From Arthrobacter sp. NIO-1057 (lineage in GTDB: Bacteria; Actinomycetota; Actinomycetes; Actinomycetales; Micrococcaceae): DNA of 64,000 nucleotides. Numbering within the stretch: the first letter of the stretch is position 1; each line of letters starts with the position of its first letter. Made by a program: the position numbers and the translations under genes. Below the pieces are notes generated by a model, which saw only the letters and a list, made by a program, of their open reading frames with translations, was not told the DNA's origin and did no database searches. Positions 1-64,000 of this stretch are shown here, in pieces. The stretch spans positions 1-64,000 of the forward strand of contig NZ_FMAT01000003.1 of assembly GCF_900094805.1 (NCBI RefSeq). The letters run 5' to 3'.

Positions 1-69
1 CACGGCGGTGAACGCGTCGTGGTGTTCTGGGGTGGGGTTCCCTGGTGTGGGGATCGTTGTTTCGGACAT
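1..69 (-). CDS. N-terminal fragment of an unidentified protein, cut by the window edge
   Basis: Reading leftward from an ATG at 69-67, 23 codons stay open to the window edge (MSETTIPTPG then Pro/His-rich residues). No domain can be recognised in so short a piece. The start codon lies inside one arm of a perfect 10-bp inverted repeat (65-74 / 93-102). DUF222/13E12 HNH-endonuclease genes of Arthrobacter often begin in such AT-rich palindromes, so that family is one guess, not a call. No clear Shine-Dalgarno sequence precedes the ATG. Confidence 0.4.
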   Translation of the reverse strand, partial: MSETTIPTPGNPTPEHHDAFTAV

Positions 70-102
70 ATTCTTATTCTATGCCTGTTACTAGAATATG
101 TC
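65..102. repeat. Perfect 10-bp inverted repeat over a start codon
   Basis: GACATATTCT (65-74) pairs exactly with AGAATATGTC (93-102), with 18 bp between. The left arm contains the start codon of the leftward partial gene. This suggests an operator or an element-associated palindrome. The rest of the interval, 103-248, holds no gene that I can support. Confidence 0.55.
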
Positions 103-248
103 TTCGATTATTTGGTTGCGGGTGGATAACTTTTAGAACACGGTGATGTGACAGGTCAGGGGCGGGTTGACGGGGTGTTCAAGGCTGAAAAAGCAGGACG
201 GCGCGCGAGCCAAGAGGTCGCGGAGTTCGTAGGCGCACGCGCCGGAGG

Positions 249-1712
249 TCAGCCTTGATGCATGGGCCGATCGCCAGCCTGACCGGGTTGCTCGGCGATG
301 ATTTGCACTTCCAGACCCTGGTGATCGTAGAGCTTGCCATCGATCAGGTGATCGCCGTCGGAGAGGGCTTCGAGTTGGTACTTGTAGATGGTGCGCTGGG
401 AGATTTTCTTCTGGCCCCAGGACAGTTCGTTGAAGATGATGTTCAGCAGAACGGCCATGATCGTCGCCGAAGAAATGCTCGACTGGAAGATAGTGCCGAC
501 CCAGTTAGGGAAGGCCGCGTAGAAGTCAGGCTTGACCATCGGGATGCAGCCAAAGGCCAGCGAGGTCGCGATGATGAGCATGTTGAAGTTGTCGTCCTTG
601 GCCTTAGCCAGGGTGCGGATTCCGGCGGCTGCCACCGAACCGAAGAGCACCACTCCTGCGCCGCCGAGCACCGGTTGCGGGATGGAGGCGATGACGCGGC
701 CGAGGACCGGGAGCAGGCCGAGGATGACCAGGATGCCACCGCCGGCAGCGACCACGAAGCGGCTCTTAACCCCGGTGATCGCGACGAGTCCGACATTTTG
801 CGCGAAGGCGGACTGGGTGAAGGTGTTGAAGACTGGGGCGACCGTGGATGAGAGCATGTCGGCGCGCAGGCCGTTGGCGATGCGGCGCGAATCCACCTTT
901 GAACCTGTGACTTCGGCGACGGCGAGCATGTCAGCGGTGGTTTCGGTGTAGGTCACCAGGATGACGATCAGCATCGAAATGATGGCGCTGAGGTTAAAGA
1001 TCGGCAGGCCAAAGGCAAAGGGGGTCGGCACCGCGAAGATTTCGCCGTTAAGCACTTGAGAGAAATCGGCCATGCCCATGAAGACCGCGACCAGGGTGCC
1101 TAGGGCGATGGAGAGCAGGATCGAGAGGCGCGAAAGCGCGGGGACCCCGGATTTGGACAGTGCCAGCAGGATCACCAAGGTGATGGCCGCCAGCGCAATG
1201 TTTTTCATCGACCCGTAGTTTTCGCCGGCCGCGCTGCCGCCCATGGCCCAGTCAGCGGTGACCGGGAAGAGTGAGACGCCGATGATGGTGATGACCACGC
1301 CGGTGACCACCGGCGGGAAGAAGCGCAGGAGTTTTGCGAAGAATGGGGCGATCACGATGCCGATCGCTCCGGCGGCGAGCACCGCGCCAAAGACCGCGGG
1401 CATGCCACCGTCGGCGTTGAGGATCGCGATCATGGTGGCGACCCCGGAGAAGGAGGTGCCTTGCACCAGGGGAAGTTGGGCGCCAAAAAACGGGATGCCC
1501 AGGGTCTGCAGGATGGTGGCCAGCCCGCCGATAAACAGGCAGCAGGCCACCAGCACGCCTACCTGGGCGGTGTCCATGCCGGCGGCGTTGCCCATCACCA
1601 GTGGTGGAGCGATGATTCCGCCGTACATGGTCAGTACGTGTTGGAAGCCGTAGGCCACGGTGCGGCCAGGGCTTAAGCGTTCGTCTTCGGGTCTTGCACT
1701 GATGGCAGTCAT
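249..1712 (-). CDS. NCS2-family nucleobase permease (xanthine/uric acid type)
   Basis: This 487-residue integral membrane protein should import a purine base with protons across the cytoplasmic membrane. Near the N-terminus it has the NCS2 hallmark QHVLTMYGG, followed by about 14 hydrophobic segments and the conserved QNVGLVAITGVKSR stretch in the middle. Length and motifs fit the xanthine/urate branch (UacT, PbuX, PucJ/K) better than the uracil branch, but the substrate cannot be fixed from sequence. It lies 71 bp downstream of the molybdopterin oxidoreductase on the same strand. Its ribosome-binding sequence (GAAGAGG before ATG) sits inside a perfect stem-loop, so translation or readthrough may be controlled there. 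Confidence 0.85.
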   Translation of the reverse strand: MTAISARPEDERLSPGRTVAYGFQHVLTMYGGIIAPPLVMGNAAGMDTAQVGVLVACCLFIGGLATILQTLGIPFFGAQLPLVQGTSFSGVATMIAILNADGGMPAVFGAVLAAGAIGIVIAPFFAKLLRFFPPVVTGVVITIIGVSLFPVTADWAMGGSAAGENYGSMKNIALAAITLVILLALSKSGVPALSRLSILLSIALGTLVAVFMGMADFSQVLNGEIFAVPTPFAFGLPIFNLSAIISMLIVILVTYTETTADMLAVAEVTGSKVDSRRIANGLRADMLSSTVAPVFNTFTQSAFAQNVGLVAITGVKSRFVVAAGGGILVILGLLPVLGRVIASIPQPVLGGAGVVLFGSVAAAGIRTLAKAKDDNFNMLIIATSLAFGCIPMVKPDFYAAFPNWVGTIFQSSISSATIMAVLLNIIFNELSWGQKKISQRTIYKYQLEALSDGDHLIDGKLYDHQGLEVQIIAEQPGQAGDRPMHQG

Positions 1713-1719
1713 CGGGGGT

Positions 1720-1768
1720 CCTCTTCGGTGGGGTTGCTGTTAATTCTCCCGTATCACCACCGAAGAGG
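1720..1768 (-). promoter_or_regulatory. Stem-loop that sequesters the permease ribosome-binding site
   Basis: CCTCTTCGGTGG (1720-1731) and CCACCGAAGAGG (1757-1768) form a perfect 12-bp stem with a 25-nt loop, between the oxidoreductase stop and the permease ATG at 1712. Read on the minus strand, the second arm contains the GAAGAGG Shine-Dalgarno of the permease. The hairpin could be a partial terminator for the upstream gene, a translational switch, or both. No long U-run follows it. Confidence 0.5.
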
Positions 1769-1783
1769 CCGACAAGCCCTGGG

Positions 1784-4105
<2,322 letters not shown>

Positions 4106-4162
4106 GAGACCCTCCTGTGTGTAACGCGACCGGTACTGATATCCAGATCGCATATTACAAGG

Positions 4163-4993
4163 CTACGCCCTGTTGACCCGATGCGCATGTGTATATATGT
4201 TCACGCTAGAACTTCTGGAGAACGCTGCCAAGGTCAACCCGGTTTCTTCAGCCAAATCCACAGCCAAGGACGAGGGGGCACTGACCGCGGTCAGTACTCC
4301 GATCCCTGCCATGGCCGCCTTTTGCACCAGCTCAAAGGACGCCCGACCTGAAACCTGCAGCACTGTATCCTTCAGCGGCAACATCCCGGCACGCAGCGCC
4401 GCGCCGATCACCTTATCTACCGCATTATGCCTTCCCACATCCTCGCGCAGGATCAACAATTCACCAGTGGTGGAAAACAGTCCCGCCGCGTGCACTCCCC
4501 CGGTGGCAGAGAACAGCTTCTGGGATTCGCGCAGGGTATCGGGCAGATCCAGTAGGGTCGCCAGCTCGATCATCCCGGTCTGCGCATCCAGGGCGAACCC
4601 GGCCTTTTTACGCACCTCGTCGATCGAATTGGTGCCACAGATCCCACAGGCCGAACTGGTCACCACATTGCGGGACTTGGCCAGATCCGGCGGGGTGGCC
4701 CCGGGCCCGAGCTGCACCTCGATCACGTTGAACGTCTGGTTGCCTTCTTCGTCGGTGCCGGCGCAGTAGCGTAGCGAGAGCAGCTGATCGGACTCACGGA
4801 TCACCCCTTCGCCGACCAAAAAACCTGCGACCATATCAAAGTCGTCGCCCGGGGTGCGCATGGAGGTGGTGTAGGAGGTGTGCCCGAAACGGATTTCCAG
4901 CGGTTCCTCGCCGGCCAGTTTTTCCTCGCGCACCCGCCAGCCACCCTCGCGGGTTGCACGGATAATGCGACGGCGAACGATCTTACGGCCCAT
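4163..4993 (-). CDS. fdhD: Formate dehydrogenase accessory sulfurtransferase FdhD
   Basis: FdhD passes sulfur from the cysteine desulfurase to the molybdenum cofactor of formate dehydrogenases. The 276-residue protein carries the essential CGIC loop (Cys116 and Cys119), the conserved EDVGRHNAVDK stretch and QVSGRASFELV, all typical of the family. Its length is normal. An AAGGAG lies 7 nt before the ATG. It is the first gene of a pair with the FdhA-like enzyme downstream, its presumed client. The next gene upstream, a BCCT transporter, ends 74 bp away on the same strand, so the transporter, fdhD and oxidoreductase could be cotranscribed. Confidence 0.93.
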   Translation of the reverse strand: MGRKIVRRRIIRATREGGWRVREEKLAGEEPLEIRFGHTSYTTSMRTPGDDFDMVAGFLVGEGVIRESDQLLSLRYCAGTDEEGNQTFNVIEVQLGPGATPPDLAKSRNVVTSSACGICGTNSIDEVRKKAGFALDAQTGMIELATLLDLPDTLRESQKLFSATGGVHAAGLFSTTGELLILREDVGRHNAVDKVIGAALRAGMLPLKDTVLQVSGRASFELVQKAAMAGIGVLTAVSAPSSLAVDLAEETGLTLAAFSRSSSVNIYTHAHRVNRA

Positions 4994-5067
4994 CTACCTG
5001 CTCCTTGCGGTGCGTTTGGATACTCTGGCCAATACTCGCACACCGCTGGCAAAAACTGCGTGTCGAC

Positions 5068-6696
5068 TTATTCCTCGGTCACTGTTGCGACCACCGGTAG
5101 GCGCGTGTCGCTTCGCAGCTCACGCATCAGCGAGATCCCCAGCAAGGTCACGATGACCGTGAAGGGAACAGCCGAGAGGATCGCGGCTTGCTGAAGTGCT
5201 TCGAGACCACCGACCAGCAGCAGGACGATCGCGCAGACACCGGTCAGCAGCCCCCAAACCATGAGTATCGGGCGCTTGGGATACATATTGCCTCCCGAGG
5301 TCAGGGTTCCCAACACGTAGGTATTTGAATCCGCCCCGGTAATGAAGAACAGCACCACCAGGATGATCGTAAACGCGGACGTCACTTCCGGTAGGGGCAG
5401 TTCGGCCAGCATGGCAAAAAACGTGCTGTTCGTATCTTGCAAAGTCGCCTGCCCGATCTGCGAGTGGCCGCTCATCTGCTGATGGATCGAGGTGCCGCCA
5501 AAAATGCTGAACCAGACGCTGAAGACCAGGGACGGGACGCCCATCACGGCAAAGACAAATTCACGAATGGTTCGACCCTTAGATATTCGTGCCAAGAAAA
5601 TGCCGACGAAGGCACCCCAGCTCAACCACCAGGCCATCATGAAGTAGGTCCACCACTGCATCCACTGCAGGTCTTCAACACCCGAGGGAGTCAGCAACGC
5701 CACGGCAGGAAATTCGCCCAGGAACTGGCCCATGGAACGGAAATAGATGTTGGAAATGAATCCGGTGGGACCGGAGACCAGGACAAAGATGCCGATCACC
5801 GCGGCCCCGATCATGGTGCCCTGGCTGAGCCATTTAATGCCCTTGCCCACCCCGGAGAGTGCCGAGAGGGTGAACACTATGGTCACCCCAGCAATGATCA
5901 CGATCTTCACGAACAGGTCGGTGGGGATCCCGAAAAGGCTGTTCAGACCCTCGGCGACCTGCGAAGCACCCAAGCCCAATGAAGTAGTCGTGCCGAAAAG
6001 CGTGGCCAGCACGGTGAACACGTCAATGATCTTGCCGAGCCACCCGTCCATGGATTTGCCCAGCACCGGACGCAGCATCACCGAGACGAGACCCGAGTTG
6101 CCCCGGCGGTGCGTGGAGTAGGCAATAGCCAGGCCGAACACGCCGAACAATGCCCAGGCATTGGGGCCCCAGTCGAAGTAGGAGAATTGCAGGGCCAGTA
6201 CCGCCGCGTCCATGGTTTCGGGTTCGGCTCGGCCATGCGGTGGAACCATGAAGTGGCTCATGGGTTCGGCCGCGCCGTAGCTAATGAGCCCAATGCCCAT
6301 CACGGCGCCGAGAATCATCGCGATCCACGCCCAGGTGGTGAATTCGGGACGATCCGCATCCTTGCCCAGCCGGATGCCTCCGTACCGGGAGAAGGCTAGG
6401 AAGAGCATCAGGACGATACAGCCGAGCGTTACCAACAGGTAGCTCCAGCCAATGTACTGTGCCGACCAGGTGGAGGCTCCGGACATCAGTGCGTTCAGAC
6501 GCTGTGGCGCGATGGCGGCCCAGAGTACAAACACCACGATCAACGACAGCGAGATAAACAGGACGCTGCCCGGACGCTGAAGTCGCTTGTAGACCTGTTT
6601 CGATTCGTTCTTGTCGGCGGCGCGACGCAAGGTGCCACCGGTGAGCGTGGGGCCTTTGTGCGGCCCTTCTTGCTTTTCGTTGATTTCGGTACTCAT
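5068..6696 (-). CDS. BCCT-family transporter (betaine/choline/carnitine type)
   Basis: This membrane protein of about 542 residues has 12 hydrophobic segments and should take up a quaternary ammonium compound. The tryptophan-rich BCCT signature is clear in WWLSWGAFVGIFLARISKG, as is ITGADSNTYVLGTLTSGG further on. A GTG lies 9 nt upstream in frame, but I prefer ATG at 6696 (MSTEINEK). It starts only 37 bp after the SnoaL-flavin reductase fusion ends, on the same strand. It therefore probably belongs to the GntR-controlled catabolic unit, and its substrate class is a clue to the compound degraded there. An osmoprotectant role is the alternative. Confidence 0.9.
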   Translation of the reverse strand: MSTEINEKQEGPHKGPTLTGGTLRRAADKNESKQVYKRLQRPGSVLFISLSLIVVFVLWAAIAPQRLNALMSGASTWSAQYIGWSYLLVTLGCIVLMLFLAFSRYGGIRLGKDADRPEFTTWAWIAMILGAVMGIGLISYGAAEPMSHFMVPPHGRAEPETMDAAVLALQFSYFDWGPNAWALFGVFGLAIAYSTHRRGNSGLVSVMLRPVLGKSMDGWLGKIIDVFTVLATLFGTTTSLGLGASQVAEGLNSLFGIPTDLFVKIVIIAGVTIVFTLSALSGVGKGIKWLSQGTMIGAAVIGIFVLVSGPTGFISNIYFRSMGQFLGEFPAVALLTPSGVEDLQWMQWWTYFMMAWWLSWGAFVGIFLARISKGRTIREFVFAVMGVPSLVFSVWFSIFGGTSIHQQMSGHSQIGQATLQDTNSTFFAMLAELPLPEVTSAFTIILVVLFFITGADSNTYVLGTLTSGGNMYPKRPILMVWGLLTGVCAIVLLLVGGLEALQQAAILSAVPFTVIVTLLGISLMRELRSDTRLPVVATVTEE

Positions 6697-6733
6697 GGCT
6701 CTCACACTTCGTTGGTTTTCAGGAATCTTCCGG

Positions 6734-7708
6734 CTATAGGGCGCTTAGTTCGGCACCGTCGTAGAACCGTCCGGCCTTGTAGACCATGGGTTCAAGGGCA
6801 GCCACCTCGGAATGCTTGACCTTGGCGATGAACACCGTGTGGGTCTTGGCTTGGAAGCGTTCTTTGATCTCTGCTTCGATGGAGGCTGCCGAGCCGTCCA
6901 GCAGCGGGCTGCCGTTCGGCCCCTGATGCCAATCCAGGTTGGCGAACTTGTCATCACCCTTGGAAGCGAAGGTGCCTACGGTGTCACGTTGCCCGTTGCT
7001 CATGATGTTGATGCCCAGATGGGTGGATTTGAACAGCGATGCATAGGTGCTGGTGGTCTTTTGTACACAGACCAGCACCAGTGGTGGTTCGAGCGAAACC
7101 GACACGTAGGAATTGGCGGCCAGCCCGCGAGGTTTGCCGTGTTCGTCCATGGTGGTCACCACGGTGACCCCGGTGATGAATTGGCGGTTGAAGCCTTTGA
7201 GTTCGTCGAGATTCGGCACGCCGGACAGATCATCGACGACCACTTCATCGTCCGCGGACTCAAAAGCTGACTTGAGCGAGGGCACGCCGACGTCTTCGAG
7301 TAGTTCGCTTTGGTCCCAGGTCACCTGCTCGGTGATGATTTTGCCGTCCTGGATCTGAATAAGGTTCGAACCCCGGGTTTCTACGGTGTTGCCGGTGGCC
7401 GGTACGCCCTGTAGGTCGTTGATGAATGTTCCGGTGGTGTGCCAGAAGATCGCGATGGACTGTTCGTTCTCGTCCACGAGCAGGTGGTCAATGGTTGTTA
7501 CCAGGTCAGGGAAGGCTTCACGCACCGCCATGATCTCGGTCTTGAGCTCTTTGAGGCTCGTGATGTTTTTGGATTTTTTGCTGATGCGTTGGAAGTCTGC
7601 GTGGAAGATCTCGTCGAGGGCGTCGACGCGACCCTGATCCCAGGCTGCCTCCCAAGCGTTAACTAGTGATTCTTTGAGGGGCTGAAGTGAATTTACGATT
7701 TGTTGCAT
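6734..7708 (-). CDS. SnoaL-like/flavin reductase fusion protein
   Basis: This 324-residue protein has two parts. Residues 1 to about 150 look like a SnoaL/NTF2-type ester-cyclase fold (NAWEAAWDQGRVDALDEIF, IFWHTTGTF). Residues about 165-324 are a flavin reductase domain of the FMN-binding split-barrel type (RQFITGVTVVTT, LEPPLVLVCV, HLGINIMSNGQ). The reductase half should supply reduced FMN to the luciferase-like monooxygenase of the divergent operon. The SnoaL half may act on its product or hold the complex together. The ATG overlaps one of the three GntR operators, and no Shine-Dalgarno is visible, so the mRNA may be leaderless. BCCT follows downstream. Confidence 0.82.
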   Translation of the reverse strand: MQQIVNSLQPLKESLVNAWEAAWDQGRVDALDEIFHADFQRISKKSKNITSLKELKTEIMAVREAFPDLVTTIDHLLVDENEQSIAIFWHTTGTFINDLQGVPATGNTVETRGSNLIQIQDGKIITEQVTWDQSELLEDVGVPSLKSAFESADDEVVVDDLSGVPNLDELKGFNRQFITGVTVVTTMDEHGKPRGLAANSYVSVSLEPPLVLVCVQKTTSTYASLFKSTHLGINIMSNGQRDTVGTFASKGDDKFANLDWHQGPNGSPLLDGSAASIEAEIKERFQAKTHTVFIAKVKHSEVAALEPMVYKAGRFYDGAELSAL

Positions 7709-7843
7709 GCAAGAAATGCTAGCAAAGCTTGTGATCCAGTCAACACATTTTTAATCATTCTCTTAAATCTAGCGGATTCATGCAGATTGAAAAGATTTCT
7801 GTTGCATACAAGAAGATCTGTGGTTAGAGTTCTTGTATGCAAG
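7702..7843. promoter_or_regulatory. Three-copy GntR operator array over two divergent start codons
   Basis: The near-palindrome TTGYATRCAA occurs three times: TTGCATGCAA (7703-7712), TTGCATACAA (7802-7811) and TTGTATGCAA (7833-7842). The last two form an exact 13-bp inverted repeat, TTGCATACAAGAA / TTCTTGTATGCAA (7802-7814 / 7830-7842). The first copy covers the ATG of the flavin-reductase fusion and the third covers the ATG of the GntR gene. This layout fits autoregulation and coordinated repression of both arms by the FCD-type GntR protein encoded here. Confidence 0.7.
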
Positions 7844-8532
7844 AGAGTTCACCTGTGGGATCAAAAACCACCAGCGCCCCAGAAACGCCACTGCTGGCCC
7901 GACTGCGCCAAATGATCGTCACCGGGGTTGTTCAGCCTGGCGACTTATTGGCTGAGACGGCCCTGGCCCAAGACTTTGAGGTCAGTCGCACCCCCATTCG
8001 CGAGGCCTTAAAGCAGCTGGAGCGCGAAGGGTTGGTCGAAGTACGTGCCAGGGTCGGCACCTTCGTCAGGAAACCTACCCAGCGCGAAATTCACGAGATG
8101 TTCTCACTGAAAGAAGCCTTCGAAGGATTAGCCGCAGGCCTGTTGGCCAGGAGGGGCGAGGTGCCCGAACTAGAACAGCTCAAAGAAAATGTTGCCCGCA
8201 GCCGCCAAGCGGTTGAACGCGGTGACGCCGAGCTCTATTCGCACCTGGTCCACGAGTTTCACAGCACCCTGGTCGCCGGGGCAGACAGCAGAAAACTGTC
8301 CGAACACTACGACCTGTTGATGAACCAGCTGGCCTATCATCGCATCGTTTCGCAGACCCTGAGTCTGCCCGGGCGCTTGCAGAACTCTCAAGACGAGCAC
8401 CAAGCAATTATCGACGCCATCAGTTCCAAGGATCCGTTGACCGCGGAGCTGGTCATGCGCAGACATGTGAATGCTTCAAGCCAATCGGCGGCCCTGGCCG
8501 CGCTTAAAGAAGACGAAGAACACCCGGGATAG
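7837..8532 (+). CDS. GntR-family regulator, FadR/FCD subgroup
   Basis: This 231-residue DNA-binding regulator has an N-terminal winged helix (GDLLAETALAQDFEVSRTPIREALKQLEREGLV, split here as LAQDFEVSRTPIREAL) at about 38-75. A helical FCD ligand-binding domain follows from about 90 to 220, with the conserved HEFHSTLV and HQAIIDAI metal/ligand histidines. It probably represses the divergent arms until an intermediate or substrate of the pathway binds. Its ATG lies inside the third operator copy and lacks a Shine-Dalgarno, which suggests leaderless, self-controlled expression. The catabolic genes start 51 bp downstream in the same direction. Confidence 0.9.
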   Translation: MQESSPVGSKTTSAPETPLLARLRQMIVTGVVQPGDLLAETALAQDFEVSRTPIREALKQLEREGLVEVRARVGTFVRKPTQREIHEMFSLKEAFEGLAAGLLARRGEVPELEQLKENVARSRQAVERGDAELYSHLVHEFHSTLVAGADSRKLSEHYDLLMNQLAYHRIVSQTLSLPGRLQNSQDEHQAIIDAISSKDPLTAELVMRRHVNASSQSAALAALKEDEEHPG

Positions 8533-8583
8533 CCCGGCGTAGCCCCACACTAGCCACACCATCGCGACTTAAAGGAAGAGTAG

Positions 8584-9252
8584 ATGAATGCTCCACTGGC
8601 CCAACCACCGCAGCTCATTGACTTGAGCAGCAGATCGACGCTTGATGACTACCAGGACGTGGCCCAAGCCATCGGTTTGCGCAAGATCTCGTGCACGGTC
8701 GAAGAAGTTCCGCACCACGAGCTAGGTGTTATCACCCGCGCGATTGCCACCGCGGTGATCCCCAATCCTTGGCTCGGCACCGGCACCTCGCAGGATCTGT
8801 CCGAACGAACCGAAGCGATCGCCCCCTTGCTGGCCAAGTTACTGGCAGATCGCCTACTGGATGCCTTAGGTGGCGCAGACAAGGTGGAGGCCTTCGGCAA
8901 GGCCGCACTGGTGGGTAGCGATGGGGAACTGGAACATGCCGGAGCTTTGATCCACACGCCGTTCTTTGGCAACCTCTTGCGTGAAGCCCTCGATGGCAGC
9001 TCGATCATTTGCTTTGTCGACGGCCGCGGTGTTCCCGGTGAAACCCTGCGTGTGCCGATGTGGCACAAGAGTGCGGCGGCGACCCGTACCCACTACCAGA
9101 CGCTCGAACTCTTTTTGCCCGATGCACCACATGCCGGAGAAATTGCCGTCATTGCCGCAGCGTCGAGTGGGCCCAGGCCACACGCGCGGATCGGCGATCG
9201 AAGCACCGACCGCACCATCACTTCCGAAATATTGAAGGGAATCCAACTATGA
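8584..9252 (+). CDS. DUF1185/AA_synth (PF06684) family protein, first copy
   Basis: This 222-residue cytoplasmic protein belongs to the 'amino acid synthesis' family, whose first structures showed a chorismate-mutase-like fold without a settled reaction. Family marks visible here are VIPNPWLGTG, EAFGKAALVGSDGELEHAGAL and the C-terminal DAPHAGEIAVIAA. GGAAGAG precedes the ATG by a normal distance. Its stop overlaps the start of a second family member (ATGA). Compared with the second copy it has about 35 extra N-terminal residues. Tandem paralogues in one operon suggest a hetero-oligomer, with a role in handling an intermediate of the ring-cleavage-type pathway, but the reaction is unknown. Confidence 0.85.
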   Translation: MNAPLAQPPQLIDLSSRSTLDDYQDVAQAIGLRKISCTVEEVPHHELGVITRAIATAVIPNPWLGTGTSQDLSERTEAIAPLLAKLLADRLLDALGGADKVEAFGKAALVGSDGELEHAGALIHTPFFGNLLREALDGSSIICFVDGRGVPGETLRVPMWHKSAAATRTHYQTLELFLPDAPHAGEIAVIAAASSGPRPHARIGDRSTDRTITSEILKGIQL

Positions 9253-9800
9253 ACTACCGCAAGCTCGTGACCATTGTCGAAGAAACTGCCACCGAAGGCG
9301 GCCGTGTAGTGGATCCGGTGGCACGCGTGGCCATTGTCGCCGCCGTGATTGAGAATCCCTGGGCCGGCCAGGGGTTTGTCCAGGACCTGAACCCAGTCAT
9401 CGATGCGGTCGCTTCGGATCTTGGCGCACTGCTGGCCCCGCGGGTGATCGAAGCCCTCGGTGCCCCGCTCGAAGCCTACGGCAAGGCGGCCATCGTGGGT
9501 CTGGATGGCGAGATTGAGCATGGATCGGCGTTGATCCACACCTTGAAGTTCGGTAATCACTTCCGCGACGCGGCCAAGGCCACGACCTTGTTGCCCGCCG
9601 TGGAAAAGCGTGGTCCGGCCGGGGTGCAGTTTGATATCCCACTCAAGCACTTCACCAATGCCACGATCCGTTCGCACCACCAGAGCGTCGAGGTCAAGAT
9701 CGCTGATGCCCCGCATGCTGGCGAAATCCTGATCGCCCTGGCCGGCGCCACCCGTGGTCGCCCACAGGAACGTCTGGCCGCGCTGAGCACCGAGCAGTAA
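9249..9800 (+). CDS. DUF1185/AA_synth (PF06684) family protein, second copy
   Basis: This 183-residue paralogue of the preceding gene shares ENPWAGQGFVQDL, EAYGKAAIVGLDGEIEHGSALIHT and IADAPHAGEILIALAG. I place the start at ATG 9249 (MNYRKLVTIVEE), which overlaps the stop of the first copy. The frame is open farther upstream, but that part merely shadows the first copy. Translational coupling through the ATGA overlap suggests the two products are made in equal amounts and may assemble together. No catalytic assignment is possible from the sequence. Confidence 0.87.
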   Translation: MNYRKLVTIVEETATEGGRVVDPVARVAIVAAVIENPWAGQGFVQDLNPVIDAVASDLGALLAPRVIEALGAPLEAYGKAAIVGLDGEIEHGSALIHTLKFGNHFRDAAKATTLLPAVEKRGPAGVQFDIPLKHFTNATIRSHHQSVEVKIADAPHAGEILIALAGATRGRPQERLAALSTEQ

Positions 9801-9847
9801 CACCGAACAGCAGTACCAAACAGCAGTCGGAAGGAAGCGAAACAAGC

Positions 9848-10600
9848 ATGACAAGCACCAAGCAGCCACCGGTTCTGCTCCTGCACGGGGTCGGATTGGA
9901 CCAGAGCATGTGGGGGACACTGCGTCAGCAGCTCGGACGCGAGTCTTTGGCCTTGGACCTGCCGGGGCACGGTGCACGCCCACCGCTACGCAGTGCACAG
10001 ACGCTGGCGAGTATGGCCGCCGATGTGCTCGAACGAATCGATACCCGCGAACCGGTGCACCTGGTGGGATTCTCGCTCGGAGCGCTCATCGCCCAGTATC
10101 TGGCACGTTTCGCACCCGAGCGCGTACTGACCCTGTCCGCGGTCAACTCGGTATGCCAGCGCACCGGCGAAGAAGCCGCTGCGGTAGAAGAACGTCTGGC
10201 CACGGCCGGCACGAACTTCTCACAGGGAGTGAACCGTGCCATCGAACGCTGGTTCCCAGCATCGGCGAGCGCGGTGGACCCGCAACTGATCGAGGCCACG
10301 CGGCAGGTCATGGCGGGCAATGATCTGCGATCCTATCTGCACGCCTACGCGGTGTTCGCCCGCGGTGACCGTGAGATCGCCGGGGAACTGGCTGAGATCA
10401 CCCAGCCAACATTGGCCATTACCGGCGAGCTAGATCCCGGCTCGACACCCGAGATGTCCCGCCGACTAGCCGCAGCCATTCCTAATTCGCGGCTGCGCAT
10501 CGTCCCCGGCGCACGGCACATGCTTCCGGTCGAGAATCCATTGGCCCTGACCACGGAATTGAACAGTTTTTTCAGCGACAACGAAGGGAAACACGCATGA
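9848..10600 (+). CDS. Alpha/beta hydrolase, enol-lactonase/RutD-like
   Basis: This 250-residue cytoplasmic hydrolase has a complete catalytic triad: nucleophile Ser76 in GFSLG, acid Asp in GELDPGS, and His in GARHMLPVENP. HGVGLDQSMW supplies the oxyanion loop. The fold and motifs resemble PcaD enol-lactonases and RutD. In this operon it most likely opens a lactone or cleaves an N-acyl or enamine intermediate after monooxygenation. GGAAGG precedes the ATG. Its stop overlaps the start of the aldehyde dehydrogenase (ATGA), so the two are probably coupled. Confidence 0.87.
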   Translation: MTSTKQPPVLLLHGVGLDQSMWGTLRQQLGRESLALDLPGHGARPPLRSAQTLASMAADVLERIDTREPVHLVGFSLGALIAQYLARFAPERVLTLSAVNSVCQRTGEEAAAVEERLATAGTNFSQGVNRAIERWFPASASAVDPQLIEATRQVMAGNDLRSYLHAYAVFARGDREIAGELAEITQPTLAITGELDPGSTPEMSRRLAAAIPNSRLRIVPGARHMLPVENPLALTTELNSFFSDNEGKHA

Positions 10601-12081
10601 GTGAGCGTTACATGCATTTCATCAATGGCGAGCACGTCGCTCCCAGCGAAGATCGTTTCTTCACCAGCACCAACCCGGCAACCCTCGACGAGCTCTACGA
10701 GGTGGCCCGAGGCAATGCCGAAGATGTGGACCGCGCCGTCAAAGCCGCCCACAAGGCCTTCGCCTCCCCCTCTTGGAGTGCCCTGAGCGCCACCGCCCGC
10801 GGACACCTGTTGCGCCGACTGGGCGATCTGATCGGCGAGAACTCCGAGAAGCTGGCCCGCTACGAGTCCCTGGACAATGGCAAGCTGCTGCGTGAAATGC
10901 GTGGCCAGCTGGCGACCTTGCCCGAGTACCTCTATTACTATGCCGGGTTGGCCGACAAGGTGCAGGGCTCCCAGATTCCGAGCATGAACCCGGCGATCCT
11001 GAACTACACGCAGCGCGAGGCACTGGGTGTGGTCGGTGCGATTACCCCATGGAATTCGCCACTGACCCTGACCACCTCAAAGATCGCCCCGGCGCTGGCC
11101 GCCGGCAATACCGTGGTGATCAAGCCCAGCGAATACACCTCGCGCACCGTGCTCTTGCTCGCCGAATTGGCCGACCAGGCGGGATTCCCACCGGGAGTGA
11201 TCAATGTGGTCACCGGTTTCGGGGCCGAGGCCGGTGCCGCGCTGGTCTCGCATCCACTGCTGGCCAAGATCTCCTTCACCGGCTCCACCGCTACCGGGTC
11301 AAAGATCGCTGCCGAGGCAGCCAGCCGATTCATCGGTTGCACCTTGGAGCTGGGTGGTAAAAGCCCGAACATCGTGTTTGACGATGCCAACGTGTCCAAC
11401 GCGGCCATGGGTGTGGTGGCCGGAATCTACGCAGCGGCCGGGCAGACCTGTATTGCCGGCAGCCGCGTCTTTGCGCACAAGTCGGTGTACGACGAACTGC
11501 TCGAACGCGTCACCGAACGCGCCAAGTCCATTGTCATTGGCGACCCACTCTCGGATTCCACCGAGCTGGGCCCGCTGGCCTTCGCCGACCAGTTGGAGAA
11601 GGTGTCTTCCTATGTGAAGATCGGCGCGGATGAAGGCGCCACGGTACTTGCCGGTGGCACCCGTCCTGCGGGCTTGGAACTGCCCGGGTATTTCTTTTCC
11701 CCCACGGTGTTGACCGACGTGAACAATGACATGCGTGTGGTGCGCGAGGAAATCTTCGGCCCGGTCGCAGCGATCATGCCTTTTGAGCACGAAGACGAGC
11801 TGCTTTCCATGGCCAATGACACCGAGTACGGACTGGCTGCCGGGGTATGGACGCAGAACCTGGCCCGCGCCCATCGCATGGCTCGCAAATTGGAGGCCGG
11901 CACCGTCTGGGTCAACACCTACCGCGCCATGTCGCCGATGTCCCCACGTCAGGGTTTCAAGTCCTCGGGCGTTGGCATCGAGCATGGGCTGGAATCCATG
12001 AACGAATACACCCGGCTCAAGAGCATCTGGATCAATACCGATGAATCGCCGGTGGCCGATCCCTTCGTGATGCGTAGCTAG
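10597..12081 (+). CDS. NAD(P)-dependent aldehyde dehydrogenase
   Basis: This 494-residue class-3-fold ALDH has PWNSP (Asn153), FTGSTATG cofactor loop, general base Glu251 in LELGGKSPN, and catalytic Cys285 in GQTCIAG. It should oxidise an aldehyde or semialdehyde released in the pathway to the acid. In the pyridine and trigonelline pathways such enzymes oxidise the ring-opened aldehyde and succinate semialdehyde. Only one ALDH is present here, so it would have to do one of these steps or both. The start overlaps the hydrolase stop, and the small tautomerase follows after 14 bp. Confidence 0.93.
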   Translation: MSERYMHFINGEHVAPSEDRFFTSTNPATLDELYEVARGNAEDVDRAVKAAHKAFASPSWSALSATARGHLLRRLGDLIGENSEKLARYESLDNGKLLREMRGQLATLPEYLYYYAGLADKVQGSQIPSMNPAILNYTQREALGVVGAITPWNSPLTLTTSKIAPALAAGNTVVIKPSEYTSRTVLLLAELADQAGFPPGVINVVTGFGAEAGAALVSHPLLAKISFTGSTATGSKIAAEAASRFIGCTLELGGKSPNIVFDDANVSNAAMGVVAGIYAAAGQTCIAGSRVFAHKSVYDELLERVTERAKSIVIGDPLSDSTELGPLAFADQLEKVSSYVKIGADEGATVLAGGTRPAGLELPGYFFSPTVLTDVNNDMRVVREEIFGPVAAIMPFEHEDELLSMANDTEYGLAAGVWTQNLARAHRMARKLEAGTVWVNTYRAMSPMSPRQGFKSSGVGIEHGLESMNEYTRLKSIWINTDESPVADPFVMRS

Positions 12082-12095
12082 AAAAGGAGCCACCC

Positions 12096-12302
12096 ATGCC
12101 ATTGATTGACGTTTCTATCGCCAAGGGTCGCAGCCCGCAACAATTGCGTGCCCTGATCTCTGCCCTGCATCAAGCCGCCGAAGACACGGTTGATGCGGCA
12201 CCTGAGAATATCACCGTGATTGTGCGCGAAATCGAACATGAGCACTGGTCCAGAACCAACCAAACCATCGCCGAACGTAATAGCACCCAGGCCAGCGCCT
12301 GA
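12096..12302 (+). CDS. 4-oxalocrotonate tautomerase-like protein
   Basis: At 68 residues this matches the usual size of 4-oxalocrotonate tautomerase family subunits. Pro2, which becomes the N-terminal catalytic base after Met removal, is present (MPLIDVSIAKGRS), and the family's VREIEHEHW segment follows. These enzymes interconvert enol and keto forms of unsaturated acids as hexamers or dimers. AAGGAG gives a strong ribosome-binding site. Located between the aldehyde dehydrogenase and the monooxygenase, it presumably tautomerises a ring-cleavage product. Confidence 0.85.
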   Translation: MPLIDVSIAKGRSPQQLRALISALHQAAEDTVDAAPENITVIVREIEHEHWSRTNQTIAERNSTQASA

Positions 12303-12322
12303 GGCAAAAAGGAAGGATCACC

Positions 12323-13369
12323 ATGCGCTTTTCATTGTTCATCCATATGGAACGCTACGACGACACCATCAGCCACCAAGAACACTTCGAAAATTTGGTT
12401 GAGCTGACCCAAATGGCCGAAGCTGGTGGCTTCTCCACGGTTTGGATCGGCGAACACCACTCCATGGAGTACACGGTCTCCCCCAACCCCATCCCCCAGC
12501 TGGCCTACCTCGCTGCCAAGACTTCCACCATTCGCTTGGGCGCAGGCACCATCATCGCCCCGTTCTGGAATCCCATCCGGGCCGCCGGCGAACTGGCATT
12601 GCTCGATATCATCAGCAACGGCCGCGCAGAATTGGGCGTGGCCCGCGGTGCCTATCAGTATGAATTCGATCGGATGACCGAAGGGGTGAAAGCCACCGAT
12701 GGCGGGGCGGCCATGCAGGAACTGATTCCCGCGGTGAAGAAGCTCTGGGAAGGTGACTACGCGCATGATGGCGACGTTTGGCAGTTCCCGACCTCCACGT
12801 CGGTGCCTAAGCCTCAACAGCAGCAGATTCCGGTGTGGGTCGCCGCGCGCAGCCCAGAATCGCACGATTATGCGGTAGCCAATGGTTGTCATGTCATGGT
12901 GACACCGTTGATGAAGGGCGACGAAGAAGTCGATGACTTGGTCCAAAAGTACGAGACCGCGATTGCAGCCCACCCTGAGATTTCGCAACGCCCCGACATC
13001 ATGGTGCTGCGCCACACCTATGTGCACAGTGCTGATGAGCCCGAGGCTTGGCGTCCAGCGGTCGAAAGCATCCAAAAGTTCTACCGCACCTTCGACGCGG
13101 TCTTTGGCAACAAGGTTCAGCCGGTGAACGGCTTTATCGAACCAAGCCCCGAAGAAAAGTTTGCCGGTCGTGAAGAATTCACTGCCGATTCGCTGCACCA
13201 GACGGCCATGATCGGCACCCCGGAGGTTGTGGTGGATCGCTTGCGCCACTACGAAGAGCTCGGGGTCAGCGAATACAGCTTCTGGAGCGACAATGCGATG
13301 AGCCATGAAGAAAAGAAGCGCTCACTGAAGCTCTTCATCGACGAAGTGGTTCCAAAGTTTGTGCAGTAG
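12323..13369 (+). CDS. Luciferase-like (LLM class) flavin-dependent monooxygenase
   Basis: This 348-residue TIM-barrel enzyme uses reduced flavin and oxygen. The N-terminal MRFSLFIHMERYDD, AEAGGFSTVWIGEHHSMEY and RLGAGTIIAPFWNPIR blocks are typical of the bacterial luciferase family. It is likely the oxygenase half of a two-component system whose reductase is the divergently encoded SnoaL-flavin reductase fusion. In the pyridine (PyrA) and trigonelline (Tgn) pathways such enzymes cleave the N-heterocycle directly. It is the last gene of the operon, has a good AAGGAAGG ribosome-binding site, and is followed by a hairpin at 13389. Confidence 0.9.
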   Translation: MRFSLFIHMERYDDTISHQEHFENLVELTQMAEAGGFSTVWIGEHHSMEYTVSPNPIPQLAYLAAKTSTIRLGAGTIIAPFWNPIRAAGELALLDIISNGRAELGVARGAYQYEFDRMTEGVKATDGGAAMQELIPAVKKLWEGDYAHDGDVWQFPTSTSVPKPQQQQIPVWVAARSPESHDYAVANGCHVMVTPLMKGDEEVDDLVQKYETAIAAHPEISQRPDIMVLRHTYVHSADEPEAWRPAVESIQKFYRTFDAVFGNKVQPVNGFIEPSPEEKFAGREEFTADSLHQTAMIGTPEVVVDRLRHYEELGVSEYSFWSDNAMSHEEKKRSLKLFIDEVVPKFVQ

Positions 13370-13388
13370 TTCTTAGCAGGTGAATATG

Positions 13389-13426
13389 TGGCGGTCGGGG
13401 TTCTTTGTTGAGAACTCTGACCGCCA
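13389..13426 (+). terminator. Stem-loop terminating the catabolic operon
   Basis: TGGCGGTCGGGGTTCT (13389-13404) pairs with AGAACTCTGACCGCCA (13411-13426) as a 16-bp stem, with two G-U pairs on the rightward strand and a 6-nt loop. The U-tract is weak (TTGT). It lies 19 bp after the monooxygenase stop. Confidence 0.7.
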
Positions 13427-13445
13427 TTGTCCGTACACTGAGCAA

Positions 13446-14249
13446 ATGACCCTTTCACGTGAACGCTTGCTGGGACTCTACGATCAGCAGCTGCGCACCG
13501 ACGCCGAAACTCCCAGCGCCCTAAACGTGCAACGCCTTGGCCCGCTGCGACTGGTGACATTCGCCAACGGTCGCGGATTTATCACCTACCCGCACTTCAC
13601 GGGGCAAGAACCAGAATCTTTGGCCCATCTGGCGCCCGAGGCAATTCAGTACTTTAAGAAGCAACCCGAGATCTCGCAGGTGGAGTTCAAAACGCGCGGG
13701 CACGATCATGCTCCGGGCCTGGATGAGGTGCTGAAGGATCTGGGGTTCAGCGCCGAGGCCAGCGAGTCCATCATGATTGGCGCCATGGAATCACTGATCA
13801 GCGGGCGGCCGGTGCCCGAAGGTGTGGAAGTTCGGCAGATTAGTAGTGCCAGCCAGATCGAAGAGATGTGCCGCATGGTTGATCGGGCCTTTGATGAGCC
13901 CTACGACCCGGGGACCACGCAGGCGCTGATCGAGCGCATGGCCAGAAAAGACGGCATGGAATTGTGGGTGGCCATTAGTGATGGCCAGATGGTCGGGGCT
14001 GGACGTTTGGAGCCGGTGGCCGACAGTGAATTTGCCGGGCTCTGGGGTGGCGGGGTGCTGGAAGAATACCGGGGGCGCGGAATCTATCGTGCGCTCACCG
14101 AGGCGAGGGCCCGCAGCGCGCTGTCCGGCGGCTACCGTTATGTCCACAGTGATTCCACCGAGTATTCGCGCCCGATCCTAGAGGCCCGGGGCCTGGTGAA
14201 AGTCTCGAGCACCACGCCCTATCTGTGGCAGCGTTCGGCTAATTCTTAA
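13446..14249 (+). CDS. GNAT-family N-acetyltransferase
   Basis: This 267-residue protein has an acetyl-CoA-binding GNAT domain in its C-terminal half (GLWGGGVLEEYRGRGIYRAL, the Q/RxxGxG/A loop), preceded by about 140 less conserved residues. I start at ATG 13446 (MTLSRERLLGLYD) because the upstream in-frame codons run through the terminator hairpin. The acetylated substrate is unknown. It is convergent with the VOC gene, and the two coding ends overlap by 11 bp. Confidence 0.82.
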   Translation: MTLSRERLLGLYDQQLRTDAETPSALNVQRLGPLRLVTFANGRGFITYPHFTGQEPESLAHLAPEAIQYFKKQPEISQVEFKTRGHDHAPGLDEVLKDLGFSAEASESIMIGAMESLISGRPVPEGVEVRQISSASQIEEMCRMVDRAFDEPYDPGTTQALIERMARKDGMELWVAISDGQMVGAGRLEPVADSEFAGLWGGGVLEEYRGRGIYRALTEARARSALSGGYRYVHSDSTEYSRPILEARGLVKVSSTTPYLWQRSANS

Positions 14250-15006
14250 CCGGGGCGATCACCGCAAATTCGGCGCCACCGGGGTCGGCGAGCATAGCGG
14301 TGCGCCCAAAAAACGAGTCGTGGGGTTCGTTGATCACGCTGCCACCCAGTTCTTGGGCCAGCGCGGCGCTCTCGTCGGTGTTGTTGACCGCGAAGTAGGT
14401 GCGCCAGCCTTCGGTAGTATCATGGCCGGCAACATCGTAGAGTCCGGCGGCCGCCTGCGCCCCCTGCCCCAGGGTGGAATAGCGGAATTCTGCCGAGTCG
14501 GCGACCGGGCTCAGCTCCCAGCCCAAGGCTTCGCGATAGAACCTGGCGACGATCTCAAAGTGCTTGGTATGTAACTCGTTCCAGATGCGGTGTCCGTGGC
14601 CCCGCGACTTCTCTGAGTCCTGCGGGGCAAACCCCTGCCATAGTCCCACACCGGCCCCTGCGGGATCCCCGATCAACGCCATGGTCCCCTGACCTGGCAT
14701 CACCACGGGTTTCAGGTAGCGTTGGCCGCCGTGAAGTTTGGTGGCGAACATGGCCGAATGGACATCGGCCACCCTCAGGTAGGTCATCCACGCATCGGGC
14801 ACCGAGCCCTCAGCGTCATTGGCCACCAGCCCGCAGACCGGTTGACCGTCAAGTTGCGCCTGCTGATAGTGATCGGGTCTGCTGTGGCCAACACTCTGGT
14901 TTTCCCATCCGAAGAGCCTAGAATAAAACTCGATGGCACCATCAAGATCGCTGGTGAATAAATCTACCCAGCAAGGTTCGGCTCGTTCAGCTCTGACTAC
15001 CGGCAT
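14239..15006 (-). CDS. Two-domain VOC/glyoxalase-fold protein
   Basis: This 255-residue protein contains two vicinal-oxygen-chelate units: residues about 10-125 (WVDLFTSDLDGAIEFYSRLFGW, ending DPAGAGVGLWQG) and about 135-252 (ELHTKHFEIVARFYREALGW, ending ADPGGAEFAVI). Such duplicated VOC proteins of actinobacteria are related to hydroxylase or antibiotic-hydrolase-like proteins, mostly of unknown reaction. Its 3' end overlaps that of the convergent GNAT gene by 11 bp. Confidence 0.83.
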   Translation of the reverse strand: MPVVRAERAEPCWVDLFTSDLDGAIEFYSRLFGWENQSVGHSRPDHYQQAQLDGQPVCGLVANDAEGSVPDAWMTYLRVADVHSAMFATKLHGGQRYLKPVVMPGQGTMALIGDPAGAGVGLWQGFAPQDSEKSRGHGHRIWNELHTKHFEIVARFYREALGWELSPVADSAEFRYSTLGQGAQAAAGLYDVAGHDTTEGWRTYFAVNNTDESAALAQELGGSVINEPHDSFFGRTAMLADPGGAEFAVIAPVKN

Positions 15007-15118
15007 CGCATCCCCATTTCGCGCTCATACCAGCTCAATGCGCTGAGTCTATTCCGGTTCCGCGCAGATCAGCAATGGGTCGAAAGTTTAATCTGACATT
15101 ATTACGACACTGAATCTC

Positions 15119-15146
15119 TTGATTTGAGTCGCAGTTCCTCTACGCT
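15119..15146 (+). promoter_or_regulatory. Possible sigma-70-type promoter of the acyl-CoA synthetase gene
   Basis: TTGATT (15119-15124) and TACGCT (15141-15146) are separated by 16 bp and lie about 50 bp upstream of the ATG at 15197. The match to the -35/-10 consensus is moderate. Confidence 0.3.
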
Positions 15147-15196
15147 TATTTGTGACACAGGGCACAATCCCGCATCGTATTCTCGAGGAGACGCAC

Positions 15197-16744
15197 ATGA
15201 GCACTTCCAATCTCACCCTTTCGGTCGCCGCCATCCTCGCCGAAGGCGCCACCCGCCATCCCGACCTGACGGCCATCACCATGAATTCGGTGAGCACCAG
15301 CTATCGGGAGCTCTGGGAACAGACCAAGGCCTACGCCGGGGCACTGAAAGAACAAGGTATCGGTGAGGGCGATCGGGTGGCGGTGCTGATCCCTAATGTC
15401 ACCGACTTCGCCCGGGTGTACTACGCGATCCTGTCCCTGGGTGCCACGGTGGTGCCGATCCACGCGCTACTCAAGGCCCGAGAAATTTCCTATGTGCTCG
15501 AAGATGCCGAGGTCAAACTCCTGATCTGCGCCGCTCCACTATTAGCCGAGGGTGCGGCTGGGGCCAAAAATTCTTCGGTGCCACTGCTGACGGTCATGAA
15601 TCCCGAGGCACAGGCAGATAGCCGTCTGGAGGATCTTGCGGCGAGCGCCACCCCGATCACCACCTATCTGCCGCGGCATCCCGAAGATATTGCCACGATC
15701 CTCTACACCTCGGGCACCACCGGCAAACCCAAGGGAGCGCTGGGAACCCATCTGGCGTTGCTCGAACAGACCCACACCAATTTGCTGAGCACCATGGAAA
15801 TCCGCCGCGGTGACAAGCTCTTTGGTGGGCTACCGCTGTTCCACACCTTTGGGCAGACCTGCGTTTTGAACACCGGGCTACGCGCCGGCGCGGAGGTTGT
15901 CTTGCTCCCCAAATTCAGTGCCGAGTCGGCCCTGGACCTGGTGCTGGAGGCAGAGATTGACGTGTTCTTTGGGGTCCCGACCATGTATGTGGCGCTGTTG
16001 GAAGCCGGGGCGCAGCGCGAGGGCAAGCCCACCAAGCTACGCTATGCCATCTCCGGCGGTGCCTCACTGCCCCTGTCGGTGCTCACCGCCTTTGAAGAGC
16101 GTTTTGGTTCGCGCATTTATGAGGGCTACGGACTGACCGAAACCTCCCCGGTGGCCTGCTTTAACCATGTGGGTCGTGAACCGCGACCGGGCACCGTGGG
16201 CACCCCGGTATGGGGCGTGGAAGTGGAGATCGCCGATCCGGCCTACCCACAGGAGATTCGGATGCTGCCGCGCGGGGAACTGGGCGAACTGGTGGTGCGC
16301 GGGCATAACCTGTTCTCCGGTTACCTCAACCGTGAAGAAGCTACGGCCGAGGCCGTGGTGGACGGCTGGTTCCGCACCGGCGACTTGGGAACCAAGGACG
16401 AGGAAGATTACCTGCGCATCCTGGACCGCACCAAGGACATGATCCTGCGCAATGGCTACAACGTGTACCCACGCGAGATCGAAGAAGTGCTCACCAGCCA
16501 CCCGGAGGTCTCCAACGCCGCGGTCTACGGGGTGCCCGATGAAAAGCACGGCCAGGAGATCGTCGCCTCGGTGACACTCAAAGCCGGGTCAACGCTGAGC
16601 GCCGACGAACTCAGCGACTGGTCCAAGGAGCAGATGGCCGCCTATAAGTATCCGCGCCATATTCAGATCGTCCAAGAATTCCCACTGGGCCCTTCCGGTA
16701 AAGTGCTCAAGCGCGAACTGGTGGCACAGTTCAGCGGCGAGTAG
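15197..16744 (+). CDS. Acyl-CoA synthetase / fatty acid-CoA ligase (AMP-forming)
   Basis: This 515-residue ANL-superfamily enzyme activates a carboxylic acid to its acyl-AMP and then the CoA thioester. The P-loop TSGTTGKPKGALG, the YGLTETSP motif, GWFRTGDLG, DRTKDMILRNGYNVYPREIEE hinge region, and catalytic Lys in GPSGKVLKRE are all present. I start at ATG 15197, preceded by GAGGAG, rather than the upstream in-frame codon at 15152. The substrate is probably a fatty or aromatic acid, with chain length unknown. It ends directly against the convergent enoyl-CoA hydratase with no gap, which suggests a related acyl-CoA pathway. Confidence 0.9.
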   Translation: MSTSNLTLSVAAILAEGATRHPDLTAITMNSVSTSYRELWEQTKAYAGALKEQGIGEGDRVAVLIPNVTDFARVYYAILSLGATVVPIHALLKAREISYVLEDAEVKLLICAAPLLAEGAAGAKNSSVPLLTVMNPEAQADSRLEDLAASATPITTYLPRHPEDIATILYTSGTTGKPKGALGTHLALLEQTHTNLLSTMEIRRGDKLFGGLPLFHTFGQTCVLNTGLRAGAEVVLLPKFSAESALDLVLEAEIDVFFGVPTMYVALLEAGAQREGKPTKLRYAISGGASLPLSVLTAFEERFGSRIYEGYGLTETSPVACFNHVGREPRPGTVGTPVWGVEVEIADPAYPQEIRMLPRGELGELVVRGHNLFSGYLNREEATAEAVVDGWFRTGDLGTKDEEDYLRILDRTKDMILRNGYNVYPREIEEVLTSHPEVSNAAVYGVPDEKHGQEIVASVTLKAGSTLSADELSDWSKEQMAAYKYPRHIQIVQEFPLGPSGKVLKRELVAQFSGE

Positions 16745-17530
16745 TTATTTTTTACTAGGAAAGTCCGGGGCGCGGTGCTGCAGAAAAGCTTCGCGCCCCT
16801 CGGCCAGGTCCTCATTCTGCGCGTTCTCCTCCCAGGCAGAGGCCCACCAGTCACCACTGGGCTCAGCGTTGACGGCCAGTGCGATCGCTTTGCGGGTACG
16901 ATCGATCGAATACGCGGAATTCGCCTGCAGCTGACTCAGCAATCCGGCCAGGCGCGAGTCTAGTTCGGCGTGCGGGACCATCAGGGTGAACAGCCCCCAA
17001 CTCTTGATATCTTCGGCCGAAAGCCGGGCGCCCGAATACAGCAGGTACTTCGCGCGGTCTTCCCCCACGGTGCGTACCAAACGCTCAATGCCGGGGCGGG
17101 GAAAGACCAGTCCGATTCTGGCTGGGGTGATCGCTAAACGCACCTGATCGCTGGCCACCTGCATTTCGCAGGCGGCAGCCAGCTGCCAACCTCCCCCGAA
17201 ACAATTGCCTTCCACCACGGCGATCGTGGTTTTGCCACAGTCCTGAATGCTGCGATCGACCAGGTCAAAGTGGTTGATCAGCTCGCCTCGATCGTCGCGG
17301 TCAAAGAGCACCCGATCCATCTGGTCGATGGCAATGCCTGAGCAAAAACTGCCCTGCGCACCGCGCACCACAATGGTGGTCACTGTTGGATCGGCGGCCA
17401 GCGAGGCGAAGGCGCCGAGTAATTGCAAGCACATGTTCTTGGTCAGTGCGTTGTACTGCCCAGGGTTATCCAGTAGCACCGTGGCCGTGGATTGCTCAAT
17501 GCTCACCACGACTCTTGCTTCGTGAGTCAT
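16745..17530 (-). CDS. Enoyl-CoA hydratase/isomerase (crotonase) family protein
   Basis: This 261-residue crotonase-fold protein has VVRGAQGSFCSGIAIDQM (oxyanion loop), EGNCFGGGWQLAAACE and TPARIGLVFPRPG. The usual catalytic glutamates of enoyl-CoA hydratase are not obvious in the last block (FPRPG instead of the common PxxG with Glu nearby), so another crotonase reaction is possible. ATG at 17530 is preceded by a strong AAGGAGG, so I reject the frame extension to 17578. Its 3' end abuts that of the convergent acyl-CoA synthetase. Confidence 0.85.
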   Translation of the reverse strand: MTHEARVVVSIEQSTATVLLDNPGQYNALTKNMCLQLLGAFASLAADPTVTTIVVRGAQGSFCSGIAIDQMDRVLFDRDDRGELINHFDLVDRSIQDCGKTTIAVVEGNCFGGGWQLAAACEMQVASDQVRLAITPARIGLVFPRPGIERLVRTVGEDRAKYLLYSGARLSAEDIKSWGLFTLMVPHAELDSRLAGLLSQLQANSAYSIDRTRKAIALAVNAEPSGDWWASAWEENAQNEDLAEGREAFLQHRAPDFPSKK

Positions 17531-17553
17531 CAGATCCTCCTTGAGCCTGAACC

Positions 17554-17581
17554 TGCCGTGCCAAATATGCCGTGCCAAATA
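17554..17581. repeat. 14-bp tandem duplication
   Basis: TGCCGTGCCAAATA occurs twice head to tail at 17554-17567 and 17568-17581, between the crotonase start and the terminator of the glycosidase gene. It is probably a replication-slippage duplication. No function is evident. Confidence 0.75.
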
Positions 17582-17582
17582 A

Positions 17583-17624
17583 GCATGCCCCGTACCAGCA
17601 ATCTATCGCTGGTACGGGGCATGC
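17583..17624 (-). terminator. Strong terminator hairpin after the glycosidase gene
   Basis: GCATGCCCCGTACCAGC (17583-17599) and GCTGGTACGGGGCATGC (17608-17624) form a perfect 17-bp stem with an 8-nt loop, 20 bp beyond the stop of the leftward GH43-GH51 gene. TTATTTGG follows on the minus strand. It separates that gene from the crotonase gene. Confidence 0.85.
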
Positions 17625-17644
17625 GCACCCAGTTGAAGAAACTG

Positions 17645-20600
17645 TTACTTCACAGTCAGTCTCAAGAACGTGACCGAGTAGGCCGGAACCTCATAGTCAA
17701 AGCCATTCTTGTCGGCCTTGAGTTTGAAGTCCCTCGGTGAGATCTTGGTCGGATCCTCCTTGGTGTTCTGTGCCTCGGGAGCAGCGACCAGTTCCGTGGC
17801 CTTAACCGTGGAACCCACCTTGACATCATCTACCGAGATCTTGGTCTGTGATGCGGTAGCGGTAGGGTTGACCAGCTTCACGATCAGCTCGTTGTTCTCG
17901 GTATCGCGGGTGACTACCTGGTAGAGCGGCTTGGCGGCAGGTTCGGTGTACTCGAACTGGAATTGACCATCGAGGTAGAGCTTGATGGTATTTCCCTCAA
18001 CCACGATCTTCACCTGGTAGTCCTTACCGGTTTCCAGGCTCAGGTTTGGACCGGCAGCCACCTCACCCTGGCGGGCAGAGTCGGCACGTTCCAAGACCGA
18101 ACGAGTATTGCCCCAACCGCCGAGGTTCCACCAGTAGAACTTGTCGGCGGCCCCGGCCGCGAAGCCGATCAGGAAGCCTTCCTTGCCGGCGTCCTTGCGC
18201 GCGGTAAGTTCCACAGTGTAGTTCTTCCAGTCCTTGTCATAGGCGCCGGTGATCAGGCTACGAGCATCCTCGATATTCGTATCCGACTGCACGTAGCGCC
18301 CATCTTCAACACTCCAGGCACCGCGTTGCGCTTCCCACTTCGAATCATCGGTGAAGTCGTCGCTAAAGAGTTCTTCACCGGATTCATTGTCGGTGACCAA
18401 CAGGTTGTCGTAGGAGGTTTTGGTCTGCCAGCTGCTCAGGAAGACCCCGCCGGTCAAATCCGGTGCGGTGGAGCTCTTGCCACTCAGTTTGGAAGGTACC
18501 ACCTGATCGCCGACGTTGTTCATCCACAACTTCTGGTTGTAGTAGTTGGCCGAACCCCAGGACTGCTTGTTATCGAACCACATCATGTCCGGGGCCCACT
18601 GAACATAGTCCTCATTGGCGAAGATGGGAGCGTAGGACGCGAGCTTCACAACGTCCGAATTTCGCTCCAGACCAGTCATGTAGGCGGCCTCGGACAGGGC
18701 GTTGGCGAAGCTATTGCCGCGTGAGGCGTACTCCCCCAAGAACACCTGTGGGCCACTGCGGTCGTAGGAATCGTAACGCTCATCGTTGCCCAGGAACCAG
18801 GAGGGGTCGTTGTAGTAGTGCTCGTCAACCATGTCCACGCCCTGCTCCTTGTTAAACCGCCACAATTCATCAAAACGGGTTCCGGTGTCATCGGGTCCGC
18901 TGTTGGAAATGATGGTGATCTCTGGGTACTCCGCCTCGATGGCGTCGCGGAACTTCGGGAAATTGGCTTCGAAGGTCTTGGTTACTTCTTCGTTGCCCAG
19001 CCCGATGTACTTCAGGTTGAACGGTTTGCTGTGACCCAGTTCGGCACGCTTGGCACCCCAGGTGGTGTTGGTGTCACCGTTGGCAAATTCGATCAGGTCC
19101 AAGGTGTCTTGAACCCAGCGATCGATACGTTCGGAATCGGTCATTTCTGGAATCTTAGAACCACAACCATTGGCTCCCACCGAGACGACCGGTAGCGCGG
19201 TGGCGTCCAAGTCCTCGGCCCACTTCAGGTATTCCAAGTAGCCGATGCCGTAGGACTGGTTGTAGCCCCAGAAGTTCCAGTTGGTCGGACGGGTTTCTAC
19301 TGCCCCGATGGTTTCCTTCCACTGGTAGGTACGCTGACGGTCCTGACCATCGGATTCTTCATAGGTGTCGAAGGTTCCGACGTTGGTGACACAGCCACCG
19401 GGGAAACGCAGGAAGCTCGGATTCAGGTCGGCCACTTTTTCGGCCAGATCCTTACGCAGCACGGACTTGCCGTTCACCGGACCCACCCAGGTATCTTGTG
19501 GGAACAGGGAGACCATGTCCAGCTTGAGCGATTCTGCTGCCGTGGTCGCAAGGCTCAGGCGGCCCGAATCGGTGCTTGCCTTAGCCTTGATCGTGACCTT
19601 GTACTGCTTCCATTGGTCGCTGCCGTCCACCTTGATGCTTGCGCTGCCGTAGACCGTGGAATTCTTAGGATCCGTGAGCTTAATGTCGAGGGCCTGGGCC
19701 TTGGCAGATCGTGCGAAGACACTGAAGTCGTATTTGGCTCCCTTCTTCACCGCGAGCCCCGAGTTATAGGACTGGTTCTGAATGCCATCACCCTTGGCCG
19801 TGGCTTTCAGTTCAAGGTAGGCGCGGTTGGAATCATTGAGCCACTCGGAACGTTCAGAACTGACTTTCGCTTCGGCCTTGCCGATGGTTTCCCACCCGGT
19901 CAGTGGGGTGAAGTCCTTATTATCGGCCTTGCTGAATTCGAAGGATCGGTTGCGTACCAACTCGGCGTAGAGCCCACCGTCAGCGGCGTAGTTGATGTCC
20001 TCGTAGAAGGCGCCGTACATCGTATCGCTGATCTCGTGTGCTGTAGCATCACCGTCGATTGTCAGTTCTTGCTCTCCCAGTTCACCGGAGCCCAGGGTGA
20101 AGCTCACGGCTTGGGACTTTGCGCCCAAACGTAGCGAACCGTTCTTATGGCGGATCACCCACGCAGCATTTTCATTGGTAGCACCGGCTAGGCGAAGATA
20201 GCTCTTGCCACCGCCGGCATCAACGATCCGCCACGTGGTTTCTGCACCTTCAGTCAGCTGCAGTTTCCCATTTTTGTGCGACAGGTTTCCATTGGCGCTG
20301 GAGATGATCAATGGATGTTCGGCCTCAGAATTCCCCTCGCCCGCTTCCTTGGCGGTAAAGCGCAGGGCGGTGCTTGGACGGGTGTCACTGAGTTCTAGTC
20401 GCTGTTTCTTATCGGCTGCGAGGTAGAGCGAATCATCGGTGGGGTTCAAGGTAAATGGATCGGTGGGCACCAGGTCAGTGCCCCCGGATTCATCCAGCCA
20501 GAAGCTGTCAAAAGATGCGGTGTGCCCGGTGCCATCCTGCGCGGCGAGCGCGTACAGGCCAACCTTGGTGGCGTTCCAATCCACGGTGAAACTTGAGGCC

Positions 20601-22258
20601 TTAGCCCAGTTTCCTTCTGCGTCACCGTAGTAAACGGTGATTTCCTTACCCTTGCGGTCCAACCGCAACCACTCGGTGGTGGATTCTGGGCGAGCGGTGA
20701 ATTGGGAGGCATATGCTCCGGCCGATTCGGCGGCGCTTTCGATCACCACGGGGCCTTCGGTGGCACTGGAGACGTGGGCCAAGCCAGCACGTACGTAGTT
20801 ATCGAAGTCTTTCCACGCCAATAATCCGGCGCCTTGGAAGTCCTTAGATACCGGAGCGGTCAGGTGGGTTGCCACCGAAAAATCGCCGGCAGGGACATCG
20901 ACCATGAACAGGTTCTTGGCGTCGTTGGAATCTTGCCAGGTATCTCCTTTTTGGGAGGTCAGCACCAGGGCTGAATCCTTGAGCTGCCAAGCTGAGGCTT
21001 GTTCGTTAATGATAGAGAACCGGTCATTGAGTTCGGTCCCATCAAATTCCTCACGGAAGGTACCTTCGGGAAGCTGCGGGTCAGGCCCGGGAACAACTGG
21101 CCCCGGGGTTTCTGGCTCTTCGCTGGAAGGGTAGGCGGCGATCAGTGCCTGTTGCTCTTCGGCGGTAATTGGCAAGACGGTGCCGTGGCGTGGGCTGGTC
21201 GGAAGTTTCGCGTCGGGCACGCTGGTCCATTCTCCCCCGGCCAAATCCTCGGTCTCGAAGACCATATAGCCCTTGCCACCGTGGTACGAAGGCTGGTCGA
21301 TCATCAGATACCAGCTGTCGTCGGTCAGTGAGGGGAACATCGTCGGGCCTTCACCCGAGGTAAAAGTGCCGCCCCAAGGGTTAGGCTGACCCACACCGAT
21401 ATGTTCGGTCACTAGATCCCATCCATCGCCTTCGCTCACCCCCTGGGTGCGCAGCAATTCGGGCGAGGACTCCATGCGAACGCTCATGTCGCCTTCGTCT
21501 TTGGTCAGACGGTAGTAAGTATCGTCGACCTCGGCCACGGTGGAGTCAATCATCCCCAGTCCAGGGCCTTGACGTTCATCAATCCATACCTTGGGCTCTG
21601 AGAAGTCTATAAAGTCCGAGGTGGTGGAGTACATCATGCGCTGATAGGAGTCTTTGATATCGCGCTGATCGGCGGGAACATCATCGGGATAAAGCGCGGA
21701 AGCCCAGTAAACCACGTACTGGCCGGTGGCTTCATCCCAGTGTGCTTCCGGAGCCCACAGGTTACCGGAGTTATCGGGCGAGAGTTTCACTTCGCGCTGG
21801 TCGGACCAGTTGATCAGGTCCGAGGACTCCCAGATCATCAGTGAGTGGCTGCCGGTTTCTTGGGCGTCGCCGAAGGTACCACCACCATACATTTTGAGGT
21901 CGGTGGCCAGCAGGTAGTACTTTGAACCGTCTTCCGATCGGATCAGGAAAGGATCACGTAGGCCCTTGGTCCCCAGCTCTGATTCCAATATTGGTTTGCC
22001 GTCATTGAGCGTGTACCAACTATTGGGATCATCGCCTTTAGAGACGGCAAGATGAATTTTTTCTCCGTCATCCGTGCTTTCACCGGTGAAATACGGAAAG
22101 GCGTAGGCCGCATAGTCAGCGTCCGATGTCCCATCGCCCGGAGCTTGGGCGATGTTCACACTACTGAAGTGCGGAACCGCGGCGAGCGCCGAGGCGGGTA
22201 ATGAGAAGGAGACGAGCAATGCCAAGGGCACGGCCCATCGTTTACGAGGATGCATCAC
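17645..22258 (-). CDS. Secreted GH43-GH51 two-catalytic-domain furanosidase
   Basis: This 1537-residue extracellular enzyme starts with a signal peptide (MMHPRKRW, hydrophobic core, cleavage near ALA-AV at about 27). Residues about 45-375 form a GH43 five-blade propeller (GLRDPFLIRS, LWAPEAHWD, GMIDSTV). A Pro-rich linker leads to a concanavalin-like domain at about 398-590. A GH51 module spans about 745-1290 with its second lobe near 1445-1537. It has a CBM-like insert at about 770-920, acid/base Glu1090 in GLGNEE, and nucleophile Glu1176 in FLGEYAS. A LamG/DUF1080-like domain interrupts it at about 1295-1440. GH51 and GH43 typically release alpha-L-arabinofuranose, and galactofuranose is also possible. 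It lies beside a furanose importer. Confidence 0.88.
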   Translation of the reverse strand: MMHPRKRWAVPLALLVSFSLPASALAAVPHFSSVNIAQAPGDGTSDADYAAYAFPYFTGESTDDGEKIHLAVSKGDDPNSWYTLNDGKPILESELGTKGLRDPFLIRSEDGSKYYLLATDLKMYGGGTFGDAQETGSHSLMIWESSDLINWSDQREVKLSPDNSGNLWAPEAHWDEATGQYVVYWASALYPDDVPADQRDIKDSYQRMMYSTTSDFIDFSEPKVWIDERQGPGLGMIDSTVAEVDDTYYRLTKDEGDMSVRMESSPELLRTQGVSEGDGWDLVTEHIGVGQPNPWGGTFTSGEGPTMFPSLTDDSWYLMIDQPSYHGGKGYMVFETEDLAGGEWTSVPDAKLPTSPRHGTVLPITAEEQQALIAAYPSSEEPETPGPVVPGPDPQLPEGTFREEFDGTELNDRFSIINEQASAWQLKDSALVLTSQKGDTWQDSNDAKNLFMVDVPAGDFSVATHLTAPVSKDFQGAGLLAWKDFDNYVRAGLAHVSSATEGPVVIESAAESAGAYASQFTARPESTTEWLRLDRKGKEITVYYGDAEGNWAKASSFTVDWNATKVGLYALAAQDGTGHTASFDSFWLDESGGTDLVPTDPFTLNPTDDSLYLAADKKQRLELSDTRPSTALRFTAKEAGEGNSEAEHPLIISSANGNLSHKNGKLQLTEGAETTWRIVDAGGGKSYLRLAGATNENAAWVIRHKNGSLRLGAKSQAVSFTLGSGELGEQELTIDGDATAHEISDTMYGAFYEDINYAADGGLYAELVRNRSFEFSKADNKDFTPLTGWETIGKAEAKVSSERSEWLNDSNRAYLELKATAKGDGIQNQSYNSGLAVKKGAKYDFSVFARSAKAQALDIKLTDPKNSTVYGSASIKVDGSDQWKQYKVTIKAKASTDSGRLSLATTAAESLKLDMVSLFPQDTWVGPVNGKSVLRKDLAEKVADLNPSFLRFPGGCVTNVGTFDTYEESDGQDRQRTYQWKETIGAVETRPTNWNFWGYNQSYGIGYLEYLKWAEDLDATALPVVSVGANGCGSKIPEMTDSERIDRWVQDTLDLIEFANGDTNTTWGAKRAELGHSKPFNLKYIGLGNEEVTKTFEANFPKFRDAIEAEYPEITIISNSGPDDTGTRFDELWRFNKEQGVDMVDEHYYNDPSWFLGNDERYDSYDRSGPQVFLGEYASRGNSFANALSEAAYMTGLERNSDVVKLASYAPIFANEDYVQWAPDMMWFDNKQSWGSANYYNQKLWMNNVGDQVVPSKLSGKSSTAPDLTGGVFLSSWQTKTSYDNLLVTDNESGEELFSDDFTDDSKWEAQRGAWSVEDGRYVQSDTNIEDARSLITGAYDKDWKNYTVELTARKDAGKEGFLIGFAAGAADKFYWWNLGGWGNTRSVLERADSARQGEVAAGPNLSLETGKDYQVKIVVEGNTIKLYLDGQFQFEYTEPAAKPLYQVVTRDTENNELIVKLVNPTATASQTKISVDDVKVGSTVKATELVAAPEAQNTKEDPTKISPRDFKLKADKNGFDYEVPAYSVTFLRLTVK

Positions 22259-22377
22259 TTACTTGAACCTCCATGAGGTAGGTCGACGTGCTAACGTCGT
22301 GATGACGAGGACGGGTTCAGGCAAATGACACCGTCGTCGTAATGGGATATTCACCGCCTACTGGCGGCTGGATATGT

Positions 22378-22411
22378 TTCAGGGTTCGGCACGGTAATGC
22401 CGAACCCTGAA
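22378..22411 (-). terminator. Perfect hairpin between yjfF and the glycosidase gene
   Basis: TTCAGGGTTCGGCA (22378-22391) and TGCCGAACCCTGAA (22398-22411) form a 14-bp perfect stem with a 6-nt loop, 17 bp past the yjfF stop. The flank on either strand has only a short T-run. It may terminate or attenuate transport-operon transcripts before the GH43-GH51 gene, making the importer and enzyme differently expressed. Confidence 0.75.
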
Positions 22412-22427
22412 CCTTTTCACTACGGAC

Positions 22428-23423
22428 TTAGGTGCGCCGTAGGGAAAGTATTCTTTGCAGGATCACGAAGATCAGCAACAAAACACCGATGACGATCTTG
22501 GTCCACCAGGAACTAAGCGTTCCTTCAAAGGTGATAATCGTTTGGATCAGGCCCAAAACCATGACACCAACCACGGAGCCGAGCACAAATCCCATGCCGC
22601 CCACCAGTAGCGTTCCGCCGATGACCACGGCGGCAATCGCATCAAGTTCCATGCCCACGCCGGTCAGTGCATAACCGGAGCGGGAGAACATGGCGAAGAG
22701 AATGCCGCCGAGTGAGGCGCAGGTTCCGGAAATGACGTACACGGTCACCTTGGTGCGTGCCACGCGCAAGCCCATCAGGGTTGCTGAGCTTTCACCGCCG
22801 CCGACGGCGTAGACCGTGCGGCCAAAGCGGGTGCGGTGCAGGATCCACCAGGCGCAGGCGACCACGATCAGGGCGATGACCACCGCGGCGGTGATCCGCC
22901 AGCGTCCGGTGCTCAGGCCCCAGTTGGTGATGGCAATGAATCCTTCATCGCGGATCGGCACCGATTCCGGGGCGAAGATGAAGCACAGGCCGCGGGCTAG
23001 GAACATTCCGGCCAGGGTCGCAACGAAGGGTTGCACGTCGAAGTATTGGATCATCACGCCCATGCCCAGACCGATGATGGACCCGGCCAGCAGTGCGATC
23101 GGCAAGACGAGGATCAGCGGAACGCCGGCTTGTAGCAGGGTTGCGGTGATGACCGAGGACAGGGCCAAGACTGCACCGACCGACAGGTCAATACCGCCGG
23201 TGAGAATAACGAAAGTCATTCCGGTGGCGAGGACAATCAGGTGCGCGTTGTTAATGAATAGGTTTGAGATGACTGCTGGTGAAAGGAAGTTCTCGTAGCG
23301 TACTCCGCCGATGACCAGCATCAACAGGAACACAATGATGGTGCCTAGTACCGGAAGGTAGCGCCGATCGAGCGAGAGTTTGCGCGATGCACTTTTGGCG
23401 ATGGTGGCGGTTGCGGTGCTCAT
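22428..23423 (-). CDS. yjfF: Sugar ABC transporter permease, YjfF type
   Basis: This 331-residue inner permease of a CUT2-class sugar importer has about 9-10 membrane segments. TGGIDLSVGAVLALSSV is the CUT2 permease signature, and IAAVVIGGTLLVGGMGFVLGS is the second conserved block. The LFINNAHLIVLATGMTFVILTGG sequence matches the YjfF branch rather than RbsC. Its ATG overlaps the ytfT stop (ATGA). With YtfQ, YtfR and YtfT it makes a heterodimeric permease for a furanose sugar. It is the last gene of the transport operon. Confidence 0.87.
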   Translation of the reverse strand: MSTATATIAKSASRKLSLDRRYLPVLGTIIVFLLMLVIGGVRYENFLSPAVISNLFINNAHLIVLATGMTFVILTGGIDLSVGAVLALSSVITATLLQAGVPLILVLPIALLAGSIIGLGMGVMIQYFDVQPFVATLAGMFLARGLCFIFAPESVPIRDEGFIAITNWGLSTGRWRITAAVVIALIVVACAWWILHRTRFGRTVYAVGGGESSATLMGLRVARTKVTVYVISGTCASLGGILFAMFSRSGYALTGVGMELDAIAAVVIGGTLLVGGMGFVLGSVVGVMVLGLIQTIITFEGTLSSWWTKIVIGVLLLIFVILQRILSLRRT

Positions 23424-24442
23424 GCGGAGGCCTCCTGGAAGCGACGGCGTTCACGTAGTCCGGCCAGCATGGTGCGCAAGCGGGTGGACATCATCAGGGT
23501 GACGGCGATGACCACGATGGCCTTGAACAGCGAAGTCACCAGCGGGGAAATTCCCAAGACCGTAACGGTCAGGCTCAGGGTGGTAATGATCAGTACGCCC
23601 ACCAGGGTGCCCGAGAGGTTGAACTTGCCACCGGCCAGTGAAGTTCCGCCGATGACTACTGCCAAGATGGCGTCCAGCTCGATAAAGAGTCCAGCGTTAT
23701 TGGCGTCGGCGGCCATGGTGTTGGCCGCAAAAATCAGCCCGGCCAAACCCGAGAGCAGGGCGCACAGGGCGTAGACGGTGAACACCAGGGTTTTTGATTT
23801 GACCCCGGCCAGTCGGCTAGCTTCTGGGTTGATTCCGACGGCTTCGAGCAGCATTCCTAGCGCGGTGCGGCGCACCAGCAGGGCCACCACGAGGTACACG
23901 CCGTAGGCGATGATGGCAGCAACGGGTAGTCCTAGGAGAAAGCCGGAGGCCAAGGTGCTAAAGGGTGCGCTGGCCACGGTAGTGATCTGACCATTGGTGA
24001 TCAGCATGGCCACGCCTCGTCCGGCGGTCATCAGGATCAGGGTTGCGATGATCGGTTGGATCCCAAAGTTCGCGACCAGCATGCCGTTAAAGCAGCCCAA
24101 GATGAAGCACAGTCCTAGGGCCACGATGATGGCGCCCAGTGCTGTACCGACGGAGGCGGGGTGATCTGAGCTGGCGATAAAGGTCAGTGCTACGGCGCCG
24201 GCGATGGCCACCGTTGCGCCCACGGATAGGTCGATTCCGCGGGTCGCGATGACCAGGGTCATGCCCAGGGAGACCAGCAGTAGTGGCGCGCTGTTGCGCA
24301 GAATGTCGATGGGTGCACCGAAGAGGTGTCCGTCCAATACGGTGATGCCCAAAATGTCTGGTCTTTTAATGGTGCAGGCGAGCAACAGCGCGGCCAGCGC
24401 GACCAGCGGCCAGAACAGCCGGTGTTTATAGATGAGGGTCAT
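23420..24442 (-). CDS. ytfT: Sugar ABC transporter permease, YtfT type
   Basis: This is the second, non-identical permease of the CUT2 importer, with 340 residues. It has about 10 membrane segments, the signature ATRGIDLSVGATVAIAGAV, and ILAVVIGGTSLAGGKFNLSG. It pairs with YjfF, unlike ribose systems that use one permease as a homodimer. Both ends overlap neighbours by 4 bp, with ytfR upstream and yjfF downstream, so synthesis is coupled. In E. coli the YtfT-YjfF pair belongs to the galactofuranose importer. Confidence 0.87.
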   Translation of the reverse strand: MTLIYKHRLFWPLVALAALLLACTIKRPDILGITVLDGHLFGAPIDILRNSAPLLLVSLGMTLVIATRGIDLSVGATVAIAGAVALTFIASSDHPASVGTALGAIIVALGLCFILGCFNGMLVANFGIQPIIATLILMTAGRGVAMLITNGQITTVASAPFSTLASGFLLGLPVAAIIAYGVYLVVALLVRRTALGMLLEAVGINPEASRLAGVKSKTLVFTVYALCALLSGLAGLIFAANTMAADANNAGLFIELDAILAVVIGGTSLAGGKFNLSGTLVGVLIITTLSLTVTVLGISPLVTSLFKAIVVIAVTLMMSTRLRTMLAGLRERRRFQEASA

Positions 24443-26025
24443 TTCGTTTCTTCCCCAGTGGCGATGATTTCAATGAGGCGTGGTACATCCACGTCATCTG
24501 TCCGTGGAAGTTCGGCGACCTTGGTGTGGTCTCGCATGACAACTATGCGGTCCGAAAGGCGCAGGACTTCTTCCAGCTCGGCGGAAATGAACACCACCGA
24601 CATTCCTTGTTCGGCAAGTTCTGACACCAGGTTCATGATTTCGGTTTTGGCGCCGATGTCGATTCCACGTGTTGGTTCGTCGAGGATCAGAAGTTTGGGT
24701 GCGGTAGCCAGCCACCGTGCCAGCAAGACTTTTTGCTGGTTGCCGCCCGAGAGGTTTTTCAGCAGCGCGTTGGGGTTCGCTGGCCGCACTCCCAGTGCCT
24801 TGATATAGGCATCGACAATCTGTGAAGCCTTGGTGGCTGGCAGCGGGCGGGTCCAGCCTCGGGCCGCTTGCAATCCCAAGATGATGTTCTCGGCCACGCT
24901 CAAGTCCCCGACCACGCCCTCACCTTTTCGGTCTTCGGAGGTGTAGGCGATCTTGTGCCCCAGTGCTTGGCGCGGGGTGCGCAGTTTGGTTTTGGCCCCG
25001 CCAAGTTCGATGGTGCCTTCGTCTGCTTTGTCGGCGCCGTAGAGTAGGCGGGCAAGTTCGGTACGGCCCGATCCCAAGAGCCCTGCCATGCCGATGACTT
25101 CGCCGGCGTACAGGTCCAGGTTGAATGGTTGCACCGCGCCTTTACGGCCCAGGCCCACAGCCTGCAGCAGCGGTTGGGCGTTCTCAGAGCGTGCTTCCTT
25201 GGCGTTGCGCGCTACCGCTTGACCTACCTGAGCATCCGAGGTGCCGGCGATCATCAGGGACACCAGCTCGCGTTGCGGCAGTTCACGAGTGAAGCGTTCT
25301 TGCACAAGTTTGCCGTTGCGCAGGATGGTGATGCGGTCCGAAACCGCATAAATCTGGTCGAGGAAGTGCGAGACAAACAGGATGGCCACACCATCTTGGC
25401 GCAGTTGCCGCATCACGGTGAACAGCTGCTTGACTTCGTCGGTATCCAGTGAGGAGGTCGGTTCGTCGAGGATGAGAACCTTGGCGTCGACCACCATGGC
25501 GCGGCTGATCGCAACGAGTTGCTGGACGGCCAATGAGTGGGAACCCAAGGAGCTTCCCGGGTCGATATTCAGGCCCATCTTTTTGAGGAATACCGTGGCT
25601 TGGCGTCGCATGCTGCGCCAGTCCAGGCCACCGAAGCGTCGTGGCTCGTTGCCGAGCATGATGTTTTCGGCGACGGTGAGGTTGGTGCAGAGATTTACTT
25701 CTTGATACACCGTGGAGATACCGTGTTCGCGGGCATCTGCCGGTCCATTGAAGCGAGTCGAGGTGCCATTAACCGTGATGCTACCGCCGGACAAGGAATT
25801 CACTCCGGTCAGCGCTTTAATCAGGGTAGATTTTCCTGCGCCGTTTTCTCCCATAAGGGCATGGATTTCACCAGGAAATAGTCGGAAATCAACGTTATCC
25901 AGCGCTTTGACACCGGGAAATTCTACTGAAATTCCGGTCATCTGAACCACCGGATGGGTTGCTTGAGGTTCGGGAGCATCGGCGGTGCTGGGCCGTTGCT
26001 GAGGTTCTGATGCGATCATTAACAT
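24439..26025 (-). CDS. ytfR: Sugar ABC transporter ATP-binding protein with two ATPase domains, YtfR type
   Basis: This 528-residue CUT2 ATPase has two fused nucleotide-binding domains. The N-terminal one (about 27-265) has Walker A GENGAGKST and Walker B LILDEPTSS. The C-terminal one (about 285-520) has the degenerate Walker A GLLGSGRTE, LSGGNQQKVLLARW and LILDEPTRGID. It powers the YtfT-YjfF permease from the cytoplasmic side. It overlaps ytfT by 4 bp and follows ytfQ after an 81-bp spacer that contains a stable stem-loop. Confidence 0.92.
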   Translation of the reverse strand: MLMIASEPQQRPSTADAPEPQATHPVVQMTGISVEFPGVKALDNVDFRLFPGEIHALMGENGAGKSTLIKALTGVNSLSGGSITVNGTSTRFNGPADAREHGISTVYQEVNLCTNLTVAENIMLGNEPRRFGGLDWRSMRRQATVFLKKMGLNIDPGSSLGSHSLAVQQLVAISRAMVVDAKVLILDEPTSSLDTDEVKQLFTVMRQLRQDGVAILFVSHFLDQIYAVSDRITILRNGKLVQERFTRELPQRELVSLMIAGTSDAQVGQAVARNAKEARSENAQPLLQAVGLGRKGAVQPFNLDLYAGEVIGMAGLLGSGRTELARLLYGADKADEGTIELGGAKTKLRTPRQALGHKIAYTSEDRKGEGVVGDLSVAENIILGLQAARGWTRPLPATKASQIVDAYIKALGVRPANPNALLKNLSGGNQQKVLLARWLATAPKLLILDEPTRGIDIGAKTEIMNLVSELAEQGMSVVFISAELEEVLRLSDRIVVMRDHTKVAELPRTDDVDVPRLIEIIATGEETK

Positions 26026-26060
26026 GCCTCTATAGGTGCGTGAACTGCCACTTAGTGATG

Positions 26061-26091
26061 AGCCGGCGCACGGTAAAACCGTCCGCCGGCT
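26061..26091 (-). ncRNA. Intercistronic stem-loop between ytfQ and ytfR
   Basis: AGCCGGCG (26061-26068) pairs with CGCCGGCT (26084-26091), and inside it ACGGT (26070-26074) pairs with ACCGT (26078-26082), with one C-C mismatch and an AAA loop. Such structures after a binding-protein gene usually stabilise the 5' message or attenuate, so the binding protein is made in excess over the membrane parts. Confidence 0.65.
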
Positions 26092-26106
26092 TGAGTGATT
26101 TAGCGC

Positions 26107-27099
26107 TTAGTACTTGCGATCTGGCAAGGCCTTTTCGGCTTCTTCTTGGGTGAACGCGGCGTCTTCAACGACGATGCGCTTCTCCACGGACTCACCGGCT
26201 ACAACCTTCTTGGCAACTTCGGCCAGGTCTTCGCCCAGCAGTGGGTTGCACTCAACGATGTAGTTGATCTTGCCGTCAGCCAGTGCCTGCATGCCGTCCT
26301 TGACTGCGTCGATGGTGACGATCTTGATGTCTTCGCCTGGCTTCTTACCTGCTGCTTCGATAGCTTCGATAGCGCCTAGGCCCATGTCATCGTTGTGGGC
26401 AAAAACGAGGTCGATGTCATCGTGCGAGTTCAGGAAGCCTTCCATAACCTGCTTGCCACCGGCACGAGTGAAGTCACCGGTCTGGGAGTCCACAACCTTG
26501 ATATCGGTGCCAGCGATGGCCTTTTCGAAGCCTTCCTTACGGTCGATAGCTGGAGCAGAACCGGTGGTGCCCTGCAGCTCGACGACCTTCAGTTCCTCAT
26601 CCTTGAAGTTATCGGCCACCCACTGACCAGCGCGCTGGCCTTCTTCGACGAAGTCAGAACCGATAAATGACTCATAGAGGGAGTCATCTGTGGTGTCTAC
26701 CGCACGGTCGGTGAGGATCACTGGGATGTTGGCGTTCTTTGCTTCCTGAAGCACAGCGTCCCAACCGGTCTCAACCACTGGCGAGAATGCCAGGACGTCA
26801 ACGCCCTGGGCGATGTATGAGCGTAGGGCCTGAATCTGGTTTTCTTGCTTCTGCTGAGCATCGGAGAAGCTGAGCTTGAACCCGTTCTCTTCGGTCAGAG
26901 TATCTTGGATGTCCTTGGTGTTAGCTGCACGCCAGCCAGATTCGGCGCCTACCTGGGAGAAGCCGATAGCGATGGTGTCGGAGCCCGAACCGTCATCAGC
27001 TGATTCGCTGGATGATGAGCCCGAGCATGCGCTCATGGCCGCCATTGCTGCAACGGAGAGCGTTGCAATTCCTGCGCGTAAAAAGGTCTTTCGCTTCAT
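26107..27099 (-). CDS. ytfQ: Furanose-binding lipoprotein, YtfQ type
   Basis: This 330-residue periplasmic-binding-protein-type lipoprotein is anchored to the outer face of the membrane. MKRKTFLRAG, a hydrophobic stretch and the lipobox MSAC (Cys25) define the signal. A two-lobe PBP domain follows (IGFSQVGAESGWRAAN, ILTDRAVD, VFAHNDDMGLGAIEAIEAAG), close to E. coli YtfQ. AGAAGG precedes ATG 27099, and the 26 additional upstream codons are rejected. It heads the transport operon and lies just downstream of a perfect LacI-type operator. The ligand is probably galactofuranose or arabinofuranose, inferred from family and the neighbouring glycosidase. Confidence 0.88.
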   Translation of the reverse strand: MKRKTFLRAGIATLSVAAMAAMSACSGSSSSESADDGSGSDTIAIGFSQVGAESGWRAANTKDIQDTLTEENGFKLSFSDAQQKQENQIQALRSYIAQGVDVLAFSPVVETGWDAVLQEAKNANIPVILTDRAVDTTDDSLYESFIGSDFVEEGQRAGQWVADNFKDEELKVVELQGTTGSAPAIDRKEGFEKAIAGTDIKVVDSQTGDFTRAGGKQVMEGFLNSHDDIDLVFAHNDDMGLGAIEAIEAAGKKPGEDIKIVTIDAVKDGMQALADGKINYIVECNPLLGEDLAEVAKKVVAGESVEKRIVVEDAAFTQEEAEKALPDRKY

Positions 27100-27177
27100 T
27101 GAGATGTCCTTCTCGTGGGTCCCCGCCGACTGTCGAGTGAATTGTTCCGACTGCGGGATACATGTGTCGGTGCTCAC

Positions 27178-27195
27178 AATGTTAGCGCTAACATT
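27178..27195 (-). promoter_or_regulatory. LacI-family operator upstream of ytfQ
   Basis: AATGTTAGCGCTAACATT is an exact 18-bp palindrome with the central CG typical of LacI-family sites, 79 bp before the ytfQ ATG. No LacI gene lies in the window, so the repressor must be encoded elsewhere. Confidence 0.85.
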
Positions 27196-27570
27196 TTGGA
27201 CTGGGAAGAGGGCTAGAGCATTTTCTTTTATGTTAGTTTCTTCGCAGAAAGTATGGCGGCAGAGAATTACCTCCCACCCACTAGGAGATCTAGCGGAAAG
27301 ATTTGTTTTCTGAGCATCTTAATCCAAGAAACCCACTCTTTATTGGAGACTCCATTGCCAGAAAAAGTATTCTTTGTTCGCATGAACGAGAAGATTGAGT
27401 CTCTGGTTCATCACTTGATACGAATGCCTTTGAATCGGCGTCTTTTGCCCCGAAATACACCATGGTTCCACGCGTTGACCGCGCAACTGTTTTCCTAGCT
27501 CGATGAGTTGCTTGAGATACACGTAAACAGTTAGCGCCAACAATCCCGCTCACCGTGCCACACTAGGTGA
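27196..27570. other. 375-bp gene-free interval with a second, weaker LacI-like site
   Basis: Short overlapping frames on both strands here show no recognisable domain and no convincing ribosome-binding site, so I call no gene. GTTAGCGCCAAC at 27530-27541 matches the ytfQ operator core (GTTAGCGCTAAC) at 11 of 12 positions. It may be a secondary site for the same repressor, or it may control the DUF456 gene that begins 29 bp later. Confidence 0.45.
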
Positions 27571-28071
27571 GTGGATACACAGATCATTTACACGATTCTT
27601 GCTGGGATACTGCTCGTAATTTCAGCATTAGGCACGATTTTTCCGGTGCTCCCAGGATCGTTGCTGACCATCGGAACGCTGCTGGCATGGGGCTGGCTAC
27701 TCGGCTCGACGGCATCGTGGTGGACTGCTGGCATCGGCATGGCCATCGCGCTCGTGGGGTGGTCAGCCTCGGCGATGCTCACCGGAAGGAAACTCAAGGA
27801 GCATCAGGTCCCCAAAGGCTCCATCCTCTTTGCTGTGATCGGTGCCATCGCCGGTGCGTTTATCATCCCGGTTGTAGGACTTTTCATCGGTTTCGCGGTC
27901 GGGCTTTTCGCTGGAGAAAGCGTACGGCGTCGAGAACTCTCCGGTGCATTCAGCTCATCATGGGCAGCCCTGAAAGCGCTGGGACTTGGGATTGTGGTGG
28001 AGTTCGGATGCGTTCTACTCGCCTCATCGGCGTGGGTGATCGGCATGATCACCCACTTCGCCACCCGTTAG
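27571..28071 (+). CDS. DUF456 family membrane protein
   Basis: This 166-residue integral membrane protein has four to five hydrophobic segments and glycine-rich pairs (GTIFPVLPGSLLTIGTLLAWG, split across helices; IAGAFIIPVVGLFIGFAVGLFAGE), typical of DUF456. The function is unknown. The start is GTG at 27571, preceded by a weak AGGTGA. Its last four bases overlap the end of the convergent response-regulator gene. Confidence 0.82.
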   Translation: MDTQIIYTILAGILLVISALGTIFPVLPGSLLTIGTLLAWGWLLGSTASWWTAGIGMAIALVGWSASAMLTGRKLKEHQVPKGSILFAVIGAIAGAFIIPVVGLFIGFAVGLFAGESVRRRELSGAFSSSWAALKALGLGIVVEFGCVLLASSAWVIGMITHFATR

Positions 28072-28673
28072 ATCCACCCCTGTTCGCGAGCTTTTCGGGC
28101 AGCTTCAATCCGATTCGCGGTATTCGTTTTGCCGATGGCGTTTGATAGGTGGTTGCGTACGGTTCCCACGGACAGATGCACCAAAGCAGCGATACGCGAG
28201 ACCGGTGCACCACTGGCCGCATGAGCCAAAATCTCACGTTCACGATCGGTCAACGGATTGCGCTGAGTTTCGACGCTAAGCATCGCTCGTTGCGGATCAA
28301 TGATCTTATCCCCGGCGTACACCTTACGAATTGCCGAGACCAAGTCCTCCGGTGGTGCATCCTTAACAAGGAAACCGCTAGCCCCAGCCTCAAAAGCTTG
28401 CCGAAAATATCCAGGTCGGTCAAAGGTGGTCAAGACCAGCACTTTCACCTCAGGGTGGGTCTGGCTAAGTTGCTGCGCAAGACTCAATCCATCAAGCCGA
28501 GGCATCTGAATATCAACCAGTGCAACATCTACCTTATGCAACGCTAGAGCTGCGGTCACCTCATCGCCATCAGCGCATTGAGCGACAACTTCAAGGTCGA
28601 CTTCCAGATTCAGCAAAGCCGCCAGTGCGCTGCGCACCAAATGTTGATCGTCAGCGATTAGTACCCGAATCAC
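28068..28673 (-). CDS. NarL/LuxR-type response regulator
   Basis: This 201-residue regulator has a receiver domain at about 1-120, with acidic DD at 8-9, phosphoacceptor Asp54 in LVDIQMP, and Lys in LVKDAPPED. A LuxR HTH follows at about 135-200 (LTDREREILAHAASGAPVSRIA). Its GTG start overlaps the stop of the histidine kinase gene by 4 bp. It should be phosphorylated by that kinase and control the ABC exporter at the head of the same operon. Confidence 0.92.
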   Translation of the reverse strand: MIRVLIADDQHLVRSALAALLNLEVDLEVVAQCADGDEVTAALALHKVDVALVDIQMPRLDGLSLAQQLSQTHPEVKVLVLTTFDRPGYFRQAFEAGASGFLVKDAPPEDLVSAIRKVYAGDKIIDPQRAMLSVETQRNPLTDREREILAHAASGAPVSRIAALVHLSVGTVRNHLSNAIGKTNTANRIEAARKAREQGWI

Positions 28674-29800
28674 TTGACCTCCTGAAAGCTACCGTCAAAA
28701 GTCAGTTGGACCCGGGTGCCACCCAGTGTCGAGGCTTCGACCGTCGCAGTGGCACCAATTTGCTTGGCTCGCTCTTGCATTCCGCGGATGCCGTGACCCG
28801 CTTCGCTGGCTCCCAATCCGTCTCCGTCATCGTCGATGCCTACGTAGGATTTATCAAAAACTATGCGCAGTGAACTGGCGTGTGCATGGCGTAAGACGTT
28901 GGTGAGTGCTTCACGCAAAATCCAGGCCGTGTGCGAGCGCCATCGCACAGGGATTGAAGCCGGGTCTCCCACCACGGTGAAATTCAGATCATTGTCTTGG
29001 CAGGCCCTTCGCAAATCGGCAAGTTCCGCTTCAAGATCCTGCCGGTTCAGTCCCTGGACTGTGGTTCGTACAGAGTCCAAGGCCTGCACTGCCAAGTCGG
29101 ATAACTGCTGCATTTCTGTGCGGGCACGATCGTATTCTTGGGCGTCAAGCAATCGCATGGCTAGCTGCGCTTTGAGATTAAGCGCAGTCAGTGAATGACC
29201 AATTCCGTCATGGACATCGCGGGCGACCCGCTCTTGTTCGGCAACGAGCATGTAATCGGCACGCATTTCTTCGGCGGCTACCGCCCGAGTAATGGCAGCC
29301 ACGGTAATCACGTAGACCACCATCAGAACAAAATTTAGTCCGATGATAAACAACGCATCAATGAACTCGCCGACCGCCACTGGTAAGAGCAAACAGACCA
29401 GTACAGCCCCAGCGTAGGTCGCTATGGTCCAGGGCCTGGTCAGCAGGAAAGCTGCGTACGAGGTGATAAACGGAGTGAGGCTCAGGGCACCAATTCCTGT
29501 AGCGATCATCGCCAGCAGAAGAATCAGTATCAACACCGCGAAACTGATCAGCGCCGGAATCTGCTTGGTGCCGCCTTGCCCCACAGCCCACGAGTATTTG
29601 GCATAAGCATGCAGATACACCGCGGCAAAAACTGCCACAAGTATGAGCCCGGCAACTCGCACCGGCTCCGGGTATGGGTTGTTGATCAAGTCCAAGATCG
29701 GGAAGATCAGGAAGACAACCCACACTCCAGACATGAGCCAGCCCCAGCGATTCCAGAACTGTTGCTCATCCTCTAGAGCGCTGGGCTGGCATTGTCTCAT
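28670..29800 (-). CDS. Sensor histidine kinase, HisKA_3/DesK-like
   Basis: This 376-residue membrane kinase has about six N-terminal membrane segments and a dimerisation/phosphoacceptor segment, ERVARDVHDGIGHSLTAL (His is the phosphosite). A HATPase_c domain follows, with REALTNVLRHAHA and GIDDDGDGLG. I start at ATG 29800 (MRQCQPSALED), which overlaps the permease stop by an ATGA; the longer frame runs inside the permease gene. It is probably a membrane-state or drug sensor working with the response regulator downstream and the ABC exporter upstream. Confidence 0.9.
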   Translation of the reverse strand: MRQCQPSALEDEQQFWNRWGWLMSGVWVVFLIFPILDLINNPYPEPVRVAGLILVAVFAAVYLHAYAKYSWAVGQGGTKQIPALISFAVLILILLLAMIATGIGALSLTPFITSYAAFLLTRPWTIATYAGAVLVCLLLPVAVGEFIDALFIIGLNFVLMVVYVITVAAITRAVAAEEMRADYMLVAEQERVARDVHDGIGHSLTALNLKAQLAMRLLDAQEYDRARTEMQQLSDLAVQALDSVRTTVQGLNRQDLEAELADLRRACQDNDLNFTVVGDPASIPVRWRSHTAWILREALTNVLRHAHASSLRIVFDKSYVGIDDDGDGLGASEAGHGIRGMQERAKQIGATATVEASTLGGTRVQLTFDGSFQEVK

Positions 29801-30552
29801 TGACGTGCTTTGGCCCTGCGCGTAGCGAGTACCGCAAAGACGGCGAAGATCATTGCCCATAGCACTAGATTAGTTGTCATCATCCACATTGGGTCCGGAG
29901 CCATCTCAGTTCCTTCCGGAATATCTTTGAGCAACGGGTAACGGGCCAAGGCGACGTAGCCAAACATCGGCGTAAACCGGGCGATATCAAGCATGGTTCC
30001 TTCCAGAGGCATAAACACATTTCCGAAGAAGGCGAAGAACACCATGAGCCCCGTCGCCAGGCCCAATGCAGATTCGGATTTGAAAGCCATACCCACGCCA
30101 ATGCCGTAGCAAGCAAAGACCATGGCACCGATCAAGATGATCAGATAGCTAACGCCCCAAATCCACGACTCGTTCACCGTGGCCCCGGTGAGTGCTCCCA
30201 AAGCGAAAACGATGGCGGCAGATACACCTGCAACGGTGGCAGCAACGATCATCTTGCTTCCAACAAACACCGCTGGCGGCATCTTAGTTATAGCAATCTG
30301 CCGGCCCCACCCCTGCATGGTTTCAGTGGCTACTGTTCCTGCGATGGACACCGTGCTGACGGCCGCACCATAGGCGGCCATGGAGATCATGAGATAAAAC
30401 TTGACGTTTCCCGCTCCCAAATCTGATTCGGTGTAGCTAGGAATATTGCCAAAAAGGATATACATGGCTGCCGGAAGTAAGAGAGCAAAAACGAGATTGT
30501 ATCCATCGCGAAAGTGCCGGGCAAATTCAACTTGGATATAGGTTGCCATCAT
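29797..30552 (-). CDS. ABC-2 type exporter permease
   Basis: This 251-residue protein has six membrane segments and a topology typical of ABC-2 permeases (FRDGYNLVFALLLPAAMYILFG, GLMVFFAFFGNVFMPLEGTM, both in membrane regions). It should form the channel of an exporter with the ATPase encoded just upstream (4-bp overlap). The substrate is unknown. Similar ABC pairs linked to DesK/NarL-type systems export drugs, lantibiotics or lipids. Its stop overlaps the kinase start. Confidence 0.87.
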   Translation of the reverse strand: MMATYIQVEFARHFRDGYNLVFALLLPAAMYILFGNIPSYTESDLGAGNVKFYLMISMAAYGAAVSTVSIAGTVATETMQGWGRQIAITKMPPAVFVGSKMIVAATVAGVSAAIVFALGALTGATVNESWIWGVSYLIILIGAMVFACYGIGVGMAFKSESALGLATGLMVFFAFFGNVFMPLEGTMLDIARFTPMFGYVALARYPLLKDIPEGTEMAPDPMWMMTTNLVLWAMIFAVFAVLATRRAKARQ

Positions 30553-31466
30553 GATGCGTCCTTGGTGAGTTGGATGAAAGCGTCTTCTAGGCTGGGGGAA
30601 GAGATTTCGATGTCTTGGCCCCGGTACTGTTGCAAGAGAGCTAGGGCGAACTGGTCAGAGTCGGTGCACTGGAAGTGATATCGCAGTCCCTGTTGTTCGG
30701 TCAGCACGATGGACTCATCAAAACCCAGGGCTTGTTGGGCATCGGCTTCAGAGGAGAAAGTGGCGCTGATGGATCTGCCGTTGATCAAATGGCGCAATTC
30801 TTCGGTGGCTCCGTCGGCAACGATTCTTCCCTGACTCATCAGCACGGTACGTTCGGCGAAGGCCTGTGCTTCTTCGAGATAGTGCGTGGCAAAGATGATG
30901 GTTCGGCCGCCCGTTGCTTCGGCGCGCATCGTTTGCCAGAAGTCACGGCGGGCCATCACATCCATACCGGCCGTGGGCTCGTCCAAGATCAATACATCTG
31001 GATCCGGCAAAAGGGCGAGGGCAAATTTGATGCGTTGCTGCTCTCCCCCGGAGCACTTACCCACCCTTCGTTTTGCGATTTTTGTGAGTCCGGTGCGCTC
31101 CATGACCTCTCGGACACGGTCGGCTCGTCCGTGCATCGTTCCGATGACCTTGACGGTTTCTTGCACCGTCAGGTCACGTAAGAGTCCACCGGTTTGCAGG
31201 ACCGCTGATACTTGGCCGGAAGATATAGCTTGGCTCGGAGATTGTCCTAAAACTTGCACTGTTCCCGCGGAGGGCTGGGTCAGTCCGAGGATCATGTCCA
31301 CCGTGGTGGTCTTTCCAGCCCCGTTGGGCCCGAGTAAAGCTACGATTTGTCCTTGGGCAATCTGCAGGTTGATTCCTTTGACTGCCTCAACTTTGGCGTG
31401 TTTAGCAACAAATGTTTTCTTCACTGTCGACAGCGATATGGCGTCGGTTTTCATCAGCGTTTCCAT
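30549..31466 (-). CDS. ABC exporter ATP-binding protein
   Basis: This 305-residue ABC-2 type ATPase has Walker A GPNGAGKTTT at about 47, signature CSGGEQQRIKFALAL, Walker B VLILDEPTAGMD, and a C-terminal region of about 80 residues typical of drug-exporter ATPases. Two in-frame ATG codons (31466 and 31454) are possible and neither has a perfect ribosome-binding site. It is the first of four overlapping genes (ATPase, permease, kinase, regulator), an autoregulated exporter operon. Confidence 0.9.
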   Translation of the reverse strand: METLMKTDAISLSTVKKTFVAKHAKVEAVKGINLQIAQGQIVALLGPNGAGKTTTVDMILGLTQPSAGTVQVLGQSPSQAISSGQVSAVLQTGGLLRDLTVQETVKVIGTMHGRADRVREVMERTGLTKIAKRRVGKCSGGEQQRIKFALALLPDPDVLILDEPTAGMDVMARRDFWQTMRAEATGGRTIIFATHYLEEAQAFAERTVLMSQGRIVADGATEELRHLINGRSISATFSSEADAQQALGFDESIVLTEQQGLRYHFQCTDSDQFALALLQQYRGQDIEISSPSLEDAFIQLTKDAS

Positions 31467-31786
31467 ACTTCAATCATTCAACTTCCCGGTGGCCACAAAA
31501 AGAGCAGAATGTCATGATCTGCCCATGACCGTTGTCATGGGTTCAGCAAGGTAGTTGCAGTAAAACAACCATCTGGCTTGAATCTTTACAACTGTTGTGA
31601 CCTTAGCAACAACTTCTGGTTTTCGCTCTGGCTGGAAAAGATTCCGACTTCTATAAGCTCGGAGCACATCACTGCGAGTCAACGAACGAAATGTCATTTT
31701 TCGCCCTTGTGATCAGCCCATAGAACTTATGACCTGCTGGTTATCCCTATGGGAAACTCACAGTCATATCCCGTAGGATTTTTCCT
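31467..31786. promoter_or_regulatory. 320-bp divergent intergenic region with GTCATG repeats
   Basis: No gene is supported here. About 45 bp upstream of the exporter ATPase lie three related hexamers, GTCATG (31511-31516), CATGAC (31524-31529, inverted) and GTCATG (31534-31539). They are plausible half-sites for the operon's own response regulator. The rest is AT-richer than the coding sequence around it and shows nothing else I can name. Confidence 0.4.
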
Positions 31787-32488
31787 GTGCTAGATCAATC
31801 TTCTTTTCTTTCCTTTGTGACGGATTACGCCCCGCCGACCATCGGCGCCGCGTTCCTGCCCGACTGGCTGAACCCAGCAGTATTCCTCAACAACCCTGAC
31901 CTTGGTCCATGGGTTGTGGCGCTAGTCTGCCTCATCGTCTTCACCGAAACTGGCTTGCTGGTTGGGTTCTTCCTCCCAGGCGACTCGATGCTGTTCACCG
32001 TCGGCATGCTCATCGCCACCGGCACCATCCATGTGCCACTTTGGCTCTTCTCGTTGGCCATCTTCGTTTGCGCCTTCGCCGGAGACCAGACGGGCTATCT
32101 CATCGGTAGGAAAACTGGCCCAGCCATCTTCAACAAACCCGAATCGCGGTTCTTCTCGCAGAAGAATGTTGAACGAGCCCACGAATTTTTCGAAAAGTTT
32201 GGTGGCCGTGCAGTCATCTTGGCCCGCTTTGTACCGGTGGTTCGAACCTTCGTGCCGGTCATCGCCGGTGTCGCCAAAATGGACCACAAGACCTTCATCA
32301 GCTTCAACCTGATTGGCGCCGCCCTCTGGGGTATCGGCGTCACGCTCTTAGGTTTCTGGTTGGGTCAGTTCAGCTGGATCGAAGAGAACATCGACATTAT
32401 CTTCATCCTGATTGTTCTCATCTCCTTGATCCCGATCGGTGTTGAACTGCTCAAAGCTCGTAAGCCAAGCAAGAACATCGAAGACTAG
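31787..32488 (+). CDS. DedA-family membrane protein
   Basis: This 233-residue protein has about five membrane segments with the DedA/SNARE-associated motifs: ETGLLVGFFLPGDSMLF (acidic/Pro-Gly-Asp re-entrant loop), FEKFGGRAVILARFVPVVRTFVPVIAG (two blocks) and the GALLWGIG-like segment GAALWGIG. DedA proteins flip or move polyprenyl phosphates and phospholipids and help membrane homeostasis. The start is GTG 31787 with AGGA nearby. Its stop is only 3 bp from the DUF2695 pseudogene remnant on the other strand. Confidence 0.9.
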   Translation: MLDQSSFLSFVTDYAPPTIGAAFLPDWLNPAVFLNNPDLGPWVVALVCLIVFTETGLLVGFFLPGDSMLFTVGMLIATGTIHVPLWLFSLAIFVCAFAGDQTGYLIGRKTGPAIFNKPESRFFSQKNVERAHEFFEKFGGRAVILARFVPVVRTFVPVIAGVAKMDHKTFISFNLIGAALWGIGVTLLGFWLGQFSWIEENIDIIFILIVLISLIPIGVELLKARKPSKNIED

Positions 32489-32491
32489 TTT

Positions 32492-32601
32492 CTAAGCACT
32501 TCGGCGGCTAAAACGACCGCCACCCCACTGTACGCCGCGGCGCATCAACCAATTCTCGCAAGGTTGGATTGCCCCGCGGCGTACTCCTTTACACACCAAA
32601 T
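32492..32601. repeat. 110-bp direct repeat, left copy
   Basis: This segment is about 95% identical (105 of 110 positions) to 43724-43833. Similarity starts exactly at the stop codon of the DUF2695 reading frame and ends abruptly 110 bp later, beyond which the two paralogues diverge strongly. It contains an 11-bp inverted repeat, CCGCGGCGTAC with its complement, separated by about 34 bp. The two copies bracket an 11-kb accessory region, like attachment sites or recombination scars. Confidence 0.8.
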
Positions 32602-32768
32602 TCTTCTCATGATCTACCGCGAGTGGGCTTGCATGGTGATCGGGCGGAGAACATTGATTAGCACTTCGCAATCGCAATAGCCGCCGAGTCGGTAATCTTT
32701 TTCCAGAGCGACGACACGCAGGGCACTAATGTCCCGATAGTTCTTCGAAACCCGAAGATCGCCATAGC
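32492..32768 (-). pseudogene. DUF2695 gene remnant, 5' end lost at an IS junction and frameshifted
   Basis: Read leftward from the IS edge, one frame gives a DUF2695 middle part (YGDLRVSKNYRDISALRV, GGYCDCEVLINVLRP) and stops at TAG after MQAHSR. The 3' third continues in another frame as LVCKGVRRGAIQPCENWLM. The intact paralogue at 43724-44080 shows both parts in one frame. The 5' end is missing at the left boundary of the ISL3-like element. It is therefore broken twice and cannot make the full protein. Confidence 0.75.
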
Positions 32769-34215
32769 GGCTCTTCACAATTCAGGGTGTAAACCGGGCC
32801 TGAAACCACCGGCCTCCAACAATGACCGTGCGATATAGTGCGTCAAATTCCTGAACCCTAACGCGATACCCCGCAAATGCTCCAACCGGCCATTCAACGC
32901 TTCGGTTGGCCCGTTCGATGACCCCATATGATCGAAATACGCCAAGATATCCGACGCGCGTTTCTTCAATGTTGTCGCCACGGACCTCACCTCGATCATG
33001 TCCTTAGGCAAGGTCTTGGCCAGGTCATGGATGAAATCCCACAACCGTTCCTTCCCCTCCCATGGGGAAGGAGCCCGATACGCGGCTACCAGCCGTTGAT
33101 ACACCTTCCATGTCGCTTGCACGACCTGATGGCCCGGATCAGCAAACAATGATTCCAGTTGCCCTTTGCCACGTTCGCTGAGCAGTTCCTCGCCGGTCAG
33201 CAGCGTCTTGCGGGCCCGATACAACGGATCCTTGCTCCGGCCCCGCCATCCCAGCGTCTCATGCTGGATCCGCTGCCAGGCTTTCTCCAACGCAGTGCCG
33301 GCCAGCTTCACCACATGGAACGGGTCCATCACCTCCACCGCATGCGGCAGCTCTCCCACCGCGGCGGTCTTGAACCCGGTGAACCCGCCCATCGCAACGA
33401 TCTGCACCCCGGCAGGACAAGCCCGGTCCCGCTCTTGCAACCAGGACTTGAACACCTGCTTCGACCTTCCCTGGACCATGTCCAGCAGCCGTGCCGGTCC
33501 GCTACGCTGCTGCACCGGGGGTCAGGTCGATGATGACCGTGACGTAATTGTCTCCGTACCGGGCATGACGCCACACGTGCTCGACAACCCCGATCACCTG
33601 GACACCGTCAAAACGGGTCGGGCTGCTGATCAGCACCCGCTGCCCCTCAGCCAGCACCGCAGCATTCGCGGTATTCCACGAAACACCCAGCCCCTCCGCG
33701 ACCCGGGCCATGCTCAAGTGCTGACACACGATCCCTTTCAAAGCCCATCGCAGCCCTCCGCGGGAGATCTTCGCTTTCGGGTCGGCGGCCAAGGAGGTGT
33801 CCTGCACCCTTACGTGCTTGCAGGTGGCGCACCGGTAGCGGCGCACCCTGATAGCCAAGGTAGTGGGCCGCCACCCGAACGATGCATGCGACAGCCGGCG
33901 GATCCTGGTATCGCGGGCGGTGCCCTGGGCTCCGCACTGGTGGCAGAACTTGTCGTCTTCGACGACTCGGCATTCGATCACTGCGCGGGTATCGGTGATG
34001 TGCTGCCCCGTAGCTGTCAGTCCGAGGTGTTGAAGACCGCAGAATGTCGTCAAGTCCCGGGTGCAGTAGGTAGCATCGAGCATGGCCGAGAGCTTTCGAC
34101 TCTGGTTGTGTAGGAACTTTCATTCTCGTGAAGCTCTCGGCCTTTTTCGTGCCGTGACACGCTACCTGATGTCTGGGATCTGTTGAGACTGCTACACCTT
34201 AGATCGCGAAGAGCC
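32769..34215. mobile_element. ISL3-family insertion sequence with frameshifted transposase
   Basis: The element of about 1447 bp is bounded by imperfect inverted repeats, GGCTCTTCACAATTCAGGGTG (32769-32789) and the complement of CACCTTAGATCGCGAAGAGCC (34195-34215), matching at about 15 of 21 positions and starting GGCTCTTC as in ISL3 elements. The single transposase gene fills it on the minus strand. The 8-bp flanks (GCCATAGC left, TGGTAACT right) do not match, so no target duplication is left. That suggests the element took part in a deletion or recombination after insertion. Confidence 0.82.
32775..34083 (-). pseudogene. ISL3-family transposase, broken by a one-base frameshift
   Basis: The 5' part (34083 to about 33502) encodes an N-terminal zinc-finger (CHQCGAQG, CATCKHVRV), an HTH, and the start of the DDE domain (VIIDLTP). 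The 3' part (about 33515 to 32775) continues with SGPARLLDMVQGRSKQV, ALEKAWQRIQHE and GSSNGPTEALNGRLEHLRG. The switch falls in a run of five G (33517-33521); with four, the frame would be continuous. The gene is either truly inactive or carries a sequencing or slippage indel. Total length matches a normal ISL3 transposase of about 435 residues. Confidence 0.85.
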
Positions 34216-34249
34216 TGGTAACTTGCTATGAATCGGTGGTTTCACTCAA

Positions 34250-34264
34250 CCCTGACAGTCAGGG
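34250..34264. terminator. Short palindrome downstream of the MFS gene
   Basis: CCCTGAC (34250-34256) and GTCAGGG (34258-34264) form a 7-bp perfect inverted repeat around one base, 30 bp beyond the MFS stop. It could be a weak terminator. The flanking TTCAC and CCCTGACAG bases recur near 40415-40430. Confidence 0.35.
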
Positions 34265-34293
34265 GATGGCACAGCTAGGACTTTTGGTGCAGG

Positions 34294-35625
34294 TTATTCC
34301 GTCAGTTCCTTGCCGCGGGACTCAGTAATGGACCATGCCGTTAGGGCCGATATCAGCAGTAGCACAATCGAATAGATCGAGAAGACTGTTCCTCCATATT
34401 CACCGAACCAGCTATCCAGGGCTGCTTGGAGATACGCCGCTGTTCCGCCGAACAAGGCTACGCACAGGGCATATGGCGCGGCAACACCGATAGTGCGAAC
34501 CGATGTGGGGAACAGCTCGGCATAGACCGCGGGCATGATGGCCGCCGAAGCCGATATGAAGATCAACATGACCGTCATGGCGATGAATAGCTGCCACCAT
34601 TCACCATGCACGACGAAGGTCATCGGGAACTGCATTGCAGCAGCACCAATAGACGAGATGATCAGCACCGGGCGCCGACCGATGCGGTCCGACAATTTAC
34701 CCCAGAATGGCAGTGCCGCCATGAAGACTAGGTTTGCCGCTACGCCAACCCAAAGGGCCTCGGATGGTTCCATGCCAAGGGTAGCGATTGCATGCGCAGG
34801 GGTGGCAACGGACCAAATGTAGTAAACCACGGTGAGGCCAACTGTCAACCCGATGACTTGCAAGGCTTTTGTTCGGTTGGCCATGCAGTCTTTGATAAGC
34901 GAGGCCTTCGGCTGTGTAGCTTGCTTCTCGGCTTTCTTGTGCTTCGTGAACTGCGCAGTTTCCTTCAAACGTGCTCTCATGACGAGGGTGTATAGTCCGA
35001 AAACAGCTCCGATTGCGAAGGGAATTCGCCAGCCGAAGCCGTTCATCTGCTCGGCGGTTAAGACCAAGGTGAAAATAGCGCCGAGCAAGGTGCCAAAGAC
35101 GATCCCGGCGGTCCCTGAGAAGTAGATCAGCGTTGCGTATAGGCCGCGTTTCGGTGCCGGTGCCATCTCGGCCAGGTAGGTCTGGGCGCTGGGAAGTTCG
35201 CCGCCGTGGGCCAAGCCTTGGATGAGTCTGGCGATCAGGAGCATCACCGAGGCAAATGCACCCACGGCTGCGAAGTTCGGGGTCACTGCAATAATCAACG
35301 ATCCTAACGCTGCCAAGCCGACAGCCGAGGTCATCGAGGTCTTGCGCCCGATGCGGTCACCGATCACACCGAAGAGAACTCCGCCCAACGGTCGCGCTAT
35401 GAAGCCCACAGCGAATATGGCCATGGTTGCGAGGAAGGCGCTGGTTGCGTCGTGCGGGGAGAAGAGGTTATTGGCGATATACGGGGCAAAGGTGGCGTAG
35501 ATGGCCCAGTCGAACCATTCAACAGCGTTGCCGGCACCGATGCCGAAGAGGCTCTTCGTCAGTTCCTTGCGATTATCCGGTCGGTCAGTAGTCGACGTCG
35601 AGCCGCCGAGTCTAGGCGTTTCCAT
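34294..35625 (-). CDS. MFS transporter, metabolite:H+ symporter (MHS) family
   Basis: This 443-residue, 12-TM transporter has the MHS marks NAVEWFDWAIYATFAPYIA, GDRIGRKTSM between helices 2 and 3, and GLAHGGELPSAQTYLAE. The family imports organic acids, proline/betaine or aromatic acids. It follows the M20 amidohydrolase gene on the same strand (20 bp), so it may take up the conjugate or acid that enzyme hydrolyses. The Lrp-type regulator divergent to that pair likely controls both. Confidence 0.9.
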   Translation of the reverse strand: METPRLGGSTSTTDRPDNRKELTKSLFGIGAGNAVEWFDWAIYATFAPYIANNLFSPHDATSAFLATMAIFAVGFIARPLGGVLFGVIGDRIGRKTSMTSAVGLAALGSLIIAVTPNFAAVGAFASVMLLIARLIQGLAHGGELPSAQTYLAEMAPAPKRGLYATLIYFSGTAGIVFGTLLGAIFTLVLTAEQMNGFGWRIPFAIGAVFGLYTLVMRARLKETAQFTKHKKAEKQATQPKASLIKDCMANRTKALQVIGLTVGLTVVYYIWSVATPAHAIATLGMEPSEALWVGVAANLVFMAALPFWGKLSDRIGRRPVLIISSIGAAAMQFPMTFVVHGEWWQLFIAMTVMLIFISASAAIMPAVYAELFPTSVRTIGVAAPYALCVALFGGTAAYLQAALDSWFGEYGGTVFSIYSIVLLLISALTAWSITESRGKELTE

Positions 35626-35645
35626 GAAATTTCTCCGGTCCGAGG

Positions 35646-36869
35646 TTAGTTGGCGGACAATTCAGCGAGCTTGCTGATGGCCAGATGCGTGTAGAGTGCG
35701 GTGCCCTTAGGAAGAACCTCATCGGAGAATTCTGCAAAAGGTGAATGGTTGAATTGTGCTTCGGAAGCCTCAATGCCCGGTGCCAGCGCTGACAGGAATA
35801 TGAAGGCTCCGGGAACATGTTCGAGGACCCGGGAAAAATCTTCCGATCCCGCGAGCGGGTTTGCCATCTGCGCATATGCTGACTCGTCGAAGAGCTCCAC
35901 CACGGCACGGCTGGCGAAGGCAGTCTCAGATTCGTGGTTGATTGTCACCGGATATTCCGGGCGCAGTTCGATTTCAACGTCTACGCCATGCGCTGAGGCA
36001 ATGCCACGCAGCAGGCGCGGGAGTTCTTGTTCTAAAGCTGCAAAGGTCTCGCGACTGAAGGAGCGGACGGTAGCTTCGAAGTGCGCGGTTTCGGGGATAA
36101 CATTGCGGGCATGGCCGCCCTCAAAGACTCCTACGGAGATCACCACTGGATCGAAGACGTCGAACCTGCGTGTAACCATCCCTTGCATCGCAGTGACCAT
36201 TTCCGCGGCAACGTAGACCGGATCCTTGGCCAAGAATGGTGCGGAACCGTGTCCGCCCTGTCCATGAACCGTGACGAAGAGGCCAGCTGAAGAACTCATC
36301 ACCGGGCCGGGACGGCTCATAAACTGCCCCGATGTTCCCAAGGCGCTCATGACATGCAACCCAAAGGCTGCGTCTACCGTTGCGCCAGCGGCTTCAAGCA
36401 CTCCCTCGCTGATCATGTGGCCGGCACCGTCGAATCCTTCCTCGCCAGGCTGGAACATGAAAACGACATCGCCGGCCAACTGGTCACGTCGATCCGCCAG
36501 AATCGTCGCGGCTCCAGCGAGCATGGCAGTGTGCAAATCGTGGCCGCAGGCATGCATCGTATTGCCAGTCTGGGAGGCATAGGAAACGTTAGATTTTTCC
36601 CTTACGGGCAAGGCATCCATGTCGCCACGCAGTAGGACGCTGGGAGCATCGTCCCGCGCGGCACCGCCACGCAGCACAGCGGTGACCGAGCTCAGCTCTT
36701 GTCCCAGAGTCACTTCGAATCCCAGCGGTTCGAGCCATTCCAGGACTCGCTGTTGGGTCAACGGCAAATCGAGTCCGACTTCCGGTTGACGGTGAAGCTC
36801 ATGGCGAAGCTTCTGGATTTCAGGCGCCAGGTGCCGGGCATCGCTGACAATGTTTTCCGAAGAATACAT
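35646..36869 (-). CDS. M20-family amidohydrolase / carboxypeptidase
   Basis: This 407-residue cytoplasmic metallohydrolase is of the M20D (hippurate hydrolase / IAA-amino acid hydrolase / N-acyl-amino acid amidohydrolase) branch. Metal-site motifs are RGDMDALPV, HACGHDLHTAML and FQPGEEGFDGAGHM, with GGHGS in the dimerisation lid domain. ATG 36869 has AGAAGG before it; six more in-frame codons lie upstream. It should release an amino acid from an N-acyl conjugate. It is encoded with an MHS transporter and a divergent Lrp-type regulator. Confidence 0.9.
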   Translation of the reverse strand: MYSSENIVSDARHLAPEIQKLRHELHRQPEVGLDLPLTQQRVLEWLEPLGFEVTLGQELSSVTAVLRGGAARDDAPSVLLRGDMDALPVREKSNVSYASQTGNTMHACGHDLHTAMLAGAATILADRRDQLAGDVVFMFQPGEEGFDGAGHMISEGVLEAAGATVDAAFGLHVMSALGTSGQFMSRPGPVMSSSAGLFVTVHGQGGHGSAPFLAKDPVYVAAEMVTAMQGMVTRRFDVFDPVVISVGVFEGGHARNVIPETAHFEATVRSFSRETFAALEQELPRLLRGIASAHGVDVEIELRPEYPVTINHESETAFASRAVVELFDESAYAQMANPLAGSEDFSRVLEHVPGAFIFLSALAPGIEASEAQFNHSPFAEFSDEVLPKGTALYTHLAISKLAELSAN

Positions 36870-37008
36870 CGCGGACCTTCTTTTCATTTACAAGGAGGCA
36901 TCTCATGATGCCAATCACACTATTTATGATCAGGCACTTTAGAACGTACGCCCCTAGATTCAAGATTTAATTGCATTTGGACGTGGGTCGACCGAGAATA
37001 GTTGCACC

Positions 37009-38037
37009 ATGATGGATTTCGAACTAACGCAAGATGACTTGGAACTAGTACATGCGTTACAAATAGCGCCACGCTCAACTTGGACAGAGCTGGGCAAGGT
37101 GCTTGGAAGGCATCCGGCCACCTTGTCGAATCGCTGGAACCGCCTGCATTCGCAACGGGTCGTCTGGATACTGGGACATTTGGGTGGCCGCCCGCAGATG
37201 CATTGCACCGCGCTCTTGGACGTGGAGGCGGATCCCCGACTCATGGATGCCACTTTGCGGGCATTGTGCCGGATACCGGAGGTGAATTCCGTTGACAGTT
37301 CCTCGCGGAATGCCGATTTCCGGTTGACCTGCATCGCTCCGGATTGGTTGAGCATGTCACACCGGGTGCTGCCCAAATTGTGGGCAGTGGAAGGGGTTCT
37401 AAGGATCAAGACCTCCGTCTGCACACGCGTCTATGCCAGCGGGGACCAGTGGAGGCTCGATGTCCTTTCACATCGGCAGGAGGATGAGCTACGTGCCCTG
37501 GCGCCAGCACCGCAGGTTTCAGTCGGAACTATCCCTGCGGCCCTGTGGCCCTGCCTCGAAGTTCTGCAGGTCAACGGCCGAGCAACAGCAAGGGATATTG
37601 CCCAAGCAACAGGACAGCATCCGGCCACCGCAGCGCGCTTGCTCAATGCCGCACTATCCGCAGGCATGATATACATCCGTTGCGAACTGGCTAGCGACTA
37701 CTCCGGATCCCCGTTGTTGGTACAGTGGTTTACCAAGGTGCCCCCGGGATTGGAAGACCGAATCGCGCAATTCCTTAAAACTTTTCGCAGCCTAAGATTG
37801 TGCGCAGCCACTACAGGGGAAGCGAACCTGACGTTCAACATGCAGCTGCATGAACCATCTGAAATCGCCAGCATCGAGCGAAAGCTAGTCGCACAGTTTC
37901 CGCAACTGCGGATCCTTGAAACCTGTGTCGCCACAAGAAGCTACAAGCGCATGGGATGGCTGCTCGATGCCGACGGACGGTTCAACCGATCTCCAGACAG
38001 CATTGAAAGTAGCTACCGATCGAGACCCCATAGCTGA
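37009..38037 (+). CDS. Lrp/AsnC-family regulator, C-terminus altered by an IS insertion
   Basis: This 342-residue regulator is of the double AsnC type: an N-terminal HTH (LGKVLGRHPATLSNRWNRL), an effector-like domain, a second HTH (ARDIAQATGQHPATAARLLNAAL) and a second AsnC domain. It is divergent from the M20/MFS pair and likely controls it. The stop codon TGA at 38035-38037 coincides with the first bases of the proposed left end of an IS3-type element. The last residues may therefore be IS-created, although both recognisable domains are present. A second Met codon follows the first. Confidence 0.82.
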   Translation: MMDFELTQDDLELVHALQIAPRSTWTELGKVLGRHPATLSNRWNRLHSQRVVWILGHLGGRPQMHCTALLDVEADPRLMDATLRALCRIPEVNSVDSSSRNADFRLTCIAPDWLSMSHRVLPKLWAVEGVLRIKTSVCTRVYASGDQWRLDVLSHRQEDELRALAPAPQVSVGTIPAALWPCLEVLQVNGRATARDIAQATGQHPATAARLLNAALSAGMIYIRCELASDYSGSPLLVQWFTKVPPGLEDRIAQFLKTFRSLRLCAATTGEANLTFNMQLHEPSEIASIERKLVAQFPQLRILETCVATRSYKRMGWLLDADGRFNRSPDSIESSYRSRPHS

Positions 38038-38047
38038 GGATGAACGG

Positions 38048-39100
38048 CTACAGCGGGCTGCGTTCCTGACGGGAGGAGGCGCGCAGCGCCTGCAGCGCAA
38101 CATCCGTCTCTTCAGACGGCAGGTTAATCCCCACGACCCCCGCAGGCGCAGGCGTCACCGGACGGTAATGAAAACGTGCCGGATGCAACCGGTAATAATC
38201 GTCCAATGCCTGCTGCCGCACCTGCCAAACATGCTCCCAAGACCCGTCGTGGACCTGCGCCGGAGAGAACAAAGCAATCCCCGAATGCTTGTGCTGCCCG
38301 TTGTACCACAGCACGTACCCATCCAAACAGGCTCGCGCATCGGCAAGCGCGTAGAATACTTTTGGATAATCGGGACGATACTTCATCGTCCTGAATCCGG
38401 ACTCACTGAACGGGTTGTCATTCGATACGTAGGGCCGGTTATGGCTCAGCGCAACACCTTTGGCCTCCAACGCGCCTTTCAAGGCATTGGACTTCATGGC
38501 CGGCCCAGAATCGGCATGTACTACATGGGGCACGCCGTAGGTTTTGAAAGCGTCTTGGAACATCTCCACGGCCAGATGATCCGCTTCGCGCTCCTCCACC
38601 CGGTACCCGACGATCTGCCGGGAGAAAACATCGATGATCGAATAGGCCTTGAACACGCGGTTCTTATACGGCGAATACAAGTCGGTAATGTCCCACGACC
38701 AGATCTGCCCAGGACCGGTGGCTTTCAACACAGGCTTTTGTCCTCGTGTTGTGCGGTTTTGTTTTCGGGTGGGCACCTTCGGGCGGAGCATCTGCTCTTC
38801 GAGCGCTGCGGCAATACGCCACCATGCGCGCCGCGAGGCGAGCATGAGTACTTCATCCCATGCTGTGGCAAAGGAATGGTCCACCGAGTTCCCCTCGGCC
38901 CACCCGGCAAGAATACGCTCTTCGATGCGCTCACAGTCCCCGGGGCCGATCCTGGTGGAATAGGCGCGATCCGCCTGGTGGATCGGGTTCGTTGCCCTGG
39001 GCCTCGGATTGCTCCGGTAATGCCAGGTCGAACGGGAAAGACCGGTGACTTTGAGGGCTTGGCGTTGCGAACCGTTGAGGCTCGTTAGGGCTCGGATCAA
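38048..39100 (-). CDS. IS3-type transposase OrfB (DDE integrase-core)
   Basis: This 350-residue transposase has the rve integrase fold. The DDE residues appear in WSWDITDLYSPY, VHADSGPAMKS and SNDNPFSESGFRTMKY. An HTH_21-like segment (GLSRSTWHYRSNPRPRATNP, split) lies near the N-terminus. The start is a TTG that overlaps the orfA stop by one base step (TTGA), so translation is probably coupled to OrfA. The gene looks intact. Confidence 0.87.
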   Translation of the reverse strand: MIRALTSLNGSQRQALKVTGLSRSTWHYRSNPRPRATNPIHQADRAYSTRIGPGDCERIEERILAGWAEGNSVDHSFATAWDEVLMLASRRAWWRIAAALEEQMLRPKVPTRKQNRTTRGQKPVLKATGPGQIWSWDITDLYSPYKNRVFKAYSIIDVFSRQIVGYRVEEREADHLAVEMFQDAFKTYGVPHVVHADSGPAMKSNALKGALEAKGVALSHNRPYVSNDNPFSESGFRTMKYRPDYPKVFYALADARACLDGYVLWYNGQHKHSGIALFSPAQVHDGSWEHVWQVRQQALDDYYRLHPARFHYRPVTPAPAGVVGINLPSEETDVALQALRASSRQERSPL

Positions 39101-39513
39101 TTCGTTTTCCGTGGCGATGAATTCTTGCGCTCGTCCGTCGTTGACGTGGCGAGCTCTTGCTCGTTCAACGCGTGCAAGAGCCCGATAGCTTTTCCCAGGG
39201 CCTCGTTAGTTCCTTCGAACTGGCGGACGCGTTCACGCAGTGCTTTGAGCTCGTCTTCGTGTTCTGCTTGTTCCTTGGCATGGGCTTGCTCGAAGGCTGA
39301 GCGTTGGCTCGGGGTAGTGTTCATCTGTCCATGATCTTGTGGAACGAGGTTGCGGTCGAGGTCCCCTTCGAAGACGAGCTGGTTCCAGCGGTAGAACGTG
39401 GCCCTGGAGAACGGCTGTTGCTGCAGCCATGCAGTCCGGGTGCCGCGGGGCTGCAGGTTGTATTGGTGGACGTAGTCCCTGATTTCTTCGCGGGTGACGC
39501 CGACGGTGCTCAT
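39097..39513 (-). CDS. IS3-type OrfA, helix-turn-helix and coiled-coil protein
   Basis: This 138-residue protein of the same element has an N-terminal HTH-like part (GVTREEIRDYVHQYNLQPRG, then FSRATFYRWNQLVFEG). The Glu/Lys-rich coiled coil (EHEDELKALRERVRQFEG) is typical of IS3 OrfA leucine-zipper regions. It binds the IS ends and partners OrfB. Its stop overlaps the OrfB start. Confidence 0.8.
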   Translation of the reverse strand: MSTVGVTREEIRDYVHQYNLQPRGTRTAWLQQQPFSRATFYRWNQLVFEGDLDRNLVPQDHGQMNTTPSQRSAFEQAHAKEQAEHEDELKALRERVRQFEGTNEALGKAIGLLHALNEQELATSTTDERKNSSPRKTN

Positions 39514-39553
39514 GGTGGTTCCTTCTGGTCAGTGGTGGGTCGTGGTTGACTCA

Positions 39554-40265
39554 CTTACAGCCTGACCGAGAGGGATCCCCGGCCGATCCCAAGACCGTCG
39601 CTGCCTCGATGCGACGGCAAGGCATCGAGGGGATCAGCCCCAGGAGGTTCACTCCGGTGACCACCATCCAGGGTGTTGACACCTACCACCTGCCGGATCG
39701 GGCGCACCGTCAATGGGACCAAGGCGCCGTGGACAAGGTCTGGATTTCGGATATCACCTATCTGCGGACTAATGAAGGCTGGTTGTATTTGTGTGCGGTG
39801 CGTGATGGCTGCTCCCGCAGAGTGCTGGGATGGGCGCTGGATAGCGTGCAGAACACCGATCTGGTCGAAAGGGCCCTGCGCATGGTCAGGACCCTGCGAG
39901 GGCAGATTCCAGGTCAGGTGGTGTTCCACGCGGACCGCGGCTCGCAATTCACCTCAGCCCAGCTGCATGAGGTGGCCGTTGAGCTGGATCTGCTGCAGTC
40001 CGTTGGGCGTACGGGCGTGTGCTGGGATAACGCAATGAGCGAGTCATTCTGGGCGACGTTGAAGAGCGAATTCTATGACCACTACCGGTGGGCAACCCGG
40101 ACGGACGCCAAACGGAAAGTGGCTTGGTGGATTGAGGATTTCTATAACCGCCGCCGGCTGCATTCAAGCCTGGGGATGGTTCCTCCGGTGGAATTTGAGC
40201 AGAAGCTTCACAGCCAGCAGGAACGCGGTGAACAGCATAGGACCGCGCTAACGCTAGCAGCATGA
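39554..40265 (+). pseudogene. IS3-family transposase OrfB, 5'-truncated
   Basis: About 235 codons of an IS3-group OrfB remain: KTVAASMRRQGIEGISPR, the DDE core WISDITYLRTNEGW, FHADRGSQFTSAQL and CWDNAMSESFWATLKSEF, ending RRRLHSSLGMVPP. The HTH_21 N-terminus is missing at the junction with the element at 38035-39553, whose insertion probably removed it. A GATCTAGATC palindrome and a likely IS end follow at about 40267-40290. It is different from the intact neighbour at sequence level. Confidence 0.85.
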
Positions 40266-40386
40266 TCTAGATCACGTGCACACTAATTGCAGGGAACCCA
40301 TTCAAGCTTCCTCGATTCGACTACCCTTCGGGAATCGAAGCAATAGATTCGACTTCAATTTCCATAAGTGATGCATTCATGGCCTC

Positions 40387-40447
40387 AAACCTCTGTTAAA
40401 TTCACTGTCGGAGAGATTCACCCCTGACAGTATTTCAGCAGAGGTTT
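40387..40447. repeat. Nested inverted repeats in a gene-free interval
   Basis: AAACCTCTG (40387-40395) pairs with CAGAGGTTT (40439-40447), and inside it CTGTC (40405-40409) pairs with GACAG (40426-40430). The imperfect hairpin of about 61 nt lies between the IS fragment and the hydrolase. The interval 40266-40561 has no gene I can support. Confidence 0.5.
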
Positions 40448-40490
40448 AGAGCGAAATCCCAGAATCTAACGCATCGAAGGTTGCGGGCTA

Positions 40491-40541
40491 GATGTGAAGC
40501 GGGCCTCGACGAAACTCTCACGCCAAAACCCGCTTCACATC
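40491..40541 (-). terminator. Perfect 13-bp hairpin downstream of the hydrolase (family copy A)
   Basis: GATGTGAAGCGGG (40491-40503) pairs exactly with CCCGCTTCACATC (40529-40541) around a 25-nt loop. It lies 20 bp past the hydrolase stop and may act as its terminator. Stem and loop (CTCACGCCAA core) resemble the hairpin at 43024-43066, so the two form a small repeat family. Confidence 0.6.
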
Positions 40542-40561
40542 TTCAGTTACACCTGCACCCG

Positions 40562-41478
<917 letters not shown>

Positions 41479-41498
41479 GTGTCAAGTAGAATAGTTGT

Positions 41499-42062
41499 AT
41501 GGAAAAAATAGATTTACGCGAAAAAGTTCTAGATGCCGCGGAAAAGTTGTACTACGCCAAAGGTTTCACTGCGGTAGGAATGGATGAACTACGCGCGACA
41601 GCAGGGGTCTCCTTGAAGCGTATTTACGCACTTTTCCCGGCTAAAACGGACATTATTGCTGCAGTTCTTCAACGAAAGCACAACGAGTGGGAATCCAGCC
41701 TTCATCGCGCCGTCCTCGAAGCAGGCACAGATGCTCACGCGCGGCTTCTCGCCGTTTACAACCTCCTAGAGCAATGGTTCTGCTCCGAGGAGTTCCGAGG
41801 CTGCGCGTTCATTAACGCTTTTGGAGAGCTCGGTGGCACAAACCCCGAAGTGGCTCGTATCGTCAAAGAGCATAAAGCTGATTTTCAGATGCAAATGGCC
41901 AAGTTTGCAAAGGAAAGTGGGTTATCCTCTGAGCTGGCCTACCAACTCTCGCTCCTAGCTGAGGGCGCCCAGACTACGGCGGCAATCTCAGCAGACCCAC
42001 AAGCCGCAATTCAAGCTCGCGCCGCTGCCGAGGTGCTCATTGCTGCTTCCTTGCGTAGCTAA
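41499..42062 (+). CDS. TetR-family repressor
   Basis: This 187-residue regulator has an N-terminal TetR HTH (GFTAVGMDELRATAGVSLKR, then IYALFPAKTDII at about 20-55) and an all-helical ligand domain. It sits divergent from the hydrolase, 20 bp from the second of two strong palindromes, so it most likely represses both itself and the hydrolase. The C-terminal type resembles the YdhM/YcdC-like groups linked to reactive small molecules. It is convergent with the lipoprotein gene (2-bp gap). Confidence 0.9.
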   Translation: MEKIDLREKVLDAAEKLYYAKGFTAVGMDELRATAGVSLKRIYALFPAKTDIIAAVLQRKHNEWESSLHRAVLEAGTDAHARLLAVYNLLEQWFCSEEFRGCAFINAFGELGGTNPEVARIVKEHKADFQMQMAKFAKESGLSSELAYQLSLLAEGAQTTAAISADPQAAIQARAAAEVLIAASLRS

Positions 42063-42064
42063 GT

Positions 42065-42622
42065 TCAGCTCTGCTCTCTTTTAGCTTTCGCGGCGCGTTC
42101 TTCAAGAACGTCCGCCACCTTCTCTTTCGTATCGGGAGTGAAAGCGAAAAGCTTTCCATCCGCCTCATGTACCCAGAACCTTCCGCAGAGATCGGTGGTC
42201 TTTGCTTCCGTACCTTCTGGCCACCAGTCCGCCTGTAAGGTTCGCTCCTGTGCCATCTCTTCTGGCTTAAAGTTTTTGGTCCGCTCATCAGAAGCATAAG
42301 CAGCAGCCAGTTCCTTGGCACTTGGCTTCCCTACCGTGTCTATTGATGAACACTGCGTCGCAGTGAACTTCTCTGCAAGGTCCATGGTAAAGATTCGTTC
42401 GGGGCCGGAGTTACGCTGTACCAGTTTTACGTTGGTGGCATTCTTGGGGACCCACGACGGGAGGATTCCTTTGTCAATTGCTTCTTGCGATGTGCTCGCG
42501 GTCTTTTCAGTGAACTGGTCCGGACTATCCGCAGCCATACCACTGACATTGCAACCGGTGAGCAACGAAACCATCGGAACAAGGATTAGAGGGGCGAATG
42601 CCATACGCTTCTTGAAAGTCAT
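42065..42622 (-). CDS. Lipoprotein of unknown function
   Basis: This 185-residue protein begins with MTFKKRMAFAP, a hydrophobic stretch and the lipobox LLTGC (Cys24), so it should be lipid-anchored outside the membrane. The mature part is hydrophilic, with two more cysteines (TQCSSID, DLCGRFWVHE) that could pair. Conserved-looking blocks are LPSWVPKNATNVKLVQRN and DLCGRFWVHEADGK. No known domain is recognised. It is convergent with tetR. Confidence 0.75.
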   Translation of the reverse strand: MTFKKRMAFAPLILVPMVSLLTGCNVSGMAADSPDQFTEKTASTSQEAIDKGILPSWVPKNATNVKLVQRNSGPERIFTMDLAEKFTATQCSSIDTVGKPSAKELAAAYASDERTKNFKPEEMAQERTLQADWWPEGTEAKTTDLCGRFWVHEADGKLFAFTPDTKEKVADVLEERAAKAKREQS

Positions 42623-42756
42623 AAAAAGAGACTATCGACAAATACAGGCCGCAAGGATCGAACCTTGGCTGGATCATTTGCTGCTCTAAGGTAATACCTG
42701 AGTAGGACTTCCTGCAAGTCAGTCAGTAGATTTTCTGGAAACAATATTCCGTTAGT

Positions 42757-42939
42757 TCAGAAGAGAGGATCGAAAGAGTCGAGCTTCTTCACGAGTGAAT
42801 CCAGCGGAGTATCGGTCCAAGCGCCAATGACGTATGAATTGACACGGCAGAAGTATTTTTGAACGGTGCAATTGGTCAAAGACTGCAATAACTCTGATGT
42901 AGCTTCAGTAAGCTTCAAACAGAACCGTGCACTCGGCAT
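42757..42939 (-). pseudogene. Possible C-terminal remnant of an unknown protein
   Basis: A 60-codon open frame (ends TPLDSLVKKLDSFDPLF) has coding-like composition, but no ribosome-binding site before its ATG. The same frame is open some codons upstream without a start. It could be the tail of a degraded gene. The surrounding 42623-43076 shows no other gene, apart from the hairpin at 43024. Confidence 0.3.
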
Positions 42940-43023
42940 TGATCCGGTGACATAGCAACCAACTCGACTGGAGAATAACCCACCACCCCGACGAATCTAC
43001 AAACTTGGGCCGTCGTAAACCAA

Positions 43024-43066
43024 GAAGTGGGTCCTAGCGAAAACCCCTCACGCCAAGACCCACTTC
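43024..43066 (-). terminator. Hairpin of family copy B downstream of the 43077 gene
   Basis: GAAGTGGGTC (43024-43033) pairs with GACCCACTTC (43057-43066), loop 23 nt. It lies 11 bp past the end of the leftward hypothetical gene. The loop shares CTCACGCCAA with the hairpin at 40491-40541, and the stems are variants of one another (GAAGYGGGY). Confidence 0.55.
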
Positions 43067-43076
43067 AAGACTGATA

Positions 43077-43457
43077 CTAGACACATTCCAGGACCCGAGA
43101 CCGCTGCATACTCGTCCTAGATACATCCTGCGACCGGCTCGGAAGCCGGTACCGACCATTCGCACGAGGAGTCTTCTGCATCTCTTCACAAGATGGCACT
43201 GCCAAAGCGACTGCGGTGTACTCCCACTGGGCTACACGGAATTCTTGACTACCCTGTTCCATAACTTCCTTGAAGAAATCTCCCGAAGTCTTCCGCGCGG
43301 AAGCTGCATCGACCACAGCCAGAGCGCTCTGCGGGGTCGTTACATAGAGCATCTGCAAATGATCGGACTCTGGATCAACCATAGCGAGGAAAACCGGGCG
43401 AGCGTGCACGGAAACCATTGCCATCGCATCAGACAGCTTTTCTTGTGGATTGATCAT
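43077..43457 (-). CDS. Hypothetical protein, 126 residues
   Basis: From ATG 43457 (MINPQEKLSDAMAMVSVHAR) the frame encodes a soluble-looking protein with blocks VFLAMVDPESDHLQMLYVTT and EFRVAQWEYTAVALAVP, and a basic C-terminal tail rich in Arg and Ser. I recognise no family. The frame continues upstream into an ISL3 transposase scrap, so the true start could be elsewhere, or the gene may be truncated at its 5' end. A hairpin follows its stop. Confidence 0.45.
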   Translation of the reverse strand: MINPQEKLSDAMAMVSVHARPVFLAMVDPESDHLQMLYVTTPQSALAVVDAASARKTSGDFFKEVMEQGSQEFRVAQWEYTAVALAVPSCEEMQKTPRANGRYRLPSRSQDVSRTSMQRSRVLECV

Positions 43458-43488
43458 GACTACTGGCGTGCCTTTAACTGTGTGATGT

Positions 43489-43557
43489 CTCGGTTGGGCC
43501 GTTCGAGCTACCCACATGATCAAAGTACGCCAGGATGTCATCCTTGCGCCGCTTCAA
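43489..43557 (-). pseudogene. ISL3 transposase remnant
   Basis: About 23 codons read LKRRKDDILAYFDHVGSSNG followed by PTE, clearly matching LKKRASDILAYFDHMGSSNG in the ISL3 element at 32769-34215 at protein level. The DNA differs at roughly a quarter of positions, so this is a relic of another ISL3 copy. Faint similarity may reach about 43600. The stretch 43567-43723 otherwise holds nothing I can name. Confidence 0.8.
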
Positions 43558-43723
43558 CGTAGTTCCTAGCCGCTTCAGCTACGGCAACCCGTTATCATGT
43601 TGATGCCTCTCCACCTGACAATCTATAAATCTGGCACTTTCGAGCTTGGCGCGGGACAGGAACTATCTTCCTCTTTTCGGCGGCACAACGACTGTATGCA
43701 TACTTTGGCTCTGCTGTTGAACC

Positions 43724-43833
43724 CTAAGCACTTCGGCGGCTAAAACGTCCGCCACCCCACTGTACGCCGCGGCGCATCAACCAATTCTCGCAAGGTTGAA
43801 TCGTGCCGCGGCGTACTCCTTTACACACCAAAT
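43724..43833. repeat. 110-bp direct repeat, right copy
   Basis: This is the counterpart of 32492-32601 in the same orientation, differing at five positions. It is the last 36 or so codons plus stop of the intact DUF2695 gene, and contains a perfect GTACGCCGCGGC / GCCGCGGCGTAC inverted repeat (12 bp). Together the copies delimit about 11.1 kb. Confidence 0.8.
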
Positions 43834-44080
43834 CTTCGCCGGCATCAATGAGCCGCATGGCCTCAGTCGTGGCCGGACGCACCACGTTCAGTAGCACTTC
43901 GCAATCGCAAAATCCTCCGAGCAACCGCATTTTCCTCTCAAGTGCGCTGGCCCTCGGCGCAGATTCGTCACGATAAAAGCTAAGCCCCCGCAGGCTTCCA
44001 TCGCAGCCAGCTTCACCTGCCACGCGATACAGGTAGCAAGGCAGACACTCATGGGTCACGGGCTGGGGCAGTTGCGACAT
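43724..44080 (-). CDS. DUF2695 domain-containing protein
   Basis: This 118-residue cytoplasmic protein has the DUF2695 cysteine pattern HECLPCYLYR near the N-terminus and FCDCEVLLNVVRP in the middle, which may bind a metal. A basic C-terminal tail (VCKGVRRGTIQPCENWLMRR) follows. AAGGAG lies before ATG 44080, immediately behind the terminator of the aminotransferase gene. The function of the family is unknown. A broken paralogue lies at 32492-32768. Apart from the last 110 bp the two genes are only moderately similar, so the tail was probably homogenised or duplicated by recombination. Confidence 0.82.
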   Translation of the reverse strand: MSQLPQPVTHECLPCYLYRVAGEAGCDGSLRGLSFYRDESAPRASALERKMRLLGGFCDCEVLLNVVRPATTEAMRLIDAGEDLVCKGVRRGTIQPCENWLMRRGVQWGGGRFSRRSA

Positions 44081-44099
44081 CGTAGCTCCTTAAAAGACA

Positions 44100-44133
44100 G
44101 TAGCGAGGCCAGTTGATCAACTACCCTCGCTAC
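44100..44133 (-). terminator. Terminator of the aminotransferase gene
   Basis: GTAGCGAGG (44100-44108) pairs with CCTCGCTAC (44125-44133), with an inner GTTGATCAAC palindrome. On the minus strand it is followed by CTGTCTTTT, a U-tract, and then by the ribosome-binding site of the DUF2695 gene. Confidence 0.75.
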
Positions 44134-44188
44134 CACCTTGTACCACTAGCATCCATCAGTTAGCGGATGCATGACGAGCTGTGGACTT

Positions 44189-45385
44189 CTACTCGCCTGC
44201 CAGGCTTCGACGCAGGAACGCGTCCACTCGCTCCAAGGCTTCAGCCACACGCTCGTAACCAGCCGCAAAAGACAGCCGAATGTAGAGGTGACCTTCGAAT
44301 GGGTCGAAGTCACCGCCCGGAGTCAACGCCACATGGGCCTGTTCCAAAACGGCCTGGCAAAATTCAGAGGCCGAACCAAAAAGTTCCAACACTTCTGGCG
44401 CCAGGCGACCATAAAGATAAAACGCTCCATCGGTTGGAGCTACCTGAATGATTCCCAAACTATCCAGGCGTTGCAGCACCAGCTCGCGTGTCCGGGCAAA
44501 CTCCGACACCCGCGCGTTCGCTTCTTCCAGGCTCTGCGCCGTAAAAGCTGCCACGGCTGCACGTTGGGCCGGTGCAGGAGCACACAGGGCAAGGTTTGAG
44601 GCCAGCGCGTCTACGGCAGGCAAAAGGTCATCGGGAACGATCATCCAGCCAAGTCGCCACCCGGTCATGCCCCAATACTTGGAGAAGGAAGAGACCACGA
44701 TGGACGTGCGCGAGAACTCCCATGAAGTGTGCCCACGACGCGTGGCATCGAATTCGATGCCGTGGTAGATCTCGTCGCTAATCAAGCGCACGCCGTTGCT
44801 CTCACACCACTGTGCTAGTTGCTGTAGTTCTTCGGCACTAAACATGGTGCCGGTGGGATTATTCGGTGAAGCAATGACCAGACCGTCAAGGCGCCCGTGC
44901 TCTTTTTTGGCCTGTTCCAGATGCTCGATGGTTGGTTGAAATCTCGTTTCTGCCGTGGTGGGCAGGTCCAGCACCTTAAGTCCTAGGGCCTGCAGGATAT
45001 TGGCATAGGCGGGATAGCCAGGACGGGCCAACGCCACCACGCCTCCGGCATCAAAGGTAGCCAGGAATGCCAGCTGGAATGCGCCGGAGGAACCGGTAGT
45101 CATCACGAAGTTCTCCACTGGAACCTGCACACCATAGGCATCGCGATAATGCTCGGCCAGGGCCTGGCGGATCTCTGGCAGACCAGCGGTCGCGGTATAC
45201 CCGAAGTCCGCGCCCTCGGTGTGCAGTTGGGATGCCAGAGCGTTGACTGCTGCTGGCGCTCCCCCGCCGGGTTCTCCCACGCATAAGGAAATGACGTCGT
45301 GGCCTTCATCGCGCATCTGCGACACTCGCTCGACGATCTGCATCACTTCAAATGGTGCAACCTTGGCGCGTTGAGATACCTGCAC
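44189..45385 (-). CDS. Class I/II pyridoxal-phosphate aminotransferase
   Basis: This 398-residue fold-type-I aminotransferase has ISLCVGEPGGGAPAAV, the substrate-binding NNPTGT, DEIYHGIEF, and the PLP-lysine motif SFSKYWGMTGWRLGW (Lys about 235). C-terminal ATDGAFYLYGRL-like residues (PTDGAFYLY) complete the fold. It probably uses an aspartate- or alanine-like amino donor; the acceptor is unknown. It lies downstream of the YkvI transporter on the same strand, behind a 127-bp leader with competing stems. Confidence 0.9.
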   Translation of the reverse strand: MQVSQRAKVAPFEVMQIVERVSQMRDEGHDVISLCVGEPGGGAPAAVNALASQLHTEGADFGYTATAGLPEIRQALAEHYRDAYGVQVPVENFVMTTGSSGAFQLAFLATFDAGGVVALARPGYPAYANILQALGLKVLDLPTTAETRFQPTIEHLEQAKKEHGRLDGLVIASPNNPTGTMFSAEELQQLAQWCESNGVRLISDEIYHGIEFDATRRGHTSWEFSRTSIVVSSFSKYWGMTGWRLGWMIVPDDLLPAVDALASNLALCAPAPAQRAAVAAFTAQSLEEANARVSEFARTRELVLQRLDSLGIIQVAPTDGAFYLYGRLAPEVLELFGSASEFCQAVLEQAHVALTPGGDFDPFEGHLYIRLSFAAGYERVAEALERVDAFLRRSLAGE

Positions 45386-45423
45386 TCTTTGTCCTCGTTA
45401 CGATACTGGCGCGGTGGGCCCGC

Positions 45424-45494
45424 ACGGCCGGGTGAAGCATCGTTCGACTCGATCTGATTCACCCAAGTCTGAACCTCTAATGCTACCCGGCCGT
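45424..45494 (-). promoter_or_regulatory. Leader with mutually exclusive stems before the aminotransferase gene
   Basis: ACGGCCGGGT (45424-45433) can pair with ACCCGGCCGT (45485-45494), a perfect 10-bp stem. Alternatively GGGTGAA (45430-45436) can pair with TTCACCC (45458-45464) above an ATCG/CGAT inner stem. The two share bases 45430-45433, so only one can form. This is an attenuator- or riboswitch-like layout, and no known class was recognised. Confidence 0.4.
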
Positions 45495-45512
45495 CCCAGC
45501 TCGCACCTCGCG

Positions 45513-46637
45513 CTACACCGGCTGTCGACGCACCGCCCGCATCACTGTCTTGACCAGCATCAGTACGAGCAACAGCGTTCCAACATAGCCGTTGATGACG
45601 TAGACCAGGTTGACCATTTGAGAGAACGGCAGCATCAAACCGATGACCGTTCCCAGGATTGCCAGAATGACGGTGAGGTATTTGAAGCCCTTGGTCTTAT
45701 CCGCGTAAAAGCGTGAAGAGACGGTCCAGAGCAGTGGCACAGCGGTGGTGTAGATTCCTGCCAGGATCATCACGGAGATACCTGCTGCAAGCACCGGGCT
45801 GATGTCCTTAGCCAGCACCAGCATCGGAATCTCAGTTCCACCCACCCGAGTAATGTTGGCCAGCAGCCCCAAGCCAACAATGACGCAGGCAAGTGAGAAG
45901 ACGGTCGAACCGGTCAGAGCGCCAGCCACTGCTTCTTTTCGGTTGCGGGCCGTCTTGCCCAAGGCAGTCAAGAAGGCGGCCAACCAAAGCATACAGAAAC
46001 CTACATAGGACAGGCCCGACATGAACCAGTTGGTGGATGCTTGAGTCAGATCTAGCGTCGGTAACAAGGCTTGACCTTCTGCGATTCCACTTGGGTTACG
46101 CAGGATCCCTAAAAGTCCGAGGCCGATTGCCACCACCACAATCAACGGGCCAATCTTCCCGATGACATCCACCAGGTTTTTCAGGCCAAACCAGACGCTG
46201 AGCCCCACCACGATGGCCAGTCCAATGCCACCAACAAATTTGGACATTCCATAGTGCTCTTCAAAAACCGCTCCGGCACCGGCAACCATCACGGTGAAGC
46301 TCAAGAAGACGAACAGCACCGAGAAATAGTCGAAGAAGGTACCCAAATATTTTCCACTGTAGTAATGGAAAATCTTCGCTGGCTTCTCAAATTTCTTGGC
46401 TTGTCCCACGACAAAGAACTCAACGGCTACGTAGCCCATCAGCACCAGAACTAGGAGGCCGGTTCCGAAGACTCCTGCATACCCATAGGAGGTGAAGTAC
46501 TGCAGAATTTCCTGTCCCGTGGCGAATCCCGAACCAATGAGGAACGCAATGATCGCTCCAGCATAGGTGAGGACCCGTCGGGTTCTGCCGGACTTGTCTG
46601 TGGACGAAAGATCTTGCGCTGAGGTTTGACTGCTCAC
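45513..46637 (-). CDS. YkvI-family membrane transporter
   Basis: This 374-residue protein has about 10-11 membrane segments. The N-terminal GAIIAFLIGSGFATGQEILQYF resembles the unwound first helix of the amino acid/sodium symporter (LeuT) fold, as in YkvI proteins. The substrate is unproven; an amino acid or osmolyte is likely. I start at GTG 46637 (VSSQTSAQDL), 6 nt after AAGGG, and reject nine upstream codons. The aminotransferase follows downstream, so its ligand may be that enzyme's substrate. Confidence 0.82.
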   Translation of the reverse strand: MSSQTSAQDLSSTDKSGRTRRVLTYAGAIIAFLIGSGFATGQEILQYFTSYGYAGVFGTGLLVLVLMGYVAVEFFVVGQAKKFEKPAKIFHYYSGKYLGTFFDYFSVLFVFLSFTVMVAGAGAVFEEHYGMSKFVGGIGLAIVVGLSVWFGLKNLVDVIGKIGPLIVVVAIGLGLLGILRNPSGIAEGQALLPTLDLTQASTNWFMSGLSYVGFCMLWLAAFLTALGKTARNRKEAVAGALTGSTVFSLACVIVGLGLLANITRVGGTEIPMLVLAKDISPVLAAGISVMILAGIYTTAVPLLWTVSSRFYADKTKGFKYLTVILAILGTVIGLMLPFSQMVNLVYVINGYVGTLLLVLMLVKTVMRAVRRQPV

Positions 46638-46669
46638 GAATATCCCTTGTGACGAAGCTAACAACGTAT

Positions 46670-46826
46670 CTGATATATCAGTATCACATCTATCTCATGT
46701 GAGGTAAATAGCTCGCGCCGTTTGTTTTCTTGTTCGTTACACGCCTGACCAACAACCGACAAATACCACCCCACGTCATTGTGAGAACCAAAGAAAATCA
46801 GCAGACTGGTATCAGATAATGATCTG
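46670..46826. promoter_or_regulatory. Intergenic region with two GATA-like palindromes
   Basis: CTGATATATCAG (46670-46681) is a perfect 12-bp palindrome 33 bp upstream of the YkvI start. CAGATAATGATCTG (46813-46826) is a related inverted repeat 68 bp before the small gene at 46894. Both may be operators of one regulator encoded elsewhere. Confidence 0.4.
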
Positions 46827-46893
46827 TAGGTACTCGAACCTGTTTGGTTCCAGAGTCAGCCAGTGTTAATTTCGGGATTCAAAGGACGCGACA

Positions 46894-47139
46894 GTGAGCG
46901 AACAAAAGGTATTTGAAGCAATCGTCGGCAAAGAAGGCGGCTGGTGGAACATCTGGGTTCCAGAAATTGATCAGGTCACCTGCACCCGCAAATCACGCAA
47001 GATCTCCAGTTACACGCGAACCCTCATCGCCGCGGTTCTAGGGATCCCAGAGTCGTCATTCCGGGTAGAACGAGAATTGGTGAGCGCGGCCGAATTTGAG
47101 CGCCGCTATACCGCAGCGGTGCGCAACACCAACGCGTAG
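46894..47139 (+). CDS. Small HicB-like protein
   Basis: This 81-residue protein starts at GTG after AAAGGACG. The pattern FEAIVGKEGGWWNIWVPEID, then a basic helix and a short C-terminal helix (LIAAVLGIPESSFRVER), resembles the partial RNase-H fold of HicB antitoxins and related small proteins (EGGWW-VPE signature). No HicA toxin gene lies beside it, so a toxin-antitoxin role is doubtful. It is convergent with rlmN across a bidirectional terminator. Confidence 0.65.
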   Translation: MSEQKVFEAIVGKEGGWWNIWVPEIDQVTCTRKSRKISSYTRTLIAAVLGIPESSFRVERELVSAAEFERRYTAAVRNTNA

Positions 47140-47177
47140 ATACGCTCGAAGGCACACCCAACAAGCTGTAGTTAACG

Positions 47178-47216
47178 AAAAATCGGGGCCCAGTTTTTAG
47201 CTGAGCCCCGATTTTT
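47178..47216. terminator. Bidirectional rho-independent terminator
   Basis: AAAAATCGGGGC (47178-47189) and GCCCCGATTTTT (47205-47216) form a perfect 12-bp stem with a 15-nt loop, flanked by A-run and T-run so it can work in both directions. It separates the HicB-like gene from rlmN. Confidence 0.93.
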
Positions 47217-47223
47217 GTTTCTG

Positions 47224-48522
47224 TTATTTGTCGCCGTCGGCGGCCAGCTGACCGCAGGCGCCGTCGATCTCCTTGCCGCGAGTATCGCGCAGGGTCGTCG
47301 GAACCCCTAGCTCATCCAGGCGGCGAACGAACTTCGAGGTAATGTCCGACTCGCTACGGGTCCAGATGGAACCTGGCACTGGGTTCAGCGGAATCGGGTT
47401 CACGTGGACCCAGCCGCGACCGCGGGCGTTGAGTTTCTTGGCAAGCATTTCTGCACGCCATTCATGGTCGTTCATGTCCTTGATCAGCGCGTACTCAATG
47501 GACACGCGACGACCGGTCTTCACGTAGTAGTCGTAGGCTGCATCCAGCGCTTCATCGACCTTCCAACGTGAGTTCACTGGGATCAGCTCATCACGCAGCT
47601 CGTCATCTGGCGCGTGCAGGGACAAAGCGAAGGTGACCGGGACATTCTCGTCGGCCAACTTGCGAATGGCAGGAACCAGGCCAACGGTGGAGACGGTGAT
47701 GCCGCGAGCACTCATGCCCAAGCCTTCTGGGGCCTCGGCGACCATGCGGTGCACAGCGTTCATGACTCGCTTGTAGTTAGCCAGTGGCTCACCCATACCC
47801 ATGAACACGATATTGCCTACGCGTTCGTCGGGATGCTTCTGACCACCCAGACCGCCTTCGGCGATCACGCGGTTAGCCTGAACGATCTGGTCCAAGATCT
47901 CCGCGGTGGACATGTTGCGGGTCAAACCCGCCTGTCCGGTGGCGCAGAATGGGCAGTTCATACCGCAACCACACTGCGAAGAAATGCACAGGGTGATTCG
48001 GTTGGGGTAGCGCATCAGCACGGACTCGACCAACGAGCCATCGAATAAACGCCAGAGGAACTTGATGGTCTTGCCATCATCGGTCTCTAGACGCTTCACC
48101 TCGGTGAGCAGCTTCGGGAACATCGCCTGAACTAGTTCCTCACGACGCTCCTTGGGAAGATCGCTCATCTTCTCAGGGTCGGTGGTGTAGTGCTGGAAGT
48201 AATGGGTTGAAAGCTGCTTGGCACGGAAAGCAGGAAGGCCCAGCGCCTTCAGTTCAGCCTGACGCTCAGCAAGGGTGAGGTCGGCAAGGTGCTTAGGTGG
48301 CTGCGAGACGCGACGCTTGGTGGAGAACTGCAGTTCAGGGCGGCCATCGGCGCCCATCTCCTGCTTCCAACCTTCGGCGGTCGGGATTACCTGCGAACGG
48401 CCTTCGGCTTCGGCGCGAGATTTCGAAATGCGCAGCTGCTGGGCACGCTGAGCAGCGGCCTGTTCGGTACGCAGTGCCTTGCGCTCAACGGCGGTGAGTG
48501 TGGTGGAATCGCTGGAAGTCAT
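47224..48522 (-). CDS. rlmN: 23S rRNA (adenine-2503-C2)-methyltransferase RlmN
   Basis: RlmN methylates A2503 of 23S rRNA and A37 of some tRNAs by radical-SAM chemistry. The [4Fe-4S] motif CGMNCPFC (Cys186, Cys190, Cys193) and the C-terminal methyl-carrying cysteine in IDGACGQL are present, as are GMGEPLANY and [10 protein letters not shown]. At 432 residues it has about 60 extra N-terminal residues compared with E. coli, rich in Ala, Arg and Gln, which is usual for actinobacteria. It stands alone after a strong terminator. Confidence 0.96.
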
Positions 48523-48632
48523 TACTACCTATTGTTTCATGTTTCAGGGCAGTAGTGGCGGTGAGTTTGGGCACGCGCCAACGGTGCTACACCGAAGTCT
48601 ATCGGCGGTGCAGCACCGTTGAGGCAACATCA

Positions 48633-48797
48633 TTAGTACTTGTACGTTTCCTTCACGTGCACGATGCTTCCTTCGGCTCCGGTCACGTCGAATTCACCGA
48701 TCTGGCCGCTGGTTGTTACCGCCGGACGCTCCTTGTCGGTTCGGGTGTATCCGTCTTGCTGATCCTTGGTGACCACCATTTTTCCGGTGGCCTTCAT
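48633..48797 (-). pseudogene. C-terminal fragment of an unidentified protein
   Basis: A 54-codon frame (MKATGKMVVTKDQQDGYTRT, ending VHVKETYKY) has coding-like composition and stays open a few codons upstream to a stop just after 48820, with no ribosome-binding site. It looks like the surviving tail of a secreted or lipoprotein-type gene. The rest of 48523-48917 holds no other gene. Confidence 0.4.
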
Positions 48798-48917
48798 GGT
48801 GATATTAACGTCCCGAGCTTCACCCTAGGTGGGATCACCCGATTCAAGTCCCGCTTGCTATCACCTCGAAATATCGAGGCACCAAAACAAATGCAACGCA
48901 TTCGAACTACTAAAACG

Positions 48918-49586
48918 CTAGCCCTTGAGACCAGCGGAGGCCAGCGGAATGACCCGCTCGTTGATAATGATGGCATTCATCTTGGCCACGGTGCGCTGAG
49001 CAGCATCGATTGCTGGGGATTCTTGAGCGATCTGAGCGAGGCGTTCTTTTGCCTGACTCGCACCGATCGGCGCGAGCTCGTCGGCCAATACCTGCTGCGC
49101 AATTCCCATGGCCTGCAGTATAGAGAGCACCGCAGAATCACTGATGCGTGCGCTGCGCTCCCCCTGAATTTCAGCGGAAAGATCCGTGCGAATCTGGCGC
49201 TCTATCTGATCGTTGAGCACATGGACACGCTCCTTACCAAGACCGAGCATCGTTCGCGAACCATATTCGACAATGCCCTGTTTAGCTAAGGAGTCGGTGA
49301 CGAGACGGACATTGCATAATGACGGTATTTTCACTGCGGCACCCAAAGACGTCGCCGCTCGTTTCTCCAACTTTTCTAGCGGGGCCGCCAATACCGGATC
49401 GGCACAGGGCCCGGCGCCGATGAGCTGAAGCTGCGAATCTGGTTCTCCACTTAGGGTCACTCGACCGGCAATCATCAAGTCCGATAGAACCGCGGCATTC
49501 ATCCCATAACCGGCAGCTGACATGACTGTTTCAGGTTTTTGATACTTGTTGGCCATCAGTAAGTAGAGCTTTTCTGAGATCAGCAT
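48918..49586 (-). CDS. GPP34 (Golgi phosphoprotein 3-like) family protein
   Basis: This 222-residue mostly helical protein begins MLISEKLYLLMANKYQKPE and contains AAVLSDLMIAGRVTLSGE, the pattern of actinobacterial GPP34 proteins. Eukaryotic GPP34/Vps74 binds phosphoinositides at the Golgi. The bacterial homologues have no proven role, though an inner-leaflet lipid association is plausible. The gene appears monocistronic. Confidence 0.82.
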   Translation of the reverse strand: MLISEKLYLLMANKYQKPETVMSAAGYGMNAAVLSDLMIAGRVTLSGEPDSQLQLIGAGPCADPVLAAPLEKLEKRAATSLGAAVKIPSLCNVRLVTDSLAKQGIVEYGSRTMLGLGKERVHVLNDQIERQIRTDLSAEIQGERSARISDSAVLSILQAMGIAQQVLADELAPIGASQAKERLAQIAQESPAIDAAQRTVAKMNAIIINERVIPLASAGLKG

Positions 49587-49639
49587 GCCTACAGGCTACC
49601 GACCAGGATGGGGTCACGTCCTCAGTCTTTTGACGGATA

Positions 49640-50806
49640 TTAGAAACGATGAGGCAAGGGGTGATCTTGGGATACGCGGCTTTGATTCCGATCTTCACGA
49701 TCACGGGTCATCGCCGAGGTGGTGCGGATAAACACCGAAATCCACGAGAACATGATGGCGACCACCGCCAATTCAAATCCGGTCAGATTGTAGTAGGACC
49801 AGTCCTGCCACAGCACAAAAGCGACCCACACTGCACCCACGGCAGCATAAGACATCAGGTGGAAAACGGCAGGGTACCCCGGAAGTAAGACTGCGGTGCC
49901 CATCAGAAGGATGATCATGGAGGCCGAGGCCAACTGCACAAAACCGGAATGCACTTGTGGGGAAACGTTCACCGGCACCAGACCAATGCCCACAATCGCG
50001 GTGGCGACGACCACGAGACACCAGCGCACTACCCGTGGGCGCGGGCGCAACTTCCTGGCCAGCTTGTATCTACGCAAGGCCGGACGACAACGGTAGGTTC
50101 GCGATAACAAGACGAGGTCGCGGGTGAGGAACTCGGTAAAGGCTGCGAGCACCAAACCGGAGATAATCAGGGTCAGGTTAAAGGTCCAGAATGATCCACG
50201 GCCTGCCTGCGTGGTGCCCAAGAAGGAGAACATGCTGCGCCACCACTGTTGCTCTTCGGCGAGCAACATGCTGATTAATACGCCAGAGGCCATGAAGATT
50301 CCCAAAACCACCGAGAGGGTTTCTGCACTGGTGCGCGCCGTGGCCACCAGACAAAGGTAGGCCGTCAGTCCTGTTACCGCACTCACCGCCAGTGAACCGG
50401 CCAGAACATCGAGATGCAGCCCGAAAAAGGCTCGTTGAAACAGGTGGAAGAGCACCAGAATCATCATCACCGAGCTGGCCACGTGCACCAGGACGAGGCC
50501 TAGTGCGGTCAGTAGTTGTCGCCATGTGGGGATGCGCCGCAACCATGGTTCGCGGTAACGCAGGATGGCGCGGAAGGCATAGGCACTGCTCATTGCCGCA
50601 GCAGTACCACCGCACACGGATGAAACCAGTCCCACCGACCAGCGCCCAAAAAGTGCAGGGCGTTCGCCGGCGAAAAATATGAGGCCGACGGTCAGACCGA
50701 AAACGGAGCAGATGAGTCCAGCCCACAGTGCACGGCGTTCAATGTCGAGTTCGGTGACGCGGCGACTGAGCGTGACTTCGGGATACTGGTAGGGCACGTA
50801 CCCCAT
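49640..50806 (-). CDS. Multi-pass membrane protein of unknown function
   Basis: This 388-residue protein has about 10 hydrophobic helices separated by arginine-rich cytoplasmic loops (RYREPWLRRIPTWRQ, SRTYRCRPALRRYKLARK) and a polar C-terminal tail. No family can be named with certainty. The N-terminus (MGYVPYQYPEVTLSRRVTE) is cytoplasmic and soluble. The neighbouring TauE-type gene ends 46 bp upstream on the same strand, so they may be cotranscribed. Confidence 0.75.
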   Translation of the reverse strand: MGYVPYQYPEVTLSRRVTELDIERRALWAGLICSVFGLTVGLIFFAGERPALFGRWSVGLVSSVCGGTAAAMSSAYAFRAILRYREPWLRRIPTWRQLLTALGLVLVHVASSVMMILVLFHLFQRAFFGLHLDVLAGSLAVSAVTGLTAYLCLVATARTSAETLSVVLGIFMASGVLISMLLAEEQQWWRSMFSFLGTTQAGRGSFWTFNLTLIISGLVLAAFTEFLTRDLVLLSRTYRCRPALRRYKLARKLRPRPRVVRWCLVVVATAIVGIGLVPVNVSPQVHSGFVQLASASMIILLMGTAVLLPGYPAVFHLMSYAAVGAVWVAFVLWQDWSYYNLTGFELAVVAIMFSWISVFIRTTSAMTRDREDRNQSRVSQDHPLPHRF

Positions 50807-50852
50807 TCTCTCATTGCCGTTGGCAGTGCTCTACGGGTCAGTGTTTCTGGCT

Positions 50853-51602
50853 TTAGCGTCCGGCGAGCGCGGTGATGCCTTCGACCATCAGGCTCAAGGC
50901 TCCGGCAAAGGCAATTAGCACCACAAAGGCCCTGCTGTGTTTAGCTGGGATCTTTGGTGCCAGATAGTTGCCGAGGAGAATACCGATCAGCATTGCGACG
51001 AAGCAGGCGACCCATTGGCTGAGCTGCAGGTGTGGCAAGCCGCCCTTGGCTAGCAGCGAGGTACTGGATAGCACGAGGAAATACAGTTGCACGGAGACCG
51101 CGAACTTCGCTTGCGGCCATCGGCTAGCCACGGCATAGCCGGCGATGGCTGGTCCGGAGACTCCGGCGGTCACGGACATAAATCCGGAGACCGCACCAGC
51201 CCCTATGGCTAGTCCTTTTCCTTGGGCCGCGGGAAGGTTTCGGATCAGGAAGCTGGAGACAAGCGACAGGATCACCATGGCGGAGATACCAATGGAAAGC
51301 CAAGGACCATCCACTCGTACTGCCACCCATGCTCCCGGAAGAGTCATCAACATGGCGGGAATCAGGATCAGCGCTACTTTTTTGTACTCCACATCCCGAA
51401 AGACCTGCAGGAAAATCAGTAGGCTACTGCACGCTCCGAGGAGGTTGACTAGGGTGATTCCTTCGTGCGGCCCGAGCACCATGACCAAGAACGGTGAGGC
51501 GACCAGCGCAAAACCCATGCCGGAAATGCGTTGTGTGGATGCTCCAACAAATACCGCTGCCGCCAGCGAAATTACCGCCGCTAGTTGCACGCCCTGCTCC
51601 AC
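50853..51602 (-). CDS. TauE/SafE-family (DUF81) membrane exporter
   Basis: This 249-residue protein has about eight membrane segments and the two repeated TauE motifs, SGMGFALVASPFLVMVLGPHEG (in two parts) and GAGAVSGFMSVTAGVSGPAIAGY. Members export sulfite, sulfoacetate or related organosulfonates. GGAGG lies 4 nt before GTG 51602, so I take that start; the open frame farther upstream to 51770 overlaps the end of aguA and is not coding-like. The substrate is unknown. Confidence 0.88.
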   Translation of the reverse strand: MEQGVQLAAVISLAAAVFVGASTQRISGMGFALVASPFLVMVLGPHEGITLVNLLGACSSLLIFLQVFRDVEYKKVALILIPAMLMTLPGAWVAVRVDGPWLSIGISAMVILSLVSSFLIRNLPAAQGKGLAIGAGAVSGFMSVTAGVSGPAIAGYAVASRWPQAKFAVSVQLYFLVLSSTSLLAKGGLPHLQLSQWVACFVAMLIGILLGNYLAPKIPAKHSRAFVVLIAFAGALSLMVEGITALAGR

Positions 51603-51699
51603 ACTGCCTCCACGTCTTCGTTGATTACCAACTATTACGTTAGTCGACAGTTCATGACGTTGTTGACACAGGAGTGCATGGAGCAGGGATTGGGCCGGA

Positions 51700-52722
51700 C
51701 TAGAGGCGTGGCAATTGCTGGGTAATGCAGTGAATACCGCCACCGCGGGCGAAGAGCTCACGGGCATCAACGCTGATCACTTCGCGGTCGGGATAGGCCT
51801 CGGCAAGGATCTGTGCTGCTTGCTCATCGTTGGGATCTTCAAAAGCGCAGGCAATCACCCCACCATTGGTGACCAGATGGTTGATGTAGGAATAGTCCAC
51901 CCAGCCATCCTCATCACGCAGTACCTGCGGTGCCGGTACGGCAATGAGCTTGAGCTTCCTGCCATGCGCGTCGGTGGATTCTTCGAGTCGTTCTCTAACT
52001 TCTTGAGAGATCAGGAAGTCCGGATGTTCAGGGTTCTGTTGATCGTGATAAAGCACTACCCCAGGAGCGGCAAAACAGGCCACGATATCCACGTGTCCGC
52101 GGGTGCCAAATTCTTCATTGTCACGCGTCAATCCACGGTCCAACCAGATGACCTTGCGGGTGCCAAGTACTCGGGAGAATTCTTCTTCAATCTGTGTTGC
52201 GGTGACGCCCGGGTTGCGCCCCGGATCCAGCTGCACACTACGGGTAGCCAGGATGGTCCCTTCACCGTCGACGTGGATTCCCCCGCCTTCATTGGTGATG
52301 TTGGCACGGATTTCTTGCACTGCCGTGTGCTGTGCGAGGTGGCCCGCAATGAGCTGGTCTTTCTCCCAGCGGGCCCAGCTTTGGGCACCCCATCCGTTGA
52401 AGTTCCAGTTCACTGCGGCCAGGGTATTGTCTGCGGTGCGTACGAAGGTGGGCCCGATATCGCGCATCCAGGCGTCGTCGAGTTCGTGGATCAGGTAGTC
52501 CACGGTATCGCCTAAGTGCCGGCGGGCATCTGCGTGGGCAGATGGGTCGACCACCATGGTGACCGGGGTGAATATTGCGATGGCACGGGCTACCTGGCTC
52601 CAGGTGCTTCTGGCGGCTTCGGCTTCTTCTTCGGTATCCCCTAGCGTGTAGCCGCCGGTAGGGAAGGCCATGAAGATGCGTTCGTGTGCTTCGGTCTCTG
52701 CAGGCATCAAGAACTTAGACAT
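51700..52722 (-). CDS. aguA: Agmatine deiminase
   Basis: This 340-residue enzyme of the guanidine-group-modifying (porphyromonas-type PAD) family converts agmatine to N-carbamoylputrescine and ammonia. Catalytic Cys332 lies in GGGIHCITQQ. Upstream marks are WMRDIGPTFVR, NEGGGIHVDGEG and DRDNE-type residues (LTRDNEEFGTRGHVD). The start overlaps the end of the amidase gene by 8 bp. With that amidase it forms the two-step agmatine-to-putrescine route. Confidence 0.93.
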   Translation of the reverse strand: MSKFLMPAETEAHERIFMAFPTGGYTLGDTEEEAEAARSTWSQVARAIAIFTPVTMVVDPSAHADARRHLGDTVDYLIHELDDAWMRDIGPTFVRTADNTLAAVNWNFNGWGAQSWARWEKDQLIAGHLAQHTAVQEIRANITNEGGGIHVDGEGTILATRSVQLDPGRNPGVTATQIEEEFSRVLGTRKVIWLDRGLTRDNEEFGTRGHVDIVACFAAPGVVLYHDQQNPEHPDFLISQEVRERLEESTDAHGRKLKLIAVPAPQVLRDEDGWVDYSYINHLVTNGGVIACAFEDPNDEQAAQILAEAYPDREVISVDARELFARGGGIHCITQQLPRL

Positions 52723-53692
52723 CGCTGGTGCTCCGTTCGCCTAGGCCGGAATCGTTGCGGGCTTCGCCCATGACACCGTAAGTTTCAGGCCTGCGGGTAC
52801 GCAGGAACGGGAAGAGCGTGAGCCAGTCGCGGCGTGCATCCAAATCCAAGGTGGCTACCAGCACAGCGGATTCATCACGTGGGGCACGGGCGAGAATGCG
52901 GCCATAAGGATCCGAGATGAAGGAGGACCCGTAGAAGGTCAGCGCTCCTTCATCGCCCCAGCGGTTGGGAACCACCATGAATAGGCCATTGGCGATACCG
53001 TTGCCGACGATGGTTTGGCGCCACAATGGTTCGGTATCAAAGTCGGGATGGTCCGGCTCGGAGCCGATGGCCGTGGGGTAAGCCAAAAGGTCAGCTCCTG
53101 CCAGCGAGTAGATACGTGGCGGTTCACTGAACCACTCGTCCCAGCAGGTCGGCAGCCCCATGGCGACATCGCCCAGTTCTGCCACACGGTGTACCGGGTA
53201 TGGATCTTCGTTGGGTCCTTCACGGAAGTACTTGTCCTCGTAGTAGCCCGCGGTGCGTGGAATATGCAGTTTGTTCGTAGCGGCTACCAGCTGACCGCTG
53301 GGCGAAACAATGATTGCGGTGTTCAGTCCGAGTCCGTCCTGCGCAGGAGCAGTGCGGAACAACGAGATATGGACGTGGATGTTGTAGCGTTCGGCCATTT
53401 TCTTGGCAAAGCTGAAGGTCTTGCCCGTCATTAGGTCTTCGGCGGTGGCATCGGCTTCTGTCGTCTCAGGTATTTCGAAAGCCGGGTATTTGCTCAATGT
53501 GAGTTCTGGCAGGAAGACAATTTTGGCGCCATGCTTGGCTGCGGACTTGATGCCTTCTCCTAGTTCGGCTTCCGTCGCAGCTGGGTCTTCATGCCAGCGA
53601 TGCTGGACCAGAGCTACGGTGAGCGTGCCACGCTCGGCATCATCGACACGTGCCGGGGAGACCGGTGGATTGAGGGCCAGAATTTCTTGCAT
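52715..53692 (-). CDS. aguB: N-carbamoylputrescine amidase-type nitrilase
   Basis: This 325-residue carbon-nitrogen hydrolase has the triad Glu63 (FLPELTLS), Lys141 (TNKLHIPRT) and Cys183 (GLPTCWDEWF). The CWDEWFSEP loop and YYEDKYFREGP match the carbamoylputrescine amidase branch. It should release putrescine, CO2 and ammonia. It is somewhat longer than the usual 290-300 residues, with an N-terminal extension of about 20. It heads an operon with aguA, and a TetR gene lies divergent across twin operators. Confidence 0.88.
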   Translation of the reverse strand: MQEILALNPPVSPARVDDAERGTLTVALVQHRWHEDPAATEAELGEGIKSAAKHGAKIVFLPELTLSKYPAFEIPETTEADATAEDLMTGKTFSFAKKMAERYNIHVHISLFRTAPAQDGLGLNTAIIVSPSGQLVAATNKLHIPRTAGYYEDKYFREGPNEDPYPVHRVAELGDVAMGLPTCWDEWFSEPPRIYSLAGADLLAYPTAIGSEPDHPDFDTEPLWRQTIVGNGIANGLFMVVPNRWGDEGALTFYGSSFISDPYGRILARAPRDESAVLVATLDLDARRDWLTLFPFLRTRRPETYGVMGEARNDSGLGERSTSDV

Positions 53693-53711
53693 GATGTTCC
53701 TTCACGACAAT

Positions 53712-53786
53712 AAACGAATGTGATTCGTTTTCACGATAGACGCAGAGTTAAGACGAAATCAAGAGTTTTAACGAATGACTTTCGTT
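53712..53786. promoter_or_regulatory. Twin TetR operators of the agmatine operon
   Basis: AAACGAATGTGATTCGTTT (53712-53730) is a palindrome with perfect 8-bp arms. AACGAATGACTTTCGTT (53770-53786) is a second copy with one arm mismatch. They lie 20 bp before the aguB ATG and 50 bp before the tetR ATG, fitting repression of both divergent transcripts. Confidence 0.82.
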
Positions 53787-53835
53787 TAATTTGTGTATGC
53801 TCATGTCAAGAGACTTCGACGCACGAGGGGAATTC

Positions 53836-54477
53836 ATGGCAAGGCCTTCCAAGCCCAAACTCAGCACCACTTCAATTGCTGACGCCGCACTCAAACTCGT
53901 TGACGCACATGGAGAGTTCACCCTCCCGCTTCTAGCTAAAGAGCTCTCAGTATCCGCATCATCGCTCTACAACCATGTTCAGGGCAAGGCAGAAATTATC
54001 GAGCTGATGCGCGGGCGAGCCATGGCGCAGATTCAGCTTCCAAACTTGCAGCAGGTCACGTGGCAAGAAGCTGTCGAAGCCATTGCCACCGAATACTGGA
54101 CTTCCTACTCCAAGCACCCACGGCTTATCCCCCTGCTGACCAGCAACACGGTCAGAGATAGCACCACATTGCGTGTCTACGATGCCCTGGCCGAAGCTTT
54201 CGCGCTGGCGGGCTTTGAACCCAAACGTCGCCTGCAAGCCATCACCATCATCGATTCCTTCGTCCTCGGTTCTGCCTTAGACGCAGCTGCACCAGATGTT
54301 GTGTGGGAGTCCGGACCAGAATCCTCGCACTATTTCAAAGAAGCACTTGAAGCTGATTTAGCCGATAGCAACCGGTCCCGTGCGACCTTCGAGCTAGGAC
54401 TTTCAATGCTGTTGGCGTCCTTTGCACAACAAAGTTCCGCAGGCACTTTCAAGGCAGGAGAACAGAATTCGCCGTAA
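53836..54477 (+). CDS. TetR-family regulator of the agmatine operon
   Basis: This 213-residue regulator has an N-terminal TetR HTH (LPLLAKELSVSASSLYNHVQ, about 27-46) and a TetR_C-type ligand domain of the large tetracycline-repressor-like group. ATG 53836 (MARPSKPK) follows GAGGGG. Fifteen upstream codons are rejected, since they lie close to the operator. It probably represses aguBA and itself, with agmatine or putrescine as a possible inducer. It is convergent with the SipW-fusion gene. Confidence 0.88.
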   Translation: MARPSKPKLSTTSIADAALKLVDAHGEFTLPLLAKELSVSASSLYNHVQGKAEIIELMRGRAMAQIQLPNLQQVTWQEAVEAIATEYWTSYSKHPRLIPLLTSNTVRDSTTLRVYDALAEAFALAGFEPKRRLQAITIIDSFVLGSALDAAAPDVVWESGPESSHYFKEALEADLADSNRSRATFELGLSMLLASFAQQSSAGTFKAGEQNSP

Positions 54478-54489
54478 ATTGCTCGCGTT

Positions 54490-55611
54490 TTAGGAGCAGG
54501 TGAAGTCTCTCGCGAGCAGCAGCCCGGGGTGGTAAACGATGGTGCGAGTCGGAGAGTCCGCCACCGGCGAGACCCACCCAATATTGCTGCCGCTTTCAGT
54601 GACGTCTTTGTTATCGGTGGTGTAAACAACCAGGAGCTTTATTTCCATACTCTGGGCTCCACCTGAAGTGATGAGCCCCAACAGGTTGAAACCAGGTCCA
54701 TAGGCAACAGATGTGTCCCCGGGAGCCAGATTCGTATAACCATAACTAGACGCCCCAGTCTTAGCCCTGATCACCAAGCGCGCTCCCGAGGGGAGTTGTT
54801 GCGCGGGCCATGACACGGTAGCTGTGGTGAGCAATAGCCCAGATTCTACGCAAGCCAAAGAGCCCGTCGCCGGCTGAACCTTATTCGCCTGAATCGCAGC
54901 AGATGCAGTGGCTGAACCGGTAAACGCTGCATGAGTGGTTTCGCTTTTCGGTACCTGCAAAACCAATGCACCCAGCAACACTGTCACGGCCACTCCGCCA
55001 ATGATTCGGGAGAGATTGCCTAGTTTCTTTCGCCCCGCTGTTCCGCGATGTGAATCTTGCTCACTGGGCTCCTCAGATTGGGAGCCGGGCAGTTCTTCAT
55101 TTGAATCATATGGCTTGGAACCATTTCGCCAGAACGCAATATACAAAAGGTACCCACACAGCAGAATGCCAAGGGCATAAGCCCATGGTTGGCTCAGCCA
55201 AGTGACAACGTAGCCAAGACCGGGAACACTCAAGAACAGGTGATCCACTTGTTCGACGCTGTAGGTTTCTATGTCGGGAACTGGGTTGGCATCGCCTTTG
55301 AGAACCAGCCCTTCGGAGGTGGTCTCAACAACTCGATGGGTAATGCGTTCCCCCTGGGAATTGACCACTGACACCACATCGCCAACGTTAACTTCCTCTA
55401 CCGAGGCGGGCACCGCCAATCCCAAGGCGCCAGCAGGTATTCCCGGTCCCATAGATCCCGAGACAAATACCAAAGGCTTTATGCCAAAGACCATGGCCAA
55501 CACCGCCATAATCAGGCAAAGAATTCCAAGTCCGGCACCTAAGTTCAACAAGAATCGCTGAAACGGCCGGAGCGATGATTTGCTGCCTTGCACCGTTTGT
55601 TGACTACGCAT
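54490..55611 (-). CDS. SipW-type signal peptidase fused to its own SipW-type secreted domain
   Basis: This 373-residue protein has two halves. Residues 1-165 are an S26B/SipW-type signal peptidase: TM1 about 21-44, Ser53 in SGSMGP, His92 in ITHRVV, Asp107 in KGDANP, and TM2 about 143-160. After an acidic linker (163-192) and a basic RKKLGNLSR, a third hydrophobic stretch (203-221) ends in THAAFTGSATASAAIQANK. That is a SipW-type signal-peptide end, followed by a secreted beta-rich domain of about 130 residues with two cysteines. So a peptidase and a probable substrate share one chain. ATG 55611 lies 1 nt after the previous stop. It is the last gene of the six-gene operon. Confidence 0.85.
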   Translation of the reverse strand: MRSQQTVQGSKSSLRPFQRFLLNLGAGLGILCLIMAVLAMVFGIKPLVFVSGSMGPGIPAGALGLAVPASVEEVNVGDVVSVVNSQGERITHRVVETTSEGLVLKGDANPVPDIETYSVEQVDHLFLSVPGLGYVVTWLSQPWAYALGILLCGYLLYIAFWRNGSKPYDSNEELPGSQSEEPSEQDSHRGTAGRKKLGNLSRIIGGVAVTVLLGALVLQVPKSETTHAAFTGSATASAAIQANKVQPATGSLACVESGLLLTTATVSWPAQQLPSGARLVIRAKTGASSYGYTNLAPGDTSVAYGPGFNLLGLITSGGAQSMEIKLLVVYTTDNKDVTESGSNIGWVSPVADSPTRTIVYHPGLLLARDFTCS

Positions 55612-55612
55612 C

Positions 55613-56188
55613 TTATGACCCCACGCTCGAAGTGAAGTCCAAAGAAATGGTGGTTGAAGCACCTTGTAGTGCGTTGGCTGCGGTCAGCGGAAGTGAATAT
55701 TGAACGCACAGAGATTCATTGGCTCCCGTGGCCAGAGGTCGCGTGGCCGAAGCACTCCCAAAACTCGTTCCCGTGTTCTTAGTCATCAGCGTGGTTCCAC
55801 CCGAGCAGGTGACGTTCGAGCCCGAACCACTCAAAGTCGCACCAGTTTTCACCAGGATGGTTAGTGCAGACCCTAAGGTCGCACCTCCTGATTCTGTAAT
55901 TTTTCCTTGGAAAGAATAGGGTGCGGAAATAGACCCGGTGTTCTTCACAACCACTACCGAAGCAGAGCTTGCCCCCGGAAATAGATTGTTACCGTTAATC
56001 GGCATTTGGTAGCTCGCCGATGTTGCACTACCTGTCGTAGCGCCAACCCCCAGTGCAACCGTTGCCGTGCTGATGTTCGAAGTGGCAGTAGCTTGGCCGG
56101 TCCAAGAAGCCAGCGTTGAGACCGCACCAAAGCCAACGAGGATTCCCAACGACAATATCGCCTTGACGCGTATTGACTTACCGCTCAT
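55613..56188 (-). CDS. Secreted protein with SipW-type signal peptide
   Basis: This 191-residue protein begins MSGKSIRVKAILSLGILVGFG (shortened here) and ends the signal in ASWTGQATATSNIS, the A-x-W/F-T-x-x-A pattern of SipW-cognate signals. The mature part is Ser/Thr/Gly-rich and beta-like, with paired cysteines (NVTCSGG, ESLCVQYS). TasA/CalY-type fibre proteins share this design, but real homology to TasA is not clear. It overlaps the LANTG gene by 11 bp and is followed by the peptidase-fusion gene after 1 nt. It is probably processed by one of the two operon peptidases. Confidence 0.82.
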   Translation of the reverse strand: MSGKSIRVKAILSLGILVGFGAVSTLASWTGQATATSNISTATVALGVGATTGSATSASYQMPINGNNLFPGASSASVVVVKNTGSISAPYSFQGKITESGGATLGSALTILVKTGATLSGSGSNVTCSGGTTLMTKNTGTSFGSASATRPLATGANESLCVQYSLPLTAANALQGASTTISLDFTSSVGS

Positions 56189-56834
56189 GCTTTGCCTCCC
56201 TCCCTTGGGCAATTCTTTGATGCCGGTCTCGACTTGCACCTAGCGCAATGCTTCCTGCGACTAGAGATCCCAATGCCATCAGTAGCCAATGGCTACTAAT
56301 TCCTGTATTGGCCAGTTCGTCCTTTTCTTCTGGATCTGGCGCTTGAGGCGATGGATCTTGTGGCCCCTGGCTCGGCGGTTGATCGCCATCGTAGGTTTCC
56401 ACGGCATCAATGCGCACCTGCAATGATCGCTCCTGCCGATCTTCAGCTAATTTATCTGCTGACCACGGCAGTCCAATTCTGAGCTCAAACTTCTTGGCTT
56501 GCGCAGGTTGCAGTCTAGCTACCGATGCGTTGACGGTTTCAAAATACATCCTGGTAGAAGCCTCCGGTGCAACAGGTTGAACCGTGACTTCGATTCCGGT
56601 GGGGCGATCATTACGCACCCACAATGATCTAATGATCTCGTCCCCTGGCACCAGGGTCGACTCATCTTCGAAAAGCTGGGGAGGGTTCCGAGAGTACGCT
56701 TGCCCATCCACGCTGTAGCTCAAGCCCTTTTCTGCGGAGGAAGCGGAGGCTCTGGGGACACTAGCACCTGGAACTACCTGTAGGACAACGGACAGGAGTG
56801 CGGCACACAGTGAGACACGCAGTATGTTCTTCAT
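56178..56834 (-). CDS. Cell-wall-anchored surface protein with LANTG sorting signal
   Basis: This 218-residue protein has an ordinary Sec signal peptide (MKNILRVSLCAALL, cleavage near ASA-SS), then a beta-sandwich-like region (about 38-150) and a Pro-rich spacer. The sorting signal LANTG (about 183-187) is followed by a hydrophobic helix and basic tail. LAxTG is the motif of class E sortases of high-GC Gram-positives, and no sortase gene lies in this window. It sits between the first peptidase and the SipW-type secreted protein and may form the wall anchor of their assembly. Confidence 0.85.
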   Translation of the reverse strand: MKNILRVSLCAALLSVVLQVVPGASVPRASASSAEKGLSYSVDGQAYSRNPPQLFEDESTLVPGDEIIRSLWVRNDRPTGIEVTVQPVAPEASTRMYFETVNASVARLQPAQAKKFELRIGLPWSADKLAEDRQERSLQVRIDAVETYDGDQPPSQGPQDPSPQAPDPEEKDELANTGISSHWLLMALGSLVAGSIALGASRDRHQRIAQGREAKHER

Positions 56835-57397
56835 CGTTGCTTACCCTGCCTTTCGCGCCAGGCCCCAACGAACATCACCAGGGAGTACACAATCAATCCA
56901 CCAGCAACGACCCAGGTCAGCCACGTTCGTTGTTGCATAGATAAGGCACTATTGACGTAACCCAAGAGTGGGAGGGAATACCAGAGTTTGCCCCGAATTT
57001 GTTCGCTGCGCACCGGATCATCCACGGAGTTGTTGGCATCTCCTTGGAAGATGATCCGCTGTTCACCGCTCAGGTTTGTTCCCATAGAGACGACCCGATG
57101 CGTAACGACTTCTGGCTCACCTGATTTCAACTGGTACGTCGCCACATCGCCAATATGAAGTTCTTTCGGATCCAGCGGCTTCACGACCGCCAAGGTGCCG
57201 GGAGGAAAGTTCGGGCGCATCGAACCGGTGAGCACCGTGTAGGCGGTGGCTCCGCCCAGTTTTGGAATCACAATCATGAGTGCAATAAGAGCGAGCACGA
57301 TAAAGAGCACAAGCCACGAAATGATCTGGCCGCACCACCACAAGATTCCTGTCTTTTGTGGCCGTTCACCACCGCGAATTCGCTCTTGAACGCTCAT
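56831..57397 (-). CDS. SipW-type signal peptidase I
   Basis: This 188-residue S26B (ER-type) signal peptidase has TM1 about 18-45, nucleophile Ser59 in LTGSMRP, His100 in VTHRVV, Asp120 in FQGDANN, and TM2 about 158-178. The Ser/His pair replaces the Ser/Lys pair of ordinary Lep peptidases. ATG 57397 (MSVQERIRGG) overlaps the previous stop. It likely processes the SipW-type signal peptides of the operon's secreted proteins at the outer membrane face. Both ends overlap neighbours by 4 bp, so expression is coupled. Confidence 0.9.
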   Translation of the reverse strand: MSVQERIRGGERPQKTGILWWCGQIISWLVLFIVLALIALMIVIPKLGGATAYTVLTGSMRPNFPPGTLAVVKPLDPKELHIGDVATYQLKSGEPEVVTHRVVSMGTNLSGEQRIIFQGDANNSVDDPVRSEQIRGKLWYSLPLLGYVNSALSMQQRTWLTWVVAGGLIVYSLVMFVGAWRERQGKQR

Positions 57398-57969
57398 CGT
57401 TGTTGTCCCGTGAAACGTAGATTCAACGAGAGCTTTCCGCCAGAGGCGGATTGTGGTGCCTGCGAAGGAATCGACACACGAATGCATAGATTCTCGGTTG
57501 AGTTAGTTGAGCCAGCGCCTAAATCTCTCGCGGAAGCAAATGATGCATCAGTACCTAGCGGTCCAACGTAGAGCTGTTGACCCGTTAATGATTGACCGGC
57601 TTCACAAGCGGTCTGATCCATTCCGGTATAGATGCTCAGTTGCACGGCATTGGCCAGCGCTCGGTCAGCAACCGTCGGTGAAGCCAGAGAATTCGTCGCG
57701 CCATCCAACTGATATGACAACGCAACTGTGCCCGCATTACTCATCGCTAACGGAGCCTGGGTAAACGATCCTGGAATCAAAGCAGAGCCAGAAAGCTTAG
57801 TGAATTGAAAGTCTTTCGCACCGCCAGCTAATAAGCTGAGTGATCCAGTCTTTATTGTGGGCGGGTCAACTCGGCTTTCTGCGCGCCACGAAGCGGCCGT
57901 GCCCTGCGCGCTGATTCCCAGCAACAACAGCACGGCCGCGACTAAGGCGAACTTCAGCGGTTTTGGCAT
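57394..57969 (-). CDS. Secreted protein with SipW-type signal peptide
   Basis: This 191-residue protein starts MPKPLKFALVAAVLLLLGIS, and the signal ends QGTAASWRAESRVDPPTIKT, the SipW-cognate pattern with W/F after Ala-Ser. The mature domain is beta-like, with two cysteines (QTACEAG, ENLCIRVS) placed as in the 55613 protein, so the two are probably distant paralogues. A 4-bp overlap couples it to the SipW-type peptidase. Substrate and function of the mature part are unknown. Confidence 0.8.
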   Translation of the reverse strand: MPKPLKFALVAAVLLLLGISAQGTAASWRAESRVDPPTIKTGSLSLLAGGAKDFQFTKLSGSALIPGSFTQAPLAMSNAGTVALSYQLDGATNSLASPTVADRALANAVQLSIYTGMDQTACEAGQSLTGQQLYVGPLGTDASFASARDLGAGSTNSTENLCIRVSIPSQAPQSASGGKLSLNLRFTGQQR

Positions 57970-57993
57970 ACCCCGAAAAGCACTAGTCCTTAG

Positions 57994-58548
57994 TTACGAA
58001 CGGACCTGATCCAAGGTCAGTGTCAGGGCCTGAAGGTCTACCACTTGGTCATAGGTCGATGGTGGTGTGTCTCCCACCGCACCCTCGTCGAAGGTGACGG
58101 TGATGAGGAACGGAACAGCATAAGTACCTGGTTCAGCGAAGCTCAGGGTTCCATCAGTTTCTTCGGTGATTCCCGGCGCCGATGCGTCTACCTTGAGGTC
58201 AACGGTGACGTAGTCTGCAAGGCCCTTCAAATCAGTAGCTTCCTGATCAACGCTGAGCACGCCGGCAATGTTCTTGCCTTCAGCATCAATGGTGGCGGTC
58301 TGGCTGAAAGTCACGACATCGCCAGGAACAAGTTGCTGGGTCCTTGGATCGAATGGCTCAGGTGCATCCGGGTTGCTGATGTCCTGCCATTGGCCGGTTC
58401 CGGTGGTCGTCAGGTTCAAATGGCCTGATTCGACGGTACCTGCGTCAATGGTCTGAGTTGCTTGCCAACGTGCAATCGTTCCCGCACCACCGAGTAGCAG
58501 AGCTCCAGCTGCAACGGCGGCGATGGTTGCCTTGGTTACTTTTTTCAT
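57994..58548 (-). CDS. Alternate-type signal peptide exported protein (RER_14450-like)
   Basis: This 184-residue first gene of the operon begins MKKVTKATIAAVAAGALLLG, GAGTIARWQATQTIDAGTV, the signature of the 'alternate signal-mediated exported protein' group that occurs beside SipW-type peptidases in actinobacteria. The mature part has alternating beta-like segments (GHLNLTTTGTGQW, VVTFSQTATIDAEGKN) as in pilin- or TasA-like subunits. AGGAA lies before the ATG. It is likely the major secreted subunit, since it comes first and alone has a non-overlapping end. Confidence 0.87.
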   Translation of the reverse strand: MKKVTKATIAAVAAGALLLGGAGTIARWQATQTIDAGTVESGHLNLTTTGTGQWQDISNPDAPEPFDPRTQQLVPGDVVTFSQTATIDAEGKNIAGVLSVDQEATDLKGLADYVTVDLKVDASAPGITEETDGTLSFAEPGTYAVPFLITVTFDEGAVGDTPPSTYDQVVDLQALTLTLDQVRS

Positions 58549-58757
58549 GAAATTCCTGTCCTCAAAGTTCAGGTGTCGGAGTGACCCTTACTTTAAGTGA
58601 ATCTCATTTACGGAATTTCTCAAGCCCAAACCCCAGAAATAGCTTCATATCATGCGGAGAAATTCGTCCAAATTTTACCAACCATTTGTCTACGAGAATT
58701 GGACGGATGGCGAAAATAATCGCACAAGAACACAGTCCCAAGTACTGAAACTTGCGC

Positions 58758-59795
58758 TCAACCGTTGGGAGCAGAAGCGAAAAGGTTCAATCCCATCGCT
58801 CTAGACAACTGGCCAATGGCCAGCTGCGCCCGCACAGAATTCCCTGCCATATCCAGTGGTGGTGAGAATGCTCCAATGGCGCCCTTACCCGGTGCCACCG
58901 CAACAATGCCTCCGGAAACTCCCGACTTCGCGGGGATACCAATTTCGAAAAGCCATTCGCCCGAGCGTTCATACAGGCCATTAGTTGCCACGACAGCCAA
59001 GGTGTCCCGGCAAACATCAGCATCTATGACACGTTGGCCAGTGACCGGGTTGACCCCACCATCAGCCAAGGTGGCGCCCATGATGGCCAGATCATGCGCG
59101 GTGACGTTCAGCGAGCACTGTTTCGTGTACACATCAACAGCGTCAAAGGGATCCTCATCTAGCCGTCCGTTACTTTTGAGCAAGTAGCCCAAGGCCTTGT
59201 TGCGCTCATTAGCCAACGACTCAGAATGGTAAACCTCGTCATCCAGACTCAGCGAACGACCAGCAAAAGCTGAGAGTCCTTCCCGAACGTTCTCCCACTT
59301 TTTTGCTGCGGTCTTTCCGGGGATCATCGACGTTGTGGCAATTGCCCCTGCATTGACCATCGCATTCATCGGGTGCCCATTGTTCAGTTCAAAGGCCATG
59401 ACCGAGTTGAACGACATGCCAGTGTTGTTCACCCCGATACGTTCACGCACAGCTTCTCGACCGTGTTCCTGCAGAACGAGAGCATAGACAAACATCTTGG
59501 AGATGGACTGGATGGAGAAGTGATAACCGCAGTCCCCCACCGAATGCACCGAACCACCGACGTGAGACATGGCAATGCCAAAAAGATTCGGGTCTGCTTG
59601 GCCAAGAACCGGAATGTAGTGAGCCAACAGGCCTTCATCAACATCCGCATAGCGTTCGTGCGCTTGCCGCAACAACTGATCGATCTGATCATGTTCCAAC
59701 TCTCCGGTAGAAACCTGCTGAACCACATCGTCAAAATCTGTTGGGATGGTCTCGTTATTACCTTCCGAAGGATAGTTCACGCTCACCTGCCTCAC
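58758..59795 (-). CDS. glsA: Glutaminase
   Basis: This enzyme of the serine-dependent beta-lactamase-like fold hydrolyses glutamine to glutamate and ammonia. The SxxK pair is Ser97 and Lys100 (FSIQSISKMF), and MVNAGAIAT, SLNVTAHDLA and GIPAKSGVSGG complete the family pattern. The length of 345 is slightly above the usual 310. The start is uncertain: in-frame GTG codons at 59795, about 59786 and 59780 compete. It is a lone gene with no clear partner. Confidence 0.92.
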   Translation of the reverse strand: MRQVSVNYPSEGNNETIPTDFDDVVQQVSTGELEHDQIDQLLRQAHERYADVDEGLLAHYIPVLGQADPNLFGIAMSHVGGSVHSVGDCGYHFSIQSISKMFVYALVLQEHGREAVRERIGVNNTGMSFNSVMAFELNNGHPMNAMVNAGAIATTSMIPGKTAAKKWENVREGLSAFAGRSLSLDDEVYHSESLANERNKALGYLLKSNGRLDEDPFDAVDVYTKQCSLNVTAHDLAIMGATLADGGVNPVTGQRVIDADVCRDTLAVVATNGLYERSGEWLFEIGIPAKSGVSGGIVAVAPGKGAIGAFSPPLDMAGNSVRAQLAIGQLSRAMGLNLFASAPNG

Positions 59796-59988
59796 CGCTG
59801 TTAACGCCTAATTACTCGTACCTGATTTGAGACTACCAACCCCGTGATCCCATGGCATCATCAAGTCGATTCTTTAGGTTGGCAATACATAGCACAGCCG
59901 AACCCTTGAAGGCGAGACTATGTGTTTTGGGCGACAATGTGGAGCAACTTACAGCGCAACCACCCCTACCTGACTTAGCATTTTGAGT

Positions 59989-60411
59989 ATGGCTAAGGGT
60001 ATTACTTTTCATACGCGCAAGTGGGTTCGCCCAGAAGATCTGAATGCAAATGGCACGCTGTTCGGCGGTAGCCTTTTGCGCTGGATTGATGAAGAAGCTG
60101 CAATCTACTCCATCATTCAGCTGGGCAACAAGCATGTTGTCACCAAGTTCATGTCAGAAATTAACTTCATCGCCTCTGCTAAGGAAGGCGACCTGATCGA
60201 GATGGGCCTGACCGCGATCGATTTCGGTCGAACCTCGATCACCCTGCGTGCAGAAGTACGCAACATCTTTACTCAGGAATCAATCCTCACCATCGAAAAG
60301 ATTGTCTTCGTGAACATCGGTGAAGATGGCCATCCTGAACCACATGGCTACGACCACATCACCTACACCCGCGACCGCATCCCGCTGGAAATCACCAAGG
60401 CGCTCGTCTAA
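59989..60411 (+). CDS. Hotdog-fold acyl-CoA thioesterase
   Basis: This 140-residue protein of the YciA/BFIT type has NANGTLFGGSLLRWIDEEAA, the conserved Asn/Asp-Gly-Gly and acidic residues of hotdog thioesterases, followed by the KFMSEINFIASAKEGDLIE strand block. It should hydrolyse acyl-CoA esters in the cytoplasm. I start at ATG 59989 rather than the TTG two codons before. It is divergent from glutaminase. A 200-bp gap separates it from the next gene. Confidence 0.88.
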   Translation: MAKGITFHTRKWVRPEDLNANGTLFGGSLLRWIDEEAAIYSIIQLGNKHVVTKFMSEINFIASAKEGDLIEMGLTAIDFGRTSITLRAEVRNIFTQESILTIEKIVFVNIGEDGHPEPHGYDHITYTRDRIPLEITKALV

Positions 60412-60615
60412 GAATTCATTTCCACTGCCCTAAGCCCACACTGCATTCAGGGTGTTTCCAAAGGCCTTGATCTGTTGCACTTTCACAGTGCTCAGGTCGG
60501 GGCCTTGTTGCATCTTGGTTGGAGTTCTCCCGGCACTCTTGATCCGGTGCGAGGCATGACGCAAAGTAGTAGTTGCTAACAACTAGCACCCGCCTCAACA
60601 GGAGCGAGCACATCC

Positions 60616-61047
60616 ATGGGCCAAATGATTTTTGTTAATCTTCCGACCGCCGACCTAGCGACCGCAGACAAGTTCTATGAGGCACTAGGCTTCGCCAAGA
60701 ATCCTGCCTTCTCCGACGAAAACGCCACATCATGGATCATCGACGAGAATATTTTTGTCATGAGCCTGCAACAAGAATTCTTCGCCAGCTTCTTGGTCAA
60801 CGGTGATAAGCCAGCACTTGGTTCCGGACATCGTGAAGCGCTGAACGCTTTGTCTTCAGATACCCGCGAGGGTGTCGACGATTTTGTGGCCCGAGCCCAG
60901 GCAGGTGGCGGCAGTGTCTATCGTCCAGCCGATGAACCATTCCCAGGAATGTACCAGGCTGCCGTCCAAGACCCAGACGGCCATGTCTGGGAAATCTCAT
61001 GGATGAGCCCTGAAGCCTTGCAGTCCATGGAAGCTCCAAGCAACTAA
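60616..61047 (+). CDS. VOC-family (glyoxalase/bleomycin-resistance fold) protein
   Basis: This 143-residue protein has one VOC unit with FVNLPTADLATADKFYEALGF at the N-terminus and QDPDGHVWEISWM near the C-terminus. In this branch the metal-binding residues are partly replaced. Reaction unknown; relatives are annotated as lactoylglutathione lyase-like or resistance proteins. CAGGAG precedes the ATG. Its 3' end is close to the convergent SGNH gene (14 bp). Confidence 0.85.
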   Translation: MGQMIFVNLPTADLATADKFYEALGFAKNPAFSDENATSWIIDENIFVMSLQQEFFASFLVNGDKPALGSGHREALNALSSDTREGVDDFVARAQAGGGSVYRPADEPFPGMYQAAVQDPDGHVWEISWMSPEALQSMEAPSN

Positions 61048-61061
61048 AGGCCATCACAGCG

Positions 61062-61901
61062 CTAGGAAACTTCTGAATTCCGAAAATGTTGTGCACCGGA
61101 TGGTGCGCGACGTTTACGGAATTGTTTTTTCATCCCCTTGGCCGGATAGATCGGTTCGGGCCATCGAGGTGGAAGTGCGTCGCCTAGGGTGACTCCACGC
61201 ATCCTGCGACCAAACATTGGTAGCACCCATTGTCTTAGCCATTCCACGTCGCGCTGGGTAGCCTGCCAAAACCCCACGCGTTCAATGTCGCCAAAGGGAT
61301 AGAATTCCAGGTGGTGTTCAGAGCCAAGAATCTCAAGAATGCGGATGGCCATATAACGGTGACCGGCACGGTTCATATGTAACTTATCCGTGTCCCACAT
61401 GCGCTTATCCCGGTAGACTTCCCACTGCCAGTAATCCACCAGAACCACGTTCTCTGGATACATCAGCGCCAATTCCCGCACACAATCATTGAAGCGCCAG
61501 TTCCGTCTCTTGAACGGAGCCAACACTGGGTGCACCGGAATATCAAAACCGGTAAATAACAAGACTTTCGCCCCAGTCGAGACAAGGTCGCTGACGGCTT
61601 GGGCATAGCGTTCAAGGAAAATTTTCATATCCTTGCGGAATTCCAAGATGTCGTTGCCGCCAGCATAGAAAGTGATGACTTCTGGCTTCAGCTCTAACGC
61701 AACTGGAATCTGTTCTTCAATGATTTGTTCCAGTCGCCGGCTGCGAATTCCTAGATTGACGTACTGCCATTGCGGATCAGCCTTGGACAATTGCTTGGCC
61801 ACCCTATCGGCCCAGCCCCGCACGCCATTGGGTAGCCGAGGCTCCCAGTCCCCCACACCTTCGGTGAAGGAATCTCCTAGCGCCATAAATAGCCGTCCCA
61901 T
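61062..61901 (-). CDS. SGNH/GDSL-type esterase
   Basis: This 279-residue lipolytic-type hydrolase has block I GDSFTEGVGD (Ser nucleophile, about 10), block III FYAGGNDILEF (Gly/Asn oxyanion hole) and block V DTDKLHMNRAGH (Asp/His). There is no signal peptide, so it should be cytoplasmic. The last 60 residues are basic (MFGRRMRG, KKQFRKRRAPSG), which is unusual. It probably deacylates a small ester or lipid. Confidence 0.88.
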   Translation of the reverse strand: MGRLFMALGDSFTEGVGDWEPRLPNGVRGWADRVAKQLSKADPQWQYVNLGIRSRRLEQIIEEQIPVALELKPEVITFYAGGNDILEFRKDMKIFLERYAQAVSDLVSTGAKVLLFTGFDIPVHPVLAPFKRRNWRFNDCVRELALMYPENVVLVDYWQWEVYRDKRMWDTDKLHMNRAGHRYMAIRILEILGSEHHLEFYPFGDIERVGFWQATQRDVEWLRQWVLPMFGRRMRGVTLGDALPPRWPEPIYPAKGMKKQFRKRRAPSGAQHFRNSEVS

Positions 61902-61987
61902 GGTAGTGACGCTATTGCCCCAACATGCATGTCATTAAGACTCCAGTTGAATTTCGGGTAAATGCTGAACTCGCTCGCTTTTACTCT

Positions 61988-62572
61988 TTAGAGCATTTTT
62001 CGCATGATCAATCGAGGCATCCGACTGGCCTGAGCATCACTGACACCCACCACCTCAAAACCAAGTTCTTCAAACATCTTGCGGGTTCCAACAAAGGCCA
62101 TGGTCAGATCCATTCTGCCTTCGGGGTCTACGGGGTAGGCTTCCACCGCTGGCGCACCCAACTTCTTGGCATACTCCACTGCACCACGCACCATTTCGCG
62201 GTTCACTCCCCGGCGCCTAAACCCGCCGCGCACCACCATGCAGATGATGCTCCACACCGCCACATCATCCACCGGCCGAATCAGCTTTGAGGCTTCAAGC
62301 CGCGGAATCTGGGTTCGTGGCGAGATGCTGCACCACCCCACAGGCTGGTCATCCAGATAGGCGATCACTCCAGGGGCAATCTCTTCTCGGCTCAGTGAGC
62401 ACATGGCCGCACAGCGGTCATCCCCTCCGCGCTCACGGATTTCTTGAGCGCTGAGCCGGTGGGACAAACACCAGCAGTGCTTCTGCCGGCGATTGGGGTT
62501 CACCACCGCGGCAAAGTCATCCATCCTCGACTCAACCAACGGTTCAATTCGTAGCGCCCCTGCGGTGTCCAT
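61988..62572 (-). CDS. GNAT-family acetyltransferase
   Basis: This 194-residue protein has a GNAT core with the acetyl-CoA loop GGFRRRGVNREMV and ending block MFEELGFEVVG. The N-terminal part contains CWCLSHRLSAQEI and a cluster of cysteines, as in the conserved actinobacterial GNATs of this size. The substrate is unknown. It is separated from the upstream divergent kinase by 126 bp. Confidence 0.85.
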   Translation of the reverse strand: MDTAGALRIEPLVESRMDDFAAVVNPNRRQKHCWCLSHRLSAQEIRERGGDDRCAAMCSLSREEIAPGVIAYLDDQPVGWCSISPRTQIPRLEASKLIRPVDDVAVWSIICMVVRGGFRRRGVNREMVRGAVEYAKKLGAPAVEAYPVDPEGRMDLTMAFVGTRKMFEELGFEVVGVSDAQASRMPRLIMRKML

Positions 62573-62698
62573 GCCACCATATTGCGCCTGCCCAACAGTA
62601 ATCGCCAGATCTATCGGAGAACAAGTTCGGGTTTTCCATAATGATCTTCTCTGGATCTCTCGGTACCAGCCCGACCTGGGTCAATCTACTGTTGAATT

Positions 62699-63973
62699 AT
62701 GACTTCGACACCTTGGTTCTTTCCGGGCGCCGCCACCGGGCGTCCACCGCTGAAATTAGGTTTCACCCTACTTCATTTGGCAGTTCTTGGTACCTTCGGC
62801 ACCATCGGACTGTCGTTGCTGACCATCTGGTTGACCGCCGGCATTGGGTTCATCCCGCTATTTGGCCTCGGCTTAGTACTGCTCGTGGGGTTGCTCGCGA
62901 CGCTCTTCTTCGTGGCACGGATCGAAATCCTACGTGTCAGTGGACTCTACGGAATCGATGCGGTGCCATTGCACTGGCCAGAGCGTCGCGGTCCAGGCTT
63001 CGGCGAATACCTCAAAACCCTCGGCCGTGCAGTCCGTGATGGGCGTATGTGGGCCGCCATCGGTTCCCTAGTGCTCTCCTGCATTACCGGGGTGATCATG
63101 CTTAGTGTGCTGCAGTGGACGGTGCACTTCGCGATTATTTCTTTCGCTCCGCTAACCAACGTACAAACTGTGGCAGGACCTTTCTCCCTGAACACCCCGG
63201 CAGATCAAGCCCCGTGGCTGATGCTCTTGGCCATAGCCGGTATCGGCATTATTATCGGCACCGCGTTCTTGCACCGCGGCATGACCGTGGGCATTATCGG
63301 GTCCCTAGCCCGTGAAACTGTACTGACCGAGCGAGTTCGCAGCACCACCGTGCAACGTGAGGGTGCGGTGCGCGCCGCCGAGGTGGAACGCACCCGGATC
63401 GAACGCGACCTGCACGATGGGGTTCAGCCTCGGTTGGTTTCGGTGGCCATGACCCTAGGCCTGGCCCACCAACAGATCGATTCCAATCCGGAAGCAGCCA
63501 AGGAATTGGTCGCAGAGGCCCATGCCTCCACCAAGTCTGCCATTACCGAACTACGCCAGCTCACCCGAGGTATTTATGCTTCGGTGCTCGATGACCGTGG
63601 CCTGGATGCAGCGCTGTCTGCGGTGGCCGGCCGATCGCATATCCCGGTCCAACTCGATGTCCAACTCGAAGGGCGTTACCCGCGGGTGGCCGAAGCAGCC
63701 GTGTACTTCGCGATCGCTGAAGCCCTGACCAACGCGGCCAAGCATTCACGGGCTCAACGCTGTCAGGTGACGGTGCGGGTACGGGAAAGCGAGACGGGAG
63801 CGTACCTCTGGGCGAAGGTCGAAGATAACGGTGTGGGCTCGGCTCGAATCACCTCTGGTGGTGGCTTGGATGGGATCAACAACCGTGTTCTAGCAGCCGG
63901 TGGAAGCCTGCAGCTGCAAAGCCCGGCCGGCGGGCCGACGACCCTGGAAGTGAGTGTGCCATGCGCGTACTAA
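62699..63973 (+). CDS. Sensor histidine kinase with putative-sensor membrane domain
   Basis: This 424-residue kinase has about five membrane segments in the first 210 residues (the actinobacterial 'putative sensor' PF13796-like domain, GIDAVPLHWPERRGPG). A HisKA_3 box follows, with phosphoacceptor His in ERDLHDGVQPRLVSV, and a HATPase_c domain with AEALTNAAKHS and VEDNGVGS. It should sense an envelope signal and phosphorylate the partner response regulator, whose start overlaps its 3' end by 13 bp. Confidence 0.92.
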   Translation: MTSTPWFFPGAATGRPPLKLGFTLLHLAVLGTFGTIGLSLLTIWLTAGIGFIPLFGLGLVLLVGLLATLFFVARIEILRVSGLYGIDAVPLHWPERRGPGFGEYLKTLGRAVRDGRMWAAIGSLVLSCITGVIMLSVLQWTVHFAIISFAPLTNVQTVAGPFSLNTPADQAPWLMLLAIAGIGIIIGTAFLHRGMTVGIIGSLARETVLTERVRSTTVQREGAVRAAEVERTRIERDLHDGVQPRLVSVAMTLGLAHQQIDSNPEAAKELVAEAHASTKSAITELRQLTRGIYASVLDDRGLDAALSAVAGRSHIPVQLDVQLEGRYPRVAEAAVYFAIAEALTNAAKHSRAQRCQVTVRVRESETGAYLWAKVEDNGVGSARITSGGGLDGINNRVLAAGGSLQLQSPAGGPTTLEVSVPCAY

Positions 63974-64000
63974 TTTGTGAGGATTCGGTGCTCTTGCGCG
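63961..64000 (+). CDS. Response regulator, 5' part only
   Basis: From ATG 63961, thirteen codons (MRVLICEDSVLLR) stay open to the window edge. The sequence is the first beta strand and acidic pair of a receiver domain (ED at 7-8). It overlaps the kinase gene end by 13 bp, so the two form a coupled two-component pair; the family is most likely NarL-type because the kinase is HisKA_3. Confidence 0.8.
   Translation, partial: MRVLICEDSVLLR

What the first reader, a model, noticed from the sequence alone, without database searches (positions are those of the whole stretch)
54490..55611. Signal peptidase covalently fused to a SipW-type substrate
After a full peptidase with Ser53, His92 and Asp107, the chain has an acidic linker, a basic patch, a third hydrophobic segment and the THA-AFTGSATA cleavage pattern, then a secreted domain. 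Cleavage by itself or its sibling would release the domain and leave the peptidase in the membrane. This would be a built-in processing reporter, stoichiometric subunit or anchor.
Basis: partly seen in the sequence, partly recalled or inferred. Interest (0 to 1): 0.75.

Follow-up and report, generated by a model that had tools for sequence, protein, structure and literature searches.

The report
Signal peptidase fused to its substrate
In many actinobacteria an enzyme that trims exported proteins is made as one chain with an exported protein carrying that kind of enzyme's own cutting signal, so the chain is probably cut in two at the cell surface, perhaps by itself.

Summary
Confirmed and extended. 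The ORF 54490-55611(-) is one intact 373-aa gene: an ER/archaeal-type (SipW/SEC11-like) signal peptidase with Ser53/His92/Asp107, a linker, a third TM segment, the TasA-like site T-H-A|A-F, then an Fn3-like ectodomain with two conserved Cys. It is no sequencing error: the fusion is intact in 12 of 18 genomes of its genus (Glutamicibacter) and occurs in other Micrococcaceae, Nocardioides, Marmoricola, Rhodococcus and Williamsia. Relatives carry the same ectodomain as a separate gene with its own signal sequence near the peptidase gene, so the third TM looks like a former signal sequence. Linker and TM3 diverge, but P1 Ala (41/42) and aromatic P2' (39/42) are kept. A second fusion kind joins the same peptidase subfamily to an LPXTG-type surface protein. 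The operon (TasA-like protein, SipW1, SipW-type substrates, SipW2-Fn3) is conserved around the fusions examined. Best reading: a membrane polyprotein cut at the internal site, by itself or its sibling, giving a 3-TM peptidase and a secreted Fn3 subunit of a TasA-like surface system. Cleavage is inferred, not shown. New variant of a known kind; not found described in the open-access library searched.

The parts
54490..55611 (-). SipW2-Fn3 fusion gene, 373 aa plus stop
55486..55566 (-). TM1 (residues 16-42)
   Evidence: AF2 helix 16-42
55189..55485 (-). peptidase domain (residues 43-141) with Ser53, His92, Asp107
   Evidence: TIGR02228; SEC11A/SEC11C profile matches; Foldseek top hit human SPC-C catalytic chain; residues invariant
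55132..55188 (-). TM2 (residues 142-160)
   Evidence: AF2 helix 142-160
55015..55131 (-). acidic then basic linker (residues 161-199), fast evolving
54958..55014 (-). TM3 = internal signal sequence (residues 200-218)
   Evidence: AF2 helix 200-218, low confidence; aligns with the signal sequences of separate homologues
54922..54936 (-). SipW-type site T226-H-A228|A229-F230; predicted cut between 54928 and 54927
   Evidence: same P3, P1, P1', P2' as TasA TWA-AFND (PMC10269814)
54493..54927 (-). secreted Fn3-like ectodomain (residues 229-373), Cys254 and Cys372 conserved
   Evidence: AF2 pLDDT 78.7 pTM 0.74; Foldseek/VIA lists; profile to FN3con 1.3e-6; Cys invariant in A2
55613..56188 (-). separate SipW-type exported protein (sub1; STLASW site by eye), stop directly before the fusion gene
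   Evidence: no TIGR04088 match
56178..56834 (-). LPXTG-like surface protein (ELANTG plus hydrophobic segment plus basic tail), ordinary signal peptide by eye
   Evidence: weak LPXTG_anchor match below cut-off
56831..57397 (-). sibling SipW1 signal peptidase, unfused
   Evidence: TIGR02228 80.5 bits
57394..57969 (-). SipW-type exported protein (sub2)
   Evidence: (TIGR04089 and TIGR04088 matches below cut-off)
57994..58548 (-). TasA-like exported protein
   Evidence: TIGR04089 133.5 bits (cut-off 60); TIGR04088 19.8 bits (cut-off 19)

Best explanation
The gene makes a membrane polyprotein. The N-terminal half is the second SipW/SEC11-type signal peptidase of a TasA-like surface operon; the C-terminal half is an Fn3-like exported protein whose signal sequence has become the chain's third TM segment. 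Shown: intact conserved fusion, split homologues, conserved catalytic residues and site, operon context. Inferred: after insertion (N-in, catalytic domain out, TM2 back in, TM3 out), the T-x-A|A-[FW] site lies about 10 residues past TM3, as Ser53 lies about 11 residues past TM1, and is cut by the same chain, a neighbouring copy or SipW1. This yields a 3-TM peptidase that keeps the old signal sequence as its tail, and a released Fn3 protein made 1:1 with it that acts as a minor subunit, cap or assembly factor of the TasA-like system. Because the products match those of two separate genes, the fusion can arise and persist readily.
For: Split homologues near the peptidase gene; the profile of the fused C-parts finds the 4 split proteins (3.4e-18 to 1.6e-11, E-values for a set of 9) and none of the 5 other SipW-type exported proteins put in as controls. 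One of the 4 split homologues (G021) passes the TIGR04088 cut-off. P3 Thr 37/42, P1 Ala 41/42, P2' Phe/Trp 39/42 in fused rows; P1 Ala 39/40 and P2' Phe/Trp 39/40 in separate ORFs; in the 26 columns upstream no residue exceeds 22 of 42. Without an alignment, a small-x-Ala-x-[FWY] site follows the third hydrophobic segment in 37 of 42 Fn3 fusions and in 1 of 11 LPXTG fusions. Between F160 and T226 no column is invariant in 12 genus proteins, whereas T226, A228, A229, F230 are. Catalytic residues invariant. TasA-like gene and SipW1 before the fusion in 11 of 11 further genus loci and 10 of 10 outside loci examined. Aromatic P2' is poorly cut by LepB, and TasA's site is served by SipW (PMC10269814, abstract and passages). 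In the own genome the only two TIGR02228 matches over the cut-off are these two enzymes.
Against: No cleavage data. The site could be kept for another reason (N-terminal strand or membrane interface). TIGR04088 does not match any of the 5 fused C-parts tried, nor 3 of the 4 split proteins. LepB cuts aromatic-P2' sites inefficiently, not never; part of TasA's block comes from Trp at P2, which no fused row has, and two LepB-type enzymes exist in the genome, so the cutter is not settled. Exceptions: P2' Met in 2 rows, Leu in 1; P1 Gly in 1. G010 has a stop in the peptidase part. AF2 confidence at 218-242 is under 50, so the model says nothing on docking. 3 of 18 genus genomes have no match.
Confidence: 0.72

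Rival explanations
1. Uncleaved tether: the Fn3 domain stays on the peptidase outside the membrane and recruits TasA-like substrates or places the peptidase at an assembly site.
For: Fusion found across several families; Fn3 domains are binding modules (recalled); the SipW1 clade is unfused in all 26 rows sampled, so only one of the two peptidases carries the domain.
Against: Split homologues have the same domain as a free protein with its own signal sequence. The site is conserved as in separate proteins while TM3 drifts, which a mere membrane anchor does not need.
Confidence: 0.17
2. Neutral read-together (overlaps with the best explanation): loss of a stop codon between neighbouring genes made one chain that is cut by whichever signal peptidase is at hand; the covalent link has no function.
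For: The same peptidase subfamily is fused either to the Fn3 protein or to the LPXTG protein; 10 of 11 LPXTG fusions have no aromatic-P2' site after TM3 (L170 has one alternative), so these look like ordinary signal-peptidase sites; separate, slightly overlapping and fused states all exist.
Against: The Fn3 fusion is the rule in one large group (40 of 43 rows, branch support 91/67, not starred), though sampling by the ectodomain profile favours such rows. It differs from the best explanation only in whether the link matters.
Confidence: 0.45
3. Sequencing or assembly error, or pseudogene fusion.
For: One genus member (G010) has an in-frame TAG.
Against: Intact in 12 of 18 genus genomes and in other genera; purifying selection on both halves.
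Confidence: 0.01
4. The C-terminal domain is cytoplasmic and regulates the peptidase.
For: None found.
Against: Active site outside after TM1, then two further TM segments (TM3 at low confidence); conserved Cys pair; separate homologues look like exported proteins.
Confidence: 0.02

Closest known systems
SipW with TasA/TapA of Bacillus subtilis (and SipW-BsaA of Clostridium perfringens)
   Same: ER-type signal peptidase encoded with its dedicated exported substrates; cleavage site T-W-A|A-F-N-D in TasA (PMC10269814 passages) against T-H-A|A-F-T-G here
   Different: There enzyme and substrates are separate genes; here the second peptidase is fused to one substrate, which has an Fn3-like fold
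SEC11 catalytic subunit of the eukaryotic signal peptidase complex
   Same: Same peptidase family by profile (SEC11A 8.3e-8) and fold (human SPC-C chain is the top Foldseek hit)
   Different: SEC11 carries no substrate domain (recalled)
LexA / lambda repressor self-cleaving proteins
   Same: Related protease fold (lambda repressor C-terminal domain is Foldseek hit 2, E 7.1e-3) and a cleavage site in the same chain; works-like only
   Different: Cytoplasmic, RecA-triggered, Ser-Lys (recalled); no membrane segments
Viral polyproteins with internal signal sequences cut by host signal peptidase
   Same: Internal signal sequence separates two products (recalled)
   Different: Here the peptidase is part of the polyprotein and of cellular origin
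Streptococcus pyogenes SipA and pilus loci
   Same: Signal-peptidase homologue needed for pilus polymerisation (entry title of Foldseek hit 4n31)
   Different: Not fused to a substrate (recalled)

Membership tests
ER/archaeal-type signal peptidase I (SipW, SEC11, TIGR02228) | Score over the curated cut-off | tested here: met
   60.2 bits against 51.85; 62.6 bits in the genome search
ER/archaeal-type signal peptidase I (SipW, SEC11, TIGR02228) | Ser-His catalytic pair with Asp (roles recalled; Ser-His dyad of the ER type also in PMC10269814 passage) | tested here: met
   S53, H92, D107 invariant in 42/42 Fn3-fused, 11/11 LPXTG-fused, 47/47 separate rows
B. subtilis SipW equivalog (NF046067) | Score over 190 bits | tested here: not met
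   45.0 bits: a distant relative, not the Bacillus equivalog
SipW-dependent signal peptide (TIGR04088) | Score over 19 bits for the internal TM3 and site | tested here: not met
   No match for window residues 191-373 or for 4 other fused C-parts; of 4 split homologues only G021 passes (20.3 bits); sub1 of the window does not match either
SipW-type cleavage site (TasA-like) | Small P1, aromatic P2' after a hydrophobic segment, as TasA TWA-AFND | tested here: met
   THA-AF; P1 Ala 41/42, P2' Phe/Trp 39/42; 37/42 without alignment against 1/11 LPXTG fusions; TasA site from PMC10269814 passages
SipW-type cleavage site (TasA-like) | Is cut in vivo | not testable with these tools
   needs protein data
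Fibronectin type III domain | Fn3 fold | tested here: met
Fibronectin type III domain | Pfam Fn3 model over its cut-off | tested here: not met
   No Fn3 model reported at E up to 1 for the single protein
TasA/camelysin family | Homology of the fused ectodomain to the TasA-like operon protein | tested here: inconclusive
   The profile of fused C-parts did not report the TasA-like proteins at E up to 10; the folds were not compared directly

The most novel reading that the evidence does not exclude
A cell-encoded self-processing signal peptidase: the chain cleaves its own internal signal sequence in cis, and this one-time cut both releases the Fn3 subunit and frees the active site to serve TasA-like substrates, so peptidase activation, subunit export and stoichiometry are coupled.
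Probability: 0.25. Interest if true: 0.8.

Novelty: new variant of a known kind. Interest (0 to 1): 0.62.

Why it matters
Signal peptidases are treated as stand-alone enzymes that meet substrates in the membrane (recalled). Here a subfamily spread over at least three named actinobacterial families is built as one chain with an exported protein that carries the peptidase's own kind of cleavage site. That makes cis against trans cleavage directly testable, points to a TasA-like surface operon in actinobacteria with two SipW peptidases of which only one is fused in my sample, and offers a natural design for 1:1 coupled export.

Tried and rejected
Pfam Peptidase_S26 scored below cut-off, so NCBIfam and PDB profiles were used instead. 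Single-sequence blastp of fused C-parts against the split proteins was mostly weak, best 1.2e-5; the profile search settled it. The full-length AF2 model is under pLDDT 50 at 218-242, so nothing is claimed on docking of the site at Ser53. TIGR04088 does not match the internal site. Fold searches show Fn3 only in general; no particular Fn3 relative is claimed. The Sporosarcina locus L074 has 62% G+C and groups with a genome of the window's family: I take it as contamination (the lower G+C of that genus is recalled). Plasmid search: 3 records, peptidase part only. In the Arthrobacter arilaitensis genome paper, searched for six terms, SipW does not occur.

Limits. One search translated 40 of the 79 loci. 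Searches examined the 30 and 28 loci returned, not every place listed. These loci were found with the ectodomain profile, so fused-to-separate ratios are biased. That profile includes the signal region and also matches some other SipW-type ORFs weakly (E 2e-5 to 6e-4). The tree used 92 of 103 rows (11 dropped: 3 duplicates, 8 distant rows); L189 was labelled by eye and is a long branch that the tool warns about. The 40 'separate' rows include 2 duplicates and a few other SipW-type or weakly matched ORFs, and that alignment was fitted to a model built with the motif; one search is the check without alignment. Six of the loci that have a separate or LPXTG-fused peptidase (L022, L023, L024, L084, L085, L086) show one peptidase only, so the two-peptidase operon is not universal; an LPXTG-like gene was seen in 5 of the 10 outside fusion loci. 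'Not described' rests on searches in an open-access library only.

Full report
Observation. The gene at 54490-55611(-) is open and starts one base after the stop of the upstream gene. It matches the archaeal/ER-type signal peptidase family over its cut-off. A profile of 16 fused proteins finds SEC11A and SEC11C in the PDB (8.3e-8, 4.6e-7), and the AF2 model (mean pLDDT 69.5, pTM 0.42) finds the human SPC-C catalytic chain first by Foldseek, the only hit with E <= 0.001. AF2 gives helices 16-42 and 142-160 around the peptidase, a third helix 200-218 at low confidence and beta strands from 253.

Not an artefact. In the genus (named Glutamicibacter through; Micrococcaceae) 15 of 18 genomes match: 12 hold the intact fusion, G010 holds it with an in-frame TAG, and G013 and G007 hold an unfused peptidase. 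Outside it the fusion is in Arthrobacter sp. MYb227, Rhodococcus (2), Williamsia, Nocardioides (L076, L081, L083, L100) and a Marmoricola MAG; Rhodococcus and Williamsia are Nocardiaceae, Nocardioides Nocardioidaceae. With the ectodomain profile, 42 of 149 family genomes and 30 of 394 class genomes match. Of the 30 family loci returned, 15 have peptidase and ectodomain in one ORF and 15 have the ectodomain in an ORF without the peptidase. Of 28 further class loci, 11 are fused by both profiles, and L189 by eye.

The third TM looks like a former signal sequence. In G013 (its contig length equals the chromosome of Arthrobacter arilaitensis Re117 given in the abstract of PMC2991359 as listed), G007, G021 and G029 the ectodomain is a separate gene downstream of the peptidase gene, with its own signal sequence and a similar site by eye: overlapping by about 4 bases in G007 if its internal ATG is the start, after a gap of about 320 bases in G013, after the LPXTG gene in G021, and after a peptidase-LPXTG fusion in G029. 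The profile of the fused C-parts reports these four (3.4e-18, 7.8e-16, 3.9e-14, 1.6e-11, in a set of 9 proteins) and not the five other SipW-type proteins put in as controls. The G021 protein passes the TIGR04088 cut-off; the other three and the fused C-parts tried do not.

Site conservation. Over 42 fused rows P3 is Thr in 37, P1 Ala in 41, P2' Phe or Trp in 39; over 40 separate ORFs P1 is Ala in 39 and P2' Phe or Trp in 39. In the 26 columns before the site no residue exceeds 22 of 42. Without alignment, a small-x-Ala-x-aromatic site follows the third hydrophobic segment in 37 of 42 Fn3 fusions and 1 of 11 LPXTG fusions. In 12 genus proteins no column between F160 and T226 is invariant, while T226, A228, A229 and F230 are. 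The linker falls to 21-27% identity where the ectodomain keeps 72-73% (window against G016 and G015). TasA is cut by SipW at a site TWA-AFND, and aromatic P2' residues are poorly handled by LepB; Trp at P2 adds to the block (PMC10269814, abstract and passages), and no fused row has that Trp.

A second kind of fusion. In G029 and eight further loci the peptidase is fused to a surface protein with an LPXTG-like motif, and the Fn3 protein follows as a separate gene; L178 and L181 add two more. 10 of these 11 lack an aromatic-P2' site after TM3, so they look like ordinary signal-peptidase sites; L170 has one alternative such site before a plainer one.

Tree. On 92 peptidase domains, 26 unfused rows form one side of a branch (100/98), among them SipW1 of the window. 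The other 66 hold 42 Fn3 fusions, 11 LPXTG fusions and 13 separate. Starred branches force at least 4 changes of the Fn3-fused label and at least 4 of the LPXTG label; the tree cannot tell gain from loss. L161 (Fn3-fused) sits among the LPXTG-type subfamily next to the unfused G021 row, which suggests a separate origin (support 93/88, not starred).

Operon. Order TasA-like, sub2, SipW1, LPXTG-like, sub1, SipW2-Fn3 is found in the window and in 11 of 11 further intact genus loci; all 10 outside fusion loci examined (L074, a probable contaminant, included) have a TasA-like gene, SipW1 and a SipW-type gene before the fusion, 5 of them an LPXTG-like gene. Six loci with a separate or LPXTG-fused peptidase show one peptidase only. 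The own genome has two TIGR02228 enzymes over the cut-off, both here, two LepB-type enzymes elsewhere, one sortase and one TIGR04089 protein over the cut-off. In Clostridium perfringens SipW is needed for secretion and polymerisation of the matrix protein BsaA (PMC7395162, passages), which fits a surface-fibre role here by analogy only.

Mechanism. The topology follows from the active site lying outside after TM1. Ser53 is about 11 residues beyond TM1 and the scissile bond about 10 beyond TM3, so cis cleavage is geometrically possible but not shown. I favour cleavage in cis or trans by SipW2 or SipW1, giving a 3-TM peptidase and a free Fn3 protein. Whether the link itself matters is open: the two kinds of fusion suggest that joining is easily tolerated once an internal signal is cut.

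Verdict. New variant of the SipW-substrate system.

Noticed in passing
L024 7542-8966; L160, L164, L165, L167, L170-L173, L178, L181: SipW2-type peptidases fused to an LPXTG-like surface protein with a mostly ordinary internal signal sequence; if uncut this would tether the peptidase to the cell wall.
   Followed up: partly
L013 / L026 around 6259-7464 (G010): The orthologous fusion has an in-frame TAG inside the peptidase part; the ectodomain frame remains open downstream.
   Followed up: partly
L177 991-2004 and 2094-3485: Two peptidase-Fn3 fusions in tandem in one genome of the same class (the second runs off the locus).
   Followed up: no
L075 and L077 (Rhodococcus), L080 (Williamsia), L187, L189: Fusions with long Thr-rich or further repeat-like parts after the Fn3-like part.
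   Followed up: no
L074 (record titled Sporosarcina beigongshangi): Contig stretch with 62% G+C whose operon groups with a genome of the window's family; probably contamination of that genome record.
   Followed up: partly
L022 7642-7687: In G007 the peptidase and ectodomain genes overlap in different frames (about 4 bases with the internal ATG, 46 with the first possible start).
   Followed up: no
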